64,000 bases of DNA, taken from positions 124,001 through 188,000 of the forward strand of contig NZ_CANMQD010000002.1 in the NCBI RefSeq assembly GCF_947499945.1. The letters run 5' to 3'. A program made the position numbers and the translations under genes. Numbering within the stretch: position 1 is the first letter of the stretch; every line of letters starts with the position of its first letter. This document shows, in pieces, positions 1 to 64,000 of the stretch. This DNA comes from an uncultured Sulfitobacter sp. (lineage in GTDB: Bacteria; Pseudomonadota; Alphaproteobacteria; Rhodobacterales; Rhodobacteraceae). Below the pieces are notes generated by a model. It searched no databases and was not told where the DNA came from. It was given only the letters and a program-made list of their open reading frames with translations.

Positions 1-1
1 A

Positions 2-1801
2 GGACTTGTTGGGGGGAGTGTTGCGTCTGCGGTCTTTGTAAGAGCGTATTTTGTGCAATTTGGACCCGTTACATTGACTGGAGACATTCCGCAGGTCGTC
101 ACCGGGGTACTCTTGTTTCACGTTATAGGTGGTACACTCGGCCACCTTAAAGATCAGCGCGATGCCAGCATCGAAGCCTTCCGCGAAATCGAAAAAAAAC
201 TCAAGTTATTGTTGCTTGATAAAACAATAGAAACCGAGAAGCAGATATCCAAAGTAGCCGAAAGCGAGGCACAACTGAGGACAGCTGTGCGTATTGCAGG
301 TATCGGCCATTTCTCTTTTGGGGCGCAAAGCGACAACTGTGAGTACTGCTCCGATCAGCATGCAGCACATTTTGGACTGACCGCGGATGAGTTTTGTCTT
401 CGAGCATCGGGACCCAATGCGCAACTGTCGCTCATTCATCCTAGTGATCGTGCAGTTTTCCAGCAAGCTATCGAAAGGCTGGACGCTGGCGAAGCACAAA
501 ATTTCGAATATCGAGCGCTCTGGCCGAATGGGGACGTCAGATACATACATCAAATTGAAGAGCCCATATTCGATGCAAATGGTAAGATGATTGAAAGTGT
601 CGGCACAAGTATTGATTTGACGGAACTGCGTTTGGCCGAGGCAGCCGTGCGCCAATCCCAACGGATTGAAGCGATTGGTACGCTGACGGGTGGTGTTGCG
701 CATGACTTCAATAACCTGCTTGCGATAATACTTGGCAATCTGGAACTCTGTCTCGAAGTTAATGACGAGGCGGAGCGCGATGAGCTGGTAGGCTATGCGA
801 TTGAGGCCACCTTGCGCGGTGCTGATCTTACAAAAAATCTTCTGAGCTTCTCGCGACGCGCCTATCTTGAACCCAAACGGCTCAATCTCAATGCGCTTGT
901 CGAGAATACGATGACATGGAGCTCACGCGTTTTGCCTGCTACCATAGATCTTAAAGTGGCGTTGATGACAGAATTGTGGGATGTCGAGTTGGACCCGACT
1001 TCTGCGGAAAACGCGATTATTAATATTTTGCTGAACGGCCGAGACGCAATGCCAAGCGGGGGCACGATGAAAATCGAAACCTCGAATATAGCAGTCCACG
1101 AAGATGAACCGTTGATTGGCGCCGAGAGTTTTGAACCCGGGCGCTATGTCAGGATGACTATAAGCGACACCGGTTGCGGTATTTCCCCGGAAAAGATTGA
1201 GAAGGTTTACGAACCCTTCTTCACGGATAAACCTTTAGGATTTGGCTCTGGCATGGGACTGTCGATGGTGCAGGGTTTTATCAAACAATCAAACGGATCA
1301 ATCCAGATTGAATCCGAGATCGGTATCGGGACGACATTCAACCTCATTTTCAAAGCGACTGATCAGCAAGACATCCAAACAGAGTGTGCGAAGCAGGACA
1401 CTGATCAACAATCACGAGGGAAGGGCGCTGTTCTGCTTGCTGAGGATGAAGAAGAGGTAATGCGAGTTCTCAAACGTACGTTGGAAGGTGCAGGGTATGA
1501 TGTCACGACGGCCAAGTCGGGAGATGAAGCGTTAGCGATTTTTTCATCCCCAAAAAGGTTTGACCTTCTGCTAACAGATGTCGTTATGCCTGGTAACCTC
1601 TTGGGCCCTGCATTGGCTGAAGCTATCCGTGTGATCGACCCTGACATGCCATGTATCTTTTTGTCTGGCTACGCCTCCGATGCCATTGCGCAGGATACAA
1701 AAATGAGGACTTCGGATATTCATTTGATGAAACCTGTAAACCGCTCTGACCTGCTTCATACAGTTTTCGATGTATTACAGACAACCACGGCAGGAAGCTG
1801 A
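2..1801 (+). CDS. Hybrid sensor histidine kinase/response regulator, 5' end outside window
   Basis: Membrane-linked hybrid kinase: it should autophosphorylate on His and pass phosphate to its own receiver. Counting from a GTG at 53, a PAS-like region lies at about 78-190, the HisKA box GGVAHDFNN has its His at 217, the HATPase N-box is near 328, DTGCGI is at 372-377, and a receiver domain at about 458-578 has phospho-acceptor Asp509 in LLLTDVVMPG. The frame stays open upstream of the GTG to base 2, and the codons there read as a hydrophobic segment. The true start is therefore probably left of the window and the GTG is internal; the N-terminus is likely a multi-helix membrane sensor. Codons are AT-richer than in genes further right. 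The ligand and any separate partner regulator are not visible. Confidence 0.9.
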   Translation, partial: GLVGGSVASAVFVRAYFVQFGPVTLTGDIPQVVTGVLLFHVIGGTLGHLKDQRDASIEAFREIEKKLKLLLLDKTIETEKQISKVAESEAQLRTAVRIAGIGHFSFGAQSDNCEYCSDQHAAHFGLTADEFCLRASGPNAQLSLIHPSDRAVFQQAIERLDAGEAQNFEYRALWPNGDVRYIHQIEEPIFDANGKMIESVGTSIDLTELRLAEAAVRQSQRIEAIGTLTGGVAHDFNNLLAIILGNLELCLEVNDEAERDELVGYAIEATLRGADLTKNLLSFSRRAYLEPKRLNLNALVENTMTWSSRVLPATIDLKVALMTELWDVELDPTSAENAIINILLNGRDAMPSGGTMKIETSNIAVHEDEPLIGAESFEPGRYVRMTISDTGCGISPEKIEKVYEPFFTDKPLGFGSGMGLSMVQGFIKQSNGSIQIESEIGIGTTFNLIFKATDQQDIQTECAKQDTDQQSRGKGAVLLAEDEEEVMRVLKRTLEGAGYDVTTAKSGDEALAIFSSPKRFDLLLTDVVMPGNLLGPALAEAIRVIDPDMPCIFLSGYASDAIAQDTKMRTSDIHLMKPVNRSDLLHTVFDVLQTTTAGS

Positions 1802-1901
1802 AACTCTTTCAGCAATCAGCCTAAGAGCCGATAGGAAGTTCCGGCTCCTATGGACTTGTTCAACATCCTATTTTCTCTAGATTACAATGACCACTTTTTC
1901 A

Positions 1902-2096
1902 CTATCGTTTTGGTTCATCAGTAATGGTTAGCTTGCCCAGTAAGAACACGTGATAGCATTTCTCAGCAAATGGTAGACCTTCATCTGAGATTGCTGGGTT
2001 GACTGTGAAGGTGCGGAAGTAGAGGGCAGTGGCCTCAAAATAGACAGGTGAGACAAACTGATTGGCCCAGAAGTTGTCGGAAAGATTGTCTTTGAG
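1902..2096 (-). pseudogene. Decayed ORF remnant, family unknown
   Basis: On the minus strand a 64-codon open stretch ends at a TAG (1902-1904). It reads like real protein, with aromatic-rich stretches such as NFWANQFVSPVYFEA and a plausible charged C-terminus. There is no start codon, and the same frame runs into stops at 2097-2099 and again further upstream. I read it as the 3' remnant of an inactivated gene. I do not recognise the family. It lies directly downstream of the tRNA-Arg 3' end and next to the AT-rich kinase gene, as expected for debris in an integrated region. A short functional peptide cannot be excluded. Confidence 0.4.
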
Positions 2097-2226
2097 TCAA
2101 TCGGCGGTTTCGCTGGTTAAATTCCCTCAAATCGTTAGGCGGATCCTGACGGGGTAAATATCATCAACTTGCTATAAATTCGGTGCCGTGAGGTTCGCCA
2201 TGGTGTTGATGTTCACCTTACTTTCA

Positions 2227-2303
2227 TGGCGATCCCTTGAGGACTCGAACCCCAAACCTGCAGATTAGAAATCAGCTGCTCTATCCAGTTGAGCTAAGGG
2301 ACC
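2227..2303 (-). tRNA. tRNA-Arg (anticodon UCU)
   Basis: A full cloverleaf can be drawn on the minus strand. The acceptor arm is GGTCCCT/AGGGATC with one G-U pair, followed by discriminator G and an encoded CCA (2227-2229). The D arm is GCTC/GAGC. The anticodon loop TTTCTAA gives UCU, which reads AGA. The T arm carries TTCGAGT. The anticodon stem has one U-U mismatch at its third pair, an oddity that leaves the other four pairs intact. The 3' end faces the AT-rich left edge of the window. Confidence 0.95.
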
Positions 2304-2354
2304 GCTATGGCCGTTTATGTGCCAAGCAAGCAGGTCCATCAAGAGGCTGTCGAA

Positions 2355-3221
2355 CTATATTTCACGAAACCAGTCGGGAAGGGTCGTGCGGCAAACGTAG
2401 TTGATGAAGGGTGGCTTCACGATGCCGCGTTCTGGGTCGCGGACGGGGTTGTCGCGGATTTGCGAATAGCCCAAAGCCACGGCTTGCTCCCACGGCAGAA
2501 ACTTGGCCGCTGCCGTTTTGCGGAAGAAGCGTTTTGCGTGAAAGTCCGGCTCCGCCCAGCCGTTGACGTTCCATTTTTCGCCTACGCTGTCGGCAACGGA
2601 CTGGCGCACGGCGTTGGCGGCGATAAGTGCTTCAAGGTTGGCGTGCTTGAGATGGACGTAGAACACGTCATCGGGCATCTCGAAGGGAAAGTCTTCTGTC
2701 TTGCGATAGCCACAAAACACGCCGTGCCAGCGCAGTGGGATTGATTTGCGTACGGCAAATGCCTTGCTGTAGTTTCCGGTCACGCAAGCAGTTCTGCGGT
2801 TGGCGAGTGCCATATCGGCTCGCTTGAGAGGCATGTCCCCTTCGACTTCTGCTACGTTGAGGCCAAGCGCAAAGAGAGCAGGCGCTTTGGTGCTCTCGAA
2901 CATCTCTTGAAACGAGCCGTAGGTGTTTGGATTGAAGCAGACCAACTCGTCTGCGTCGGTTTGAATCACCCAGTCGTAAATGTTGCCCAACCCTGACTGA
3001 ATGCCATTGATTACCCGCATGCGCACGCGGTCAAAGCTTTTCAAATCTTCACGCGGAATATTGATGATACTTGCCTTGGGGCAAATCTTTGCGATTTCAG
3101 GATCAACCCCGTGTGATATGATATAGAGGTTCTCAGCGCCAAGATACTTGGCGTAGTGGCGGTACCACTGGTCCAGGGCCCAATAGTCGCGATAGACCAT
3201 CGTGATGGCGCAGATTTTCAT
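2355..3221 (-). CDS. Family 2-like glycosyltransferase
   Basis: Predicted cytoplasmic glycosyltransferase of 288 aa, of the GT-A-like group often annotated Glyco_tranf_2_4. The N-terminus ITMVYRDYWALDQWYRHY is typical of that group, and a DxD-type metal/nucleotide-sugar motif (Asp89-Ala-Asp91 in QTDADE) follows a predicted strand. There is no signal peptide or membrane segment. The gene stands alone, 51 bp upstream of tRNA-Arg (the tRNA follows it on the same strand) and divergent from rsgA. Sugar donor and acceptor cannot be inferred; surface polysaccharide decoration is the usual role of relatives. The start ATG at 3221 begins the conserved region, so it is probably right. Confidence 0.75.
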   Translation of the reverse strand: MKICAITMVYRDYWALDQWYRHYAKYLGAENLYIISHGVDPEIAKICPKASIINIPREDLKSFDRVRMRVINGIQSGLGNIYDWVIQTDADELVCFNPNTYGSFQEMFESTKAPALFALGLNVAEVEGDMPLKRADMALANRRTACVTGNYSKAFAVRKSIPLRWHGVFCGYRKTEDFPFEMPDDVFYVHLKHANLEALIAANAVRQSVADSVGEKWNVNGWAEPDFHAKRFFRKTAAAKFLPWEQAVALGYSQIRDNPVRDPERGIVKPPFINYVCRTTLPDWFREI

Positions 3222-3382
3222 GCCGGTGTCCTCATGCTGACGTTTGCGTAGCGGGGGATGGTATTGCGATCAAGTATTTGCATGACAGTAGTGTGAATTT
3301 TTGCGGTCTATGGCATCACTGCGGTACGAATTAAAGTACAGAGGGCTTGCATCATTCGAGTCTGCCGAGCATTGAATAGAAT

Positions 3383-4417
3383 GTGACAGAGAGTTTTCAA
3401 AATGATGAACGCGCACTTGCGGCGTTGGGCTGGACCGCCTTTTTTGCCGACCAGGTTGAGGCGGATGAGGCACATCTGACGCCGATGCGTATTGCCACCG
3501 TCCACCGCGCGCGGATGGGGGCGGTAGCCGTGAGCGGGCGGATTAAGCCTGCTTTGCCTTTAGGCTCAAAAACAACTGAATTTGCGGTTGGCGATTGGGT
3601 TTTGGCGGAGCCTGACACGCATCTGGTGGTTCGCCGTCTTGAGCGGCACGCGCTGTTGCAGCGCAAGATTGAAGGCGGGCGCGGACCGCAACTTATCGCG
3701 GCGAATGTGGATACGCTATTTATTGTGACCTCCTGCAATGATGATTTTAACCCCGCGCGGCTTGAGCGGTATCTTGCGCTTGCCAATGAGGCAGAGACAA
3801 ATCCCGTGATCGTGCTGACGAAGGCTGATCAGGTGGAGGATGTTACGCCATTCGTGGAGCAGGCCGCCGCGCTTCAACGGGACTTGGCTGTTGTTGCCGT
3901 AAACGGAAAAACCGCCGATGCAATCGATGTGCTCGCCCCTTGGTGCGGGGAAGGGCAGACTGTGGCACTTGTCGGGTCGTCTGGTGTCGGGAAATCAACC
4001 TTGCTGAATACGCTGGCGCAAAAAACAGGGGAGGATGCGCAGCTGACGGGTGGTATTCGCGAGGTAGATGCCAAGGGGCGACACACGACAACATCCCGTT
4101 CGCTACATTCCATTGCACAAGGCGGCTGGGTTATTGATACGCCCGGTATCCGAACTCTGCATGTGAGTGATTTGGCGATCGGCCTAGATGTGCTATTCGC
4201 CGAAATTACCGAGTTGGCCCCAATGTGCAAGTTTCGCGATTGCACCCATATGCATGAACCGGGCTGTGCCGTGCTCAAAGCCGTAAAGGCAGGGACACTG
4301 GACCCTGCGCGGATTGAGCGCTGGCGCAAGCTGTCGGCAGAGAACACTGCCAACACACCTCAAAGCACGGGCGCGCGGGGCAACAAAACCACACGCACAC
4401 CCGGCAAACGCCGCTAG
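3383..4417 (+). CDS. rsgA: Small ribosomal subunit biogenesis GTPase RsgA
   Basis: Circularly permuted GTPase that helps late 30S maturation. An N-terminal OB-like region (about 35-95) is followed by GTPase motifs in the permuted order: G4 TKAD at 146-149, G1 GSSGVGKST at 198-206, G3 DTPG at 252-255. A C-terminal zinc knuckle has Cys282, Cys287, His289 and Cys295 in the RsgA spacing C-x4-C-x-H-x5-C. The 344-aa length is normal. The start is a GTG at 3383; no strong Shine-Dalgarno is seen, and an overlapping ATG at 3381 is out of frame and stops at once. It converges with the aldehyde dehydrogenase, leaving a 3-bp gap. Confidence 0.95.
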   Translation: MTESFQNDERALAALGWTAFFADQVEADEAHLTPMRIATVHRARMGAVAVSGRIKPALPLGSKTTEFAVGDWVLAEPDTHLVVRRLERHALLQRKIEGGRGPQLIAANVDTLFIVTSCNDDFNPARLERYLALANEAETNPVIVLTKADQVEDVTPFVEQAAALQRDLAVVAVNGKTADAIDVLAPWCGEGQTVALVGSSGVGKSTLLNTLAQKTGEDAQLTGGIREVDAKGRHTTTSRSLHSIAQGGWVIDTPGIRTLHVSDLAIGLDVLFAEITELAPMCKFRDCTHMHEPGCAVLKAVKAGTLDPARIERWRKLSAENTANTPQSTGARGNKTTRTPGKRR

Positions 4418-4420
4418 TGC

Positions 4421-5929
4421 TCAGAGCGCGATCCAAGCTGTTTTCAGATCAAAGAACTTGTCCATCGCGTGCATGGATTTGTCGTGCCCGTTGCCCGATT
4501 GTTTGACCCCGCCAAGCGGCACAGTGCCGTCTGCCCCGCCATATGTGTTCACATGTACGACACCCGCCCGCAGCTTTGCGATCATGCGGTGGGCGCGGGA
4601 CAGGTTGGAAGTCCAGACCGCACTCGCCAGTCCGAATTCCGTACCATTGGCGAGGGCTATCGCCTCTTCGTCACTGTCGAAGGGTGTGACGGCGAGGACG
4701 GGGCCGAATACTTCCTCGCGGAACAGCCGGTCGGAAGGCATCACGTCAGACACAATGGCGGGAGCCATGTAAAAGCCACCCGTCTCCGCCAGAAGCTGCT
4801 CACCGCCATAAACGGGGCGCCCCAGCGCACGTGCCTCTGCAACAAAGGCAAGGTTTTGCTTTAGCTGGCGGGCAGAGTTCACGGCACCAGCTGCGCTGCC
4901 TAGATCGAGGGGGTCACCGATTTTCATGGACTCTGTCGCCTTGATCAGTAGATCGGTGAATTCCTCTTGTATCGACCGCTCTACCAGCAGGCGTGCGCCC
5001 GCGATGCAGACCTGACCCGAGTTGCGAAAAATACCAGCGGCTGAGATCTTGGCCGCTTTGGTCAGATCGGGAGCGTCGGCAAAGACGATGTTGGGGGATT
5101 TACCGCCCAATTCCAGATAGACGCGTTTCATGTTCGAGCGTGCTGAGGCTTCTATCAAGCGGCGGCCTGTGGTCCCTGAGCCTGTGAAGGTCAGCACATC
5201 AACATGCATGGACTCCGCGATTGCCGCACCCACAACGGCGCCTTCACCCGTCACGACGTTCACCACACCTGCGGGGAGGCCTGCCTCCAGCGCCAGCTCC
5301 GCGATGCGGATGAGCGTCAGGGATGCTGTCTCGGGCGGTTTGACCACTACGGTACAACCTGCGGCGAGCGCGGGCCCCAGTTTCCACGCGCCGATCATCA
5401 GCGGGAAGTTCCACGGGATGAGCGCGCCAACCACGCCCACGGGGGTTTTGTGGATCATGCCTAAAGTGTTGCCGTCTGTAGGGGCAATCTCACCATACAC
5501 CTTATCCAGCGCTTCAGCGTAATAGCGGATGGTCTGCGCAGCCCCCAGCGGCTCTGCCTTGAGGGCCATAGCGATTTCGGTGCCATTGTTGCGCACGCCC
5601 AGCACGGCCAGCTCTGGCGCGTGTTTCTCGATCAGCTCAGCCCATTTGAACATAATTTTTTTGCGGGCCGCCGGGGCCATATCAGACCAACGCCCGTCAT
5701 CAAAAGCGCGTCGCGCCGCCGCAATCGCGCGGTCCGCATCGGTGGCAGTGCTGCGCGGCATGGTTGTGAGGGTGCTGCCATCAACGGGAGAGATCACATC
5801 CATCACCTGCCCGTCAGAGGCGGCGCAGGAGAGGCCGTTGATCAGGTTTTGCGCAGGGGGAACAGGCGCTTTGCGCAGGGTGTCGATGGTGGCTTGGTCC
5901 AGCATAGAGGCGGCTCCTGAAATAGGCAT
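4421..5929 (-). CDS. NAD(P)-dependent aldehyde dehydrogenase, last gene of the homoprotocatechuate operon
   Basis: A 502-aa ALDH-superfamily enzyme with catalytic Cys308 (GQVCIAGAR), general base Glu273 (LELGGK) and the PWNFP/GSGTTG nucleotide-binding region. The sequence resembles the PuuC/aminoaldehyde group rather than HpaE. Its start overlaps the hpaH stop as TAATG, so it is translationally coupled to the hpa operon. Family members oxidise aldehydes to acids. In this context the likely substrates are an arylacetaldehyde made from a decarboxylated aromatic amino acid, or succinate semialdehyde from the pathway's end. The sequence does not choose between these. Confidence 0.85.
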   Translation of the reverse strand: MPISGAASMLDQATIDTLRKAPVPPAQNLINGLSCAASDGQVMDVISPVDGSTLTTMPRSTATDADRAIAAARRAFDDGRWSDMAPAARKKIMFKWAELIEKHAPELAVLGVRNNGTEIAMALKAEPLGAAQTIRYYAEALDKVYGEIAPTDGNTLGMIHKTPVGVVGALIPWNFPLMIGAWKLGPALAAGCTVVVKPPETASLTLIRIAELALEAGLPAGVVNVVTGEGAVVGAAIAESMHVDVLTFTGSGTTGRRLIEASARSNMKRVYLELGGKSPNIVFADAPDLTKAAKISAAGIFRNSGQVCIAGARLLVERSIQEEFTDLLIKATESMKIGDPLDLGSAAGAVNSARQLKQNLAFVAEARALGRPVYGGEQLLAETGGFYMAPAIVSDVMPSDRLFREEVFGPVLAVTPFDSDEEAIALANGTEFGLASAVWTSNLSRAHRMIAKLRAGVVHVNTYGGADGTVPLGGVKQSGNGHDKSMHAMDKFFDLKTAWIAL

Positions 5930-6729
5930 TAGGCGAAGGTTAGATCCACACGGCCAAATGCGCCGAAATCTGCGACGAATGTGCTGCCAGCGGGGGCTTC
6001 AACGGGGCGGATGAAAGAGCCTGACAGGACCACTTCGCCTGCCTGTAACCCCTTGCCGAATTGCGCGAGGCGGTCGAGCAGCCATATAATGCCGGTGACA
6101 GGATCATTAAGCACACCTGCGCCCAGACCTGTCTCCTCAACAACGCCGTCCCGTGCGACAATCGCCCCTACCCAACGAAGGTCATGGGCATTGAACGCAT
6201 GGGTTTTGTCGCCCATCACGATGCCAGCATTGGCGGCATTATCAGAGACTGTATCGGTAATAATGCGCGCTTTGCCCGTGTCGGGATCGGCGCGCAGAAT
6301 ACGGGTATCGAGAATTTCCAGACAGGGGGCGACATGGGCAGTGGCGGCGATCACCTCCTCGCGGCTGTGGCCCGCCCCTGCGATATCCGCGCCCATGACG
6401 AAGGCGATCTCGGCTTCGATGCGCGGCTGGATAAAGCGGCCTTCGGTGACGGTGTCGCCGCTCTTGAATAGCATGTTGTCGAGCAGCACGCCGCTGTCAG
6501 GCGTAGTGATGCCGAGTGCTTGTTGCATTGCACGGCTGGTCAGGCCGATTTTCCAACCGATGCGGCTTCGCCCTGCCTCGTAGTGCATGTCGATCAGCGC
6601 ATCTTGGATGCGGTAGGCATCTTGCAGTTTGGCGTCGGGAAAGGCGGAGGAGATCAGGCCGCATTGCTTGCCTGCCTTGTCGGCCTCGTACAGCATCCTG
6701 GCGGCGGTGGTCACATCATTTGCTGTCAT
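5929..6729 (-). CDS. hpaH: 2-oxo-hept-3-ene-1,7-dioate hydratase HpaH
   Basis: A 266-aa member of the hydratase/decarboxylase (FAH-like) family that adds water to 2-oxo-hept-3-ene-1,7-dioate before aldol cleavage in homoprotocatechuate degradation. Recognisable family segments are IGWKIGLTSRAMQ (about 57-70), the acidic metal-site region RIEAEIAFVMG (about 102-112) and the C-terminal VVLSGSFIRPVEA. Its ATG overlaps the hpaG stop by 4 nt (ATGA) and its TAA overlaps the next ATG. The following enzyme, an HpaI-type aldolase, is not in the window. Confidence 0.9.
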   Translation of the reverse strand: MTANDVTTAARMLYEADKAGKQCGLISSAFPDAKLQDAYRIQDALIDMHYEAGRSRIGWKIGLTSRAMQQALGITTPDSGVLLDNMLFKSGDTVTEGRFIQPRIEAEIAFVMGADIAGAGHSREEVIAATAHVAPCLEILDTRILRADPDTGKARIITDTVSDNAANAGIVMGDKTHAFNAHDLRWVGAIVARDGVVEETGLGAGVLNDPVTGIIWLLDRLAQFGKGLQAGEVVLSGSFIRPVEAPAGSTFVADFGAFGRVDLTFA

Positions 6730-7580
6730 TCGTCGACCACGCCATTGCTGAGCGTGCCGATCCCTTCGGCGAACACATCAATCTGGTCACCAGGCACAAG
6801 GAAGCGGGGTGGATCAAAGCGTGCGCCTGCGCCCGTAGGTGTTCCCGATACGATGATGTCACCCGGAACGAGGGTGGTGAATGTTGAGATATAGGCGATC
6901 TGACGCGCGACAGGGAACACCATGCGACCGGTGCGATCGTCCTGACGCAGTTCCCCGTTGACGCGGGTTTGCAGGGCCACATCGGTGATCTGTTCGTCCC
7001 GCTCGAACGGGACCAGCCATGGCCCCATCGCACCAGAGCCGTCCCAGTTTTTGCCTTGGGTCACGTTGAACTTCGCATGGCGGACCCAATCGCGTAGGGT
7101 TCCCTCATTACACAGGGTCAGTGCCGCGATATGGCTGAGCGCATCCTCCTGCGGGATGCGGCGGCCTCCCTTGCCGATGATCACGGCAATCTCGCCCTCA
7201 TAATCAAGCTGCGGTGTCTCTGGCGGGCGGGTGAGCGGCGTGCCATGACCCACAAAAGAGCGCGGAAAGCGCGGGAAGAGCGACATATTCGGCGGCGCTT
7301 CCTGCCCGTCTTTATATTCCGCGTTGCGATCGGGGAAGTTGACGCCGACGCAGATAATTTTTTCGGGGTTGGGCACGGGGATGTCCCAGCGTATGGCATC
7401 CAAATCATGGCGCGCCCTGATATCAAGCGCACGGGTCGCCAATGCGCCAAATCCGTCCGCTTCGACTACATCGCGCATCGTGCGCCATTCGGGGAATTCG
7501 GGTGATAGCGGGATCAGACCGTCCTCGGCCACGGCGCCGTAAAACTGTTGCCCGTCAAAGGTGTAGGTTGCAAAATTCAT
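6726..7580 (-). CDS. hpaG: HpaG-like FAH-family decarboxylase/isomerase (single domain)
   Basis: Fumarylacetoacetate-hydrolase-fold enzyme placed to decarboxylate 5-oxopent-3-ene-1,2,5-tricarboxylate and/or isomerise 2-hydroxyhepta-2,4-diene-1,7-dioate. The FAH core runs from about residue 75 (KIICVGVNFPDRNAEY) through the acidic metal-binding DYEGEIAVIIGKGG to GTPTGAGARF. At 284 aa it has one FAH domain, whereas the enterobacterial HpaG fuses two. The start is set at 7580, where ATG overlaps the decarboxylase stop as ATGA; an in-frame ATG at 7601 would bury 25 nt in the upstream gene and adds unconserved residues. Confidence 0.82.
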   Translation of the reverse strand: MNFATYTFDGQQFYGAVAEDGLIPLSPEFPEWRTMRDVVEADGFGALATRALDIRARHDLDAIRWDIPVPNPEKIICVGVNFPDRNAEYKDGQEAPPNMSLFPRFPRSFVGHGTPLTRPPETPQLDYEGEIAVIIGKGGRRIPQEDALSHIAALTLCNEGTLRDWVRHAKFNVTQGKNWDGSGAMGPWLVPFERDEQITDVALQTRVNGELRQDDRTGRMVFPVARQIAYISTFTTLVPGDIIVSGTPTGAGARFDPPRFLVPGDQIDVFAEGIGTLSNGVVDE

Positions 7581-8974
7581 GAGGCCTCCGCCAGTTCGCA
7601 CAGCACGTCATAGCCTGTGTCGATGTCATCTTTGGTGCAGTCAAATTGCCCGATCTGGAAACGGATCACCATGTCACCGCCCACGCGGGTTTGGGTGATA
7701 TAGATGCGCCCGTCGTTATTCACACGGTCCACAAAGGCCAGTTGCCCGTCACTGTCCACGCCTGTCAGCTTGAAGGTGAACAGGGACAAGACAGGCTCGG
7801 TCACGATCTCGAAGCGTGGATGGGCGCGGAGCTTTTCTGCCAGATTCTCGGCCCAGTTCACATGATTGCGCAAGCGCGTGCGCAGCCCCTCCATCCCGTA
7901 GGAGCGCATGAGGAACCATAGTTTGAGAGCACGAAAGCGGCGGCCCAGCGGGATTGACCATTCGGAATAATCAATCACGTCCTGATCGCCCGGTGTGAGC
8001 AGATAGTCGGCGCGCATTGCCAGCGTTTTCACCAGCGCTTCGGGGTCGCGGATGAAATGCGCAGAGCAGTCGAATTGTGCGCCCAGCCATTTGTGCGGGT
8101 TAAAGACAACGCTGTCAGCGCCCTCGACCCCTGTCCACAGATTGCGGAATTCGGGGCAGATCATACCAGCGCCTGCCCACGCCGCGTCCACGTGGAGGTA
8201 AAGGTCTTCGGCTTTTGCCACGGCCACGACGCCAGCAATATCATCACATGCGCCCGTGCCTGTGCCGCCTGTGCAGGCGACGATACCAGCGGGAACAAAG
8301 CCTGCTGCGCGGTCGGCTTTGATCGCGGCGGCGAGGGCTTCGGGGTCCATGCTGCGCGTGGCCCCTTGGGTCGGGATGCGTACCAGATTATTGCGCCCGA
8401 TGCCGGACACCCACACGGCGCGGTCAACGGAGGAATGCACCTCGGCGGAGGCATAGACGCGCAACTGTCCTTGGGCGTTTAACCCGTCCTCGTTTCCGCG
8501 CCAGTCGGTGGCACGTTCCCGCATGACCAGAACGGCGGCAAGGGTAGCAGACGATGCGCTGTCTTGGATCACGCCGTGGAAGTCGTCAGGCAGGCCTATG
8601 CCATCGCGCAGCCATTCCAGCATGCGGGTTTCCATCTCTGTCGCGGCGGGTGAGGTCTGCCACAACATACATTGCGCGGCCAGCGTGGTGACGAGGAACT
8701 CGGCCAGCATAGAAGGTGGTGACGCATTTGCAGGGAAGTAAGCAAAGAAGCGCGGGTGCTGCCAATGGGTCATCCCCGGCATCACAATCTTTTCGAAGTC
8801 ACCGAATATCTGCTCCATCGACTCACCCGTCTCGGGAGCTGTCTTGGGCAGTTGTGCTGCAATTTCACCATAGCGGGTTTGCGCACGCACGGGGCGGTCG
8901 CGCAAACCTTCATGATAGTCGCGGCCCCAATCGGCAATCTGGCGGCCCCATTGGGCGAATTCGTCCCACTTCAT
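7577..8974 (-). CDS. PLP-dependent aromatic L-amino-acid decarboxylase-like protein (group II)
   Basis: A 465-aa group II decarboxylase. The PLP lysine is Lys295 in NPHKWLG, the PLP-pyridine Asp is Asp263 in HVDAAWAG, and the substrate-site segment TSPAATEME (107-115) matches SSPACTELE of animal enzymes. His180 (VHSSVDRA) and Tyr324 (ADYLL) align with the His192 and Tyr332 that mark true decarboxylases, as opposed to the aldehyde-producing synthases that replace them. The expected product is therefore an aromatic amine from DOPA, tyrosine or a relative. It sits between hpaD and hpaG in the same operon, an unusual place that ties it to supply of homoprotocatechuate. An amine oxidase is not visible here. 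Confidence 0.88.
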   Translation of the reverse strand: MKWDEFAQWGRQIADWGRDYHEGLRDRPVRAQTRYGEIAAQLPKTAPETGESMEQIFGDFEKIVMPGMTHWQHPRFFAYFPANASPPSMLAEFLVTTLAAQCMLWQTSPAATEMETRMLEWLRDGIGLPDDFHGVIQDSASSATLAAVLVMRERATDWRGNEDGLNAQGQLRVYASAEVHSSVDRAVWVSGIGRNNLVRIPTQGATRSMDPEALAAAIKADRAAGFVPAGIVACTGGTGTGACDDIAGVVAVAKAEDLYLHVDAAWAGAGMICPEFRNLWTGVEGADSVVFNPHKWLGAQFDCSAHFIRDPEALVKTLAMRADYLLTPGDQDVIDYSEWSIPLGRRFRALKLWFLMRSYGMEGLRTRLRNHVNWAENLAEKLRAHPRFEIVTEPVLSLFTFKLTGVDSDGQLAFVDRVNNDGRIYITQTRVGGDMVIRFQIGQFDCTKDDIDTGYDVLCELAEAS

Positions 8975-8986
8975 GTTGTGTCCCTT

Positions 8987-9967
8987 TTAAGGTGCGATAA
9001 TCGGCTGGGCTTTGAGATCACTCTCGGCAAGCTCGGCCCCTTCAAACTTTGACCCCAATTCAAACCACGATTTAGGTGCAGGCGCACCCCAAAGTGTTTG
9101 GCGCTGGGGGTCTTTGAGGTCCCATTTGATCGGCTCCAGATCGGGGTCGAGGGTCTGGTAATCAGAGCAATAGATTTCCGTGCGATGGCCGTCCTGATCA
9201 CGGATGTAGAGGAAGAAGGCGTTGGAGATGCCGTGGCGTCCCGGTCCGCGCTCGATATTGCTGACGTATCCTGTAGTGGCCATCAGATCGAGCAGATCAA
9301 TGATGTTCAAAGGCGTTGGCACCCAGAAGGCCATGTGGTGCAGGCGCGGTCCGGTGCCATTGGTGAAGGCGATATCGTGCACGCCCCCCTTGCGGTGCAT
9401 CCACGCGGCCCATGTGCGGTCGGTTTCCTCGTCCGCCGTGTATTCGGTGACGCGGAATCCCATATCGCCGTAGAAGGCGACGGCTTCGTCCACATTCGAG
9501 CTGAACAGGTTGAAGTGGTCGATGCGCAGCGGTTTCACACCACGGTATAGTTTGTATTCTTGGGTGATGACGGGCAGGCGGTCCATCTTTGCGTAGAACT
9601 CAAGCGGCACACCCCACGGATCGCGGGTGCGCAACACGCGGCCCATAAACGGGCGTTCGATCCATTCGGTGGGCAGGTCGCGTGCGTTGAACCACGTCTC
9701 CGCCTTGTCCAGCTCGCCCTCGTCCCAGACTTTAAAGCCCAGAACGCCGACCTCGCCGCCAGTCCCCTTGCGCAGGATCACGCAGTGGTGACCGCGTTCC
9801 TCCATAGCGCGCAGATAGATGGCATCCGCGTCTTCATGTGTGACTTGCAGGCCCAGCGTGTCGACGTAATACGCACGGGACCACGCCAGATCGCGCACGA
9901 ACAGCTCGATATGGCTGAGGCGGATGATGTTGAAGTCGGGGTACAGGTTCGGGGCTGGGATTGGCAT
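8987..9967 (-). CDS. hpaD: Homoprotocatechuate 2,3-dioxygenase HpaD (type I extradiol)
   Basis: Ring-cleaving enzyme of the vicinal-oxygen-chelate family, which opens 3,4-dihydroxyphenylacetate next to the diol. Two glyoxalase-like modules span about 14-130 and 145-270 of 326 aa. Metal ligands of the second module are His151 (LRIDHFNLF), a His of LHHMAF (210/211) and Glu264 (RTEIYCSDY), in the spacing of the Brevibacterium/Arthrobacter HPCD enzymes. It is the Fe(II)/Mn(II) VOC type, unrelated to the LigB-fold HpcB of E. coli. A clear AAAGGAG precedes the ATG at 9967. It lies 12 bp after hpaE. Confidence 0.93.
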   Translation of the reverse strand: MPIPAPNLYPDFNIIRLSHIELFVRDLAWSRAYYVDTLGLQVTHEDADAIYLRAMEERGHHCVILRKGTGGEVGVLGFKVWDEGELDKAETWFNARDLPTEWIERPFMGRVLRTRDPWGVPLEFYAKMDRLPVITQEYKLYRGVKPLRIDHFNLFSSNVDEAVAFYGDMGFRVTEYTADEETDRTWAAWMHRKGGVHDIAFTNGTGPRLHHMAFWVPTPLNIIDLLDLMATTGYVSNIERGPGRHGISNAFFLYIRDQDGHRTEIYCSDYQTLDPDLEPIKWDLKDPQRQTLWGAPAPKSWFELGSKFEGAELAESDLKAQPIIAP

Positions 9968-9979
9968 GTCGGTACTCCT

Positions 9980-11485
9980 TTACGCGCCAAGCTGCGGGAT
10001 GCGGTGCAGCCCTGTGGCGATGGCGATATTCTTCTGTTCCATGTAAAACTCGAACGACCAATCGCCGCCGTCACGGCCAATGCCGCTGGCCTTGGTGCCG
10101 CCAAAGGGGGCGGGCAAGTGGCGCACGTTTTCCGAGTTCACCCAGATCATACCAGCCTCAAGTGCATCTGCGAAGCGCAGCGCGCGGGTCAGATCATTGG
10201 TCCAGACATATCCCGCCAGACCGTAGGCCACATCATTGGCGATGTGCAGCGCCTCGGCTTCGTCCTTGAACGGAATGGAGGTGAGGACGGGCCCAAAGAT
10301 TTCTTCTTGAGCCACGCGCATCGCGGGGGTGGCGTTGGTGAACAGCGTCGGCGCGACGTAGTGACCGTCACTCTGGAGTGTGGTGCCACCTGCTGCGATG
10401 GTCGCGCCATCCTCGCGGGCCACGTCGAAGTAACTGACAACTTTGTCATAGTGTACTTTGTGAATGAGCGGGCCGACTTCGGTATCAGGATCAAGGGGGT
10501 GACCCACGCGGATGTTGTTTACGCGTTTGATCAGCTTAGCCTCAAATTCTTCACGCACGCTTTCTTGGATCAAAAGGCGCGATGATGATGTGCAGCGCTC
10601 GCCATTCAGCGAGTAGATCATGAAGACAGCGGCATCTAGAGCGCGGTCCAGATCAGCATCCTCAAACACGATGACGGGGTTCTTGCCGCCCAACTCGAAG
10701 TGGACGCGTTTAAGAGTGTCAGCACCTTGTTTCATGATCATAGAGCCCGTGCGGCTTTCGCCAACAAAGGCGATGGCTTTGATGTCAGGATGCTCTGTCA
10801 GGGCACGGCCCGCGTCTTCGCCCATGCCGTTGACAAGATTTAGCACACCGTCAGGCAGACCCGCATCGCGACAAATCTCCGACAGCAGACGCGCAGTGAG
10901 CGGCGAGAATTCGGCAGGTTTGTGCACGACCGTACAGCCCGCAGCCAGCGCGGGCGCGATCTTCCATGTGGAGAGCATGAAGGGTGTGTTCCACGGCGTA
11001 ATGACGCCAACGGGACCGATAGGTTTGCGGCCGGTGATGTTCATGTGATCGGGGGAAGGTAGGGATTTGCCGTCCTGCGCGGAGGGTGCCAAATCTGCGT
11101 AGAAGCGGAAGTTGGCGGCACCGCGCAAGGCGGCCTTGGACATAAAGCGCATGGCTTGGCCCGTGTCCCAGCATTCGCACAGTGCGATTTCGTCCGCGCG
11201 CGCTTCAATGGCGTCTGCGATTTTGTGCAACAGCGCTTTGCGTTCTTTGCCGGGCATTGCAGCCCATGCGGGGAAGGCGGCCTTTGCAGCCTTAGCAGCG
11301 CGGTCAATGTCGGATGCGTCTCCGCGTGCAACATTGGCGATCAGGCTTTCATCCACGGGGGAGCGTGTCTCGAACGTCTGGCTGCCCGCCTCGTCCTTGC
11401 CACCAATTAGATTTTGGATGCCAGTTTTTTGAAATCGCTCCAGATGCACCCCAAGGCGGCTCAGGTTTTCGTCAAGTTTGCTCAT
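9980..11485 (-). CDS. hpaE: 5-carboxymethyl-2-hydroxymuconate semialdehyde dehydrogenase HpaE
   Basis: A 501-aa ALDH that oxidises the ring-cleavage product to 5-carboxymethyl-2-hydroxymuconate with NAD. Catalytic Cys298 lies in NGERCTSSSR and Glu264 in FELGGKNP; the TPWNTPF cofactor segment is at about 163-169. The NGERCTSS and ENVRHLPAPFGG signatures are those of HpaE rather than of generic aldehyde dehydrogenases. Its ATG overlaps the hpaF stop by 4 nt. With HpaD directly downstream, substrate and enzyme order agree. Confidence 0.93.
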   Translation of the reverse strand: MSKLDENLSRLGVHLERFQKTGIQNLIGGKDEAGSQTFETRSPVDESLIANVARGDASDIDRAAKAAKAAFPAWAAMPGKERKALLHKIADAIEARADEIALCECWDTGQAMRFMSKAALRGAANFRFYADLAPSAQDGKSLPSPDHMNITGRKPIGPVGVITPWNTPFMLSTWKIAPALAAGCTVVHKPAEFSPLTARLLSEICRDAGLPDGVLNLVNGMGEDAGRALTEHPDIKAIAFVGESRTGSMIMKQGADTLKRVHFELGGKNPVIVFEDADLDRALDAAVFMIYSLNGERCTSSSRLLIQESVREEFEAKLIKRVNNIRVGHPLDPDTEVGPLIHKVHYDKVVSYFDVAREDGATIAAGGTTLQSDGHYVAPTLFTNATPAMRVAQEEIFGPVLTSIPFKDEAEALHIANDVAYGLAGYVWTNDLTRALRFADALEAGMIWVNSENVRHLPAPFGGTKASGIGRDGGDWSFEFYMEQKNIAIATGLHRIPQLGA

Positions 11486-11874
11486 GCCATATCCTCCGGC
11501 AGGTAATCGCGGATCGAGCTGGTCTTGCGGCTCAGATCGGCATCAATGTTGCGCATCTCCAGCGACAACATAAAAGGGTGCGCAGCCATATAAGCGGCGG
11601 TGAAATCGGTAGCAGCAGCGAAAATTGCATTGGTGGCAGCTGTCTTGGCCTCCACCGTGCGACCAGCGCGTAAACGTATGTTGATATCAATGAAACCGTG
11701 CTGGGGGTCGCCGTCAGCAATCACAACATGGGTGCAAGCAATCGCACGAACTCGAATTCCCGCAGGAGGAAATACATTAGTCGCCGCTGCTGCATTTTTG
11801 AGCGTTATGCAAAGAGCGTGAATATCCAGATGGCTTTCCAGATTCGGAGAATATTCCAAGGTAATATGGGGCAT
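11482..11874 (-). CDS. hpaF: 5-carboxymethyl-2-hydroxymuconate delta-isomerase HpaF
   Basis: Small tautomerase-fold isomerase (130 aa) that shifts the double bond of 5-carboxymethyl-2-hydroxymuconate before decarboxylation. It opens with Met-Pro-His, leaving Pro1 as the catalytic N-terminal proline after Met removal, as in the 4-oxalocrotonate tautomerase superfamily. The FIDINIRLRAGRT segment (about 61-73) is typical of the family. It is the first gene of the minus-strand hpa operon; the ATG at 11874 faces hpaR across an 84-bp intergenic region with a palindrome. Confidence 0.9.
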   Translation of the reverse strand: MPHITLEYSPNLESHLDIHALCITLKNAAAATNVFPPAGIRVRAIACTHVVIADGDPQHGFIDINIRLRAGRTVEAKTAATNAIFAAATDFTAAYMAAHPFMLSLEMRNIDADLSRKTSSIRDYLPEDMA

Positions 11875-11896
11875 ATGTGCTCCTACTGCATAATAC

Positions 11897-11912
11897 TTGC
11901 TTTGTTAAGCAA
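11897..11912. promoter_or_regulatory. Candidate HpaR operator (perfect inverted repeat)
   Basis: TTGCTT-TGTT-AAGCAA is a perfect 6-bp inverted repeat with a 4-nt centre, the size and symmetry expected for a MarR-dimer site. It lies 23 bp upstream of the hpaF ATG and 47 bp upstream of the chosen hpaR ATG, so one bound dimer could repress both promoters. No experimentally known site was compared. Confidence 0.6.
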
Positions 11913-11958
11913 AAATATGGGTTGTGTCAATTGCCCAGCAATGGCTCATAGTCGGACT

Positions 11959-12426
11959 ATGTCAAATGATGATACATTCAAAGCGCCCTCCTCCAATCTG
12001 CGCCGTACCAACCGCTCTTTGCCGATTGCGCTGCTCAGAGCTCGTGAAACCGTGATGGGCCCTGTCCGCGAGATGCTGTCAGGCAGTTCTGTGAACGAGC
12101 AAAAGTGGCGTGTGCTGCGTGTTCTGGAAGAGGGCGGTGCGCAGGATCAAAATACGATTGCCCAGCGGGCCTGCCTTTTGCTGCCCAGTCTAACGCGTAT
12201 CCTAAGCGCGATGGAGGCTGAGGGTCTAATCTCACGGCGGGCAGACGCGGCTGACCGCCGTCGTAGTATTGTGCAGATCGAGGCTACTGGGCTAACCATT
12301 CTAAAAGACCACGCAAAAGAGGCCGCCGGATTGGTAATAGATCTGCGCAAACGCTATGGCGATGAGAAGTTTGAACAATTACTCGATATGCTAGAAGACC
12401 TGCAGCAGGTTGATGGCGCGGACTAG
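11959..12426 (+). CDS. hpaR: MarR-family regulator HpaR of homoprotocatechuate degradation
   Basis: A 155-aa winged-helix repressor. After an unconserved lead the sequence RSLPIALLRARETVMGPVRE aligns with the start of E. coli HpaR, followed by EQKWRVLRVL, the recognition region ACLLLPSLTRILSAMEAEGLI and the wing ADAADRRRSIVQI. In E. coli HpaR represses the hpa meta operon and is relieved by pathway aromatics. An open frame runs upstream to 11698, but it would overlap hpaF head-on, so the ATG at 11959 is chosen. It is divergent from hpaF, and its stop codon interlocks with the sulfatase stop in the CTAG at 12423-12426. Confidence 0.9.
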   Translation: MSNDDTFKAPSSNLRRTNRSLPIALLRARETVMGPVREMLSGSSVNEQKWRVLRVLEEGGAQDQNTIAQRACLLLPSLTRILSAMEAEGLISRRADAADRRRSIVQIEATGLTILKDHAKEAAGLVIDLRKRYGDEKFEQLLDMLEDLQQVDGAD

Positions 12427-14072
12427 CTTTCTGTGCCTTCACCGTATTTTTGTCGCGCAGGTCCGCGGTATTTTGCTGTGTATTTTTCATCCACTTCGGA
12501 GCCGTCATAGAGGAAGGGCAGCACCCCTCTACCCAAAGAACCGCCACGCATTGCCTTGATGTCGTCCTCTGACTTGGTCACCCGTTGCGACATACGGCGG
12601 CCCCACTGCGCGAGCATGGCGTAGAGCCGGTCAATCTCGGCCTGATGCGCGTCGCCTTTGGCCAGATCGTGGAACTCATCGGGGTCCTTCTCGAGATCAA
12701 ACAGCATTGGCCGCATGCCCCCTTCGGCATGCATCATCTTGTAACGCCCGTCGAAAACCATAAAAAGGCGTGCATCGCGTGGCTCCAGCCCCAGTTTGAC
12801 GCATTGCGGCGTGGCGGAGTAGTCGTATTCCGATATCACAAATTCGCGCCATTCTGGCGTTTCACCGCGTATCCAAGGCATAAGAGAGCGGCCTTCGATG
12901 ATGTGGTCAGGCACTTTGCCACCCGCCGCATCGACGAAAGTTGCGGCCAGATCAATGCTCTCGACCAGCGCATCACAGACCGTACCACGGGCGGCATCGG
13001 CGCTTTCGCGCGGGTCAAAGATGATGAGCGGCACTTTCACCGATTGCTCATGGAACAGATCCTTCTCCCCCAGCCAGTGATCACCGAGATAATCGCCATG
13101 GTCCGAGGTCAGAACGATCATGGTGTTTTTCAGCGTGTCGGTTTCCTCCAGATGATCGAGCAGGCGGCCCAACTGGTCATCGCATTGCTTGATCAGGCCC
13201 ATGTAGGCGGGGATCACCTTGTCGCGGACTTCTTCGCGCTGGAAGGCGCTGGCGATTTTATTGCCTTGGTAAGCGCCATAAACGGGATGCGGGTTTTCCA
13301 GCTCGATCTCGTCGCGCAGTGCTGGCGGAACGTGCTCGGGGCCGAACATATTGTGGTAGGGCGCGGGGACGATATAGGGCCAATGCGGTTTGATAAAGCT
13401 GACGTGCGCGCACCACGTCCCTTTGGTTTGCTCCATGAATTCGATCGTCTGTGTGGTGAGCCACGGCGTCTCGCTGTCTTGCTCGCGGATGTTGGCAGGT
13501 TGGTCTGCGTTTCGAAACATCCAGCCTGATGCAATCTGCTCATCCGTCACTCCTGCGTTGGCATAGTCTGCCCAAGGGTTCTCGCCGTCATACCCTTTGG
13601 ATTTCAGATATTCGTTATAGGGGGAGCGTTTTTCGTCGTAATATCCGTCGGGCCCGTACGCCCAAAGCCCGTCGTCCCGCGCCCATGCATCAAAGCCACA
13701 TTCGGCCTGCCGCGCACCAATGGTGCTGTCTGGCGCGAGGCCCAGCCGCTCCATTCCTTCGGCATCTGCTTTCATATGGGTCTTGCCCAATAGCCAGCAG
13801 TCCATGCCGACCTTGCGCAGATGATCACCTAATGTCTGTTCACCCACCCGCAGCGGAAAGCCGTTCCATTGCGCACCGTGGCTGGAGGCATAGCGCCCTG
13901 TATAAAAGCACATGCGGCTGGCCCCACAGATGGGCGATTGCACATAGGAGTTGGTGAACCTCACACCCATTGCTGCAACACGGTCAAAGTGAGGGGTCTT
14001 AAGATGGGGGTGCCCTGCACAGCTCAGATAATCAAACCGCAGCTGGTCGTACATGATGAATAGAATGTTCAT
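12423..14072 (-). CDS. Type I sulfatase / alkaline-phosphatase-superfamily hydrolase
   Basis: A 549-aa sulfatase-fold hydrolase. The metal site starts with Asp9-Gln10 (MYDQLRFD); the modification motif is Cys49-Gly-Ala-Ser-Arg53, a C-x-A-x-R variant of the C-x-P-x-R formylglycine signature; a late SDHGDYLGDH supplies metal-binding Asp/His. No signal peptide is seen, so a cytoplasmic enzyme is likely. The start at 14072 begins the conserved core; an upstream in-frame start at 14129 adds 19 unconserved residues. It converges on hpaR with overlapping stops. Position suggests release of phenolic substrates from sulfate esters, but choline-sulfatase- or phosphonate-monoester-hydrolase-like activities cannot be excluded. 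Confidence 0.8.
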   Translation of the reverse strand: MNILFIMYDQLRFDYLSCAGHPHLKTPHFDRVAAMGVRFTNSYVQSPICGASRMCFYTGRYASSHGAQWNGFPLRVGEQTLGDHLRKVGMDCWLLGKTHMKADAEGMERLGLAPDSTIGARQAECGFDAWARDDGLWAYGPDGYYDEKRSPYNEYLKSKGYDGENPWADYANAGVTDEQIASGWMFRNADQPANIREQDSETPWLTTQTIEFMEQTKGTWCAHVSFIKPHWPYIVPAPYHNMFGPEHVPPALRDEIELENPHPVYGAYQGNKIASAFQREEVRDKVIPAYMGLIKQCDDQLGRLLDHLEETDTLKNTMIVLTSDHGDYLGDHWLGEKDLFHEQSVKVPLIIFDPRESADAARGTVCDALVESIDLAATFVDAAGGKVPDHIIEGRSLMPWIRGETPEWREFVISEYDYSATPQCVKLGLEPRDARLFMVFDGRYKMMHAEGGMRPMLFDLEKDPDEFHDLAKGDAHQAEIDRLYAMLAQWGRRMSQRVTKSEDDIKAMRGGSLGRGVLPFLYDGSEVDEKYTAKYRGPARQKYGEGTES

Positions 14073-14256
14073 GGCAGGGTCCCCTTGTTTGGTGCAGGTA
14101 ACCACATTCAACGCCTGTCTTTCCAGCACGAAAACGTGGCATCAATGACGCAATCGCGCAGGCACGCTCAGTATGCACAATTCCGCGCTTGGTTCGAATC
14201 GTTGGTCGCGCATAAGGTGGTTAAAGTTGTGGGGGCGCAACTGACAGGATTGTCCG

Positions 14257-15186
14257 ATGTTCAAACACGTCGCGGGCTCACTTATTGCGCTTGCCCTTTC
14301 CCTTACATTGGCTGTTGGATCAGCGCAGGCCGGTCCGCGTGAAAAGCTCGGCTATGGCCGGCTGGTAACCAACGACTTTCTGGGTGACGGAAAGGACCGC
14401 TGGCGCACAGGGTCGTGGACCTCGTCACGTGTTTGGGGGCCAGAATGGGCAGGGCAAGCGCCGAGCGGTTTTGGCGATCTGATCGAATTCCGCCTGTCAG
14501 CAGAGATTTTTGCGCCAACCAATCTGGACCTGCCCGCTGCTGGGGATCGTCCCTACGCGGGTGCTCTTTCTGTCGGCGCACATACTCATTTCACGTGGCA
14601 GGGCTTTGATACGGCCCTTGGCGCTGATATGGTCATAACAGGTTCCGGCACGGGTTTGGGCAGTTTTCAGCGGGCATTGCACAATGTGCTTGGTGTGAAC
14701 CAGCCGTCACGTAGCACGCTCAACGACCAGATTTCAGGCGGCTTTCATCCGACGATCGTGGCCGAGATCGGCCACGATCTATCGCTGACACCGAATTTGC
14801 ATGTGCGCCCGTTTCTTGAAGGCCGTGCGGGTGCGGAGACAATGGTACGGGCAGGTGTCGATCTGACATTTGGAATGATTGGGCAGCGCGAGTTGCTTGT
14901 CCGGGAGAGTGTTACGGGTCATCGCTACCGCGTAGTGACAGATGATGACGCAACCGGCTTTTCCTTTTTGCTGGGAGCGGATATTGCCCATGTTTCAGAC
15001 AGTATCTATCTTCCTGAAGAGCGCGGTTTTACCCTCACAAACAACCGCGACCGCCTGCGTGCTGGCATGCATTGGCAAGGTGAACAGGCCTCGGCTTTTT
15101 ATGGCGTGACCTATTTAGGGGAGGAGTTTGAGGCGCAGACCGATGGTCAGGTTGTCGGCTCCATTCGCATAAATCTCAGCTTTTAG
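14257..15186 (+). CDS. LpxR-like outer-membrane protein (DUF2219)
   Basis: A 309-aa secreted beta-barrel candidate. A signal peptide (residues 1-25, cleavage after AQA) precedes the family's N-terminal NDFLGDGKDRWRTGS motif, the DRPYAGAL motif (about 97-104) and many alternating hydrophobic strands ending in a C-terminal Phe (INLSF), typical of outer-membrane barrels. LpxR of Salmonella removes the 3'-acyloxyacyl group of lipid A. Whether this homologue keeps that activity is unproven. The gene is divergent from the sulfatase and has no obvious operon partner. Confidence 0.75.
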   Translation: MFKHVAGSLIALALSLTLAVGSAQAGPREKLGYGRLVTNDFLGDGKDRWRTGSWTSSRVWGPEWAGQAPSGFGDLIEFRLSAEIFAPTNLDLPAAGDRPYAGALSVGAHTHFTWQGFDTALGADMVITGSGTGLGSFQRALHNVLGVNQPSRSTLNDQISGGFHPTIVAEIGHDLSLTPNLHVRPFLEGRAGAETMVRAGVDLTFGMIGQRELLVRESVTGHRYRVVTDDDATGFSFLLGADIAHVSDSIYLPEERGFTLTNNRDRLRAGMHWQGEQASAFYGVTYLGEEFEAQTDGQVVGSIRINLSF

Positions 15187-15253
15187 GCGGGTCATTCCGC
15201 AACACTCCTGCCCGAAACGCCTGTTTTACTCTTCCCAGCTCAGAACAATCTTG

Positions 15254-15268
15254 TTAACGATTAGTTAA
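15254..15268. promoter_or_regulatory. CtrA-type box TTAA-N7-TTAA
   Basis: TTAA CGATTAG TTAA matches the full two-half-site CtrA consensus of alphaproteobacteria exactly. It lies 33 bp upstream of the Hint-protein ATG in an AT-rich promoter-like stretch, so it may overlap the -35 region. Binding is inferred only. Confidence 0.5.
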
Positions 15269-15300
15269 TAAAAAAATAAACTGAGGCAGGCGAAGAGTAA

Positions 15301-16371
15301 ATGGTAACGGGCTTTCGTGGCACGTTCGTAATTTCCTGGTCGCAAACAGAAATAGATGGTCTTGATGCTGCACCTGTGCAGGCGTTGAGTGTAGGTGCTG
15401 CATGGGCATGGCGTGGGGACGCTGTGCGTGTGGACGGGCCGTCAGATGTTTTGCAACTGGACGATGCGGACGGAGCAGAAAATTTGCGCAAACGCGCAGC
15501 ACGCATGGTGCATAGGCTGGTGGGGACCGCATTAGAGCGGGACGCCGGGCCACGCACGTGGGATAAGAGCGGCGAGAATTCTCCGCTTATGGACAACAGT
15601 TTCGTGGTGACTGACGGTGGCAAAAGCTACAGTGTGACGTTGATCGAATTGGGTGGTGGCACACAGCCGTTGCTGATGTTCCTCAATGAGATGCCGCCGC
15701 GCAATTGCGACCTTTGGATTGTGCATCACACCCTCGGGACTGTTGCAGCAGAAACGTCGAATGGACAGCAAAGCGGTGTTATTTGTTTCACCCCTGGTAC
15801 GCGCATCCAGACAGGAGATGGCGTTCGCCTGATCGAGGATTTGCGCGAAGGCGATACTGTCCAGACAAAAGATAACGGACTGCAACCGCTGCGCTGGATC
15901 GGCCAACGGCGAATGACGGGTGCGCGATTGTTTGCGATGCCAAAGCTGCGACCCATTCGCATTTCTGGGGGCGCGCTGGGCGTTGACCGCCCTGATGAGG
16001 ATTTGCTTGTATCCCCCGAGCATCGGATGCTGATCAAAGGTGCTGTTGCGCAAAGTTTGTTTAACACATCTGAAGTGTTGGTAACCGCAAAAGACCTGAT
16101 TAACGGGGCTACGATCACTGTTGATATGCAAGTGCGCGAAGTCACTTACATCCATGTCCTCTTAGACCAGCATCAAATCCTGCTGGCCAATGGTCTGGAA
16201 TCAGAAAGCTTTCACCCTGCCTCTGCGGCGTTTGCCTCGTTGGATCAAAAAGATCGTAAGCGTCTGTTGGCGGAGTATCCCGAATTGGAATATGATCCGC
16301 ACACCTACGGCAGCTTTGCGCGGCGCACGCTGTCACCGTCAGAGGCGGCTATTATGCGTCACGCCGCCTGA
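15301..16371 (+). CDS. Hint-domain (hedgehog/intein N-terminal) protein
   Basis: A 356-aa protein of a type abundant in Rhodobacterales. The Hint core begins at Cys162 (CFTPGTRIQTGDG), continues with IEDLREGDTVQT and the block with SPEHRML (about 240-246), and ends in VLLDQHQILLANGLESESF. The usual terminal His-Asn of inteins is not followed by an extein, so self-cleavage rather than splicing would be the ancestral chemistry. The first 150 residues have no recognised domain. There is no classical signal peptide; relatives are often suggested to be exported. A CtrA-type box and a purine-rich ribosome-binding site lie just upstream. Function unknown. Confidence 0.75.
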   Translation: MVTGFRGTFVISWSQTEIDGLDAAPVQALSVGAAWAWRGDAVRVDGPSDVLQLDDADGAENLRKRAARMVHRLVGTALERDAGPRTWDKSGENSPLMDNSFVVTDGGKSYSVTLIELGGGTQPLLMFLNEMPPRNCDLWIVHHTLGTVAAETSNGQQSGVICFTPGTRIQTGDGVRLIEDLREGDTVQTKDNGLQPLRWIGQRRMTGARLFAMPKLRPIRISGGALGVDRPDEDLLVSPEHRMLIKGAVAQSLFNTSEVLVTAKDLINGATITVDMQVREVTYIHVLLDQHQILLANGLESESFHPASAAFASLDQKDRKRLLAEYPELEYDPHTYGSFARRTLSPSEAAIMRHAA

Positions 16372-16378
16372 TTTGACT

Positions 16379-16399
16379 GGGCGGCAACCGTTGCCGCCC
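16379..16399. terminator. Bidirectional hairpin between converging genes
   Basis: GGGCGGCAA-CCG-TTGCCGCCC is a perfect 9-bp stem with a 3-nt loop in the 32-bp gap between the Hint gene and the tlpA-like gene. It lacks a clear U-tract on either side, so termination is likely but not certain. Confidence 0.6.
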
Positions 16400-16403
16400 G
16401 CCT

Positions 16404-16976
16404 CTACCCCGCTTTGTGCGCGTCGATGAGCGCCTTTATCATGCCTTTGGCCGTATCGCTTGCCCAATCCGCATCGCCGCGCAGTCTTGCGATCTCGCGC
16501 CCCTCTGGATCAATCAGCACCGTAATAGGTAAACCGAATATGCCCATTTGGCTGGCCAATGACTGTTTTGGGTCTTGGTGACGCGGCAGGTTTGTCACGC
16601 CGATCTCTTTAAAGAACTTAGAGATACCCGTGGGAGAGTTCCGGCCTGTCGCGATCGTCAGGACCTCGAAATCTGGGCCGCCCAACTCGGTCTGCAACTC
16701 GGACAGATGCGGCATTTCTTTGCGGCAGGGGGCACACCACGTGGCCCAGAAATTCACCAGCACGTATTTGCCGCGATAATCCTCAAGCGAGGCACGGCCC
16801 GCATCGTCAGCTAGATCAAATGACGCGTTCGAAGTTGCTTTGGGTGTTTCGTGAATTGCCAGTTTCTTCATATCGCCTGCCACCATGGGGCGAATGATAT
16901 CGCCGTCAGACGCGAGTGCGGGGTTTGCACCCACCGTGAGGGCCGTATAGACGATGGCAAGCAACAGTTTCTTCAT
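16404..16976 (-). CDS. TlpA-like secreted thiol:disulfide oxidoreductase
   Basis: Thioredoxin-fold protein of 190 aa, exported by a signal peptide ([22 protein letters not shown]). The redox motif Cys81-Ala-Pro-Cys84 lies in [12 protein letters not shown], and cis-Pro region GLPITVLID follows. TlpA/ResA-type proteins reduce periplasmic cysteines, for example in cytochrome c or copper-centre assembly. The start at 16976 is chosen because it gives a clean signal peptide; the frame is open to 17138 but that extension overlaps argH. It is divergent from argH with only 24 bp between start codons. Confidence 0.88.
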
Positions 16977-17000
16977 GGGTCCCTCCGGGGAATTAGGCAA

Positions 17001-18392
17001 ATGGCAGATAAGACTTCGAACAAAATGTGGGGCGGCCGTTTCGCCGCTGGTCCTGACGCGATCATGGAAGCAATTAACGCTTCGATCAGTTTTGACAAGC
17101 GGATGGCGGCGCAGGATATTGCCGGGTCTCGGGCCCATGCGGCCATGCTCGGCGCACAGGGTGTCATTGAGACTAGCGATGCCGAGACCATTCGGGAAGG
17201 CCTGCTCACGGTCTTGTCAGAAATCGAGGGTGGAACGTTTGAATTTTCTACCGCTCTTGAGGACATTCATATGAATGTGGAGGCACGCCTCAAGGAAGTC
17301 ATCGGCGAGCCTGCGGGGCGTTTGCACACAGGCCGTTCGCGCAATGATCAGGTAGCGACCGATTTCAAACTCTGGGTGCGTGATCAGTTTGATGCCGCCG
17401 AGGGGGCGCTGCTTGCGCTCATTGATGCATTGCTGGCTCAGGCCGAAGCGGGGGCGGATTGGGTGATGCCAGGATTTACGCATCTGCAAACCGCACAGCC
17501 CGTCACGTGGGGCCATCATATGATGGCTTATGTCGAGATGTTTGGACGTGACCTGAGCCGCATGCGCGATGCGCGTGCGCGGATGAACGAGTCGCCGCTA
17601 GGTGCCGCCGCTTTGGCGGGAACCTCCTTCCCGATTGACCGCGATATGACGGCGCAAGCGCTGGGCTTTGACCGTCCTTCTGCCAACAGCCTTGATGCGG
17701 TGAGTGACCGTGACTTTGCGCTGGAATTCTTGGGCGCGGCCAGTATTTGCGCCATGCACCTGAGCCGATTTGCCGAGGAGCTGGTGATCTGGTCCTCTGC
17801 TCAGTTCCGTTTTGTGACTCTGTCGGATCGCTTCTCGACAGGCTCAAGCATTATGCCGCAGAAAAAGAACCCTGACGCAGCCGAGCTTATACGCGCCAAA
17901 ATTGGCCGCATTTTTGGGGCGAATGTTGCTTTGATGATGGTGATGAAGGGTCTGCCGCTGGCTTATTCCAAGGACATGCAAGAAGACAAAGAGCAGGTAT
18001 TTGACGCTGCCGACAACCTCATGCTGGCCCTGGCCGCGATGGAGGGGATGGTGCGCGATATGAATGCCAACCGCTCACAGCTTGCAGCGGCGGCTGGCAG
18101 CGGTTTTTCAACTGCGACCGATCTGGCTGACTGGCTGGTGCGTGTTCTGGGCCTGCCGTTCCGCGATGCCCACCACATCACAGGCGCATTGGTAGCGATG
18201 GCCGAAGCACAGGGCTGTGATCTGCCTGATCTGACCCTTGAACAGATGCAATCGGTTCATGCGAGTATCAATGACGGGGTATTCACCGTGTTGGGGGTTG
18301 ATAATTCGGTGAACTCGCGCACTTCATACGGTGGTACTGCGCCCGCACAGGTCCGTATCCAGATCACCCGCTGGAAGGAGCACATGAAATGA
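17001..18392 (+). CDS. argH: Argininosuccinate lyase
   Basis: Last enzyme of arginine synthesis, splitting argininosuccinate into arginine and fumarate. Of 463 aa, the fumarase/aspartase-superfamily signature [11 protein letters not shown] lies at 281-291, His161 is in the catalytic THLQ segment, and HTGRSRNDQ (109-117) is the family's second conserved box. The start at 17001 matches the conserved KMWGGRF beginning; the longer frame from 16851 would overlap the tlpA signal peptide. It is followed with 4-nt overlap by a tiny lipoprotein gene, and then by lysA. Confidence 0.97.
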
Positions 18393-18559
18393 AAAAGATG
18401 ATTGTTCTGGCCGCGCTGGCATTGGTCGGCTGTGGTGTTGACGGAGAACCTGTGCAGCCGACGGGCGGTGTCAATGTAACCCTGAACGGGGATGGTGTAG
18501 GTCTTGGTGCAAATCTGGGGCTCAAGAAGGGTCCTGTTCGGGTCGGCCTTGGCCTGTGA
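18389..18559 (+). CDS. Tiny lipoprotein (56 aa) coupled to argH
   Basis: The ATG at 18389 overlaps the argH stop (ATGA). The 56-residue product has a lysine-rich start, a hydrophobic core and a lipobox LVGC with lipidated Cys15, leaving a 42-residue Gly/Val-rich tail ([17 protein letters not shown]). In alphaproteobacteria small lipoproteins of this kind next to arg/lys genes have been annotated as LptM/YifL-like outer-membrane-assembly factors; that link is by position and size only. It is too short for many gene callers. Confidence 0.65.
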
Positions 18560-18717
18560 AAGCTTTAGCTGCGATATCGATTCTGGCGCTTGTCGCCTGC
18601 ACACAGCCATCCGCACGTGCGCCTTCTGAGACGTCACCGCGGCAAATACCAAGCAATATTACTCCCGGCGTTCACGTGTCAGGTCATGTCAATGTCGGTG
18701 TAGTTCGGAGTTTTTGA
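18556..18717 (+). CDS. Second tiny lipoprotein (53 aa)
   Basis: A GTG at 18556 overlaps the previous stop (GTGA), giving translational coupling. The 53-residue product has a short signal and lipobox LVAC (Cys15), then a Pro/Ser-rich tail ending GVHVSGHVNVGVVRSF, which shares the alternating Val/Gly character of the upstream lipoprotein. The stop overlaps the next ATG as TGATG. Function unknown; the unbroken chain of overlaps from argH argues that it is translated. Confidence 0.55.
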   Translation: MKALAAISILALVACTQPSARAPSETSPRQIPSNITPGVHVSGHVNVGVVRSF

Positions 18718-19034
18718 TGTCTGTTTTACGATTTATGTATCTGGCATTGGCGATTTGGGGTGCGATTCATCCGATGTATTACTTTGTCCAATGGTTTCAG
18801 GAAAACGGTTGGGATATTATGGCGATGGTGGATGCGTGGCATGTGAACGCGGCCACCAGCGGTCTTGTTTGGGATCTTACGATCGCCGCTGTGGCCCTGA
18901 CCATCTGGATTGTCGCCGAAGTCGCGACACGCCGCAATTGGGGCGCGTTGATCGCAATTCCTGCGACGTTTTGTATTGGGGTAAGCTGTGGTTTGCCGCT
19001 CTATCTATTTCTACGCTCCGCACCAGTTCGGTAG
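18717..19034 (+). CDS. DUF2834 membrane protein
   Basis: A 105-aa integral membrane protein with three hydrophobic segments (about 5-25, 50-70, 78-99). The WDLTIAAVALTIWIVAE and GVSCGLPLYLFLR segments are characteristic of DUF2834. The ATG at 18717 overlaps the previous stop; a TTG one codon upstream is less likely. The biochemical role of DUF2834 is unknown. It lies between two lipoproteins and lysA in one run. Confidence 0.75.
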   Translation: MSVLRFMYLALAIWGAIHPMYYFVQWFQENGWDIMAMVDAWHVNAATSGLVWDLTIAAVALTIWIVAEVATRRNWGALIAIPATFCIGVSCGLPLYLFLRSAPVR

Positions 19035-19067
19035 GGGTGGATTCGAGTTTAAAAGGCCAAATGAAAT

Positions 19068-20351
19068 ATGGATCATTTCCTCTATCGTGACGGCGCACTC
19101 TTTGCCGAAGATGTGCCCGTTGCAGAGATTGCGGCGGCTGTTGGCACGCCCTTCTATGTCTATTCCACAGCGACGTTGCTGCGCCATTTTCGTGCGTTTG
19201 ACGAGGCGCTGGAGGGGATGGACCATCTGGTCTGCTATGCGATGAAAGCAAATTCCAATCAGGCAGTCTTACGTACTTTGGCGCAGGCTGGTGCTGGGAT
19301 GGATGTAGTGAGCGAGGGTGAATATTTGCGGGCACGCGCCGCAGGAGTGTCCGGAGACAAGATTGTGTTTTCTGGCGTGGGCAAAACTGCGCGTGAAATT
19401 CGGGTCGCACTTGAGGGCGGTATCCGCCAGTTCAACGTCGAGAGCGAGCCGGAGATGGAAGTGCTTAACGCTGTGGCGCTCGAGTTGGGCAAAGTTGCGC
19501 CGATCACAGTGCGCGTGAATCCCGACGTCGATGCAAAGACCCACGCCAAGATCGCGACAGGCAAGTCCGAGAACAAGTTCGGCATTCCAATTTCGCGTGC
19601 ACGTGAAGTCTATGCCATGGCCGCCGCCATGCCGGGGTTAAGCGTGATCGGGATTGATGTGCATATCGGTTCGCAATTGACGGACCTTACGCCGTTCGAG
19701 CAGGCCTATCTAAAAGTTGCAGAACTGACCGAACAATTGCGTGCCGATGGCCATACTATCACCCGCCTTGATCTGGGTGGTGGCCTTGGCATTCCTTACG
19801 AGACCAGCAACGAGGCGCCGCCTTTACCCAGTGACTATGGCGCGATGGTACATCGGACCTTGGGGCATTTGGGCTGTGAGATTGAAATTGAGCCAGGTCG
19901 ATTGATCGCGGGCAATGCGGGTCTGATGGTGAGTAAAGTAATTTATGTCAAATCGGGGGAGGGGCGCGACTTTCTTATCCTTGACGGGGCGATGAATGAT
20001 TTGATCCGCCCTGCGATGTATGAGGCCCATCACGACATTATTCCGGTCATTGAGGCCCCTGCGGGCACGGAAAAGCAGCCCTACGATATCGTTGGTCCAG
20101 TCTGTGAATCCGGCGATACTTTTGCCAAGCAGCGCGACATGGTGCCGCTGGGTGCGGGTGATCTGGTGGCGTTTCGCAGTGCCGGCGCTTATGGTGCTGT
20201 TATGTCCAGCGAATACAATTCGCGTGCGCTAATCCCCGAGGTTTTGGTCCATGGTGATCAATTTGCGGTTATCCGCCCACGTCCGACGTTTGACGAAATG
20301 ATAAATCGCGATACCATACCTGAATGGCTTGAAACGCATCCTGCGAGTTGA
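19068..20351 (+). CDS. lysA: Diaminopimelate decarboxylase
   Basis: PLP enzyme converting meso-diaminopimelate to L-lysine; 427 aa. The PLP lysine is Lys60 in YAMKANSN; HIGSQ (about 200-204), the Gly-rich LDLGGGLGIPY phosphate loop and CESGDTFA near residue 345 are the family landmarks. The gene follows DUF2834 by 33 bp and precedes the TIGR02302 gene by 22 bp, an arrangement frequent in Rhodobacterales. Confidence 0.97.
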   Translation: MDHFLYRDGALFAEDVPVAEIAAAVGTPFYVYSTATLLRHFRAFDEALEGMDHLVCYAMKANSNQAVLRTLAQAGAGMDVVSEGEYLRARAAGVSGDKIVFSGVGKTAREIRVALEGGIRQFNVESEPEMEVLNAVALELGKVAPITVRVNPDVDAKTHAKIATGKSENKFGIPISRAREVYAMAAAMPGLSVIGIDVHIGSQLTDLTPFEQAYLKVAELTEQLRADGHTITRLDLGGGLGIPYETSNEAPPLPSDYGAMVHRTLGHLGCEIEIEPGRLIAGNAGLMVSKVIYVKSGEGRDFLILDGAMNDLIRPAMYEAHHDIIPVIEAPAGTEKQPYDIVGPVCESGDTFAKQRDMVPLGAGDLVAFRSAGAYGAVMSSEYNSRALIPEVLVHGDQFAVIRPRPTFDEMINRDTIPEWLETHPAS

Positions 20352-20373
20352 GAGCCACCTTTGAGAGGTTCCC

Positions 20374-23010
20374 ATGGTTCAATTCACACCTGATGATTTG
20401 AAACAAACGCTTGATGAATTGCGCCGTCCACTATGGCTCACACGTGCTGGTATGCGAGCCGAGGGGCTGGTGCGTAGTCTTTGGCCACTGCTGAGTGTGA
20501 TCCTAATGGCGCTGGCAGCGGCCATGATGGGACTGCATGAAATTCTGACGATTGAAGCGATCTGGGCCTGTGTGGGTTTGACGGCGGCGGGTGCCTTCTG
20601 GGCGTTTGTCTATGCTGTGCGTCATTGGTCGTGGCCCTCAACGGCCGATGCGATGATGCGACTTGATAGCAGTCTTGCAGGGCGGCCTATTACTGCGCTG
20701 TTAGATGAGCAGGCGATTGGCGATTCTGACGAAGCTTCTGCCGCAGTTTGGCGCGCGCACAAGCTGCGCATGGCAGAACGTGCGGCGCAGGCGCGAGCTG
20801 TTCCTGCCGATTTGCGCGTCTCTTCGCGTGATCCGTATGCCTTGCGGTATGTTGCGGTATTGGCTTTCGCTATTGCGGTATTTTTCGGCTCGATCTGGCG
20901 TGTCGGCACCGTAGCCGAGATGGCATCGGGCGGTGCAGGAACACTGGCTGCGGGACCTGTATGGGAAGGTTGGGCAGAGCCGCCGCGCTATACGGGCAAA
21001 CCTACGTTGTACCTGAATGATCAGACCGCAGGGTCACTTGAATTGCCTGTGGGCACAATAGTCACAATGCGTCTGTACGGGGAAGTTGGCGCACTTACCG
21101 TTTCGGAGAGTGTTTCCGGCAATGACGTAGAGATCGATCCTGACGCGCCGCCACAGATGGCGTTTGACTTCAAAGTGACCCAAGATGGTGCGTTAGAAAT
21201 CGACGGTCCAGATGCACGCGCTTGGGATGTCACTGTGCGTGCCGATGAGGCACCAGAGGTGGTCATTCTTGGCCTGCCTGAAGTGTCTGCTATGGGCGAG
21301 ATGCGTCTGCCCTTCGCTGCCAAGGATGACTACGGCGTTGAAGCAGGTGAGGCGCGGATCATGCTTGACCTTGCCTCGGTTGAGCGACGCTACGGTTTGG
21401 AAGCTGAACCTGATATGCGTCCGGAAGTGATTGTACCGTTGCCCATGCCAATTGCAGGGAACCGTACCGCGTTTGAAGAAAACCTGATTGACGATTTCTC
21501 GGAACATCCTTGGGCAAACCTGCCTGTTACTGTTGCAATGACTGCATTGGATGCGGCGGAGCAGCAGGCGCAGACAGCGCCGATGCAGATGACCTTGCCG
21601 GGCCGCCGTTTCTTTGATCCGACTGCGGCCGCCGTGATCGAGATGCGCCGCGATATTTTGTGGAGCCGCTCTAACACAAAACGTACAGCCCAAGTGCTCC
21701 GCGCGGTGAGTTACTTTCCCGAGGAAGCGTTTCGCAAAGAGACGACAGCGCTGCGTCTGCGCAAGATGATCGGGCGGATTGAGACCTATGCACGCTTCGG
21801 CCTAGACGAGGAAAATCAGAGCCAAATCGCAAAAGATCTGTGGGATTTGGCGTTAGAGCTGGAGGTGGGCGACCTTGAGGACGCCCGCGAACGGATGAAA
21901 CGTGCGCAGGAGCGTCTTAATGAGGCGATGAAGAATGGCGCAACAGACGAGGAAATCGCTGAATTGATGCAGGAGTTACGCCGCGCCACCGAGGATTTCA
22001 TGCAGCAGTTGCAGCGTGAGCAGGCAGAGCGTCAGGAGGGCGACCAGCAGCAGAGCCAGCAACAGCAGGGCGAAACCATGCAAATGACGCAGGACGATTT
22101 GCAACGTATGATGGACCGTATCCAAGAGCTGATGGAAGAAGGCCGGATGGCCGAGGCCGAAGAAGCGTTGCGGCAGCTGCAAGAGATGATGGAAAACATG
22201 CAGATGGCCGAAGGTCAGCAGGGTCAGGGCAGCCAGTCGCCCGGTCAACAGGCGATGGAAGGCCTCGCCGAAACATTGCGCGAGCAGCAGGGTCTGAGCG
22301 ATCAAGCATTCCGTGACCTGCAAGAACAGTTCAACCCCAATGCCCAAGCCGGCGAGAGCCAGCAGAACGAGGGCCGAAACGGGGGGCAAGGACGCGGTGA
22401 GAGCCATGAGGGCCAGCAGGGCGAAGGCGAAGGCCAGCAGGAGCAACAGCAAGGGGAGCAAGGCGGCGGAGGTGATCAGCGCGAGGGCGAAGGACAAACG
22501 CGAGGCGAAGGCACCGAGCAAAACCTAGCCGAACGTCAACAGCAGCTGCGCGATGAGTTAAGCCGTCAGGAAGGCCGGATGCCCGGCCAAGGTACACCCG
22601 AAGGCGATGCTGCGCGTGATGCGTTGAACCGTGCGGGTGAGGCAATGGATCAGGCCGAGCAGAATTTGCGCAATGGAGATTTGGCCGAAGCAATCGACAA
22701 CCAGTCCCAAGCTATGGAGGCGCTGCGTGACAGCATGCGATCTTTAGGCGAATCGCTGGCCGAGCAGGAGCAAAACCAACAACCGGGTCAGGGCCAGCAA
22801 GATGGCGACCAACGTGCTGAAAACCGTGACCCGCTGGGCCGCAGCCAAGGTAGCAATGGCGCGGCAGGAAGCGATGAGCAGGCCGATCTGAACGATGACG
22901 CCTACGGACGTGCACGTGAGTTGCTAGATGAAATTCGGCGCCGCTCGGGCGAGACAGCACGGCCTGAGACAGAGCGTGATTATCTCAATCGCTTGCTGGA
23001 TCGCTTCTAG
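20374..23010 (+). CDS. TIGR02302-family low-complexity membrane protein (DUF4175)
   Basis: An 878-aa alphaproteobacterial protein. Two or three membrane helices lie at about 30-85 and 155-175, then a beta-rich region to about 400 with repeated 'evsAmGEmrLPF'-like text, then from about 500 a long helical, Gln/Glu/Gly/Met-rich low-complexity section (for instance about 545-730) that is probably disordered or coiled coil. The C-terminus regains a conserved motif (GRARELLDEIRRRSGE...RDYLNRLLDRF). The family has no established function. It sits immediately after lysA, and its 3' end faces a zinc-ribbon membrane protein. Confidence 0.85.
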   Translation: MVQFTPDDLKQTLDELRRPLWLTRAGMRAEGLVRSLWPLLSVILMALAAAMMGLHEILTIEAIWACVGLTAAGAFWAFVYAVRHWSWPSTADAMMRLDSSLAGRPITALLDEQAIGDSDEASAAVWRAHKLRMAERAAQARAVPADLRVSSRDPYALRYVAVLAFAIAVFFGSIWRVGTVAEMASGGAGTLAAGPVWEGWAEPPRYTGKPTLYLNDQTAGSLELPVGTIVTMRLYGEVGALTVSESVSGNDVEIDPDAPPQMAFDFKVTQDGALEIDGPDARAWDVTVRADEAPEVVILGLPEVSAMGEMRLPFAAKDDYGVEAGEARIMLDLASVERRYGLEAEPDMRPEVIVPLPMPIAGNRTAFEENLIDDFSEHPWANLPVTVAMTALDAAEQQAQTAPMQMTLPGRRFFDPTAAAVIEMRRDILWSRSNTKRTAQVLRAVSYFPEEAFRKETTALRLRKMIGRIETYARFGLDEENQSQIAKDLWDLALELEVGDLEDARERMKRAQERLNEAMKNGATDEEIAELMQELRRATEDFMQQLQREQAERQEGDQQQSQQQQGETMQMTQDDLQRMMDRIQELMEEGRMAEAEEALRQLQEMMENMQMAEGQQGQGSQSPGQQAMEGLAETLREQQGLSDQAFRDLQEQFNPNAQAGESQQNEGRNGGQGRGESHEGQQGEGEGQQEQQQGEQGGGGDQREGEGQTRGEGTEQNLAERQQQLRDELSRQEGRMPGQGTPEGDAARDALNRAGEAMDQAEQNLRNGDLAEAIDNQSQAMEALRDSMRSLGESLAEQEQNQQPGQGQQDGDQRAENRDPLGRSQGSNGAAGSDEQADLNDDAYGRARELLDEIRRRSGETARPETERDYLNRLLDRF

Positions 23011-23022
23011 AAGTAGAAATGG

Positions 23023-23868
23023 TTAACTGCTGCCAGCAGCAGCGGAATCAAGTGATTTCAGGAGGCCCTGAACCTTTGTGTCCAACCAGCTGCGACCTTG
23101 GTTAACCAAGCTGACATAGCTTTGCAGCGGCGCTTCCAGTGCGGGAACAGCGGCGGACAGGCGCGGCGCAGAGACATAGACTATCGCCAAAACGGCAAAG
23201 ATGAGCAGAATGGTGATGAAGCCTGTGCGGAAACCCCTACGGCTGCGGCTGTGGGATGGAGCCTCAAATTCGGGGTCCAGGTCTGCGGCACCAGCACCCG
23301 TACGGGCGGAACCTGAGCGTAGAGTTGAATTGATCTCTTCGATATCGGGCAACAGATCGCGGCGCGAGCCAAGGGCGGCTGCAGTCGTGGCACCCTCGGC
23401 ACCAGGCTTAGCGCCGCCGGCGGCTTGAACTTCAGGGGTCTCGTTGCCACGCAGTCTGGCCATCCGGTCGCGGGCTTCACGCGCACGGCGTTCTGCCTCA
23501 TCCTCATAGCTACTATCTTCAAGGTCCATTCCCAGATCGGGTTGGCTTTCCAACCCTTCGGATTGCGCACTACGCCGGGCTGCCTGCTCCGCCTCGGCCT
23601 CTTGGCGCAGAATATCGGCCACGGCAGGGTCAAGCTGTTTACGTGTCGGCGCTGCGGCCGGAGGGGGTGGCGGTGGCGGGGGTGGCGCTGTTTCTTCGTC
23701 CGGCGCTGGGGTGTCTTTCAGGCCTTCACCGTCGGAAGGAGTATGGTCGGGATGATGCTGGAACCATGTCTGTCCACAATTAGAGCACTGCACATCGCGG
23801 CCCGCAACGGGCATTACGTCATCGGGTACTTCATATTGTGCATCGCAGTTTGGACAGATTAGTCTCAT
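23023..23868 (-). CDS. Zinc-ribbon membrane protein (MJ0042-type N-terminus)
   Basis: A 281-aa protein with an N-terminal zinc ribbon: CPNC at residues 5-8 and CSNC near 28-31. A Pro-rich stretch of nine prolines lies at about 60-80, then a charged Arg/Glu-rich middle, and one membrane helix at about 213-233 (FITILLIFAVLAIVYV). Zinc-ribbon proteins of this layout are common alphaproteobacterial hypotheticals. The start at 23868 begins the ribbon directly; the frame extends to 23907 but adds only unconserved residues. It is divergent from ftsE, next to a TTAA pair spaced by 6 nt. Confidence 0.8.
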   Translation of the reverse strand: MRLICPNCDAQYEVPDDVMPVAGRDVQCSNCGQTWFQHHPDHTPSDGEGLKDTPAPDEETAPPPPPPPPPAAAPTRKQLDPAVADILRQEAEAEQAARRSAQSEGLESQPDLGMDLEDSSYEDEAERRAREARDRMARLRGNETPEVQAAGGAKPGAEGATTAAALGSRRDLLPDIEEINSTLRSGSARTGAGAADLDPEFEAPSHSRSRRGFRTGFITILLIFAVLAIVYVSAPRLSAAVPALEAPLQSYVSLVNQGRSWLDTKVQGLLKSLDSAAAGSS

Positions 23869-24033
23869 GTTACGCCCCGAAATATCGGTCTTTGACCCGA
23901 TTAACATACATTAACGCTACCATAGGGGGTATGTATCGGCGCGAAAAGTGCAATCTGTTACGAATGCCTTGTGGGGATGGATTGAAACCCATGCGATGCT
24001 AAGGCACAACAGGCTAACCGAAGGGGACCTGTC

Positions 24034-24711
24034 GTGATTGACTTGGAAAATGTGGCCTACAGCTATGGCGGCGGGGAACTGTTGTCAGACATCTCGCTGA
24101 AACTCGCACCGGGGTCGTTCCACTTCCTCACGGGGCCGTCAGGCTCTGGTAAAACCACCCTGATGAAGCTGTGTTATGGTGCGCTGTTGCCCACTGCGGG
24201 ACAGGTAAAATTGTTTGACGCGGATGTGCGCGGACTGACCCGCGACGACGTTGCCTTACTGCGCCGACGTGTGGGGGTGGTCCATCAAGACTGCCAGTTT
24301 CTCGACCATTTGCCCGTTTCGGAAAACATCGCCCTTCCTCTGCATGTTTCCGGCCGCAGCGCCGAAGCGGGAGGCGAAGACCTTGACGATTTGATGCATT
24401 GGGTTGGCTTGACCGAGCGCGCGAACGCCTTGCCGCCCGAGTTGTCGGGAGGGGAGCGACAGCGGGCGGCATTGGCCCGCGCCGTAATCATGTCACCCGA
24501 TGTGATCCTTGCGGATGAGCCGACTGGTAACGTGGATTGGGATATGTCCCAGCGTCTGCTGCGTCTGCTGATCGAATTGAACCGCATGGGCAAAACCGTG
24601 CTGGTGGCGACCCATGACCTAAGCCTAATCCGCGCAACAAAGGCGCATGTGCAGGCACGCGTTTTGCGCATTGCAAATCGCCGCATACAACTCGCAGGAG
24701 CGGATTTGTGA
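24034..24711 (+). CDS. ftsE: Cell-division ABC ATPase FtsE
   Basis: Cytoplasmic ATPase that with FtsX couples divisome assembly to peptidoglycan hydrolases. In 225 aa it has Walker A GPSGSGKT (34-41), Q-loop HQDCQF, signature LSGGERQR, Walker B VILADEPTGNVD and switch His in THD. The GTG start at 24034 follows GAAGGGG. It overlaps ftsX by 4 nt (GTGA). Length and partner make the FtsE call firm over other MacB-like ATPases. Confidence 0.95.
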   Translation: MIDLENVAYSYGGGELLSDISLKLAPGSFHFLTGPSGSGKTTLMKLCYGALLPTAGQVKLFDADVRGLTRDDVALLRRRVGVVHQDCQFLDHLPVSENIALPLHVSGRSAEAGGEDLDDLMHWVGLTERANALPPELSGGERQRAALARAVIMSPDVILADEPTGNVDWDMSQRLLRLLIELNRMGKTVLVATHDLSLIRATKAHVQARVLRIANRRIQLAGADL

Positions 24712-25616
24712 AGGGGGTTGTGGCGTTCCTTGAGCGTGCGTTTCACTCGGATTCGCAAGCGGACCGAGTGGTGCCGCCCTCGGGCTTTACAGCTCAACTC
24801 ACTTTGTTTGCAGCGGGTGCAATGGCATTTTTAGCTGTGTTCGCACTGGCGCTTTCGCTTGCTGCGGGACGGCTGGCGGATCAGTGGGGCGAAGAACTTG
24901 CCCGCTCTGCAACCATCCGCATTGCAGCACCTGCCGACCAGCAACAGGCGCAGACGAATGCAGCCCTGCGTATTCTCGAGACAACGCGCGGTGTGGCCCA
25001 AGCGCGCGCACTGACCGATGAAGAGCAGGCCGCATTACTGGCACCGTGGTTCGGGGCGACGCTGGAGTTGGATACACTTCCCGTGCCGCGCCTCATTGAA
25101 GTCATTGAAACAGCTGAAGGTATGGATGCGGCGGGGCTGCGTTTGCGCCTTGCTGCTGAAGTGCCGGGTGCTGTGTTGGACGATCACAGTCGCTGGCGTG
25201 CGCCGCTGGTCAAGGCGGCCTCACGGCTCAAGACGCTGGGCTGGCTTGCGATTATTCTGATTGCATCTGTAACTGCGGCCATGGTGACATTAGCGGCGAA
25301 TGCGGCCCTTGCGGCCAACGCCCAAGTGATTGCTGTCCTACGGTTGGTAGGAGCGATTGATGACTACATCGCCCATGCTTTCATCCGCCGCTTTACCCTG
25401 CGGGCGTTGATTGGCGCGGCGGTGGGAATGGTTCTGGGAATGATCGCGGTGCTGCTCTTGCCCAGCGGTGGCGACGAGACGGCAAGCTTTCTGACAGGAC
25501 TCGGATTTCAGGGCATCCATTGGCTCTACCCGCTGCTGATACCGCCGCTGGCGGCTGGTGTAGCCTTTTTGGCCACACGTTTGGCGGCACGGCGCACGTT
25601 GGAAGGACTAACATGA
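24708..25616 (+). CDS. ftsX: Cell-division ABC permease FtsX
   Basis: A 302-aa FtsX/MacB-fold permease. Four membrane helices are expected: one near 30-52, then three after an extracytoplasmic loop (about 55-160), at roughly 175-200, 220-245 and 265-290. It begins at GTG 24708 overlapping ftsE and ends in an ATGA overlap with plsC. The N-terminus is long and soluble. FtsX transmits the FtsE ATPase cycle to periplasmic partners such as amidase activators. Confidence 0.92.
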   Translation: MKGVVAFLERAFHSDSQADRVVPPSGFTAQLTLFAAGAMAFLAVFALALSLAAGRLADQWGEELARSATIRIAAPADQQQAQTNAALRILETTRGVAQARALTDEEQAALLAPWFGATLELDTLPVPRLIEVIETAEGMDAAGLRLRLAAEVPGAVLDDHSRWRAPLVKAASRLKTLGWLAIILIASVTAAMVTLAANAALAANAQVIAVLRLVGAIDDYIAHAFIRRFTLRALIGAAVGMVLGMIAVLLLPSGGDETASFLTGLGFQGIHWLYPLLIPPLAAGVAFLATRLAARRTLEGLT

Positions 25617-26353
25617 ATATTTTGCAATGGATCCGCTCAATTTTGTTCTCGGTACAGGCAACGATTGTGCTGCCAATTATCGGGTTGACCTATGCACCAT
25701 GGGCAATGGTTTCAAAACGGGGTGCCTACGCGGGCTGTCGCGCTTATGCGCGTTGGGTAATTTGGACGGCTGGCTGGATGATCAACTTACGCTGCGAAGT
25801 GCGCGGCACACCTCCCACGATGGGTGCATTGGTTGCTGCCAAACACCAGTCGTTTCTTGATATTTTGATGATCTACAATGCATTGCCAGCCTCCAAATTC
25901 ATTATGAAAAGCCAACTGAAATATGCGCCCTTTCTGGGGCAATATGTGACCAAGATGGAATTCATTTTTGTTGATCGCGGCAAGCGAGGGGCGGCGATCA
26001 CCAAGATGGTGCAAGAGGTCGAAGCAGGTCGCCGCGAGGCGGGGCAACTCGTCATTTACCCACAAGGGACACGCTCGGCACCGGGGACAAAAATGCCGTA
26101 TAAGGTGGGCACGGCGATCCTTTATGAACAATTGCAGCAGCCCTGTTATCCTGTTGCCACAAACGCAGGCGTGTTTTGGCCTCGCCGCGGCCTGTACCGC
26201 CGTCCTGGTGTGGCAGTTGTCGATTTTTTACCACCCATTGCGCCCGGCTTGCCGCGGGATGAATTTGTAGCTGAGTTGGAACAACGCATCGAGACAGCAT
26301 CGGATGCGCTGCTCGAAGAAACGGGTGTGGCACATCTCTATGGAAAAAATTGA
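25613..26353 (+). CDS. plsC: 1-acyl-sn-glycerol-3-phosphate acyltransferase (PlsC family)
   Basis: A 246-aa membrane-associated acyltransferase making phosphatidate or modifying lysolipids. The HX4D catalytic motif is His78-Asp83 (KHQSFLD); the substrate-binding motif YPQGTR lies near residue 150. An N-terminal hydrophobic segment (10-30) anchors it. The ATG at 25613 overlaps the ftsX stop; a longer frame from 25520 lies inside ftsX and is not used. The last 14 nt overlap the PPOX gene. Confidence 0.88.
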   Translation: MNILQWIRSILFSVQATIVLPIIGLTYAPWAMVSKRGAYAGCRAYARWVIWTAGWMINLRCEVRGTPPTMGALVAAKHQSFLDILMIYNALPASKFIMKSQLKYAPFLGQYVTKMEFIFVDRGKRGAAITKMVQEVEAGRREAGQLVIYPQGTRSAPGTKMPYKVGTAILYEQLQQPCYPVATNAGVFWPRRGLYRRPGVAVVDFLPPIAPGLPRDEFVAELEQRIETASDALLEETGVAHLYGKN

Positions 26354-26945
26354 TAGTATCGCAGCGCTTGAATCGCTTTACGGAACACCCGGTGCGCCTG
26401 CGCTACGGAAAGTATCCGATTATCTAACGCCGCTCTATCGCAAGTGGATTATGGCGTCACAGTTTTGCATCATCAGCACGGTTGGACCCGATGGCACCGA
26501 CGGTAGTCCCCGTGGGGATGATGGTCCTGTTGTTCTTGAACTAAGTCCCAAACAGTTGGCCTTACCCGATTGGCGAGGCAATCAGCGATTGGATACTTTA
26601 CGGAATATCGTCACCGACGGTCGCTTGTCGCTGATGTTTATGATCGCAGGTTCAAATAATGTGATGCGGGTGAATGGAACCGCTTGGCTCACCGACGATG
26701 ACGTGCTGCGTGCCCGATTTGACAAGAAGGGTATTAGGCCTGCAACAGTGATTATTGTAGATGTTGTAGAGATATATAGCCAATGCGCACGTGCGTTGAT
26801 GCGTTCGCAAATATGGTCAGGAGAAGACCAAAGCATTGGTTTGCCTACTGTTGGAGAGATCTTAGCAGAGGTAAGCGAAGGTGCAGAAGGTGGTCACAGA
26901 TATGACGCTGACTGGGCACCGCGTGCTGCACATACAATGTGGTGA
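26340..26945 (+). CDS. FMN-binding pyridoxamine 5'-phosphate oxidase-family protein (MSMEG_1061-like)
   Basis: A 201-aa split-barrel flavoprotein. The conserved FCIISTVGPDGTDGSPRGDDGPVV stretch (about 40-65) and LRNIVTDGRLSLMFM are those of the MSMEG_1061 group of PPOX-type proteins, which bind FMN or F420 and whose substrates are mostly unknown. The start ATG at 26340 overlaps plsC by 14 nt. A hairpin follows directly after the stop. Confidence 0.8.
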   Translation: MEKIDSIAALESLYGTPGAPALRKVSDYLTPLYRKWIMASQFCIISTVGPDGTDGSPRGDDGPVVLELSPKQLALPDWRGNQRLDTLRNIVTDGRLSLMFMIAGSNNVMRVNGTAWLTDDDVLRARFDKKGIRPATVIIVDVVEIYSQCARALMRSQIWSGEDQSIGLPTVGEILAEVSEGAEGGHRYDADWAPRAAHTMW

Positions 26946-26966
26946 CAAATCCTCGGTGAGGATTTG
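26946..26966. terminator. Hairpin between converging PPOX gene and lpd
   Basis: CAAATCCTC-GGT-GAGGATTTG is a perfect 9-bp stem starting directly at the PPOX stop codon, in the 67-bp gap before the 3' end of lpd. There is no U-tract, so its strength as an intrinsic terminator is uncertain. Confidence 0.5.
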
Positions 26967-27012
26967 AGGGCAGACTTTGCATCAAAGCCTACCCCCTTAA
27001 CAATCGCACAAG

Positions 27013-28401
27013 TTACATGTGAATTGCGCCGTCGCCGCAGGCCAGTGCAGCTTCGCGCACCGCTTCCGAATATGTCGGGTGTGCGTGACATGTCATTGCC
27101 AAGTCCTGTGCGGATGCGCCAAATTCCATTGCAACGCAAACCTCATGGATCAGGTCTCCTGCGGCTGGGCCAATGATGTGACAGCCCAGAATGCGGTCGG
27201 TTTCCTTATCAGCGAGCAGCTTTACAAAACCATCACCGGAAAAATTCGCTTTAGCGCGAGCGTTGCCCATGAAGCTGAATTTACCGACCTTATAGGCGCG
27301 GCCCGCTGCTTTGAGCGTCTCTTCAGTCTCCCCCACGTTTGCAACCTCGGGATGTGTGTAGATCACGCCTGGAATGACGGAGTAATTTACGTGGCCATGC
27401 TGTCCTGCAATTTGTTCAGCAGCGGCCATGCCTTCGTCTTCCGCTTTGTGCGCGAGCATGGGTCCTTCGATGACATCACCGATAGCATAAATGCCTTTCA
27501 CGGAGGTTTCCCAGTGATCGTTCACTTGGATCTGACCGCGATCGGTCATCTGGATGTCCAAAACTTCAAGGCCGAGCCCATCCTTGAAGGGGCGGCGACC
27601 CGTTGCAAGCAATACAGTATCAGCATCAATGACATGTTCGCTGTCATCTTTGCGCAGTTTATAGGTGACTTTCGCCTTGGATTTGGTGGCTTCGGTCCCT
27701 TGGACAGCCGCCCCCATAATGAAATTTAGCCCCTGTTTCTTGAGCATTCTTTGGAATTGTTTGCTCACCTCTGCATCCATGCCTGGGGTGATGTGATCGA
27801 GAAACTCAACAACCGTCACTTCCGAGCCAAGGCGCGCATAGACCGAGCCAAGCTCAAGTCCGATAACGCCTGCGCCGATCACGACCATTTTTTTCGGAAC
27901 CTTGCCAAGCTCCAACGCGCCTGTGGAGGTCACGACGACTTTTTCATCAATCTCGACGCCTTTGAGGGGGGACGGCTCTGATCCGGAAGCAATGATGATA
28001 TTCTTAGCCTCATGGACCTCATCGCCGACCTTAACCTTGCCCGCTGCTGGGATGGATGCCCACCCCTTGATCCAGTCTACTTTGTTCTTTTTGAACAAAA
28101 ATTCGATGCCTTTAGTGTTGGTGTCGATGGTGGACTGTTTATACTTTTGCATCTGCGGCCAGTCGACTGAGGGGCTTTTGCCTTTGAGACCCATCTCGGC
28201 GAAGTTATGCTCCGCTTCGTGTAGCATATGGGAGGCGTGCAGGAGCGCTTTGGACGGGATGCAGCCGGTGTTCAGGCAAGTGCCGCCGAGGGTTTCACGC
28301 CCCTCAACGCAAGCCGTCTTCAGGCCAAGTTGCGCACAGCGGATGGCCGCAACATAGCCGCCGGGGCCAGCTCCGATAATGATGACATCATAGCTCGACA
28401 T
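27013..28401 (-). CDS. lpdA: Dihydrolipoyl dehydrogenase (E3)
   Basis: FAD enzyme that reoxidises the dihydrolipoyl groups of the 2-oxoglutarate (and possibly pyruvate) dehydrogenase E2. In 462 aa the FAD motif GAGPGG is at 10-15, the redox disulfide is Cys42-Cys47 in [13 protein letters not shown], and the C-terminal HAHPTYSEA carries the catalytic His-Glu dyad. The start at 28401 gives [12 protein letters not shown]; the frame to 28443 adds unconserved residues. It is the last gene of the suc run, separated from sucB by three unrelated small genes. Confidence 0.96.
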
Positions 28402-28485
28402 GGGGTTCTCCTTGGTCAAATTTAGGGGGTGCGGGGCGTACAACGAGCGTACCGCCCCAGTACACCGATGTGGAGGAAGCTGACA

Positions 28486-28875
28486 TTAAAGTAATGCTGC
28501 CGTGAGCATGGCAACAGTGGCGAGTAGTCCGATCAACCAGACAAGCGAGCGCCATGGTGACAGGCCAAATACATATGCTGGCACATAGAGGACCCGTGCT
28601 CCGAGATAGATATAGGCACATGCAGCGGTGTAGGGTGTGTTCTGCTCGGAGAGTTGGGTCGCGAGCACGGCGATGGTGAAGAGGATCAGTGCCTCGAAGT
28701 GGTTGTTCATGGCGCGCTGCAAGCGGCCCGCGATCCCTGTGAGTTGGATTGGTGTGTCGCGTGGGCCTGCTGCCTTCTTCGTCCCGACTTGCGCGACAGA
28801 AGTGGCCGAGTAGGCGCAAAATTGCAGCACTTGCAGGAGGGCCGCGAGGGTGAGGACGGTGAGTTCAGGTGTCAT
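28486..28875 (-). CDS. MAPEG-family membrane protein
   Basis: A 129-aa four-helix membrane protein. Helices fall at about 3-25, 58-78, 85-103 and 108-128. The RAMNNHFEALILFTIAVL and ARVLYVPAYVFG segments are the MAPEG (membrane-associated eicosanoid/glutathione metabolism) signatures. Bacterial members are mostly uncharacterised; some act on glutathione conjugates. Its ATG overlaps the upstream stop as TAATG. Confidence 0.82.
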   Translation of the reverse strand: MTPELTVLTLAALLQVLQFCAYSATSVAQVGTKKAAGPRDTPIQLTGIAGRLQRAMNNHFEALILFTIAVLATQLSEQNTPYTAACAYIYLGARVLYVPAYVFGLSPWRSLVWLIGLLATVAMLTAALL

Positions 28876-29138
28876 TATGCGGTCTCTATGAAAAAGTGGC
28901 TGGCGTGGGTGACGGTGTTTGCGTCATCGGAGTGCAGCGCGTTTGAGCGGGTGATCCATTGCTCCGCGCGGGGGCGGTCGTTGACGGACATCAGCGCAAA
29001 GGCGTGGGTGGTGCTGTCGGCATCGCGCCAGATTTGCAGCACGCCAAGGCCCGCGTCGCGGCGTGCCTCATCGTCGGCGGCGAAGGCGGTTTGCCATTGG
29101 GCGAAATCGGTGACTTCGTAGTGGGCGATGAGTTGCAT
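28875..29138 (-). CDS. Small protein with likely antibiotic-monooxygenase-like (dimeric alpha+beta barrel) fold
   Basis: An 87-aa cytoplasmic protein without cysteines or catalytic motifs that I can recognise. The start MQLIAHYEVTDFAQWQTAFAADDEARRDAG and the following IWRDADSTTHAFALMSVNDRPRA follow the beta-alpha-beta pattern of ABM/Dabb-like proteins. It sits between an L,D-transpeptidase gene and a MAPEG gene, coupled to the latter. Function unknown. Confidence 0.6.
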   Translation of the reverse strand: MQLIAHYEVTDFAQWQTAFAADDEARRDAGLGVLQIWRDADSTTHAFALMSVNDRPRAEQWITRSNALHSDDANTVTHASHFFIETA

Positions 29139-29198
29139 GTTGGTTCTTTTCCCTTAAAGGCGTTGAAGACGGGAGCATGGCATCTGGACGTCATGGTA

Positions 29199-29738
29199 TC
29201 AGGCTTCTATCTTAATTGGTGTTCCGTTTGGGACATGCGCCCATATTTCACGCATCTCCTTGTTTGATACGGCGATGCATCCATCGGTCCAATCCCAAGC
29301 GAGGTGGAGGGTGCGGAGCCATCCCCAACCGTTTGCGATCCCGTGGATCATGATGAAGCCTCCCGGATCGTCGCCCTTGGCTGTGGCTGCGGCAATGTCT
29401 TGTACGTTGGGATAGGAAATATGCAAGCTGAGGTATGCGAAGCTCCCATCGTTGCGCCAATCTATTTCATAGAGACCCTCGGGTGTACGTTCATCACCCT
29501 CGCGCTCTTTATGACCATCATCACCTGCTGCGCCCAAGCTGATTTTATACGAGGCGAATACCTCGCCGTTGCGGGATAGAGTGAGCACACGCTCTGACTT
29601 ATCGACTTCGATAAGGTCAGCTTGTTCCATTAATTCAACCAAGGGCGGCGGCGTTACCAGATCAAGCCGTGCCATTACCATCGTGTAGGCTGGGATTGCC
29701 ACGGCCAAGATCGCAATGAAGAGCAATAGGCGCTTCAT
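29199..29738 (-). CDS. L,D-transpeptidase (YkuD-family) protein
   Basis: A 179-aa periplasmic enzyme anchored or exported by an N-terminal hydrophobic segment (2-22). The YkuD core ends with the catalytic motif: His132 (MIHGIAN) and Cys154 in WTDGCIAVSN. Such enzymes cross-link peptidoglycan through 3-3 bonds or attach proteins to it. It lies 49 bp after sucB on the same strand, an unexpected neighbour for a central-metabolism operon. Confidence 0.88.
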   Translation of the reverse strand: MKRLLLFIAILAVAIPAYTMVMARLDLVTPPPLVELMEQADLIEVDKSERVLTLSRNGEVFASYKISLGAAGDDGHKEREGDERTPEGLYEIDWRNDGSFAYLSLHISYPNVQDIAAATAKGDDPGGFIMIHGIANGWGWLRTLHLAWDWTDGCIAVSNKEMREIWAHVPNGTPIKIEA

Positions 29739-29787
29739 ATGCGACCCCCTCCGCAGAGTGGGCGTTGGCCTATGGCAATCGCTGGGA

Positions 29788-31320
29788 TCACAAATCCATC
29801 AACAGGCGACGTGGATCCTCAAGCGCTTCTTTCACGCGCACAAGGAACGTCACCGCGCCTTTGCCGTCGACGATGCGGTGATCATAGCTGAGGGCGAGGT
29901 ACATCATTGGGCGGATCACGACTTCGCCGTTGATTGCCATGGGGCGGTCTTGGATTTTGTGCATGCCGAGGATGCCGGACTGTGGCGGGTTCAGGATGGG
30001 TGATGACATGAGCGAGCCGTAGACGCCACCGTTGGAGATGGTGAAGGTGCCGCCCTGCATTTCAGCCATTGAGAGTTTGCCGTCACGGGCGCGGGCGCCT
30101 TTTTCTGCGATAGCTTTTTCGATTGTCGCAAAAGACATGGCGTCGGCGTCACGGATGACGGGAACGACGAGACCTGTGGGCGTGCCTGCGGCGATGCCCA
30201 TGTGCACGAAATTCTTATAGACCACATCGGTGCCGTCGATTTCGGCGTTCACTTCGGGCACTTCGCGCAGAGCATGCACGCAAGCCTTGGTGAAGAAGGA
30301 CATGAAGCCAAGTTTCACGCCGTGTTTTTTGAGGAAGAGGTCTTTGTACTCGTTGCGCAGTGCCATCACCTCGGTCATGTCGACCTCGTTGTAGGTGGTG
30401 AGCATGGCGGCCGTGTTTTGACTCTCTTTCAGACGGCGTGCGATGGTCTGGCGCAGGCGGGTCATTTTAACGCGCTCTTCGCGGGAGGCGTCGTCCGCAG
30501 AGGAAGGTGCGCGTGGAGCAGCAGGGGCTGAAGCGGGTGCTGATTTGCCCATTTCGAGAGCCTTGGCAACATCTTCTTTCATCACGCGGCCATCGCGGCC
30601 TGTGCCTGTGACTTGATCGCGGCTGACGCCTGCCTCTGCCATGGCTTTCTTTGCGGAGGGGGCGTCTTCGACGTCCTTGCTGCCGCTTGCCGGATTTTGT
30701 GCGGCGGGGGCGGGGGCAACCTCGGATGCGGGAGCACTCGCAGCGGCACCTGCGCCTGAGGAGATAACGGCGAGTTTGGCTTTTGCGTCGACGGTGTCGC
30801 CTTCATTGGCGATGATCTCGGTCAGGGTGCCCGCTGCGGGGCTTGGTACTTCGACGGAGACTTTGTCGGTTTCAAGTTCACAGAGCATTTCGTCTTGGGC
30901 GACGGTATCGCCAACCTTTTTGAACCATGTGCTCACGGTTGCTTCTGTTACGCTTTCACCCAGGGTGGGGACCATTACATCGACCGCTTCGCCAGATTCA
31001 GCAGTAGCAGCGGGCGATTGTGCGGCGGCACCTTCGGTTTGGGCAGCTTCCTTGGCTTTAGGTGCGGCTGTGGAGCCTGCATCCCCTTCTGACACCATGG
31101 CAAGGAGGGCGTCTACGCCTACCGTCTCCCCTTCAGCGGCGACAATTTCGGACAAGGTGCCTGCAACGGGGCTGGGCACTTCGACGGTGACTTTGTCCGT
31201 CTCAAGCTCGCAGAGCATTTCATCGACGGCGACGGTATCGCCTGCTTTTTTGAACCATGTGGCTACGGTGGCCTCGGTTACGGATTCACCTAAGGTCGGG
31301 ACGCGGACTTCGCTGCTCAT
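29788..31320 (-). CDS. sucB: Dihydrolipoyl succinyltransferase (E2 of 2-oxoglutarate dehydrogenase), two lipoyl domains
   Basis: E2 core of the 2-oxoglutarate dehydrogenase complex. At 510 aa it is longer than the roughly 400-aa E. coli enzyme because it carries two lipoyl domains: residues 5-78 with lipoyl Lys43 and 115-188 with Lys153, exactly 110 residues apart and nearly identical ([14 protein letters not shown] and [14 protein letters not shown]). Ala/Pro linkers flank an E3/E1-binding domain (about 218-253), then the catalytic domain with SYDHRIVDG near the C-terminus. The ATG overlaps the sucA stop by 4 nt. Confidence 0.96.
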
Positions 31321-34280
31321 GATTTGGATCCTTTAACGGTAAGCGCATCGTTCACGAGTGCGGCTTGTTGTGCTTTGTGTTGGGAGGCGAGGCCGGTTGC
31401 AGGCGATGCTGCGGTGGCGCGGCCAGCGTAGACGGGGCGGGTGTGCGTGGCCTTGATACGGCCCAGCACCCATTCGATGTTTGGCTCGATAAAGCTCCAT
31501 GCACCTTGGTTCTTTGGCTCCTCCTGACACCAGACCATCTCTGCGTTTTTAAAGCGTTCAAGCTCTTTCACGGCAGATTGGGCGGGGAAGGGATAGAATT
31601 GTTCGAACCGCATGAGGTAGACATCGTCGATACCGCGGGAGTCACGCTCCTCAAGCAGGTCATAGTAGACTTTGCCGGAGCACATGACGACGCGTTTGAT
31701 TTTGTCGTCTTCCACCAGTTTGGTGTCGGAGTTGCCCTGCTGGGCGTCATCCCAGAGCACGCGATGAAAGCTGCTGCCTGTGGTGAATTCCTCGGCCTTG
31801 CTGACAGCCATTTTGTGGCGCAGCAGAGATTTGGGGGTCATCAGCATCAGCGGCTTGCGATAGCTGCGGTGCAGCTGGCGGCGCAGGATGTGGAAGTAGT
31901 TGGCCGGTGTGGTGCAGTTTGCCACGATCCAGTTGTCGCCGCCGCACATGGTGAGGAAACGCTCCAGACGGGCGGAGGAATGCTCTGGACCTTGGCCTTC
32001 ATAGCCGTGGGGCATAAGGCAGACGAGGCCCGACATGCGCAGCCATTTGCTCTCGCCTGACGAGATGAACTGGTCGAACATGATCTGTGCACCGTTCGCG
32101 AAATCGCCGAATTGCGCTTCCCACAGGGTCAGCGCGTTCGGCTCTGCTAGCGAGTAGCCATATTCGAAACCGAGTACCGCATATTCGGAGAGCATGGAGT
32201 CGATGACTTCATATTCGGCCTGACCCTTGCGGATGTGGTTGAGCGGGTAATAGCGTTCTTCGGTGTCCTGATTGATCAGGGCGGAGTGGCGCTGAGAGAA
32301 GGTGCCGCGTGCGGAATCCTGTCCTGAAAGGCGTACCTTGTACCCTTCGGTGAGCAACGAGCCAAAAGCGAGTGCCTCGGCAGTGGCCCAGTCAAACCCT
32401 TCACCGCTGTCGAGCATTGCGGCCTTTGCCTCCAGCAAGCGGGCCACTGTTTTATGCAGCGGGTAGCCGTCGGGGGCGGTGCTAATGGCCTTGCCCACTT
32501 CGGCTAATGTTTCAGGCTCTACCGCAGTTTTGCCGCGCTGGTATTTCTTTTCAGTAGGACGGCTCAGATTTGACCATTTTCCGTCCAGCCAGTCGGCCTT
32601 GTTGGGGCGGTATTCTTTGCCAGCCTCGAACTCGTCGTTCATCTTGGCCTGGAACTGTGCTTTGAGATCCTCGATCTCGCCCTCTGGGATGAGGCCGTCC
32701 TTTACCAAGCGGTCGGTATAAAGGGTGAGCGTGGTCTTCTGCTTTTTGATCTTCTTATACATGACAGGGTTTGTGAACATCGGTTCATCCCCCTCATTAT
32801 GACCAAAGCGGCGGTAGCAGATGAGGTCGATGACCACGTCTTTGTGAAACTTCTGGCGGAATTCTGTAGCGACGCGGGCGGCGTGCACAACGGCCTCGGG
32901 GTCATCACCGTTGACGTGGAAAATCGGCGCTTCAACGACCAGCGCGTTGTCGGTTGGATAGGGGGAGGAGCGCGAGAAGTGGGGTGCAGTAGTGAAACCG
33001 ATCTGATTGTTGACCACGATATGCATGGTGCCCCCCGTACGGTGACCGCGCAGACCCGACAGGGCGAAACATTCCGCCACAACGCCTTGGCCTGCGAAGG
33101 CCGCATCGCCGTGCAGCAGGATCGGCATCACGGCAGTGCGGTCTTTGTCGCCCAACTGGTCCTGCTTGGCGCGGACTTTGCCGATCACGACAGGGTTTAC
33201 GGCCTCAAGGTGGGAGGGGTTGGCGGTCAAGCTGAGGTGCACGGTGTTGCCGTCAAACTCACGGTCACTGGACGCACCAAGGTGATATTTAACATCGCCT
33301 GAGCCATCGACGTCCTCGGGCTTGAAACTGCCGCCCTGAAATTCGTTGAAGATGGCGCGGTAGGGTTTTTGCATGACGTTTGCGAGGACAGAGAGACGAC
33401 CGCGGTGCGGCATGCCAATCACGATATCTTGGACGCCGAGGTTGCCGCCGCGTTTGATGATCTGCTCCATCGCCGGGATCAGGCTTTCGCCGCCATCAAG
33501 GCCGAAGCGCTTCGTGCCCATGTATTTGACGTGCAGGAATTTCTCGAAGCCCTCGGCCTCGACCAGCTTGTTCAGGATCGCTTTGCGGCCCTGTTTGGTG
33601 AACTGGATTTCCTTGCCGTAGCCCTCGATCCGCTCCTTGAGCCACGCGGCCTCTTCGGGGTTGGAGATGTGCATATATTGCAGGGCGAACGTGCCGCAAT
33701 AGGTGGCTTTGAGGATGTCCGTGATCTGGCGCATGGTGGCAATTTGCAGGCCAAGCACGTTGTCGATGAAGATGGGGCGATCCATGTCGGCCTCGGTGAA
33801 GCCGTAGGACTTCGGGTCCATCTCCGGGTGGTTGGTGGTTTCGCGCATGCCAAGCGGATCAAGATCGGCGGCGAGGTGGCCACGGATGCGGAAGGCGCGG
33901 ATGATCATGAGCGCACGGATACTGTCGAGCACAGCACGTTGGATTTGATCGTCTGACAGCTCAACGTTTGCGGCCTTGGCCTTCTCGGCGATCTTGCCGC
34001 CTGCGGCCTTCGCTTCGGCTGGCCATTCGCCTGTGAGGGCGTTGGTGAGATCATCGGCGGGCATGGGGGGCCAGTCGGTGCGCGCCCAGCTTGGGCCTGT
34101 GGCTTCGGCCTTGACGTCATTGCCATCGTCACCGAGCGCTTTGAAAAACTCTTGCCAGCTCTCGTCTACCGCATTGGGGTCGTTGGCATAGCGCGCATAC
34201 ATTTGCTCCAGATACTCGGCATTGTGGCCTTGCATGAAGGAGGAGGCGTGAAATTGGTCGTTGGCTGGATGGTCGGTCAT
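31317..34280 (-). CDS. sucA: 2-oxoglutarate dehydrogenase E1 component
   Basis: Thiamine-diphosphate enzyme of 987 aa that decarboxylates 2-oxoglutarate and succinylates E2. Visible landmarks are the N-terminal [24 protein letters not shown], the [14 protein letters not shown] segment, [13 protein letters not shown] with the ThDP-binding core, and [21 protein letters not shown] in the C-terminal half. The start ATG at 34280 is followed by the family's N-terminal helix. A 401-bp leader with a large hairpin separates it from sucD. Confidence 0.97.
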
Positions 34281-34681
34281 GTGATTACCTCAGCAGAAGA
34301 TATGCGCGCGCTTACGGTTTCTAAGGCGCTGGAGTAGGCGGGCTGGAACGGGTTCGACGCGAGGCTTAGTAGTACAGCAGATGTCGCGAGCGAATTGGTT
34401 TAGGATCTCGGGGGACACTTCGTTTGAATCATAAGTGACCACACTTGGGCTTTCATGAAGCTTATGCAGAACGATTTTTAGCGATGGCGGAGGGCTGGAA
34501 GTTGCCCGATTAATAGCGTTGATATCTGCGAAGCCAATTGATGGGGCCGTCATCAATAGTGGCAATAGGCTGGTTCGGACGAAGGCCGAGCATTTCCCAA
34601 CCGCCCCCACGGGCGGGGAATTCTTCCCCACCCTCGGTCGGGAAATGCCCTTTGTGGCAATATCCGAGCGTTGCCTGGTCA
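34281..34681. other. 401-bp spacer between sucD and sucA
   Basis: Apart from the long inverted repeat at 34590-34648, I see no gene here. A minus-strand open frame of about 130 codons fills the spacer but has no ribosome-binding site or recognisable sequence, and it is rejected. A weak purine run (GAGG) precedes the sucA ATG. The spacer probably holds a sucA promoter or an mRNA-processing site; nothing else is recognised. Confidence 0.5.
34590..34648. repeat. Long imperfect inverted repeat directly after sucD
   Basis: The outer arms GCATTTCCCAACCG (34590-34603) and CGGTCGGGAAATGC (34635-34648) pair at 13 of 14 positions. Inside, GGGcGGGGAA (34611-34620) pairs with TTCCCCaCCC (34624-34633) round a 3-nt loop with one mismatch. 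The whole forms one long two-part hairpin beginning 34 bp past the sucD stop. There is no U-tract. It may be an RNA-processing/stability element, an attenuator lowering read-through from sucCD to sucAB, or a REP-like repeat. Confidence 0.6.
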
Positions 34682-35569
34682 TTAGCCTTTTGCGATCGCT
34701 TCTTGCACGGCTTCACCCAGTGTTGCGGGGCTGTCGGCCACCACAATACCAGCTTCGCGCATGGCGTTGATTTTGCTTTCCGCATCGCCTTTGCCGCCAG
34801 CGACAATCGCGCCTGCGTGGCCCATGCGGCGGCCGGGAGGGGCTGTGCGGCCTGCGATGAAGCCTGCGGTGGGTTTCCAGCGGCCTTTTTTACGCTCGTC
34901 CGCGAGGAACTGGGCGGCTTCTTCTTCGGCGGAGCCGCCGATTTCGCCGATCATGATGATGGACTGTGTCTCAGGGTCGGCGAGGAACATTTCCAGGACG
35001 TCGATATGCTCGGTCCCTTTGATAGGGTCGCCGCCGATGCCTACTGCGGAGGATTGGCCGAGGCCGAGATCGGTGGTCTGTTTGACCGCCTCATAGGTGA
35101 GCGTGCCGGAGCGCGAGACAACACCGCAAGAGCCGCGTTTGTGAATGTGGCCGGGCATGATGCCGATTTTGCACGCGTCAGGCGTGATCACACCGGGGCA
35201 GTTGGGGCCGATCAGGCGGGACTTGGAGCCGTCCAGCGCACGCTTTACGCGCATCATGTCGAGAACTGGAATGCCTTCGGTGATGCAAACGATCAATTCG
35301 ATTTCTGCGTCAATCGCCTCAAGGATGGAATCAGCTGCGAAGGGGGGCGGGACATAGATTACGGTGGCGTTCGCGTCGGTGACGTGACGCGCTTCGTGCA
35401 CGGAATTGAAGACGGGCAGGTCAAGGTGGCTTTGACCGCCTTTGCCGGGGGTGACGCCGCCGACCATTTTGGTGCCGTATGCAATCGCTTGCTCGGTGTG
35501 GAACGTGCCTTGGGAGCCGGTTAGGCCCTGACAGATTACTTTAGTGTTCTCGTCGATAAGTACGGCCAT
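34682..35569 (-). CDS. sucD: Succinyl-CoA synthetase alpha subunit
   Basis: A 295-aa CoA-binding and phosphohistidine subunit. The N-terminal CoA fold has [13 protein letters not shown] (17-29); the active-site histidine is in [16 protein letters not shown] near residue 245; LIGPNCPG is the other conserved box. With SucC it makes ATP or GTP from succinyl-CoA. It is separated from sucC by a small secreted-protein gene, whereas sucC and sucD usually abut. Confidence 0.97.
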
Positions 35570-35618
35570 GATAGTCCTCTTTCAGTGTCTTTTGCGCTGT
35601 GGCGCGGGGCGGTGCGCC

Positions 35619-36140
35619 CTATTGTTTGATGTGGTCGAGCGGCAGCAGACGCTCGACGTTGATGAATGTCTCGGTGCCCGATGCGCCGTCGCGCGCGCCC
35701 ACCTGCACCACTGCGATGCGGTTGGGGTTGAGCTGTGCAGCGGCGATGAAAGCGGTGCCATTTGCGCGGGCGAAGCCTTCGGGGACTTTTGCTTTTCTAT
35801 CTGCAAGCCCCTCTTGCTTCAGCCCCAGTCCGACCCATTTGATCGCCGTTTGCAGATCAAACCCGTCAAAGGCGACTTCGCAGCGGCGGTCCGTGCCTAT
35901 GGTCTGCGCGCGCCCCGTCACGGGGGAGGGGGCGGCGGAGGTGAACGGATCGAGATTGTAGAAGTCGATCCTTGCCCCTGACGGGCCGATGTTGGCTTGA
36001 GCCGTTTGCGCGGTCAGGCGCGGGTTGAAGCAGTGATCGGCGAAGGCGCGCCCTACGGTTGCTGCATCTTGCGCGGCCACAGCGCTGCCTGCCACCAAAG
36101 CGGTGGTCAGACAGAGGGTTGTGGCGCATGCAGCATTCAT
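35619..36140 (-). CDS. Secreted protein of unknown function inserted between sucC and sucD
   Basis: A 173-aa protein with a good signal peptide (1-23, cleavage near AVAA). The mature part has two or three cysteines (FADHCFNPR, RRCEVAF) and the segment IKWVGLGLKQEGLADRKAKVP. I do not recognise a family with known function. It starts 5 bp after the sucC stop and ends 49 bp before sucD, on the same strand, so it is almost certainly co-transcribed with succinyl-CoA synthetase. Confidence 0.72.
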   Translation of the reverse strand: MNAACATTLCLTTALVAGSAVAAQDAATVGRAFADHCFNPRLTAQTAQANIGPSGARIDFYNLDPFTSAAPSPVTGRAQTIGTDRRCEVAFDGFDLQTAIKWVGLGLKQEGLADRKAKVPEGFARANGTAFIAAAQLNPNRIAVVQVGARDGASGTETFINVERLLPLDHIKQ

Positions 36141-36145
36141 TGTGA

Positions 36146-37339
36146 TCAGCCTTTGACGGCTTTCACGATCTTCTGAGCGCCGTCTTTGAGGTTATCAGCC
36201 GCGATCACGTCGAGGCCGGAATTGTTGATGATGGCTTTGCCTTCTTCAACGTTGGTCCCTTCGAGGCGCACGACGAGCGGCACTTTGAGGCCGACCTCTT
36301 TGACTGCGGCCACAACGCCCTCGGCGATGACATCGCAGCGCATGATGCCGCCGAAGATGTTCACCAAAATGCCTTTGACCTGCGGGTCGGAGGTGATGAT
36401 TTTAAAGGCCTCGGTCACTTTCTCTTTGGTGGCACCGCCGCCAACGTCGAGGAAGTTCGCAGGCTCTGCGCCGTAAAGTTTGATGATGTCCATGGTGGCC
36501 ATCGCGAGACCCGCACCGTTGACCATGCAACCGATTTCGCCGTCAAGGGCGATGTAGTTCAGGTCATACTTGGAAGCTTCGAGCTCTTTGCTGTCTTCTT
36601 CTGTCTCGTCGCGCAGCTCAGACACTTCGGCCTGACGGTACATGGCGTTGCCGTCAAAAGACACTTTTGCATCGAGCACTTTGAGATCACCGGAGTCAGT
36701 AACGATTAGCGGGTTGATTTCCAGCATTTCCATATCGCGCTCGAGGAATGCTTTGTAGAGGATGCCCATGAGCGAGACGCACTGCTTGACCGCTTTGCCT
36801 GTGAGGCCCAGCTCGAACGCGATGCGGCGGCCGTGGAATGCTTGGAAGCCCGTGGCAGGATCAACGGAGAAGTTGATGATTTTCTCTGGTGTGGAAGCAG
36901 CGACTTCTTCGATGTCCATGCCGCCTTCGGTGGAGCAGACGAAGCCTACGCGGGATGTTTCGCGGTCAACCAGCAGGGCGAGGTAGAGTTCAGTCTCAAT
37001 GCCGGAGCCATCTTCAATATAGACGCGGTTGACCTGCTTGCCTGCGGGGCCAGTCTGGTGCGTGACCAATGTACGGCCCAGCATCTTCTTGGCTTCTTCC
37101 GCTGCCTCGGCCACGGATTTGGTTAGGCGTACGCCACCTGCCTCGCCTGCGCCTTCTTCTTTGAACTTACCTTTGCCACGGCCACCAGCGTGGATTTGCG
37201 CCTTTACCACCCACAGCGGGCCATCAAGTTCGCCTGCAGCATTTTTTGCATCTTCGGCTTTGAGGACAACGCGTCCGTCGGAAACTGGTGCGCCGTAGCT
37301 GCGCAGAAGAGCTTTTGCCTGATATTCATGGATGTTCAT
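36146..37339 (-). CDS. sucC: Succinyl-CoA synthetase beta subunit
   Basis: A 397-aa ATP-grasp subunit. It opens with [16 protein letters not shown], has the [15 protein letters not shown] nucleotide region (about 45-60), and the C-terminal [16 protein letters not shown]. The start at 37339 gives the family's universal N-terminus; an open frame reaches 37384 but is not conserved. First gene of the suc run; two TGTGATCACA palindromes lie about 110-140 bp upstream. Confidence 0.97.
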
Positions 37340-37451
37340 AAGCGACGGTCCCGTCTTTGGTTCTGATTTAAGCGTGATATACACGGATTGCGTAATTTTT
37401 CCTGAACAGCATTGAGCAGCTGGATGAATAAATCCAGACTAAAATGACATT

Positions 37452-37482
37452 TGTGATCACACGGTCAGAACGTGTGATCACA
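37452..37482. promoter_or_regulatory. Tandem TGTGATCACA palindromes upstream of sucC
   Basis: Two perfect 10-bp palindromes, TGTGATCACA at 37452-37461 and 37473-37482, are 21 bp apart start to start. Together they form a larger inverted repeat with 14-bp arms (TTTGTGATCACACG and its complement). They sit 113 bp upstream of the sucC ATG. The same 10-mer pair precedes sdhC. Two-turn spacing suits two dimers bound on one DNA face. The regulator is unidentified. Confidence 0.65.
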
Positions 37483-37598
37483 AATGCGGGAATGTTTGGA
37501 AAATAATGTCAAAGAGTGCGGGTTTCCGGATTGAAACCGTTCACTTCTTGTCAAAATCGCAACAGATTGGAAGCAGGTTTTGGCCTACTTGCCACGGA

Positions 37599-38633
37599 TC
37601 AAAGCGGAATCAGTGCCCAATAGTCGAGGTCAAGCAGGACGGTCGGGAGGTATTTGCCGTCTTCTCCGCGCAGATCGAACGGCTTGCCGCCTTTTGTGGC
37701 CACAAGGCGAAGGCGGATGGCGCCTACACCGGGCGTGGAGGTTTCCGCTTTGTCTAGGACTTCGCTCCACGCGCGTACTGTGTCGCCTGCGAGGCAGGGG
37801 TTGGCGTGGGCGCCGCCGTTGAGGCCTACAACCATTTGCGCATTTGCGAGGCCGTTGAAGGACAAGGCGCGGGCCATGGAGATGACGTGACCGCCGTAGA
37901 TCAGGCGAGAGCCGTCAGGGCGAGCGGAGGTGTCAAAGTGGACCTTGGCCGTGTTCTGCCACAGGCGCGTGGCCATCATGTGTTCGGCCTCTTCGATTGT
38001 CACGCCATCAATGTGATCGATCTTTTCGCCAATTTCGTAGTCAGCAAAGCGGTGCGGCTCTCCTGCGAGGGCAAAGTTGTATTTGGTGAAATCGAGACCC
38101 TCGGGGATGACCAGATCGGCGGCTTTGATTGCCTCGGGAAGATCGGGGATGACCGTTTCAGGCGCTGGTGCGGAGGCATCGCGTTTGCGGACCATGACCC
38201 AGCGGACGTATTCCATCACTGCTTCATCATGCTGGTTTAGGCCGCGGGTACGCACATAGAGGACGCCGGTTTTGCCGTTCGAGTTCTGCTTGAGGCCAAT
38301 GACTTCGGATTCGGAGCGCAGCGTGTCGCCAGGCCAGACGGGCAGGAGCCAGCGCCCTTGGGCATAGCCGAGGTTAGCAACGGCATTGAGGGACACATCG
38401 GGGACGGACTTGCCGAACACCACATGGAAGGCGATCATATCGTCGAGCGGACTAAAGGGCAGGCCGCAGTCTTGGGCAAATTGATCAGAAGAGTAGAGTG
38501 CGTGGCGAGCAGGGTAGAGCGCGTGGTAGAGTGCGCGTTCGCCCATTTTCACTGTGCGTGGGACAGCGTGGGTGAGGATTTGACCGATTGTATAATCTTC
38601 GAAGAAATTACCTGCGTTTGTTTTCGTGGCCAT
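37599..38633 (-). CDS. mch: Mesaconyl-CoA hydratase (beta-methylmalyl-CoA dehydratase)
   Basis: A 344-aa double hot-dog (MaoC-like) dehydratase of the ethylmalonyl-CoA pathway, interconverting mesaconyl-C1-CoA and beta-methylmalyl-CoA. The sequence is close to Rhodobacter Mch, with the first MaoC module from NFFEDYTIGQ (about 9) and the second from HRFADYEIGEKI (about 193); YGGHVISMARALSFNGL holds the second active-site region. Downstream of mcl2, NnrU and DUF1737 genes with gaps of a few bases. The same set lies near sucCD in Rhodobacter. Confidence 0.9.
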   Translation of the reverse strand: MATKTNAGNFFEDYTIGQILTHAVPRTVKMGERALYHALYPARHALYSSDQFAQDCGLPFSPLDDMIAFHVVFGKSVPDVSLNAVANLGYAQGRWLLPVWPGDTLRSESEVIGLKQNSNGKTGVLYVRTRGLNQHDEAVMEYVRWVMVRKRDASAPAPETVIPDLPEAIKAADLVIPEGLDFTKYNFALAGEPHRFADYEIGEKIDHIDGVTIEEAEHMMATRLWQNTAKVHFDTSARPDGSRLIYGGHVISMARALSFNGLANAQMVVGLNGGAHANPCLAGDTVRAWSEVLDKAETSTPGVGAIRLRLVATKGGKPFDLRGEDGKYLPTVLLDLDYWALIPL

Positions 38634-38635
38634 GC

Positions 38636-38839
38636 TCAGTGTGCTCCCAGTTTTGTCTCAGGGGTGTAATCGCCCTCGACTTCTTTTACCACCGACTGGC
38701 CACAGCGCATTACGCCTGCGGCATGGTCCCATGTCTGGGTGGGGGTGCCGTAAAGCTCCCACCCCTTGTTCAGAGCATCGGTAACTTTATGACAAAAAGC
38801 GGAAGTGTCTTCTTCGGATAGAAAGCGGTAAAGTTTCAT
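38636..38839 (-). CDS. DUF1737 small protein
   Basis: A 67-aa protein with the family's YRFLSEEDTSAFCHKVTDALNKGWELYG opening and MRCGQSVVKEVEG. No membrane segment or catalytic motif. It ends 2 bp before the mch start and lies 17 bp from the NnrU-like gene, so it belongs to the same transcript as the ethylmalonyl-CoA genes. Function unknown. Confidence 0.85.
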   Translation of the reverse strand: MKLYRFLSEEDTSAFCHKVTDALNKGWELYGTPTQTWDHAAGVMRCGQSVVKEVEGDYTPETKLGAH

Positions 38840-38856
38840 CTGGGTTTTCCTAGAAT

Positions 38857-39411
38857 TCAGGAGAATGGATTAACGCCGAGGGCAGCATGGATGCCTGCAA
38901 TGACGACGTACATCACAACGCTGATAATGATCAGGCGGATGTATGTTCGGCGGCCAGCGGGTGCAGGTGCTGTCCATTCAGGCTGTGCGCGGTTGATCAG
39001 GATGACCGAGCCTACAGCCCATGCAAGCAAGCCGCCGAACAAGATGATCGAGGCCAAATCACCATTGACCAAAAGGTGGGCAGCGGCCCAGATTTTCACG
39101 GCAAGGAGTTGGGGATGGCGGGTCTTATAGGCAGGCCATGCTTTCGCACCTTTGGCTGCGGAGGAGCCGTAAATCCAAAGGGCAAGCACCATTGCGAGGT
39201 TGTTGATGCCTGTCAGGAACGCGGGTGGATACCAGATGTTGACCATCTCGGCGCTGCGGTAGCCGATGATCATGAGGATGAGGGATGCCACGATGGCAAC
39301 GGCTACGATGCCTTTGCCAGCGTTGCCCATAGCCGCGCGTTGGGCGGGCACGAGGCGTTTGAAATAATGGGCGGCGATCCAGAGGATGAGGCCAATAATA
39401 AGAAGGGTCAT
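38857..39411 (-). CDS. NnrU-like membrane protein
   Basis: A 184-aa protein with about five membrane helices (2-20, 35-55, 68-88, 105-140, 155-177). The HPQLLAVKIWAAAHLLVNGDLASIILFGG stretch, with two histidines in or near helices, is the NnrU-family core. NnrU was first seen beside nitric-oxide reductase genes; many homologues have no link to denitrification, and none is visible here. The start 4 bp after the mcl2 stop is chosen; the longer frame overlaps mcl2. Confidence 0.82.
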   Translation of the reverse strand: MTLLIIGLILWIAAHYFKRLVPAQRAAMGNAGKGIVAVAIVASLILMIIGYRSAEMVNIWYPPAFLTGINNLAMVLALWIYGSSAAKGAKAWPAYKTRHPQLLAVKIWAAAHLLVNGDLASIILFGGLLAWAVGSVILINRAQPEWTAPAPAGRRTYIRLIIISVVMYVVIAGIHAALGVNPFS

Positions 39412-39415
39412 GGAG

Positions 39416-40273
39416 CTACTCCGAGCTGAGGGCGTTGATTGCGTCCAGCTTTGCCAGTGTTTCACGGGCCGTTGCAACATGTAGATTCTCGACGATCTTA
39501 CCATCGACCACGGCGACGCCTTGTCCTGTCGCCTCGCATTCCTCGAATGCGGCGATCTGGCGGCGGGCCAGTTCGACCTCGGCCTCAGACGGCGAGAAGG
39601 CTTCGTTCGCGACATCAAGTTGCGCGGGGTGAATCACAGTTTTGCCGTCAAAGCCCATGTCGCGCCCTTGGTCACATTCAACGCGGTGCCCCTCATCATC
39701 TTTGAACGCGTTGTAGACGCCGTCGATGAGGGCGATGCCGTAGGCCTTGCCTGCGAGGACACACAGACCGAGGCCTGTCATCATGGGAAGGCGGTCCGCG
39801 CGGGGGCGCGTTTGCAGCTCTTTGGCGAGGTCGTTGGTGCCCATGACCATGCCTTGCAGCTTGGGGTGGGCTGCGATGGCGGCGGCGTTGAGCATGCCGA
39901 GCGGTGATTCCATCATGGCCCACAGGGGAATGTTGCCCGTGAATGTGGCCAAGGCGTCGAGGTCGGCGGGGTTGTCTACCTTGGGCAGCAGGATCGCGTC
40001 TGCGCCCATTTTTGCAGCGGCTTTCGCATCATCGGCACCCCATTCGGTGTCGAGGCCATTGATGCGGATGATCTTCATGCGGTTGCCGTAGCCGCCTGTG
40101 GCCAATGCCTCGGCCAGCGTGGCGCGGGCGGCGACCTTTTCCTCGGGGATCACGGCGTCTTCGAGATCAAAGATAATCGCGTCGGCGGGCAGGCCGCGTG
40201 CCTTGTCCAGTGCGCGGGGTTTGGAGCCGGGGATGTAGAGGACGGACCGAAGGGGACGGGCGATTGAGGGCAT
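39416..40273 (-). CDS. mcl2: (3S)-malyl-CoA thioesterase Mcl2
   Basis: HpcH/HpaI (CitE-like) family protein of 285 aa. RSVLYIPGSKPRALDKARGL (about 8-27), the metal-site FDLEDAV, the MGTNDLAKEL segment and VDGKIVENLHVATAR closely match Rhodobacter Mcl2, which hydrolyses (S)-malyl-CoA to malate and CoA in the ethylmalonyl-CoA/acetate assimilation route. A plain malyl-CoA lyase is the alternative but fits less well. The ATG at 40273 follows AGGAG; an open extension to 40327 is not conserved. Confidence 0.85.
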   Translation of the reverse strand: MPSIARPLRSVLYIPGSKPRALDKARGLPADAIIFDLEDAVIPEEKVAARATLAEALATGGYGNRMKIIRINGLDTEWGADDAKAAAKMGADAILLPKVDNPADLDALATFTGNIPLWAMMESPLGMLNAAAIAAHPKLQGMVMGTNDLAKELQTRPRADRLPMMTGLGLCVLAGKAYGIALIDGVYNAFKDDEGHRVECDQGRDMGFDGKTVIHPAQLDVANEAFSPSEAEVELARRQIAAFEECEATGQGVAVVDGKIVENLHVATARETLAKLDAINALSSE

Positions 40274-40536
40274 GGAAGAGCTCCTTGGGTGGTGGGTTGC
40301 GCAATAAAGTTGCGTGCAGAGGGGCATTTTGGCGCAAAAACTTCAAGTCAAAACGTGCCGCAGTGCGGCGAAACCTGCTTTGCAACGGGATGCGAACGCT
40401 GCGTTAACTCCGTTTTCAGGGGTGTGCGGGCAGGATTGGAGCGTTGCTGAAGCAGGACTTGGGATGCGGGTGTGACGGATCGGATCAATCGGGGGCAACG
40501 GTATTTGCCGCCCGGCCATACTGGAAGGGCAATGAT

Positions 40537-40869
40537 ATGACACGGACTGCAAAGATTATTCACCTTGCCGCGTTGACGGTTGCGGCAACGATTTACGTTG
40601 CGCTGACAACACAGGCGGTGGCGCAATCACAGCGCAACTGTGGACCGCGTGAAGCAGTGGTTGAGCGATTGGCGAGTGGTTATGGCGAAACGCGGCAATC
40701 TGTGGGGATCGGGTCGAACAACGCGATGGTTGAGGTTTTTGCCAGTGATCAGACGGGAAGCTGGACGATTCTGGTAACTATGCCCACGGGGGTGACTTGC
40801 CTTGTGGCGTCGGGGCAGTCGTTCGAGGAAGTCGCCGAAGCGCTGCCCGCAAAGGGAAATGACGCTTAG
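40537..40869 (+). CDS. Small secreted protein
   Basis: A 110-aa product from the ATG at 40537 with a signal peptide (about 1-30, AVAQ) and a compact mature domain holding two cysteines (NCGPREAVVERLASGYGE and TCLVASGQSFEE) that could form a disulfide. Related short proteins occur widely in Rhodobacterales without assigned function. Divergent from mcl2 and convergent with the TSUP permease. Confidence 0.65.
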   Translation: MTRTAKIIHLAALTVAATIYVALTTQAVAQSQRNCGPREAVVERLASGYGETRQSVGIGSNNAMVEVFASDQTGSWTILVTMPTGVTCLVASGQSFEEVAEALPAKGNDA

Positions 40870-40881
40870 GTCGAGCTCAAA

Positions 40882-41637
40882 CTAAGTCAGCCCGTCCCAG
40901 ATGAGTTTGACACCTGTGACAGTGAGCAGGACATAGGTGAGGGCGAAAAATGCACGTTCCGGCACGATCCGGTGGGCGCGTACGCCGAGCCATGCGCCGA
41001 CAAGCGCGAAGGGGGCGAGAACAAGGTTTGCCTGTGCCGTTTCTATCGTGAACATGCCGAGGAAGGCGTAGGGGATGAATTTGGCGATATTGACGGCCCA
41101 GAAGATGAGTACTGAGGTTGCCTGATATCCAGTTTTGCTAAGGCCACGCGACAGTAGGAAGACAGCCGCAGGGGGGCCGCCTGCGTGGCTGACAAAGCTG
41201 GTGAAGCCGACAGCGATGCCAGCGATGAGGCCTGCGCCGTCGGGCATGTGATGTGCGCCCATTTTGAGCCAGCCGCGTTTGACGCTGATCTGCCACGCGA
41301 CGAAGCCGACGGAGACAAGCCCGATGAGCAGGCGCAAGAGGTCAGGGGAGGCGATGCGGTACAGGGCGGCGCCGAGAGCCACACCGGGCAGAGCGCCTGC
41401 GATGATCAGGAGTGCCTCGCGCAGGTGCCAGCGGCCCCAATAAGGTTTGAGCGATGCCACATCGATGAGCATGAGCAAGGGCAGCATAACGCCCAGTGCA
41501 AGGCCCGGATCGACAACGAGGGCAAGTACGGATGCAGAAGCGAAAGCGGCACCAGAGCCGAATCCGCCTTTGGATATGCCCGCGAAGAGGACCGCAGGTC
41601 CGGCAATGGCAAAGAACCAAAGATCGAGAATGAGCAT
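40882..41637 (-). CDS. TSUP (TauE/SafE) family permease
   Basis: A 251-aa membrane protein with about eight helices and the two-repeat TSUP pattern: an opening AGPAVLFAGISKGGFGSGAAF and a second half with GFTSFVSHAGGPPAAVFLL. Characterised members export sulfite, sulfoacetate or sulfolactate. The substrate cannot be inferred from position, since no sulfonate gene is adjacent. Start at 41637 begins the first helix; the open frame to 41799 adds an unlikely soluble lead. Confidence 0.85.
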   Translation of the reverse strand: MLILDLWFFAIAGPAVLFAGISKGGFGSGAAFASASVLALVVDPGLALGVMLPLLMLIDVASLKPYWGRWHLREALLIIAGALPGVALGAALYRIASPDLLRLLIGLVSVGFVAWQISVKRGWLKMGAHHMPDGAGLIAGIAVGFTSFVSHAGGPPAAVFLLSRGLSKTGYQATSVLIFWAVNIAKFIPYAFLGMFTIETAQANLVLAPFALVGAWLGVRAHRIVPERAFFALTYVLLTVTGVKLIWDGLT

Positions 41638-41730
41638 GAGTGCCTCTTGAATTCGCGCTGGTGTGATTATCTTTGACAGGTAGTGCAACGCGCACCAACC
41701 TTTGATTTTGTCCGTTGGGAGGACCCCTAT

Positions 41731-42162
41731 ATGAAGACTTTGCTCATCACGACCAGTTTGATCCTTGGTTTGGCGGGAGCGAGCTTTGCGCAGTCCCAAG
41801 AGACGGAAGTGGGCATTGTGAAGATGTCTGAGTCGAGCCTTTTGGTGCGCGATATGATTGGTGAGCCTGTATATAACTTTCGCGGGCGTCCAAACACCGA
41901 AGACCGTATGCCGCTGTCGGGACTGGAGCGGTTCGAGCGGGTTGCCTCGATAAAGGATGTGATGATCAACACAGATGGTACTGTCGAAGCGCTGGTTCTG
42001 AGTGTTGGTGGGTTTTGGGGGCTTGCCGACCGTGAAGTGACTGCCGCAATAGATGGTGTCAGCGTGGTGACGGATGTGCGTGGTGATAAGTACTTTGTAA
42101 TCTACGCGTATGAAGAGACGCTCGATAACGCGCGTAGATTCAATAAATTTGATTTGGAGTAG
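41731..42162 (+). CDS. Secreted PRC-barrel protein A
   Basis: A 143-aa protein with a signal peptide (1-20, SFAQ) and a PRC-barrel-like domain from about 35: LLVRDMIGEPVYNF, then IKDVMINTDGTVEALVLSVGGFWGLADREV. PRC-barrel domains sit in photosynthetic reaction-centre H subunit and in RimM; secreted stand-alone copies are common in Rhizobiales/Rhodobacterales with unknown role. GGGAGGA lies 8 nt upstream of the ATG. A paralogue follows 130 bp downstream. Confidence 0.8.
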   Translation: MKTLLITTSLILGLAGASFAQSQETEVGIVKMSESSLLVRDMIGEPVYNFRGRPNTEDRMPLSGLERFERVASIKDVMINTDGTVEALVLSVGGFWGLADREVTAAIDGVSVVTDVRGDKYFVIYAYEETLDNARRFNKFDLE

Positions 42163-42292
42163 TTGATGACAGACGGCTACGTGAATTTTAAGAAATTTAG
42201 ATTTTGATAAATATCTATGGAACGTATTGTCGCAGGTCGGGTTGGTATCTCAGAAGTTACAGAGATGTAGCAATAACTTAGGAGACACCAAA

Positions 42293-42730
42293 ATGAAAAA
42301 CTTTCTCGCATCTACAGCAGTACTTATGTCACTCACCGGCGCCGCATTTGCGGACGGTCACTCCAAGATGTCCGATGTTGGCACTGTAAGCGCAGAGCCA
42401 ACTGATTTTTTCGCATCTGACCTGATTGGCATGCGCATCTACAATGTAGACGTAGAATTCGACGCGACACAGCCAGTGTTGGCCGACGCGGAAAAAGAAT
42501 GGGACGATATCGGTGAGATCAACGACATCATCGTAACTGCGGATGGAAAAGTATCGGCAGTGATTCTGGGCATTGGCGGTTTCATCGGTATCGGCGAACG
42601 CGATGTGTCCGTGCCAATGAGTTCCATCATGGTGCTGACCGAAACTGACGACGACGATCGTTTCTTGGTCGTGAAGACGTCTAAAGAAATGCTCGAAAAA
42701 GCACCAGCTTTCGAGCGCGACGACATGTAA
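42293..42730 (+). CDS. Secreted PRC-barrel protein B (paralogue of the preceding gene)
   Basis: A 145-aa protein with a signal peptide (1-20, AFAD) and a PRC-barrel-like domain: FASDLIGMRIYNV, then IGEINDIIVTADGKVSAVILGIGGFIGIGERDVSVP, clearly parallel to the upstream gene. The mature protein is acidic. An AGGAGA motif precedes the ATG at 42293, and a strong terminator follows, so it may be expressed from its own AT-rich promoter region (42163-42292). Confidence 0.82.
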   Translation: MKNFLASTAVLMSLTGAAFADGHSKMSDVGTVSAEPTDFFASDLIGMRIYNVDVEFDATQPVLADAEKEWDDIGEINDIIVTADGKVSAVILGIGGFIGIGERDVSVPMSSIMVLTETDDDDRFLVVKTSKEMLEKAPAFERDDM

Positions 42731-42791
42731 ATCGTTTCGTGCCTGTCGCAGAATTCATCCGCGATAGTCCGACGGAAGTCGATACTTGCAG

Positions 42792-42819
42792 AAAGGTCAT
42801 CCCTAGGGGTGGCCTTTTT
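42792..42819 (+). terminator. Rho-independent terminator after the PRC-barrel genes
   Basis: AAAGGTCATCCC pairs with GGGGTGGCCTTT across a 2-nt centre, including two G-U pairs, followed by a T-run. It lies 62 bp after the PRC-barrel B stop. Confidence 0.8.
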
Positions 42820-42974
42820 GCGTACTCGCAGCTGCACGTGGCAGGTGTCTTTCGATAAGTGGTAACTAAATTCGACGTTGCCTTGATCGGAGTGCATAAA
42901 TTGGAACGGAGGCGGCGGCGGGCGCGTTAGATATCGAATACAAATTTTCTAATCGCAAACAAGGAGTTTCAGTT

Positions 42975-43286
42975 ATGACCCGCTTTTCCCCATCCTTTAC
43001 ATTTTTGGGTTCCGTTGCAATCGCTGCCCTCATCGGATTGGCGCCCATTGCGCATGCGTCGGACGCGCCGAACACTAATGCAAAGGCAATTCCCCAAGAT
43101 CCGGACGCGACAATCGACAAAGCATTACCTGCTGATGAAATGGTCGGCGATGAAGCGCCAACAGGTACCACATTCGACGTTGATCCAGACAGTGCGACAG
43201 TAGACGGGACGCCGCGTACAGCGGAAAAGGCCTATGTAAATACGCAGAGCGAAGAGGCCGAAGTTGGTATTCCCAACTCGGAGTGA
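42975..43286 (+). CDS. Small secreted acidic protein
   Basis: A 103-aa protein with a signal peptide (1-29, AHAS) and a mature part rich in Asp, Glu, Pro and Thr (DPDATIDKALPADEMVGDEAP), no cysteines, probably disordered. AAGGAG lies 9 nt before the ATG. It is 84 bp upstream of mdh on the same strand. No family recognised. Confidence 0.65.
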   Translation: MTRFSPSFTFLGSVAIAALIGLAPIAHASDAPNTNAKAIPQDPDATIDKALPADEMVGDEAPTGTTFDVDPDSATVDGTPRTAEKAYVNTQSEEAEVGIPNSE

Positions 43287-44333
<1,047 letters not shown>

Positions 44334-44354
44334 GCAGACGCTGGATGAGAATTT

Positions 44355-44385
44355 AAAAGGCGCGCCCAAGAAGGCGCGCCTTTTT
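44355..44385 (+). terminator. Rho-independent terminator after mdh
   Basis: AAAAGGCGCGCC (44355-44366), a 6-nt loop and GGCGCGCCTTTT (44373-44384) plus a further T form a 12-bp stem with a U-tract, 21 bp after the mdh stop. It insulates mdh from the sdh operon. Confidence 0.92.
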
Positions 44386-44414
44386 CGTTAATTAACATAG
44401 ATGAGTCGCTGAAG

Positions 44415-44444
44415 TGTGATCACAGTGTTATTTCTGTGATCACA
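44415..44444. promoter_or_regulatory. Tandem TGTGATCACA palindromes upstream of sdhC
   Basis: TGTGATCACA occurs at 44415-44424 and again at 44435-44444, 20 bp apart start to start, inside a 10-bp-arm inverted repeat (GTGATCACAG and complement). The pair lies 127 bp upstream of the sdhC ATG. It matches the pair upstream of sucC in sequence, spacing and distance, suggesting co-regulation of the two TCA operons. Confidence 0.65.
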
Positions 44445-44571
44445 AATTTGCTGCACTGCGATAATTTTCAGTAGAATTAGCGCAAACAGGCGCTCATCTG
44501 ACTGCTTGTCCCCGTGACAGCGGCGAAAAATACGTTAGTAGTAAAGCCAAGTAGCCACAAAGGAGCCTGAT

Positions 44572-44955
44572 ATGGCCGATGTGAACCGGGGCAACCGTCC
44601 TCTTTCGCCACACTTGTCGATTTACCGCCCGCAGCTGACGTCGATGACGTCGATCCTGACACGGATTACGGGCAACGCGATGCTGATTTCTGCACTGTTA
44701 ATTGTCTGGTGGTTTCTTGCTGCCGCAAGCGGTCCTGCCTATTTCGATATCGTAAACGGATTTCTGACCAGCTGGTTCGGTGATTTGATCATGTTCTTCT
44801 CTGTGTTGGGGCTGTGGTATCACACGCTGGCCGGTGTACGGCACTTGATCTGGGACAATGCTGTGATGATGGATATCGAGACGGCGGAGAAGCTGGGCTG
44901 GGCCTGTATTGGCGGGTCTGTTCTGTTGACGATCATTACAGTTATCGCGGTTTGA
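44572..44955 (+). CDS. sdhC: Succinate dehydrogenase cytochrome b556 subunit
   Basis: A 127-aa membrane anchor with three helices (about 30-52, 62-85, 105-127). RPLSPHLSIYRPQLTSMTSILTRITG is the SdhC N-terminal quinone-site signature, and the haem-ligand His is in YHTLAGVRHLIWD. AGGAGCC precedes the ATG. First gene of the sdh run. Confidence 0.95.
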   Translation: MADVNRGNRPLSPHLSIYRPQLTSMTSILTRITGNAMLISALLIVWWFLAAASGPAYFDIVNGFLTSWFGDLIMFFSVLGLWYHTLAGVRHLIWDNAVMMDIETAEKLGWACIGGSVLLTIITVIAV

Positions 44956-44965
44956 GGAGAATACC

Positions 44966-45337
44966 ATGGCATTTATGACAGACCGCAAACGCGCTATGGG
45001 ACTCGGCTCTGCCAAGTCCGGCACGGCGCATCACTGGTCCATGACCATCAGCTCGGTTGCTTTGCTGATCCTGCTGCCATTGTTCGTGTTCACCTTTGGT
45101 GCAGCATTGGGCGGTACATATGAAGAGATCGTCGCCTACTATAGCCGTCCGTTCCCAGCGATCATCGCCGCACTGACCATTCTGGTGACGTTCAAGCATT
45201 TCAACGATGGCGTGCAAACGCTGCTTGAGGATTATGTGCACGGGTTGGCGCAAAAAGTGTCCATCGTTGTGATGACCTGCATCAGCTACGGTGCTGCGGC
45301 GGTTGGTATCTTTGCGATTGCGAAATTGGCCCTGTAA
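44966..45337 (+). CDS. sdhD: Succinate dehydrogenase membrane anchor subunit
   Basis: A 123-aa, three-helix anchor (about 28-50, 60-80, 95-120). The opening RKRAMGLGSAKSGTAHHWSMTISS and the TFKHFNDGVQTLLEDYVH segment, with histidines suited to haem or quinone binding, match alphaproteobacterial SdhD. It starts 10 bp after sdhC. A 189-bp spacer without recognised genes separates it from sdhA. Confidence 0.93.
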   Translation: MAFMTDRKRAMGLGSAKSGTAHHWSMTISSVALLILLPLFVFTFGAALGGTYEEIVAYYSRPFPAIIAALTILVTFKHFNDGVQTLLEDYVHGLAQKVSIVVMTCISYGAAAVGIFAIAKLAL

Positions 45338-45526
45338 TATCGGGTGCGACATATGGCGTGGCGGATTGCCCCTAGGCGTTTTCGCCGCCCATGCTAGATT
45401 GAGTCCAAAGGCGGGTCGCTCTGCCGATAGGGACTACCGGATTTCAGACGCCTCAAGGGCGTTGGTGACATAGACAGGGTCGTGACCGGTTTCCGGTTGG
45501 GTCCCAAACATTGAAGAGGGCGCGAT

Positions 45527-47332
45527 ATGGCTGCTTATGAATATGAGACCCATGAATATGACGTTGTTGTTGTAGGGGCAGGGGGCGCGGGTTTGCGTGC
45601 CACTTTGGGCATGGCGGAGCAGGGGCTGAAGACGGCCTGTATCTCCAAAGTGTTCCCCACACGCTCGCACACAGTAGCCGCGCAGGGTGGTATTGCTGCG
45701 TCCTTGTCAAACATGGGCCCAGACAACTGGCAGTGGCACATGTATGACACGGTCAAAGGTTCTGACTGGTTGGGTGATACGGACGCTATGGAATACCTCG
45801 CGCGTGAAGCGCCTAAGGCGGTTTATGAGTTAGAACATTACGGTGTTCCATTTTCGCGTACCGAAGAAGGCAAGATTTACCAGCGTCCGTTCGGTGGCCA
45901 TACCACTGAGTTCGGTGAGGGACCGCCGGTGCAGCGTACCTGTGCTGCTGCGGACCGGACGGGGCATGCGATCTTGCATACGCTTTATGGTCAATCGCTC
46001 AAGCACAACGCCGAGTTCTACATCGAGTATTTCGCCATTGATCTGGTGATGTCTGACGATGGCGTGTGTCAGGGTGTCCTGTGCTGGAAGCTTGATGATG
46101 GTACGATGCACTTGTTCTCAGCAAAGATGGTTGTGCTTGCGACGGGTGGCTATGGCCGTGCGTATTTCTCAGCGACTTCTGCCCACACCTGTACGGGTGA
46201 CGGCGGTGGTATGACCGCACGTGCGGGTCTGCCGCTTCAGGATATGGAGTTCGTTCAGTTCCACCCGACGGGTATCTATGGCGCAGGCTGTTTGATCACT
46301 GAGGGTGCGCGCGGGGAAGGTGGTTATCTTACCAACTCCGAGGGCGAGCGGTTTATGGAGCGTTATGCGCCAACCTACAAAGACCTCGCCAGCCGTGATG
46401 TTGTGTCGCGCTGCATGACGATGGAGATCCGCGAAGGTCGCGGTGTCGGCGAGAAGGGGGATCACATCCACCTGCACCTCAACCACTTGCCACCAGAGAC
46501 GCTGGACCTGCGTTTGCCGGGTATCTCCGAATCTGCGCGTATCTTCGCGGGCGTGGACCTCACGAAAGAGCCGATCCCTGTATTGCCGACTGTGCACTAT
46601 AACATGGGCGGCATTCCGACGAACTATTGGGGTGAAGTGCTTGCTCCGACCAAGGACAAGCCTGACAATGTCTCGCCTGGTCTGATGGCTGTGGGGGAGG
46701 CGGGTTGTGCCTCTGTGCATGGTGCAAACCGTTTGGGCTCGAACTCGTTGATCGATCTGGTCGTATTTGGTCGTGCGGCAGCTATTCGTGCGAAGGAAAT
46801 CGTAGACCCGAGCACGCCTGTACCAACGCCGAGCAAGCGTTCTATTGAGGCCGCGTTCTCGCGGTTTGACGGCTTGCGCTATGCCAAGGGCCACGTGCCA
46901 ACGGCCGAGCTGCGCCTTGAGATGCAGCAGACCATGCAGGCCGATGCGGCAGTATTCCGCACCGATAAGACGCTGGCCGAGGGTGAAGCGAAGATGAAGG
47001 ATGTGGCGGGCAAACTGTCCGACCTGAAGGTGACAGATACTTCACTTGTCTGGAACTCTGACTTGATGGAAACCCTTGAGCTGACCAACCTGATGCCGAA
47101 CGCAGTAGCAACGATTACGGCAGCGGCAGCGCGTAAGGAAAGCCGTGGGGCGCATGCGCATGAGGATTACCCTGATCGCGATGATGTGAACTGGCGCAAG
47201 CACTCGCTCATCTGGTTCAAAGGGAACGAGGCGAGCCTTGGCTTCCGCGGTGTGCACACACAGCCGTTGACCAGCCATAACGAGGGCGGCATTGACCTGA
47301 AAAAAATCGCTCCGAAAGCGCGGGTTTACTAA
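45527..47332 (+). CDS. sdhA: Succinate dehydrogenase flavoprotein subunit
   Basis: A 601-aa catalytic subunit oxidising succinate to fumarate. FAD-binding GAGGAG starts at residue 17; His48 in [10 protein letters not shown] is the covalent FAD attachment site; the active-site run [21 protein letters not shown] and the C-terminal [12 protein letters not shown] are conserved. The next gene begins 2 bp after its stop but is not sdhB; two extra genes intervene. Confidence 0.97.
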
Positions 47333-47334
47333 GA

Positions 47335-48231
47335 ATGACCGTTGCGGCGCAGACAGGCACAACGTGGAGCCAAGCGGGATTTACCCCCGTTTGTGCGCTG
47401 CAAGTGTTCGGCATGCGCCGCTCTGGCAACCACGCGATCATTGACTGGCTGATGCGCAATGCGCCTGAGGCTGCGACGGGTGGCGTATTCTTTAACAATT
47501 GCAAGTTCGGGAAAAATCCGCAGGTCCACTATGGGTCGCTGGATGTCTATGACGCGCAGCGGCAGGTGATGCCACATGTGGATGTTAAAGATGACAAGCG
47601 GATCGCTGGAGCAGGGGACGCGCCGATGGCGATTGTCTCCTATGAGGACCGCATGCCGCAACCTGCGGGGCAGCCGCAAAAGGCCAGCCACACCATGTCG
47701 GATGCGGATTTCTCGCATCAGGTGGTTATCTACCGCAGCTTTTTAAATTGGTCGGCGTCGCTCTTGGCGAAGATCAAGAAGAATGACGGTTTTGGCGCGA
47801 CGGACCGCATGCGCATTATGACGCTGGCCTTTGCGACTTATATTCAGGGGTTGAACCGTGTTGCCGAGGCCAAAGGGATCATCGCGATCTGCTATGATAA
47901 CTGGATGACGTCGGAAGATTACCGTGCGGGTATTTTGCGGGCTTTGGGTTTGCCTGTGCGCGATCTGAGCCGTGGCAAAGTCCAGCGCTATGGCGGTGGC
48001 TCCTCGTTTCAGCGCAAGGTGGGTAGCGCGGGTGACTTGAATTCCACGTCCCGTGATGCGGCCATGGCGGGTGATCTGGAATATGGATTGCTGGCGTGGA
48101 CTGCGGCGCATGACTTGCGGTTCATGGAGCGGTTGATCCCGCATTTCGAAGACGATGCGGAGCGCTTGGCCACCTTGGCCGAGACATCAAAATTGCATAT
48201 GAAACTACCGCCTCGAAAGGCTCCTGTATGA
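47335..48231 (+). CDS. Sulfotransferase-like P-loop protein inserted in the sdh operon
   Basis: A 298-aa cytoplasmic protein. Residues 25-39 (FGMRRSGNHAIIDWL) resemble the 5'-phosphosulfate-binding loop that opens sulfotransferase-fold proteins, and YRSFLNWSASLLAK (about 134-147) could carry the 3'-phosphate-binding Arg/Ser. The remainder is not similar to an enzyme I can name. It begins 2 bp after sdhA and overlaps the following lipoprotein gene by 4 nt, so it is part of the operon. Sulfotransfer is a fold-level guess; a role in complex assembly is equally open. Confidence 0.6.
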   Translation: MTVAAQTGTTWSQAGFTPVCALQVFGMRRSGNHAIIDWLMRNAPEAATGGVFFNNCKFGKNPQVHYGSLDVYDAQRQVMPHVDVKDDKRIAGAGDAPMAIVSYEDRMPQPAGQPQKASHTMSDADFSHQVVIYRSFLNWSASLLAKIKKNDGFGATDRMRIMTLAFATYIQGLNRVAEAKGIIAICYDNWMTSEDYRAGILRALGLPVRDLSRGKVQRYGGGSSFQRKVGSAGDLNSTSRDAAMAGDLEYGLLAWTAAHDLRFMERLIPHFEDDAERLATLAETSKLHMKLPPRKAPV

Positions 48232-48572
48232 TACGCGTAATTATGGTTTCCATCGCATTGGCACTCACGGGCTGCGCCCAATTCGAATCTGCCGGCAACA
48301 AGGTAACAGCCGCTGCGGACCAGACGGGGCGCAAAGCGGCGACTTCTGCTGTGACCGAAGTGATTGCGATCAATTTTCCGCAGGTGCCAAAGCCGCTCAT
48401 TGAAGCCTTTACCGGCTGTGTGATCGAAAATGCCCAAGCGGTTGAAGTGCGCGAATTGGCGAAAGCATCTGTCGTGGGTGTGGACGACGACACTGTCGCT
48501 GTGGTGCGTAACATCCTGTCACGCCCTGCGACACAGACCTGCCTGCGTAACCGCGCACCCATAACACTTTGA
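48228..48572 (+). CDS. Lipoprotein between sdhA and sdhB
   Basis: A 114-aa lipoprotein: short signal and lipobox LTGC (Cys16), then a mature part with two further cysteines (FTGCVIENA, TQTCLRNRA) that probably form a disulfide. The sequence VIAINFPQVPKPLIEAFTGCVIENA looks globular. ATGA overlap with the preceding gene. Family and function unknown to me; related lipoproteins appear near sdhB in other Rhodobacterales as far as I recall. Confidence 0.7.
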   Translation: MIRVIMVSIALALTGCAQFESAGNKVTAAADQTGRKAATSAVTEVIAINFPQVPKPLIEAFTGCVIENAQAVEVRELAKASVVGVDDDTVAVVRNILSRPATQTCLRNRAPITL

Positions 48573-48620
48573 CGATTTTGGCGCTTGCGCCGACCGATTG
48601 ATACAAAAAGGAACAGCATC

Positions 48621-49400
48621 ATGGTACAACTGACGCTCCCCAAGAACTCCCGCATGACCAGCGGTAAAACATGGCCCAAGCCAGAAGGGGCAACCAACCT
48701 CAAAGAGTTCCACATCTATCGCTGGAACCCTGATGACGGCAAAAATCCGTCTGTCGATACCTATTTCGTCGATCTGGACGATTGTGGGCCGATGATTTTG
48801 GACGCGATCATCAAGATCAAGAACGAGATTGACCCCACGCTGACCTTCCGCCGCTCCTGCCGTGAGGGCATTTGTGGCTCCTGTGCGATGAACATCGACG
48901 GGATCAACACGCTGGCCTGTACTTATGGCATGGCCGAAGTGAAGGGTGTCGTGAAAATTTATCCGCTGCCGCACATGCCTGTGGTCAAGGATTTGATCCC
49001 GGATCTCACGCACTTCTACGCGCAGCACGCGTCCATTAAGCCATGGTTGGAGACAGAGACACCCGCACCTGCGAAAGAATGGAAGCAGTCGATTGAGGAT
49101 CGCTCCAAGCTGGACGGCCTTTATGAGTGCATCATGTGTGCGTGTTGCTCTACCTCTTGCCCGAGCTATTGGTGGAATGGCGATCGCTACCTTGGACCCG
49201 CAGCGCTGTTGCATGCCTACCGCTGGATCATCGACAGCCGCGATGAGGGAACGGGTGAGCGTTTGGACGAGCTTGAGGATCCCTTTAAACTCTATCGCTG
49301 CCACACGATTATGAACTGCGCCAAGACCTGCCCCAAAGGTCTGAACCCTGCGCTGGCGATCAGCCAGATTAAGAAGCTGATGGTCGAGCGGACTGTTTAA
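48621..49400 (+). CDS. sdhB: Succinate dehydrogenase iron-sulfur subunit
   Basis: A 259-aa electron-transfer subunit. The 2Fe-2S cluster ligands are in [15 protein letters not shown] (about 77-91), the 4Fe-4S set in [15 protein letters not shown] and the 3Fe-4S set in [17 protein letters not shown]. The start at 48621 gives the conserved [16 protein letters not shown] lies upstream. An earlier in-frame start at 48585 is not conserved. Confidence 0.97.
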
Positions 49401-49409
49401 GCCCAACTG

Positions 49410-50201
49410 ATGTTTGGTTGGCTCAAGAAACTGACGGGCGGTGGTGTTCAGGAAGCTGTGACACCGCCGCCCGTTCCTGATTTGACGCACGAGGCGCTGA
49501 GCGAGGATGACCTGCGCCTTGTGCTGGAACGGCCCTGCACTCCGATTGTTTTCAACAAACCTGCCAACATTGATCCCTTTGCCTCGATGTTCGGCGCAGT
49601 TCGCCTGTCGCGCAGTGATGAGGCGTGGCCGATGTGCCATGATGTGCCGCTCTGGCCGCTGTGCCAGTTGAACCTGAGCCAAGCGCCTTTTGTCCCCGAT
49701 GCGCTGCGCGATCTGGCGCTCGTCACGATCTTTATCAGTGACAAAGATGCGATTGCGCCGACGCAGATAATCAACACCGTTGACCCCGATCCGACTGCGA
49801 CATGGGCATTGCGGGCCTATCCGACACTCGAGGCGCTGACGATCCCCAAGGTACCATTGCATAAATCACCGCTTTCGCCACGTTTGGGTGAATGGGGCAA
49901 CCAAAATGCAGATTATCCCAATCACGATATGGCAGGCGATGTTGTGGATACGCGGGATGTGGATGTTTACGCCTATGACTGGTCGCAGACTGTACAACAG
50001 ACAAAGCTGGGCGGATGGCCGGGAACGGTGCAATCTGAGCCATGGTGGAATTACAAGAAAATGGACGACACGTGGGATTTTGTGATCCAAATCGAGAATG
50101 AGCCCAAAGCGGGCTGGAACGGATGGGGAGATGGTGCGGCCTATATTGCGCGGTCCCGCGAGCGGCCCCATTTATGGGCAATCGATGTGCAGTTCACCTG
50201 A
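49410..50201 (+). CDS. DUF1963 (YwqG-like) protein
   Basis: A 263-aa soluble protein. The C-terminal TKLGGWPGTVQSEPWW and FVIQIENEPKAGWNGWGDGAAYIARS segments are the DUF1963/YwqG signature. The N-terminal 25 residues form a Gly/Val/Pro linker. Structures of YwqG relatives exist but no activity is established. It follows sdhB by 9 bp and overlaps the next small gene as TGATG. Confidence 0.82.
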   Translation: MFGWLKKLTGGGVQEAVTPPPVPDLTHEALSEDDLRLVLERPCTPIVFNKPANIDPFASMFGAVRLSRSDEAWPMCHDVPLWPLCQLNLSQAPFVPDALRDLALVTIFISDKDAIAPTQIINTVDPDPTATWALRAYPTLEALTIPKVPLHKSPLSPRLGEWGNQNADYPNHDMAGDVVDTRDVDVYAYDWSQTVQQTKLGGWPGTVQSEPWWNYKKMDDTWDFVIQIENEPKAGWNGWGDGAAYIARSRERPHLWAIDVQFT

Positions 50202-50416
50202 TGGTTTTGATCCTTCTGCCCATAGTTGTCGGTGTTGTGGCATTTCTTGCATGGCGCAACCGTGCTGTGCGTGGGTGCCGCTGGCGCGAGAACAACAGCG
50301 GAAACCAAGGTGCATTACGCAAGTACTGCTGCGCGGCCTGCGGCGCCGAAGCGTTTACTTCGACAAAAGGCCCACCTGACATGTGTAAACGCGGATTGGG
50401 CAACTCCTCGCTCTGA
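50201..50416 (+). CDS. 71-aa membrane-anchored zinc-ribbon-like peptide
   Basis: The ATG at 50201 overlaps the DUF1963 stop (TGATG). The product has one N-terminal membrane helix (2-18), a basic linker, then CRW...KYCCAACGAEAF...DMC, with four or more cysteines in a zinc-ribbon-like arrangement (CxxC plus flanking Cys). Coupling and composition argue for a real gene; function unknown. Confidence 0.6.
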   Translation: MVLILLPIVVGVVAFLAWRNRAVRGCRWRENNSGNQGALRKYCCAACGAEAFTSTKGPPDMCKRGLGNSSL

Positions 50417-50487
50417 TCCTTGTGCTAACCTCGACAGAGGGGGCTTCGGACCTGTAGCGTTTGGGTAAGGATACAGGGAACATCCAT

Positions 50488-52131
50488 ATGAGTGATTTTT
50501 CAGCGGACGTGATTATCATTGGTGCGGGCCTTGCGGGTATGACCGCCGCGCATGAGGCGATTTCGCGAGGGCGTAGGGTGCTGATGCTGGATCAAGAAGG
50601 ACCGCAAAGCCTTGGAGGGCAGGCGTTCTGGTCCCTTGGCGGATTGTTCATGGTCGACAGCCCCGAGCAGCGCCGCCTTGGCATTCGTGACAGTGCAGAA
50701 CTTGCGTGGAGCGATTGGCAAGGTTCGGCGCAATTTGACCGCGATGAAGATGCAAATCCGCGCCTCTGGGCCGAGAAGTTTGTGGAGTTCGCAGCGGGAG
50801 ATATGCGTGCGTGGCTGCACGGCCTTGGCATGCGCTGGTTTCCGGTGGTCGGCTGGGCCGAGCGGGGTGGTGCGCTGGCAGGGGGGCACGGCAACACGGT
50901 GCCGAGGTTTCACATCACATGGGGAACAGGCACTGGCGTGGTCAAACCGTTCGCTAATCTGATGGTGCGTTATGCGGCGGACGGGCGACTGAAAATGGGG
51001 TTCCGGCACCGTGCATCGGCTCTGATCGTCGAAAACGGAGTGGTCAAAGGGGTGCGGGGTGACATTCTTGAGGATACGACCGCCGCACGCGGGGTTTCTA
51101 GCTCCCGTAAAGTGGTTTCCGCGTTTGAGCATAAGGCCGAGGCGGTGATCATCACCACGGGTGGTATTGGCGGCAATCACGCGCTTGTCCGCAAACATTG
51201 GCCATCGCGGCTGGGAAAAGCGCCCAAGACCATGGTGGCGGGTGTGCCTGATTATGTTGATGGGAGGATGCATGGAATTGCGGCAAAGGCGGGCGCAGGT
51301 CTGATCAACGAGGACCGTATGTGGCACTATTGCGAGGGGTTGCAGAACTTTGACCCGATTTGGCCCAACCACGGCATTCGTGTGCTGCCGGGTCCATCGT
51401 CGATGTGGTTCGATGCAAAAGGTGACCGAATGGAGGCCCCATTTATGCCCGGCTTCGACACGCTGGGTACACTCAAGCGTATCCTGAGCGTGGGTGAGCA
51501 TAGCTGGTTTATCCTCACTCAAAAGATAATCGAAAAAGAATTTGCGCTATCAGGCTCAGAGCAAAACGCCGATTTGACCGAAGGGGGCTGGCGCGAGGTT
51601 TTGACGGCACGATTGGGCAAGGGGGCGACCCCTGCGGTGGAGGCGTTCAAGGAAAAGGGCGCCGATTTTATTGTGGCGGATGATCTGGAAACGCTTGTGG
51701 CGCGGATGAATGATTTGACCCCGAATGCTCCGGTCAAGATGGATCATATTCGTGCTCAAATTCAGGCGCGTGACCTGCAACTAAATAATGATTTTTGCAA
51801 AGACGCACAAATCACAGCAATTCGTGGCGCACGTAAATACAAAGGGGACAAGCTTATTCGCACCGCAAAGCCCCACGCAATTCTGGATGCTGCGAACGGC
51901 CCCTTGATTGCGGTCCGGCTGAACGTGATTACGCGAAAATCGCTTGGCGGGTTGCATACTGATATTCAAGGTCGCGTGCTGACCCCTTCTGGTGACGTTT
52001 TGGAAGGACTGTACGCTGCGGGCGAGGCCAGCGGTTTTGGCGGTGGCGGATATCACGGATATAACGCGCTTGAAGGGACATTTTTGGGCGGCTGCCTGTT
52101 TTCGGGTCGCATAGCAGGGAGCAATGCATGA
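50488..52131 (+). CDS. FAD-dependent dehydrogenase of the KstD/fumarate-reductase-like family
   Basis: A 547-aa flavoprotein of the type annotated 'putative FAD-binding dehydrogenase' (PRK12834). The dinucleotide motif GAGLAG is near residues 12-17, GGQAFWSLGGLFMVDSPEQRRLG follows, and the C-terminal FGGGGYHGYNALEGTFLGGCLFSGRIAG closes the FAD site. Relatives act on 3-ketosteroids or fumarate-like substrates, but this subgroup has no known substrate. It overlaps the DUF1989 gene by 4 nt. Confidence 0.82.
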   Translation: MSDFSADVIIIGAGLAGMTAAHEAISRGRRVLMLDQEGPQSLGGQAFWSLGGLFMVDSPEQRRLGIRDSAELAWSDWQGSAQFDRDEDANPRLWAEKFVEFAAGDMRAWLHGLGMRWFPVVGWAERGGALAGGHGNTVPRFHITWGTGTGVVKPFANLMVRYAADGRLKMGFRHRASALIVENGVVKGVRGDILEDTTAARGVSSSRKVVSAFEHKAEAVIITTGGIGGNHALVRKHWPSRLGKAPKTMVAGVPDYVDGRMHGIAAKAGAGLINEDRMWHYCEGLQNFDPIWPNHGIRVLPGPSSMWFDAKGDRMEAPFMPGFDTLGTLKRILSVGEHSWFILTQKIIEKEFALSGSEQNADLTEGGWREVLTARLGKGATPAVEAFKEKGADFIVADDLETLVARMNDLTPNAPVKMDHIRAQIQARDLQLNNDFCKDAQITAIRGARKYKGDKLIRTAKPHAILDAANGPLIAVRLNVITRKSLGGLHTDIQGRVLTPSGDVLEGLYAAGEASGFGGGGYHGYNALEGTFLGGCLFSGRIAGSNA

Positions 52132-52970
52132 CCATTCCATCTGATGCTGACGCAAGGCGGGCAGTGCCGCCTGTGATCTGCTACCCCGTCGAAACTCTGC
52201 CAGCGCCTGATATGGCGATGCTTGATGCCGCGCGTGCCACCATGACCAAAACAGACGAAGTTATCGTGCCGGCACGCGATGCTGCGGCATTTGGTGTGCC
52301 TGCGGGCCATTTCTTCTCCATCACCAGTGTTGAAGGATCGCAGGTTGGTGATTTGAATTTGTGGAATGCAAACGATCTGAGCGAGCGTTTCTATTCAGGC
52401 AAGACCCGCGCTTTGCATGGCACCCATATCACGCGGGGCCAGCAAATGTGGTCAAGCTTTCCCGCGCTGCGCCCTATGGCGACGATCACGCATGATAGCC
52501 TTGGGTGGTATGGAAAAGACACGTTTGGCGGCTCGGTTCACGATGTGATCGGTACGCGCTGTGACCCTTATACGCATAACCTGTTGTCAGGTGGGCAGTA
52601 TCATCACTGTTGCCACTCAAACCTCACCCGCGCCTTGGCTAATCACCTTGGTATCGCATTAGCCGATGCCGAGCCGCATATCCATGATGTTCTCAACGTC
52701 TTTATGTGCACAGGATTTACCCGCGACACAGGCCAGTATTTTATGAAAGCGAGCCCTGTGCGCCCGGGTGATAAGCTGGAGTTCTTTGCAGAGATTGATT
52801 TGCTCGGCGCACTTAGCGCCTGTCCCGGCGGAGATTGCAGCACTGTCCACTCATCGGATGAGGCACAATGTTACCCACTTTTGGTTGAGGTCTTTGCCCC
52901 TGATCCCGAAGCACTCCAAAACTGGACCCCGCCACCGCCCAATGGATATGATAAAAGCCACGACGCGTAA
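52128..52970 (+). CDS. DUF1989 (urea-carboxylase-associated family) protein
   Basis: A 280-aa protein. SITSVEGSQVGDLNLWNANDLSERFYSGKTRALHG (about 64-98) and the His/Cys-rich SGGQYHHCCHSNL (about 152-164) are DUF1989 hallmarks and could bind metal. Homologues accompany urea carboxylase in some bacteria; here the partner is a flavin dehydrogenase with a 4-nt overlap, so a different substrate is likely. Cytoplasmic. Confidence 0.85.
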   Translation: MTIPSDADARRAVPPVICYPVETLPAPDMAMLDAARATMTKTDEVIVPARDAAAFGVPAGHFFSITSVEGSQVGDLNLWNANDLSERFYSGKTRALHGTHITRGQQMWSSFPALRPMATITHDSLGWYGKDTFGGSVHDVIGTRCDPYTHNLLSGGQYHHCCHSNLTRALANHLGIALADAEPHIHDVLNVFMCTGFTRDTGQYFMKASPVRPGDKLEFFAEIDLLGALSACPGGDCSTVHSSDEAQCYPLLVEVFAPDPEALQNWTPPPPNGYDKSHDA

Positions 52971-53001
52971 CCGGAGCCTTCATTTTACCAATTGAACTCG
53001 A

Positions 53002-53024
53002 TCCCGCAGTCTCAACCTGCGGGA
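53002..53024. terminator. Hairpin at the junction of DUF1989 and deoD 3' ends
   Basis: TCCCGCAG (53002-53009), a 7-nt loop and CTGCGGGA (53017-53024) form a perfect 8-bp stem that overlaps the deoD stop codon. No U-tract. It probably terminates the plus-strand transcript. Confidence 0.4.
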
Positions 53025-53731
53025 CCTTCATTAAAGGCCGCTTCAAGCGCAATCTCGACCATATCGCCGAACGACCGCTCGCGCTCTTCGGAGGGGAGGG
53101 CCTCTCCGGTCTGTAGATGGTCCGAGACGGTCAAAACTGCCAGAGCGCGGCGGCTGTGGCGGGCGGCAAGAGTGTAGAGTTCGGCGGCCTCCATTTCAAC
53201 GGCGAGAATGCCGTGGCGGACCATCTGTTCGTCCAAATCGGGGCGCTCGGCATAGAAGACATCCGAGCTGTAGATGCCGCCCACGTGGGTTTTGGTGTTG
53301 CGCGCTTCGGATGCGGCGACGGCAGCGCGGAGCAGCCCCCAATCGGCGCAGGGGGCATAATTAAGTTCACGCATAATGCCTGAGGAGGGCGATGTGATTG
53401 TGCTGGCTGTCATTGCGATGATGACGTCGCGGATGCTCACATGGGGTTGCATGCCGCCACAAGAGCCGATGCGGATGAGGGTTTGGGCATTGTAGGTCGA
53501 GATCAGTTCGTTCGCGTAAATCGACAGGGACGGCATGCCCATGCCCGACCCTTGAATGGTGACGCGGTGGCCGCGCCATGTCCCTGTGAACCCCAGCATC
53601 CCGCGCACCTCGTTGACCAATTCGGCCCCGTCGAGAAATGTTTCGGCAGCCCAGCGGGCGCGGTAGGGATCACCTGGCATCAGTACAGTCTCAGCGATTT
53701 GGTCAGGGGTGGCGCCGATGTGGACGGTCAT
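53012..53731 (-). CDS. deoD: Purine-nucleoside phosphorylase, DeoD type
   Basis: A 239-aa hexameric PNP splitting purine (deoxy)nucleosides with phosphate. The opening [41 protein letters not shown], the [10 protein letters not shown] nucleoside site and SDHLQTGE with the catalytic Asp are all present. The start at 53731 is set by this N-terminus; a long open frame upstream to 54070 crosses a divergent lipoprotein gene and is rejected. Confidence 0.95.
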
Positions 53732-53878
53732 AGCATTTTCTCCGGTTGGGGCTGGTCCCAAGATGCCCACCCTGTGCAGCGGGGGCAAGTTCCAATGGAG
53801 GTTTCCCTTACTGGTTCCTTTGGCACTGATCGGATTTTTTGTGGCTGCGAAACCAATATAAAAGGTAATAAAACGAGA

Positions 53879-54226
53879 ATGATTGGAATGATTGCAGCGG
53901 CGGGGCTTGCGCTGCTGGGGGCCTGTGACGTGTCCTTCCCAGTGGCTGTTGTGGGTCCAGGCAATACGGTTTTCAAAGGGTCGGCTACGGCGACATTCTT
54001 GGAGGGAGGCTGGTTTCAAGCCACCAATGGCGCGACCACGTGTCAGGGCCGTTATCGCCCGAATGGGCAAACGGGGACGACGACTTTTCCTGTGAAGTGT
54101 TCTAACGGGATGACAGGTGTCGGCACCGCAACCTATGAGACGCCGCGGTCTGGCGGCGGAGAGATCGTTATGAAAGACGGCGCCCGATGGAAATTTATCT
54201 TTGGTCGTGCGGCACTGGCGGTTTGA
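53879..54226 (+). CDS. Small lipoprotein
   Basis: A 115-aa lipoprotein from the ATG at 53879: signal segment, lipobox LGAC (Cys15 or 16), then a beta-rich mature part with one further cysteine pair ([16 protein letters not shown]) and the segment [23 protein letters not shown] do not recognise the family. Divergent from deoD, and followed by a strong hairpin. Confidence 0.65.
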
Positions 54227-54230
54227 CGAC

Positions 54231-54271
54231 TAACGCGGGGGTGGCGGAATTTTGCCGCTATTCCCGCGTTA
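54231..54271. terminator. Composite hairpin between lipoprotein and H-NS-like gene
   Basis: TAACGCGGG (54231-54239) pairs perfectly with CCCGCGTTA (54263-54271), enclosing a smaller GCGG/CCGC hairpin (54244-54247, 54255-54258). It starts 5 bp after the lipoprotein stop and lies 13 bp from the converging H-NS-like gene, so it can serve both strands. Confidence 0.65.
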
Positions 54272-54283
54272 ATAGAAACACAA

Positions 54284-54625
54284 TTAAATTTCCAGCGTAG
54301 ACGGGGCGATTCCTTTTTCTACTGCGGCGCGAAACCAATTCGGCTGACGGCCTTTTCCAGTCCATGTTTTGGAGCTGTCATCGGGGTCGGCATACTTTGG
54401 TTTGGAGGGCTTCGCGGCTTTCTTGGGGCCTTTTACCTTCTTGATTTTTGCAGGCTTCTCGTCGCCTAAATCATTCAAGGTAAAGCCGAATTCTGCTGCG
54501 GCGCGCTCTGCTGCCTTGCGTGCATCACGTCTGTCGCGGGCTTGTGCGCTTTGAAGCGCTTTCTTCACATCCGCTAAGAGCTTTTCGAGCTCTTTGCGGC
54601 TCATCAATTTAAGTTCTTTATTCAT
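54284..54625 (-). CDS. H-NS/HvrA-family histone-like protein
   Basis: A 113-aa nucleoid-associated protein. An N-terminal helical oligomerisation region (about 1-48, SRKELEKLLADVKKALQSA) is followed by a Lys/Pro-rich linker (55-80) and the C-terminal DNA-binding motif TWTGKGRQPNWFRAAVEKG (about 88-106). HvrA of Rhodobacter is a trans-acting regulator of photosynthesis and nitrogen genes; here it lies 82 bp downstream of ecm and has its own AAGGAG site, with unknown targets. Confidence 0.88.
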   Translation of the reverse strand: MNKELKLMSRKELEKLLADVKKALQSAQARDRRDARKAAERAAAEFGFTLNDLGDEKPAKIKKVKGPKKAAKPSKPKYADPDDSSKTWTGKGRQPNWFRAAVEKGIAPSTLEI

Positions 54626-54707
54626 CGGAAAAAGACTCCTTAGTTTCCTAGATCGCCTTTATCCTAAATGAAACGGGATTGCAGTCTTATTTTATAGGTG
54701 TTCTGGC

Positions 54708-56678
54708 TTACTCTGCGGCAACTGCTTCAGGGTCAGCCAAGGTGACGATATCAGCCATGATTGTGTTCAACTCAAAATCTTTTGGCGTATAAACCCGTGC
54801 GACACCCATCGCCAAAAGACGCTTTGCATCGTCGTCTGGGATAATACCGCCAACGATCACCGGAATATGGCCTAGCCCTGCATCGCGCATCTGCTGCATC
54901 AAATCTTCGACCAGCGGAATGTGAGAGCCTGACAGAATGGAAAGCCCAACAACATGCGCCTCGTCGTTCAGCGCGGCGGCGACAATTTCGGAAGGGGTGA
55001 GGCGGATCCCCTCATAGGCGATATCCATGCCGCAATCGCGGGCACGCACGGCAATTTGTTCCGCACCGTTGGAGTGGCCGTCGAGACCGGGTTTGCCCAC
55101 AAGAAATTTCAGGCGGCGGCCCAAGCGGTCGCTCACGGCGTCCACGGACATGCGCAGATCGTCGAGGCCTTCGGTTTTGTTACTGCGCCCTTTTCCCACG
55201 CCTGTCGGGCCTCGGTATTCACCGTGTACGGCACGCATTTGTTCGGCCCATTCACCTGTGGTGACACCTGCTTTGGCGGCGACGATGGACGCTGGCATGA
55301 TGTTGCGGCCCTCTGCTGCTGCGGCGCGCAGGTCTTTGAGGGCTGCGTTGACTTCGCCCTCGTTACGTTGCGCACGCCAAGCGTTAAGCATGTCGATTTG
55401 TTGGGCTTCCACGGCGGGGTCCACGGTCATGATGCCGCCGTCGCCCGTCATCAGGGGCGATGGTTCGCCCTTTTGCCATTTGTTCACACCCACAACGATT
55501 GTTTCGCCTGCCTCAATCCGACCAAGGCGATCCGCGTTGCTGTCTACAAGGCGGGATTTCATGTAGTCGATGCCGTCAATGGCACCGCCCATGCTGTCGA
55601 TATGGGCCAGCTCGGCGCGGGCGCCTTCTTTGAGCTGTTCAACTTTGGCATCCACCGCCGGATTGCCGTCGAATAGGTCGTCGAATTCAAGCAGGTCAGT
55701 CTCATAGGCGAGGATTTGTTGCATGCGCATGGACCACTGCTGGTCCCACGGGCGGGGCAGGCCGAGCGCTTCGTTCCATGCGGGCAGTTGCACGGCGCGG
55801 GCGCGTGCCTTTTTGCTCAGCGTCACGGCGAGCATTTCGATAAGGATGCGGTAGACGTTGTTTTCGGGCTGTTGCTCGGTCAGGCCGAGGGAGTTGACCT
55901 GCACGCCGTAGCGGAAGCGGCGGTATTTAGGGTCGGTCACACCGTAACGCTCCTCACAGATTTCGTCCCACAGATCGACAAAGGCGCGCATTTTGCACAT
56001 CTCGGTCACAAAACGGATGCCTGCATTCACGAAGAACGAAATGCGGCCAACGAGGGCGGGGAAATCTTCGGGTGCCACGCGGGGGCGGAGTTGGTCGAGG
56101 ACGGCAGTGGCGGTGGCCAGCGCGAAGGAGAGTTCCTGCTCCGGCGTCGCTCCCGCTTCTTGGAGGTGATAGGAACAGACGTTCATCGGGTTCCATTTGG
56201 GAACGGAAGTGTAGCAATACTCCGCCACGTCGGCGATCATCTTGAGGGAGGGGGCAGGGGGGCAGATGTAGGTCCCGCGCGACAGGTATTCTTTGATCAG
56301 GTCATTTTGAACGGTACCTTGGAGCTTGGAGACATCTGCGCCCTGTTCTTCAGCCACGGCAATGTAGAGCGACAGCAACCAAGGTGCTGTCGCGTTGATG
56401 GTCATGGAAGTGTTCATCTGTTCCAGCGGGATGTCTTTAAAGAGTGCGCGCATGTCGCCGAGGTGGCCCACGGGTACGCCCACTTTGCCAACTTCACCAC
56501 GGCTTAGGATATGGTCGCTGTCATAGCCTGTCTGCGTGGGCAGGTCGAAAGCAACCGAAAGACCCGTCTGACCCTTGGCCAAGTTGTTACGATAAAGCTC
56601 GTTTGAGGCTTTTGCCGTCGAGTGGCCCGCATAGGTGCGGATGAGCCAAGGGCGGTCTTTCTTGGGGGCATCTGTCAT
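54708..56678 (-). CDS. ecm: (2R)-ethylmalonyl-CoA mutase
   Basis: Adenosylcobalamin mutase (656 aa) converting ethylmalonyl-CoA to methylsuccinyl-CoA in the ethylmalonyl-CoA pathway. The sequence tracks Rhodobacter Ecm, not methylmalonyl-CoA mutase: RTYAGHSTAKASNELYR near the start, GLSVAFDLPTQTGYDSDH, and SLGLTEQQPENNVYRILIE. The B12-binding DxHxxG is Asp533-His535-Gly538. MeaA is an older name. A sigma70-like promoter lies upstream. Confidence 0.95.
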   Translation of the reverse strand: MTDAPKKDRPWLIRTYAGHSTAKASNELYRNNLAKGQTGLSVAFDLPTQTGYDSDHILSRGEVGKVGVPVGHLGDMRALFKDIPLEQMNTSMTINATAPWLLSLYIAVAEEQGADVSKLQGTVQNDLIKEYLSRGTYICPPAPSLKMIADVAEYCYTSVPKWNPMNVCSYHLQEAGATPEQELSFALATATAVLDQLRPRVAPEDFPALVGRISFFVNAGIRFVTEMCKMRAFVDLWDEICEERYGVTDPKYRRFRYGVQVNSLGLTEQQPENNVYRILIEMLAVTLSKKARARAVQLPAWNEALGLPRPWDQQWSMRMQQILAYETDLLEFDDLFDGNPAVDAKVEQLKEGARAELAHIDSMGGAIDGIDYMKSRLVDSNADRLGRIEAGETIVVGVNKWQKGEPSPLMTGDGGIMTVDPAVEAQQIDMLNAWRAQRNEGEVNAALKDLRAAAAEGRNIMPASIVAAKAGVTTGEWAEQMRAVHGEYRGPTGVGKGRSNKTEGLDDLRMSVDAVSDRLGRRLKFLVGKPGLDGHSNGAEQIAVRARDCGMDIAYEGIRLTPSEIVAAALNDEAHVVGLSILSGSHIPLVEDLMQQMRDAGLGHIPVIVGGIIPDDDAKRLLAMGVARVYTPKDFELNTIMADIVTLADPEAVAAE

Positions 56679-56726
56679 GGCGGGCCTTTCTGAATCAGCT
56701 AAGCAATATTATTACGTAATGAGGTA

Positions 56727-56754
56727 GATATAAGAAACTTTCATGCAGTGTCAA
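56727..56754 (-). promoter_or_regulatory. Sigma70-like promoter of ecm
   Basis: On the minus strand TTGACA (56749-56754) and TATATC (56727-56732) are separated by 16 bp, 49 bp upstream of the ecm ATG. A perfect palindrome ATTACGTAAT (56711-56720) lies where transcription would begin and is a candidate operator. Confidence 0.5.
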
Positions 56755-56777
56755 TTCGCTGCGTTGCGGCATGTCTG

Positions 56778-57365
56778 TTATACGGTCCATGTCATCGGTG
56801 TGGAACTGGAAAAGCCGAAAAGCAGGCGCAGGGGGCCGATGTTCTGGGGTGGACCCGCGACAAAGCCTTCGCGGATGTAGAGGGCACGGGCGCGTGGGTT
56901 TATGTCTATCACATCGAGGCGGACATGGGTCAGGTTGCGTGCAGCCGCTTCGGCCTTTATCGCGCCCAAGAGCGCAGTGCCGGCACCCCAGCCACGGGCC
57001 GTGCTGTCCACGCATATACCGTCCATCAGCAGAGTATCTTCTTCTATTTCCCGTTCTAGTAGGGCCAGAAGTGGACCGCGCCAAAGCGCACCAAACCAGC
57101 CGTAGTACCGTGCTATGTCGCGCATGCCGCCGCCAGTAAGCGCACCTTTTGACGTTTTGAAACCCGCGACACCTATCACCTTGCCTGTCGCGTCGCGTGC
57201 GGTGATCGCGAATTTCGGTGTTATGATTTGGGAAAAGAAGGCCAGTGCAGTCTCGTCCGGTCCCAAAAGGCGGCCAAGTTTTGCGGAGAAGGCGCCCCAA
57301 TAGAGCCGTGCAACAACCCTGCGCTCTGCGTCGGAGAAGCCTTTTGAGAGTGTGAAATTGATCAT
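56778..57365 (-). CDS. GNAT-family N-acetyltransferase
   Basis: A 195-aa acetyltransferase. The acetyl-CoA pyrophosphate-binding motif is DSTARGWGAGTALL near residue 130 (R-G-W-G-A-G form), followed by LDVIDINPRARALYIREGF, the usual beta5-alpha4 region. The acceptor substrate is unknown. It lies upstream of ecm on the same strand, separated by 99 bp that include the ecm promoter. Confidence 0.85.
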   Translation of the reverse strand: MINFTLSKGFSDAERRVVARLYWGAFSAKLGRLLGPDETALAFFSQIITPKFAITARDATGKVIGVAGFKTSKGALTGGGMRDIARYYGWFGALWRGPLLALLEREIEEDTLLMDGICVDSTARGWGAGTALLGAIKAEAAARNLTHVRLDVIDINPRARALYIREGFVAGPPQNIGPLRLLFGFSSSTPMTWTV

Positions 57366-57429
57366 GCGCCGCCCTGTTTCGATGAGTTAGTTATTGTCCT
57401 TGGAGGTCTGCGCTGCAAGGGTATGAGCG

Positions 57430-58839
57430 ATGACGCAGACGGTGACCCTTCCCCTTTGGCTTTTTGTGCTGATCTTGCTCTTTGCGGCGGTGACAGCACT
57501 GAGCCATTTCCTGTTGCCTTCAGTGCGCTGGTTCTTCCGGCGGCGGTTCGAGAAGGCTGTGGCGCGGCTTAATACGCGGCTCAAACGGCCGATCCAGCCG
57601 TTCAAGCTGGCGCGGCGGTACGACATGATCCAGCGTCTAATCTACGATCCCGAAGTTTCGCGCGAGATCGCGCTGTATGCCGAGAAGAATAATGTGCCGG
57701 AGAATGTGGCATTTCAGAAAGCGCGGGAATATGCGCGTGAGATCGTGCCGACGTTTTCCGCCTTTGCCTATTTCAGTTTTGCTATGCGGGTGGCCAAAGT
57801 GCTGGCGGAATCGGTGTACCGGATTCGCACGGCAAAGCAGAACGACGAAGTTTTTGCCGCAATCCCGAAGGACTCAACAGCTGTTTTTGTGATGAATCAC
57901 CGCAGTAATATGGATTACGTGCTGGTCACTTATCTCGCGTCCAAGACTTCGACGTTATCTTATGCAGTGGGAGAGTGGGCGCGGGTCTGGCCCTTGTCTT
58001 CACTCATCCGTTTGTGGGGGGCGTATTTTATCCGCCGCCGCTCGCGGGGCTCACTCTATCGTAAAGTGCTGTCGCGCTACGTGCAGATGGCGACGAGTGG
58101 TGGTGATACGCAGGCATTCTATCCCGAGGGAGGCTTGAGCCTCACGGGGGCGTTGCAACCGCCCAAGGTTGGGTTGCTCAGCTATTTGGTCGACGGATTC
58201 GAACCTGACGGCGGGCGCGATATCGTGTTTGTGCCTGTGGCGATCAACTATGACCGAGTGCTCGAAGATCGCGTGCTCATCGCCGCCCATGCGCGGGGCG
58301 ATCGCAGGTTTGGTGCGCGTATTTCAGTTGTGGTTGCATTTATACTGCGCAAGTTCTGGCGGCGTTTGCGCGGCCATGACACGCGGTTTGGCACGGCAGC
58401 AGTGGCCTTTGGCACACCGTTGAGCCTGAGGGAGTTTGGCAAAGTCGAGGATGTAGATGCGTTGTCGCAACTGCTCATGTCGCGGATCGAAGCGGTGATG
58501 CCTGTGCTGGGAGTGCCGCTTGTGGCTGCGGTTTTGCGAAAGCGCGGTGCGTTGGATGCCGATACGCTTGAAACAGAAGTGCGCGATTTGCTGGACCAGC
58601 TGCCCGCGAAAAGCATCGTTTTGGACACAAGCGCGTTGTCGGACGAGGTGGCTCAGGCCTGCGGTCATATGGAGCAACACGGGCTGATCGAGAAGGACGG
58701 CGATGTTTGGCGCATCGTGCACGGGCAGGAAACGGCAACCCAGTTTTACGCCAATTCGATTGCCCACTACTTACCCGATGGGTATCTTGTGCTTGATGCT
58801 GCGCTTGCGAAGGGTTTTTCTGCACCCGCTGGGTCATAA
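57430..58839 (+). CDS. PlsB/PlsC-like glycerolipid acyltransferase
   Basis: A 469-aa membrane-bound acyltransferase. One N-terminal helix (8-28) is followed by a soluble region; the HX4D motif is His157-Asp162 (MNHRSNMD) and FYPEGG (about 231-236) binds the glycerol phosphate. Length and the C-terminal extension (about 330-469) resemble bacterial PlsB-like proteins more than the short PlsC at 25.6 kb. Acyl transfer to glycerol-3-phosphate or lysophosphatidate is likely. Divergent from the GNAT gene, upstream of ccr. Confidence 0.8.
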   Translation: MTQTVTLPLWLFVLILLFAAVTALSHFLLPSVRWFFRRRFEKAVARLNTRLKRPIQPFKLARRYDMIQRLIYDPEVSREIALYAEKNNVPENVAFQKAREYAREIVPTFSAFAYFSFAMRVAKVLAESVYRIRTAKQNDEVFAAIPKDSTAVFVMNHRSNMDYVLVTYLASKTSTLSYAVGEWARVWPLSSLIRLWGAYFIRRRSRGSLYRKVLSRYVQMATSGGDTQAFYPEGGLSLTGALQPPKVGLLSYLVDGFEPDGGRDIVFVPVAINYDRVLEDRVLIAAHARGDRRFGARISVVVAFILRKFWRRLRGHDTRFGTAAVAFGTPLSLREFGKVEDVDALSQLLMSRIEAVMPVLGVPLVAAVLRKRGALDADTLETEVRDLLDQLPAKSIVLDTSALSDEVAQACGHMEQHGLIEKDGDVWRIVHGQETATQFYANSIAHYLPDGYLVLDAALAKGFSAPAGS

Positions 58840-58951
58840 AATTTCAAAAAAGACGTGTCAGTGGTTGCAATGTTGCGCAGACGGGCTTACTCAGTCGTTT
58901 GAGAGCCGCTTTTCCGCGTTGCGGCATCCCTTATTCCCGCAGGAGGGCGAC

Positions 58952-60232
58952 ATGGCACTAGATACGACAATCGCGCAATACGATGCACCCGAAAAAGACT
59001 TGTATGAGATGGGTGAAATGCCGCCCATTGGCTATGTGCCAAAGCAGATGTACGCGTGGGCGATCCGTCGTGAGCGCCATGGTGAGCCAAACACGGCGAT
59101 GCTGGAAGAAGTTGTGGATGTGCCCGTGCTCGACAGTCAGGACGTGCTTGTCCTCGTGATGGCGGCGGGTGTGAACTATAACGGTGTTTGGGCTGCCCTT
59201 GGCACGCCGATCAGCCCGTTTGACGGCCACAAAGAGCCGTACCATGTTGCCGGTTCCGATGCTGCGGGCATTGTATGGGCTGTTGGAGATCGCGTGACAC
59301 GTTGGAAAGTGGGCGACGAAGTCGTTGTGCATTGCAATCAGGATGACGGTGACGACGAGGAATGTAACGGCGGCGATCCAATGTATTCCCCAACGCAGCG
59401 TATTTGGGGCTATGAGACGCCCGACGGCTCTTTCAGCCAGTTTACACGCGTGCAAAGCCAGCAATTGATGCCGCGCCCCAAGCACCTGACATGGGAAGAA
59501 AGTGCGTGCTACACGCTGACGCTTGCCACTGCTTACCGGATGCTGTTCGGCCATGAGCCTCACGATCTCAAGCCAGGCCAGAACGTTCTGGTTTGGGGGG
59601 CATCAGGTGGCCTTGGCTCTTACGCGATCCAGTTGATCAATACGGCGGGTGCCAATGCGATTGGCGTCATCTCGGACGAGAGCAAGCGCCAGTTTGTTAT
59701 GGATTTGGGTGCCAAGGGCGTCCTGAATCGTAAGGATTTCAGCTGCTGGGGGCAATTGCCTACAGTAAACACGGACGAATATAACGTCTGGCTCAAAGAA
59801 GCGCGCAAGTTTGGTAAAGCAATTTGGGATATCACCGGAAAAGGCGTTAGCGTCGACATGGTATTCGAGCACCCGGGCGAGACGACATTCCCTGTTTCCA
59901 GCCTTGTTGTGAAAAAGGGCGGCATGGTCGTGATTTGTGCCGGCACCACTGGTTTCAACTGTACCTTTGACGTGCGCTATATGTGGATGCATCAGAAGCG
60001 CTTGCAGGGATCGCATTTTGCCCATCTCAAGCAGGCGTCCGCAGCCAACAAGTTGATGATCGAGCGCCGTTTGGACCCGTGCATGTCCGAAGTGTTCGCA
60101 TGGAACGACCTGCCCGAAGCGCATATGAAAATGCTGCGTAATGAACATAAGCCTGGCAACATGTCTGTGCTGGTTCAGTCGCCAAAGACAGGTCTGCGAA
60201 CGCTTGAGGACGCACTAGACGCTCGCAAATAA
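58952..60232 (+). CDS. ccr: Crotonyl-CoA carboxylase/reductase
   Basis: A 426-aa NADPH enzyme of the medium-chain dehydrogenase family that reductively carboxylates crotonyl-CoA to ethylmalonyl-CoA, the signature step of the pathway. Ccr-specific features: EMGEMPPIGYVPKQMYAWAIRRERHG near the start, the CNQDDGDDEECNGGDPMYSPTQRIWGYETPDGS insert, cofactor loop GASGGLG (216-222) and FEHPGE. The start at 58952 follows AGGAGG by five bases; a long open lead from 58703 overlaps the acyltransferase and is rejected. Confidence 0.97.
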   Translation: MALDTTIAQYDAPEKDLYEMGEMPPIGYVPKQMYAWAIRRERHGEPNTAMLEEVVDVPVLDSQDVLVLVMAAGVNYNGVWAALGTPISPFDGHKEPYHVAGSDAAGIVWAVGDRVTRWKVGDEVVVHCNQDDGDDEECNGGDPMYSPTQRIWGYETPDGSFSQFTRVQSQQLMPRPKHLTWEESACYTLTLATAYRMLFGHEPHDLKPGQNVLVWGASGGLGSYAIQLINTAGANAIGVISDESKRQFVMDLGAKGVLNRKDFSCWGQLPTVNTDEYNVWLKEARKFGKAIWDITGKGVSVDMVFEHPGETTFPVSSLVVKKGGMVVICAGTTGFNCTFDVRYMWMHQKRLQGSHFAHLKQASAANKLMIERRLDPCMSEVFAWNDLPEAHMKMLRNEHKPGNMSVLVQSPKTGLRTLEDALDARK

Positions 60233-60260
60233 GACAAAACTTAAATTCTGACAGCTCTGA

Positions 60261-60294
60261 CGCCCCGCGAATCGCTCCTGCCATTCGCGGGGCG
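60261..60294 (+). terminator. Rho-independent terminator after ccr
   Basis: CGCCCCGCGAAT (60261-60272), a 10-nt loop and ATTCGCGGGGCG (60283-60294) form a perfect 12-bp stem followed by TTTACGTTT, 28 bp past the ccr stop. Confidence 0.88.
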
Positions 60295-60411
60295 TTTACG
60301 TTTCTGAAACCAGTTCAATGCGAACAATGGTTTGAGATTGTTTCCCTCACTATTTCTGGGGAGTGGAAATTCGCGAATAGGAGAGTTGTTTTAACGCGTG
60401 CTACTGTAATG

Positions 60412-60430
60412 TTAACGGCTCGTTAACCAT
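60412..60430. promoter_or_regulatory. CtrA-type box upstream of the quorum-sensing genes
   Basis: TTAA (60412-60415), 7 nt, then TTAACCAT (60423-60430). This fits both the full TTAA-N7-TTAA consensus and the TTAACCAT half-site reported for CtrA. It also forms a perfect 7-bp inverted repeat (GTTAACG/CGTTAAC). It ends 18 bp before the ATG of the 72-aa ORF. Binding is inferred from sequence only. Confidence 0.55.
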
Positions 60431-60448
60431 TTAAGAGGGAACATCGAT

Positions 60449-60667
60449 ATGCGTAGTGATTGGATTTTAGACGTTCTCGCTGATTTGCGTAGTTTTGCCG
60501 ACGCCAATGCCCTGCCACTTCTGGCAGAGCAGCTCGATGATACTGCACTCATCGCCATGGCCGAGATCGCCTCGAAGGATGAGAGGTCTGCAAAGCAGAT
60601 AGATGTCGGTGAAACAGATCAAACTAGAGGGCATCCTGTCCTCGTTGGAACAGGCAGACACGCTTGA
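60449..60667 (+). CDS. 72-aa protein preceding luxR
   Basis: A small cytoplasmic protein, MRSDWILDVLADLRSFADAN at the start, predicted mostly helical, acidic, no cysteines. AAGAGGGA precedes the ATG at 60449. Its last 65 nt overlap luxR in another frame, so luxR translation is probably coupled to it. Similar short ORFs appear ahead of luxR genes in Rhodobacterales as I remember them, but no function is assigned. Confidence 0.65.
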   Translation: MRSDWILDVLADLRSFADANALPLLAEQLDDTALIAMAEIASKDERSAKQIDVGETDQTRGHPVLVGTGRHA

Positions 60668-61325
60668 CGGGATGCAGTGCGTTTCGGAGGCGCTAAGGGA
60701 TTTCTACGCCGTAGATCATCTGGTGTATCACTGGGTCGATTCAAGCGGTGATCAATACGGATGCGGAACCTATTCCGAGGCGTGGCAGCACAAATATATG
60801 GAAGAAAACTATTTGCGGATTGATCCTGTGGTGCAGGGTTGTTTTCAAAGATTTCATCCTGTTGATTGGAAAATGCTTGATTGGTCGAGCAAAGCAGCGC
60901 GTGAATTCTTGAGGGTTTCCACGGAATACGGTGTCGGAAATCAGGGGTTCTCTGTTCCAATTCGCGGACCCAAGGGTCAATTTGCTTTGTTCACTGTAAA
61001 TCATACCTGTGATGATGATATTTGGGCCGAATTTACCGAAGAGCACCGCCGCGATTTGATCCTGATCGCCCATTATTTTAACGAAAAAGCGCTTGAGTTT
61101 GAACCAGAGCGCCAGCCAGAACAGCAACAAGCGCTGTCTCCGCGTGAAATTGATGCGATGACCCTATTGGCCATCGGATACAGTCGCGCACAAGTCGCCA
61201 ATTCTTTGTCGATTTCCGAGCATACGTTGCGCGTCTATATTGAAAGTGCGCGGTATAAATTGGGCGCATTGAATACAACCCACGCGGTTGCGCGGGCAAT
61301 GAGCCGCGGATTGATCGTGGTTTAA
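60603..61325 (+). CDS. LuxR-family acyl-homoserine-lactone receptor
   Basis: A 240-aa transcription factor. The autoinducer-binding domain (about 15-165) has all six usual invariants: Trp61, Tyr65, Asp74, Pro75, Trp89 and Gly115, in TraR order and spacing. The C-terminal HTH (about 178-238, LSPREIDAMTLLAIGYSRAQVANSL) follows. It should bind the signal made by the adjacent LuxI. The ATG at 60603 lies inside the upstream ORF. Confidence 0.93.
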   Translation: MSVKQIKLEGILSSLEQADTLDGMQCVSEALRDFYAVDHLVYHWVDSSGDQYGCGTYSEAWQHKYMEENYLRIDPVVQGCFQRFHPVDWKMLDWSSKAAREFLRVSTEYGVGNQGFSVPIRGPKGQFALFTVNHTCDDDIWAEFTEEHRRDLILIAHYFNEKALEFEPERQPEQQQALSPREIDAMTLLAIGYSRAQVANSLSISEHTLRVYIESARYKLGALNTTHAVARAMSRGLIVV

Positions 61326-61445
61326 GCCTTTAAAATTATACTGTTGCGCGAATCTTTGGCGGGGCGCACCCTTTGTAAAAATGGTATTAACCACTTCAGC
61401 GATATTGCTTGTGACATCGTTTTAGATGCCATGGGGAGCTTTTTA

Positions 61446-62081
61446 ATGCTGCGTTATTTATATGCTGATCAACTTGATCAATATCCACGCCTTGCAGACG
61501 AGATGTTTACGCACCGTGCGGATCAGTTCAAAACGCGCCTCGGGTGGAATGTTTCTGTGGATGCCAAGGGGCATGAGCGTGATGAGTATGATGCGCTCAA
61601 CCCGCTCTATGTGATTTGGGAAACAGCGGATGGCGGGCATGGCGGGTCAACCCGATTTCTACCGACGACGGGTCCAGTAATGGTTAATGATCATTTTGGC
61701 GATTTGATTGATGCGCCGATCCGCAGCCCGCTCATTTGGGAATGTACGCGATTTTGCATGGCACCCGGTCAGGGCGCTCACGTCGCGGCTGCGCTGATGC
61801 TTGGAGGGGGCGAATTGATGACGGGTTTTGGTGTGCGTCTTTTCGTTGGAGTCTTTGACGCGCGGATGGTGCGTATTTACAAGCGGGTCGGCTCATCTCC
61901 CGAAGTGCTGGGGAGCATGGGAGCAGGACGAGAACAGATCAGCGTTGGCCTTTGGGCGTTTGACAAGGAAGCTCAGCACTGTGTGGCAGAGCGTGCAGGC
62001 GTGACGTGTGGGCAAAGTCGCGTGTGGTTCGAGCGTTCTTTTGGAAGTATGCCAATTGCGGAATTTTCCGCCATCGCCTGA
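61446..62081 (+). CDS. LuxI-family acyl-homoserine-lactone synthase
   Basis: A 211-aa synthase making AHLs from S-adenosylmethionine and acyl-ACP. The conserved set is complete: Arg24, Phe28, Trp34, Glu44, Asp46, Asp49, Arg70, Phe84, Glu99 and Arg102. The ATG at 61446 after GGGGAG starts the typical MLRYLYADQL; in-frame ATGs at 61344 and 61431 give unconserved leads. It lies 120 bp after luxR; no clear lux-box palindrome is seen in that gap. Acyl chain length cannot be read from the sequence. Confidence 0.95.
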   Translation: MLRYLYADQLDQYPRLADEMFTHRADQFKTRLGWNVSVDAKGHERDEYDALNPLYVIWETADGGHGGSTRFLPTTGPVMVNDHFGDLIDAPIRSPLIWECTRFCMAPGQGAHVAAALMLGGGELMTGFGVRLFVGVFDARMVRIYKRVGSSPEVLGSMGAGREQISVGLWAFDKEAQHCVAERAGVTCGQSRVWFERSFGSMPIAEFSAIA

Positions 62082-62123
62082 ACGCCTCTGGTCCCTGCGC
62101 TGCCGGCCCTCTAATGTCCGCGC

Positions 62124-63662
62124 ATGACCACAGAGCTTACATATTCCGACGATCAGGCCGCAGCACATGATGCTGTTTGTACAATGCTGCAATCTGCGGG
62201 GGTGAGCCTTGCTGATGATCTGCTGATGCCGCCCAAAGGCACCAAAAATCAGGTCATGGCGGTGACGGGCAAGGCGGGGTCGGGTAAGACGCTTCTGCTA
62301 GCGGAACTGTATAAAGCGTTGGAAGCGGCGGGCGTCGATATCGTTTCGGGCGATTACGAAAGCAAGAAGCGCAAGGACAAGCGCACGCTTGCGATCCTTG
62401 CACCCACAAACAAAGCGGCGAGCGTGCTGCGCCTGCGCGGGGTACCCGCCACGACAATCCATCGCATTCTTTATACCCCCGTCTATGACCCTGAATACGA
62501 GCGCATTGCGGAGTGGCTGGCCGGCAATGGTGAGCGACCTGTGGATGTTGAGGGGCTGACTGAGATTGCCCTCGATCGCGCCCATGCGTTTTATCAAAAC
62601 AACAAATCCATTCCCGGTGCTTTGGCCGCCGCAGGTTTGCGCGGCAGTGATTTCATCACCGGCTGGAAGCGGCGGGAGGAGCCGTTGGATATCGGTTTTG
62701 TCGACGAATCCTCGATGCTGGATGACAAGCAATTCGAAGATCTCAAAGAAATTTTTCCGACGCTACTGCTGTTCGGTGATCCTGCGCAGCTCGCTCCTGT
62801 TGGGCAATCTGGCACGATGGTCTTCGAGAAATTGCCAGAAAAACGTGTCATGAACCTGAACCGCATTTTTCGGCAGGAGGCGGATAATCCGATCCTTGAT
62901 CTGGCCCATGCGCTTGCTGATCCCGACATCGGGTTCGAGCAGTTCGAGCGGATGATTGAGGATGCGTCAAAGCGTGACGCGCGTGTCGTCTGGGGGCAGC
63001 GGGTTGAAGTGGATTTGATGGCGCGTTCCCCCGTGTTGGTCTGGCGTAATGCCACACGTATCCGTCTGATCAATGCTTTCCGCCGTGTGCATGGTGCACC
63101 CGAAGACGCGCTGATCGAAGGTGAACCGTTGATTTGTGATGGGATTGAATTGCCGCTCAAACATCGCAAAAAGCGGCTCGACCTTGAAGCGCGGGGCCTG
63201 ATCAAGGGGGCACAGGTTGTCTACCTCGGGGCAGGGCGCAAACCGGGTTTTTCACGTCTGCATGTGATGGGGGCCGAAGACCCGCAGGTGAGTGCTGCGA
63301 GTATCGTGAAAATTGAAAAGCCCGATGAGGAGGAGCCGTTCATCCCTTTCGCCGCACGTATGGGGGCCACATTTTTGCACGGTGCTGCCGTGACGATCCA
63401 CAAGGCGCAGGGCTCCCAGTGGGACACCGTGCAGGTCTTTGCGCCCGATCTTTATGCGGCCGCACGGATGGGGCGGATGGAAGCGGGGCAGCCCTTGTGG
63501 AAGCGACTGGCCTATGTGGCGATAACACGGGCGCAGAACAGGCTGATCTGGGTGGTGCGCAACCGCCTGTCGACGCCAACTTATGCGTTGAATGTGGATG
63601 ATTTGCGGGCGACGCCTGCGGCGAAGTTAACGCTGGATGCAACCGAGGAGGAATTGGGATGA
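62124..63662 (+). CDS. RecD-like superfamily 1 DNA helicase
   Basis: A 512-aa ATPase. Walker A GKAGSGKT is at 49-56, motif Ia LAPTNKAA follows, Walker B/motif II is VDESSM near residue 195, motif III LLLFGDPAQLAPVG, and the C-terminal VTIHKAQGSQWDTV and YVAITRAQNRLIWV are motifs V and VI of UvrD/RecD-type helicases. It is shorter than RecD2. Likely role in DNA repair or replication-fork processing. Its stop overlaps the next ATG by 4 nt. Confidence 0.9.
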   Translation: MTTELTYSDDQAAAHDAVCTMLQSAGVSLADDLLMPPKGTKNQVMAVTGKAGSGKTLLLAELYKALEAAGVDIVSGDYESKKRKDKRTLAILAPTNKAASVLRLRGVPATTIHRILYTPVYDPEYERIAEWLAGNGERPVDVEGLTEIALDRAHAFYQNNKSIPGALAAAGLRGSDFITGWKRREEPLDIGFVDESSMLDDKQFEDLKEIFPTLLLFGDPAQLAPVGQSGTMVFEKLPEKRVMNLNRIFRQEADNPILDLAHALADPDIGFEQFERMIEDASKRDARVVWGQRVEVDLMARSPVLVWRNATRIRLINAFRRVHGAPEDALIEGEPLICDGIELPLKHRKKRLDLEARGLIKGAQVVYLGAGRKPGFSRLHVMGAEDPQVSAASIVKIEKPDEEEPFIPFAARMGATFLHGAAVTIHKAQGSQWDTVQVFAPDLYAAARMGRMEAGQPLWKRLAYVAITRAQNRLIWVVRNRLSTPTYALNVDDLRATPAAKLTLDATEEELG

Positions 63663-64000
63663 AATCCATTTTGATTACTGGGGCCAGTTCTGGAATTGGT
63701 CGTGCAACGGCCGAAGCTTTCCTTGAAACTGGCTGGCGCGTGGGACTCGTGGCGCGGCGCAAAGAGCTTTTGGAAGAAGTGGCAAAGGGGCATGATGAAG
63801 CAATGGTCTTGTCTGTGGATGTGACGGATACGCTAGCGATGGCGGATGCCTTCGCCACCTTTGGCGAGATTGATGTGCTCTTTAACAATGCAGGCATGTT
63901 CGGCCCTTCTGCGCCGATTGACGAGATTGCGCTGGACGACTGGGCGCAGGTTTTGAATGTGAACCTGAATGGAATGTTCATCGCTGCAAGACTGGCTTTT
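63659..64000 (+). CDS. Short-chain dehydrogenase/reductase, 3' end outside window
   Basis: The ATG at 63659 overlaps the helicase stop (ATGA), and the frame is open to the window end (114 codons). It has the SDR cofactor motif TGASSGIG (7-14), an Arg-Arg pair after beta2 that suggests NADP preference, a VDVTD segment and NNAG (76-79). The catalytic Ser-Tyr-Lys would be past the edge. Substrate unknown. Confidence 0.9.
   Translation, partial: MKSILITGASSGIGRATAEAFLETGWRVGLVARRKELLEEVAKGHDEAMVLSVDVTDTLAMADAFATFGEIDVLFNNAGMFGPSAPIDEIALDDWAQVLNVNLNGMFIAARLAF

Follow-up and report, generated by a model that had tools for sequence, protein, structure and literature searches.

The closest described counterpart of the sites analysed here belongs to AkgR of Rhodobacter (Cereibacter) sphaeroides, a GntR-type regulator that we take to be the product of RSP_0981. 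A 2015 report by Imam in mBio is said to have found that AkgR directly activates genes of the tricarboxylic acid (TCA) cycle and that orthologs exist in other alphaproteobacteria. The sequence GTGATCAC is given among the AkgR binding sites of R. sphaeroides in a paper that calls AkgR a transcriptional activator (PMC6365646). RSP_0981, a member of the GntR family, is the predicted regulator of RSP_0967-6, RSP_0974-6 and RSP_0965-62, its predicted targets being sucCD (succinyl-CoA synthetase), the 2-oxoglutarate dehydrogenase genes and sdh (PMC4344238). The locus described here has the same GTGATCAC core, the same type of regulator and the same predicted targets. Two other systems resemble it in part. 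PS417_07240, a GntR-like regulator of deoxyribonate oxidation in Pseudomonas simiae, is 32% identical to AkgR and is proposed to use the same GTGATCAC palindrome, which lies ahead of its own gene, but it differs in having a single site and a catabolic cluster as its target (PMC6365646). CceR (RSP_1663), a LacI-family regulator of central carbon metabolism, also has sdh, as well as mdh, among its predicted targets in R. sphaeroides, but its motif, GTT N6-8 AAC, is not that of the sites found here (PMC4344238).

The window, by which we mean the whole stretch of 64,000 nucleotides that was analysed, contains exactly four copies of TGTGATCACA, arranged as two pairs. Shuffled versions of the window hold 0.05 copies on average, and none of 100 shuffles reached four. 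The motif search places the predicted AkgR-type operators of the suc pair at 37452..37461 (nearer to sucC) and, 21 bp on, at 37473..37482 (farther from it); both the position and the motif are conserved in relatives. Together with its outer flanks this pair makes up a larger inverted repeat, TTTGTGATCACA ... TGTGATCACAAA, at 37448..37486. The predicted operators of the sdh pair are at 44415..44424 (farther from sdhC) and, 20 bp on, at 44435..44444 (nearer), both periods being counted from start to start. The sucC start codon is separated from the suc pair by 112 bases, and that of sdhC from the sdh pair by 127. The two pairs, their periods of 21 and 20 bp and their location ahead of sucC and sdhC were thus correctly described in the first-pass annotation of this DNA, as was the small likelihood of a chance match; its placement of the suc pair upstream of sucC stands as well, with the exact distance, given there as 113 bp, corrected by one base.

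Across the genome (4,145,890 bases, 4.15 Mb) there are 7 exact copies of the TGTGATCACA 10-mer, and the exact pair occurs in only two places, both of them in the window. One of the three copies besides the window's four lies ahead of a GntR-family gene. The other two lie in a short-chain dehydrogenase frame (L008) and in a 731-codon open frame (L009), and were not counted as operators because both sit inside reading frames. The promoter-located sites of the genome are those at suc, at sdh and at the GntR regulator's own gene. A text search of the literature with the exact TGTGATCACA returned, judging by titles, nothing on bacterial gene regulation except one paper on Sphingobium, and the match to PMC6365646 was found with the 8-mer GTGATCAC as a whole word. 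The first-pass view that no named regulator has this site is not supported: with GTGATCAC reported for AkgR (PMC6365646) and targets of this kind predicted for RSP_0981 (PMC4344238), the finding is one of a known regulator at known targets, in another species, and the paired palindromes are very probably docking sites for AkgR.

The sites precede the sucCD-sucAB-lpd genes on one side and the sdh genes on the other. The first gene behind the suc pair, on the minus strand, is sucC (36149..37339; succinyl-CoA synthetase beta subunit, with ATP-grasp_2 and Ligase_CoA domains), and on the same strand lie sucD (34685..35569; succinyl-CoA synthetase alpha subunit), sucA (31320..34280; 2-oxoglutarate dehydrogenase E1), sucB (29791..31320; dihydrolipoyl succinyltransferase E2) and lpd (27016..28398; dihydrolipoyl dehydrogenase). 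Behind the sdh pair, on the plus strand, sdhC comes first (44572..44955; Sdh_cyt domain), with sdhD (44966..45337), sdhA (45527..47332) and sdhB (48621..49400) downstream. Promoter scans gave no sigma-70 match at suc or sdh, and column profiles showed no clear -35/-10. The lack of a sigma-70 consensus match is expected for activated promoters, though it is not proof of activation.

Two further ORFs lie among these genes. A 173-aa ORF between sucC and sucD (35619-36140 of the window, minus strand) has no Pfam or NCBIfam match, and related ORFs were found in 2 of the 40 stretches fetched from relatives (L081 and L106). A 298-aa ORF between sdhA and sdhB (47335-48231 of the window, plus strand) matches no Pfam or NCBIfam family, and a tblastn search of the same 40 stretches found no match to it; its start, GMRRSGNHAI, resembles by eye a sulfotransferase-like P-loop. 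Just behind mdh, a perfect 12-bp inverted repeat followed by T's (44355-44384 of the window) looks like the mdh terminator, which would separate mdh from the sdh promoter; the terminator scan did not flag this repeat.

The pair is widespread in the family. In a sample of 100 family genomes, each at least 90% complete, the core pair, defined as GTGATCAC-N4-32-GTGATCAC, was found in 89, and its reversed control in none of the 100. The surroundings of pairs were examined in 40 stretches from 31 genomes with listed pairs, plus the window, a sample that informs on what follows a pair and on its period and not on pair frequency. In this sample 61 of 65 pairs sit ahead of sucC (32) or sdhC (29), and their period is 21 bp in 57 cases and 20 bp in 4. 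The remaining four pairs lie elsewhere, with periods of 18, 18, 27 and 21 bp. The three with periods of 18, 18 and 27 bp were set aside, being ahead of neither sucC nor sdhC. The fourth, a 21-bp pair in genome G037 (L092 1994-2100), precedes a gene that reads, when named from its sequence by eye, as a class II fumarase (fumC), and may represent the recruitment of another TCA-cycle gene in one relative. The distance between paired sites is kept while the sequence of the spacer is poorly conserved and varies between genomes; the outer flanks are conserved (TTT before the first site, AAA after the second), the inner flanks much less so. Exact TGTGATCACA sites number 4 to 9 in each of 8 relatives. 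Absence of the pair from close relatives, or a random spread of the motif across their genomes, had been named in the first-pass annotation as what would speak against its reading; the core pair is instead present in 89 of the 100 genomes, against none for the reversed control, and the 8 relatives hold only these few exact sites. Its proposals of a single regulator serving both clusters and of TCA-cycle targets are supported, as is that of sites placed side by side in twos (the period is 21 bp, roughly two turns of DNA, in 57 of 61 pairs, with the spacer sequence free). Its phrase "much of the TCA cycle" is somewhat wide: the promoters with sites in this genome are those of suc, sdh and the regulator's own gene, to which the relative G037 adds fumC.

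Variations on the paired arrangement were seen in several relatives. Ahead of sucC, Pseudotabrizicola sediminis (L146, 19903-19952) has a series of three core sites, each 21 bp from the next; a Gemmobacter nectariphilus MAG (L155, 20188-20263) has three such sites and a fourth 26 bp farther along, and in L168 (20165-20219) a pair is followed by one more site at 26 bp. In Szabonella alba (L129) the sdh pair is present, with a mismatch in one of its sites. Among genomes of the class outside the family, a pair at 20-22 bp occurs in 4 of 284, whereas all 5 family members included in that sample have one. One of these four genomes is G226, which belongs to a different family of the class; its 21-bp GTGATCAC pair (L227 992-1020) lies beside a GntR/FCD gene whose product is 30% identical to that of akgR, which suggests that pairing of sites is more widespread in this group of regulators.

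The genome also carries an ortholog of the GntR-family regulator. This candidate akgR is one of 11 GntR-domain genes in the genome; it is located on the minus strand at G000:C1:1217614-1218261, on another contig and far from the suc-sdh cluster, and encodes a 216-aa protein with GntR (PF00392) and FCD (PF07729) domains. The product is 77% identical to that of G046, a Cereibacter-like genome in which the GntR gene lies directly behind sdhB, an order that fits the RSP_0962-0981 numbering. Compared with G046, the gene described here is thus on a different contig from suc-sdh, and its own promoter carries a site that G046 is without. Among the best 80 of more than 461 relatives of the Cereibacter-like query, the best named match of the G046 protein is that of Cereibacter ovatus (94%), and R. 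sphaeroides is absent from these 80 named loci.

The ortholog (best E at most 1.7e-79) is present in 89 of the 100 family genomes and co-occurs closely with the core pair: 88 genomes have both, 10 have neither, one (G018) has the pair only and one (G035) the ortholog only (Fisher p = 7e-12, kinship ignored). Both discordant genomes have a partial account. G018 is 91% complete, and sdhC was not found there either; in G035, sucC is preceded by two one-mismatch sites, AGTGATCACA and TGTGATCGCA, with a period of 21 bp. The 10 genomes lacking the ortholog show no site with at most one mismatch in the 350 bp that precede sucC or sdhC; one of them, G016, has a two-mismatch site in that range. On a tree built from sucC alone (44 rows, many of the forks being weak, with G018 and G035 labelled as holders), the presence of the regulator changes 4 times (4-6 in bootstraps; 2 changes are forced by well-supported branches), some of the changes being nested among holders. 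The joint absence is therefore not one event, and regulator and sites appear to be inherited together.

The lone promoter site outside the window is at C1:1218270, with 8 bases between it and the ATG of the GntR/FCD gene. The region upstream of akgR was compared in 88 of the 89 orthologue-bearing genomes, G084 having been left out because the contig ends within its gene. In 63 of the 88 there is a site with no more than one mismatch (exact in 54), while base-shuffled sequence gives 0.2 on average. TTGAC stands 16-18 bp ahead of the site (start to start) in 58 of these 63 genomes, and the first ATG follows 7-9 bases behind it in 47. If TTGAC is the -35 box, the site would overlie the -10 region and the transcript would begin close to the ATG, so that the akgR mRNA would be leaderless and its promoter blocked by AkgR. 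The site is missing in 25 of the 88 genomes, the Cereibacter-like G046 among them. Among the 80 named loci, which are the best 80 of more than 461 and lean to the lineage of the Cereibacter-like query, 15 have it with at most one mismatch, including Roseobacter sp. MED193, Ruegeria marina and a Phaeobacter strain; within the same best 80 it was not found in Cereibacter, nor in the listed Gemmobacter and Tabrizicola loci. A single site that is restricted to certain lineages and lies over the probable -10 region of akgR suggests self-repression. Neither this site nor the near-invariant 21-bp phasing is described in the portions of PMC6365646 and PMC4344238 that deal with AkgR and RSP_0981, although both may still have been published.

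Several other readings of the sites have to be weighed. It is unlikely, in our view, that they are read by another GntR/FCD protein such as the paralog on contig C5, which is 37% identical. Proteins that distant may share the palindrome, as proposed for the GntR relative with 32% identity to AkgR (PMC6365646), and the 21-bp pair of G226 adjoins a GntR gene only 30% identical to this one. However, 25 orthologue-bearing genomes have no second match at E <= 1e-20 (a count by eye in the match table), and all of them still have a pair, so that the weaker paralog (37-43%) is not needed; G049, with only a paralog-like match (2e-47), has no pair, and the lone promoter site sits at the ortholog's own gene.

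The explanation of the suc pair as a hairpin, acting as a terminator or RNA element and not as an operator on the DNA, starts from its ability to form a 17-pair stem with a 7-base loop, which was scored as terminator-like on the minus strand. Any palindrome in two copies can fold so, however, and the sdh pair was not scored as a terminator, leaving no terminator common to both loci. The distance is moreover kept across genomes whose spacers are different, and where the GntR gene is missing, so is the pair; we regard this explanation as very improbable. TGTGA and TCACA, the two halves of the palindrome, are also the half-sites of the CRP consensus, but in CRP sites six bases stand between the half-sites and here there are none in 61 of 61 pairs. 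The co-occurring gene belongs to the GntR family, and according to PMC4344238 no CRP analogue is predicted for R. sphaeroides; we give hardly any credence to a protein of the CRP/FNR type.

We consider it highly probable that the pairs are operators of this species' AkgR, whose dimers, two turns apart, would activate suc and sdh; the single site would serve to repress akgR. The activator role and the motif of AkgR and the predicted targets of RSP_0981, with which we equate it, are taken from the published work on R. sphaeroides, whereas the sites, their spacing and conservation, the gene context, the co-occurrence and the site at the GntR gene were observed here. We infer that this ortholog binds the sites, does so cooperatively, activates suc and sdh and represses its own gene. 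Each palindrome would be bound by one AkgR dimer. Since 21 bp correspond to two turns of B-DNA, the two dimers ahead of each of the sucC and sdhC promoters would point in the same direction, sitting on one face of the helix at a distance of two turns. The "dimer of dimers" of the first-pass annotation is plausible, but each palindrome suits one GntR-family dimer, and two such dimers side by side on one face are therefore likelier. At sucC and sdhC, whose promoters are without a good sigma-70 consensus, AkgR would aid the start by RNA polymerase, leading to a joint rise of succinyl-CoA synthetase, 2-oxoglutarate dehydrogenase and succinate dehydrogenase. At akgR, a dimer on the single site between the TTGAC box and the start codon would shut the promoter.

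More tentatively, the arrangement may amount to a geometric code, a possibility that we rate somewhat short of probable. Two, sometimes three, dimers in 21-bp steps on one face of the DNA would activate suc and sdh, and akgR, whose leaderless promoter has its -10 region covered by a single site, would be repressed, the number and place of the sites deciding the outcome; the self-repression branch would be present in some lineages and absent in others, including the Cereibacter-like one.

A repeat that had been unexplained is now tied to a published regulator, and what emerges is a TCA-cycle switch that is conserved in 89 of 100 sampled family genomes and follows a strict phasing rule. Two palindromes 21 bp apart provide a precise marker of the suc-sdh regulon and make cooperativity directly testable. 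The lineage-restricted site at akgR would explain differing AkgR levels between lineages of the family and, if the geometric code is true, the model organism from which AkgR is known may display no more than half of this circuit.
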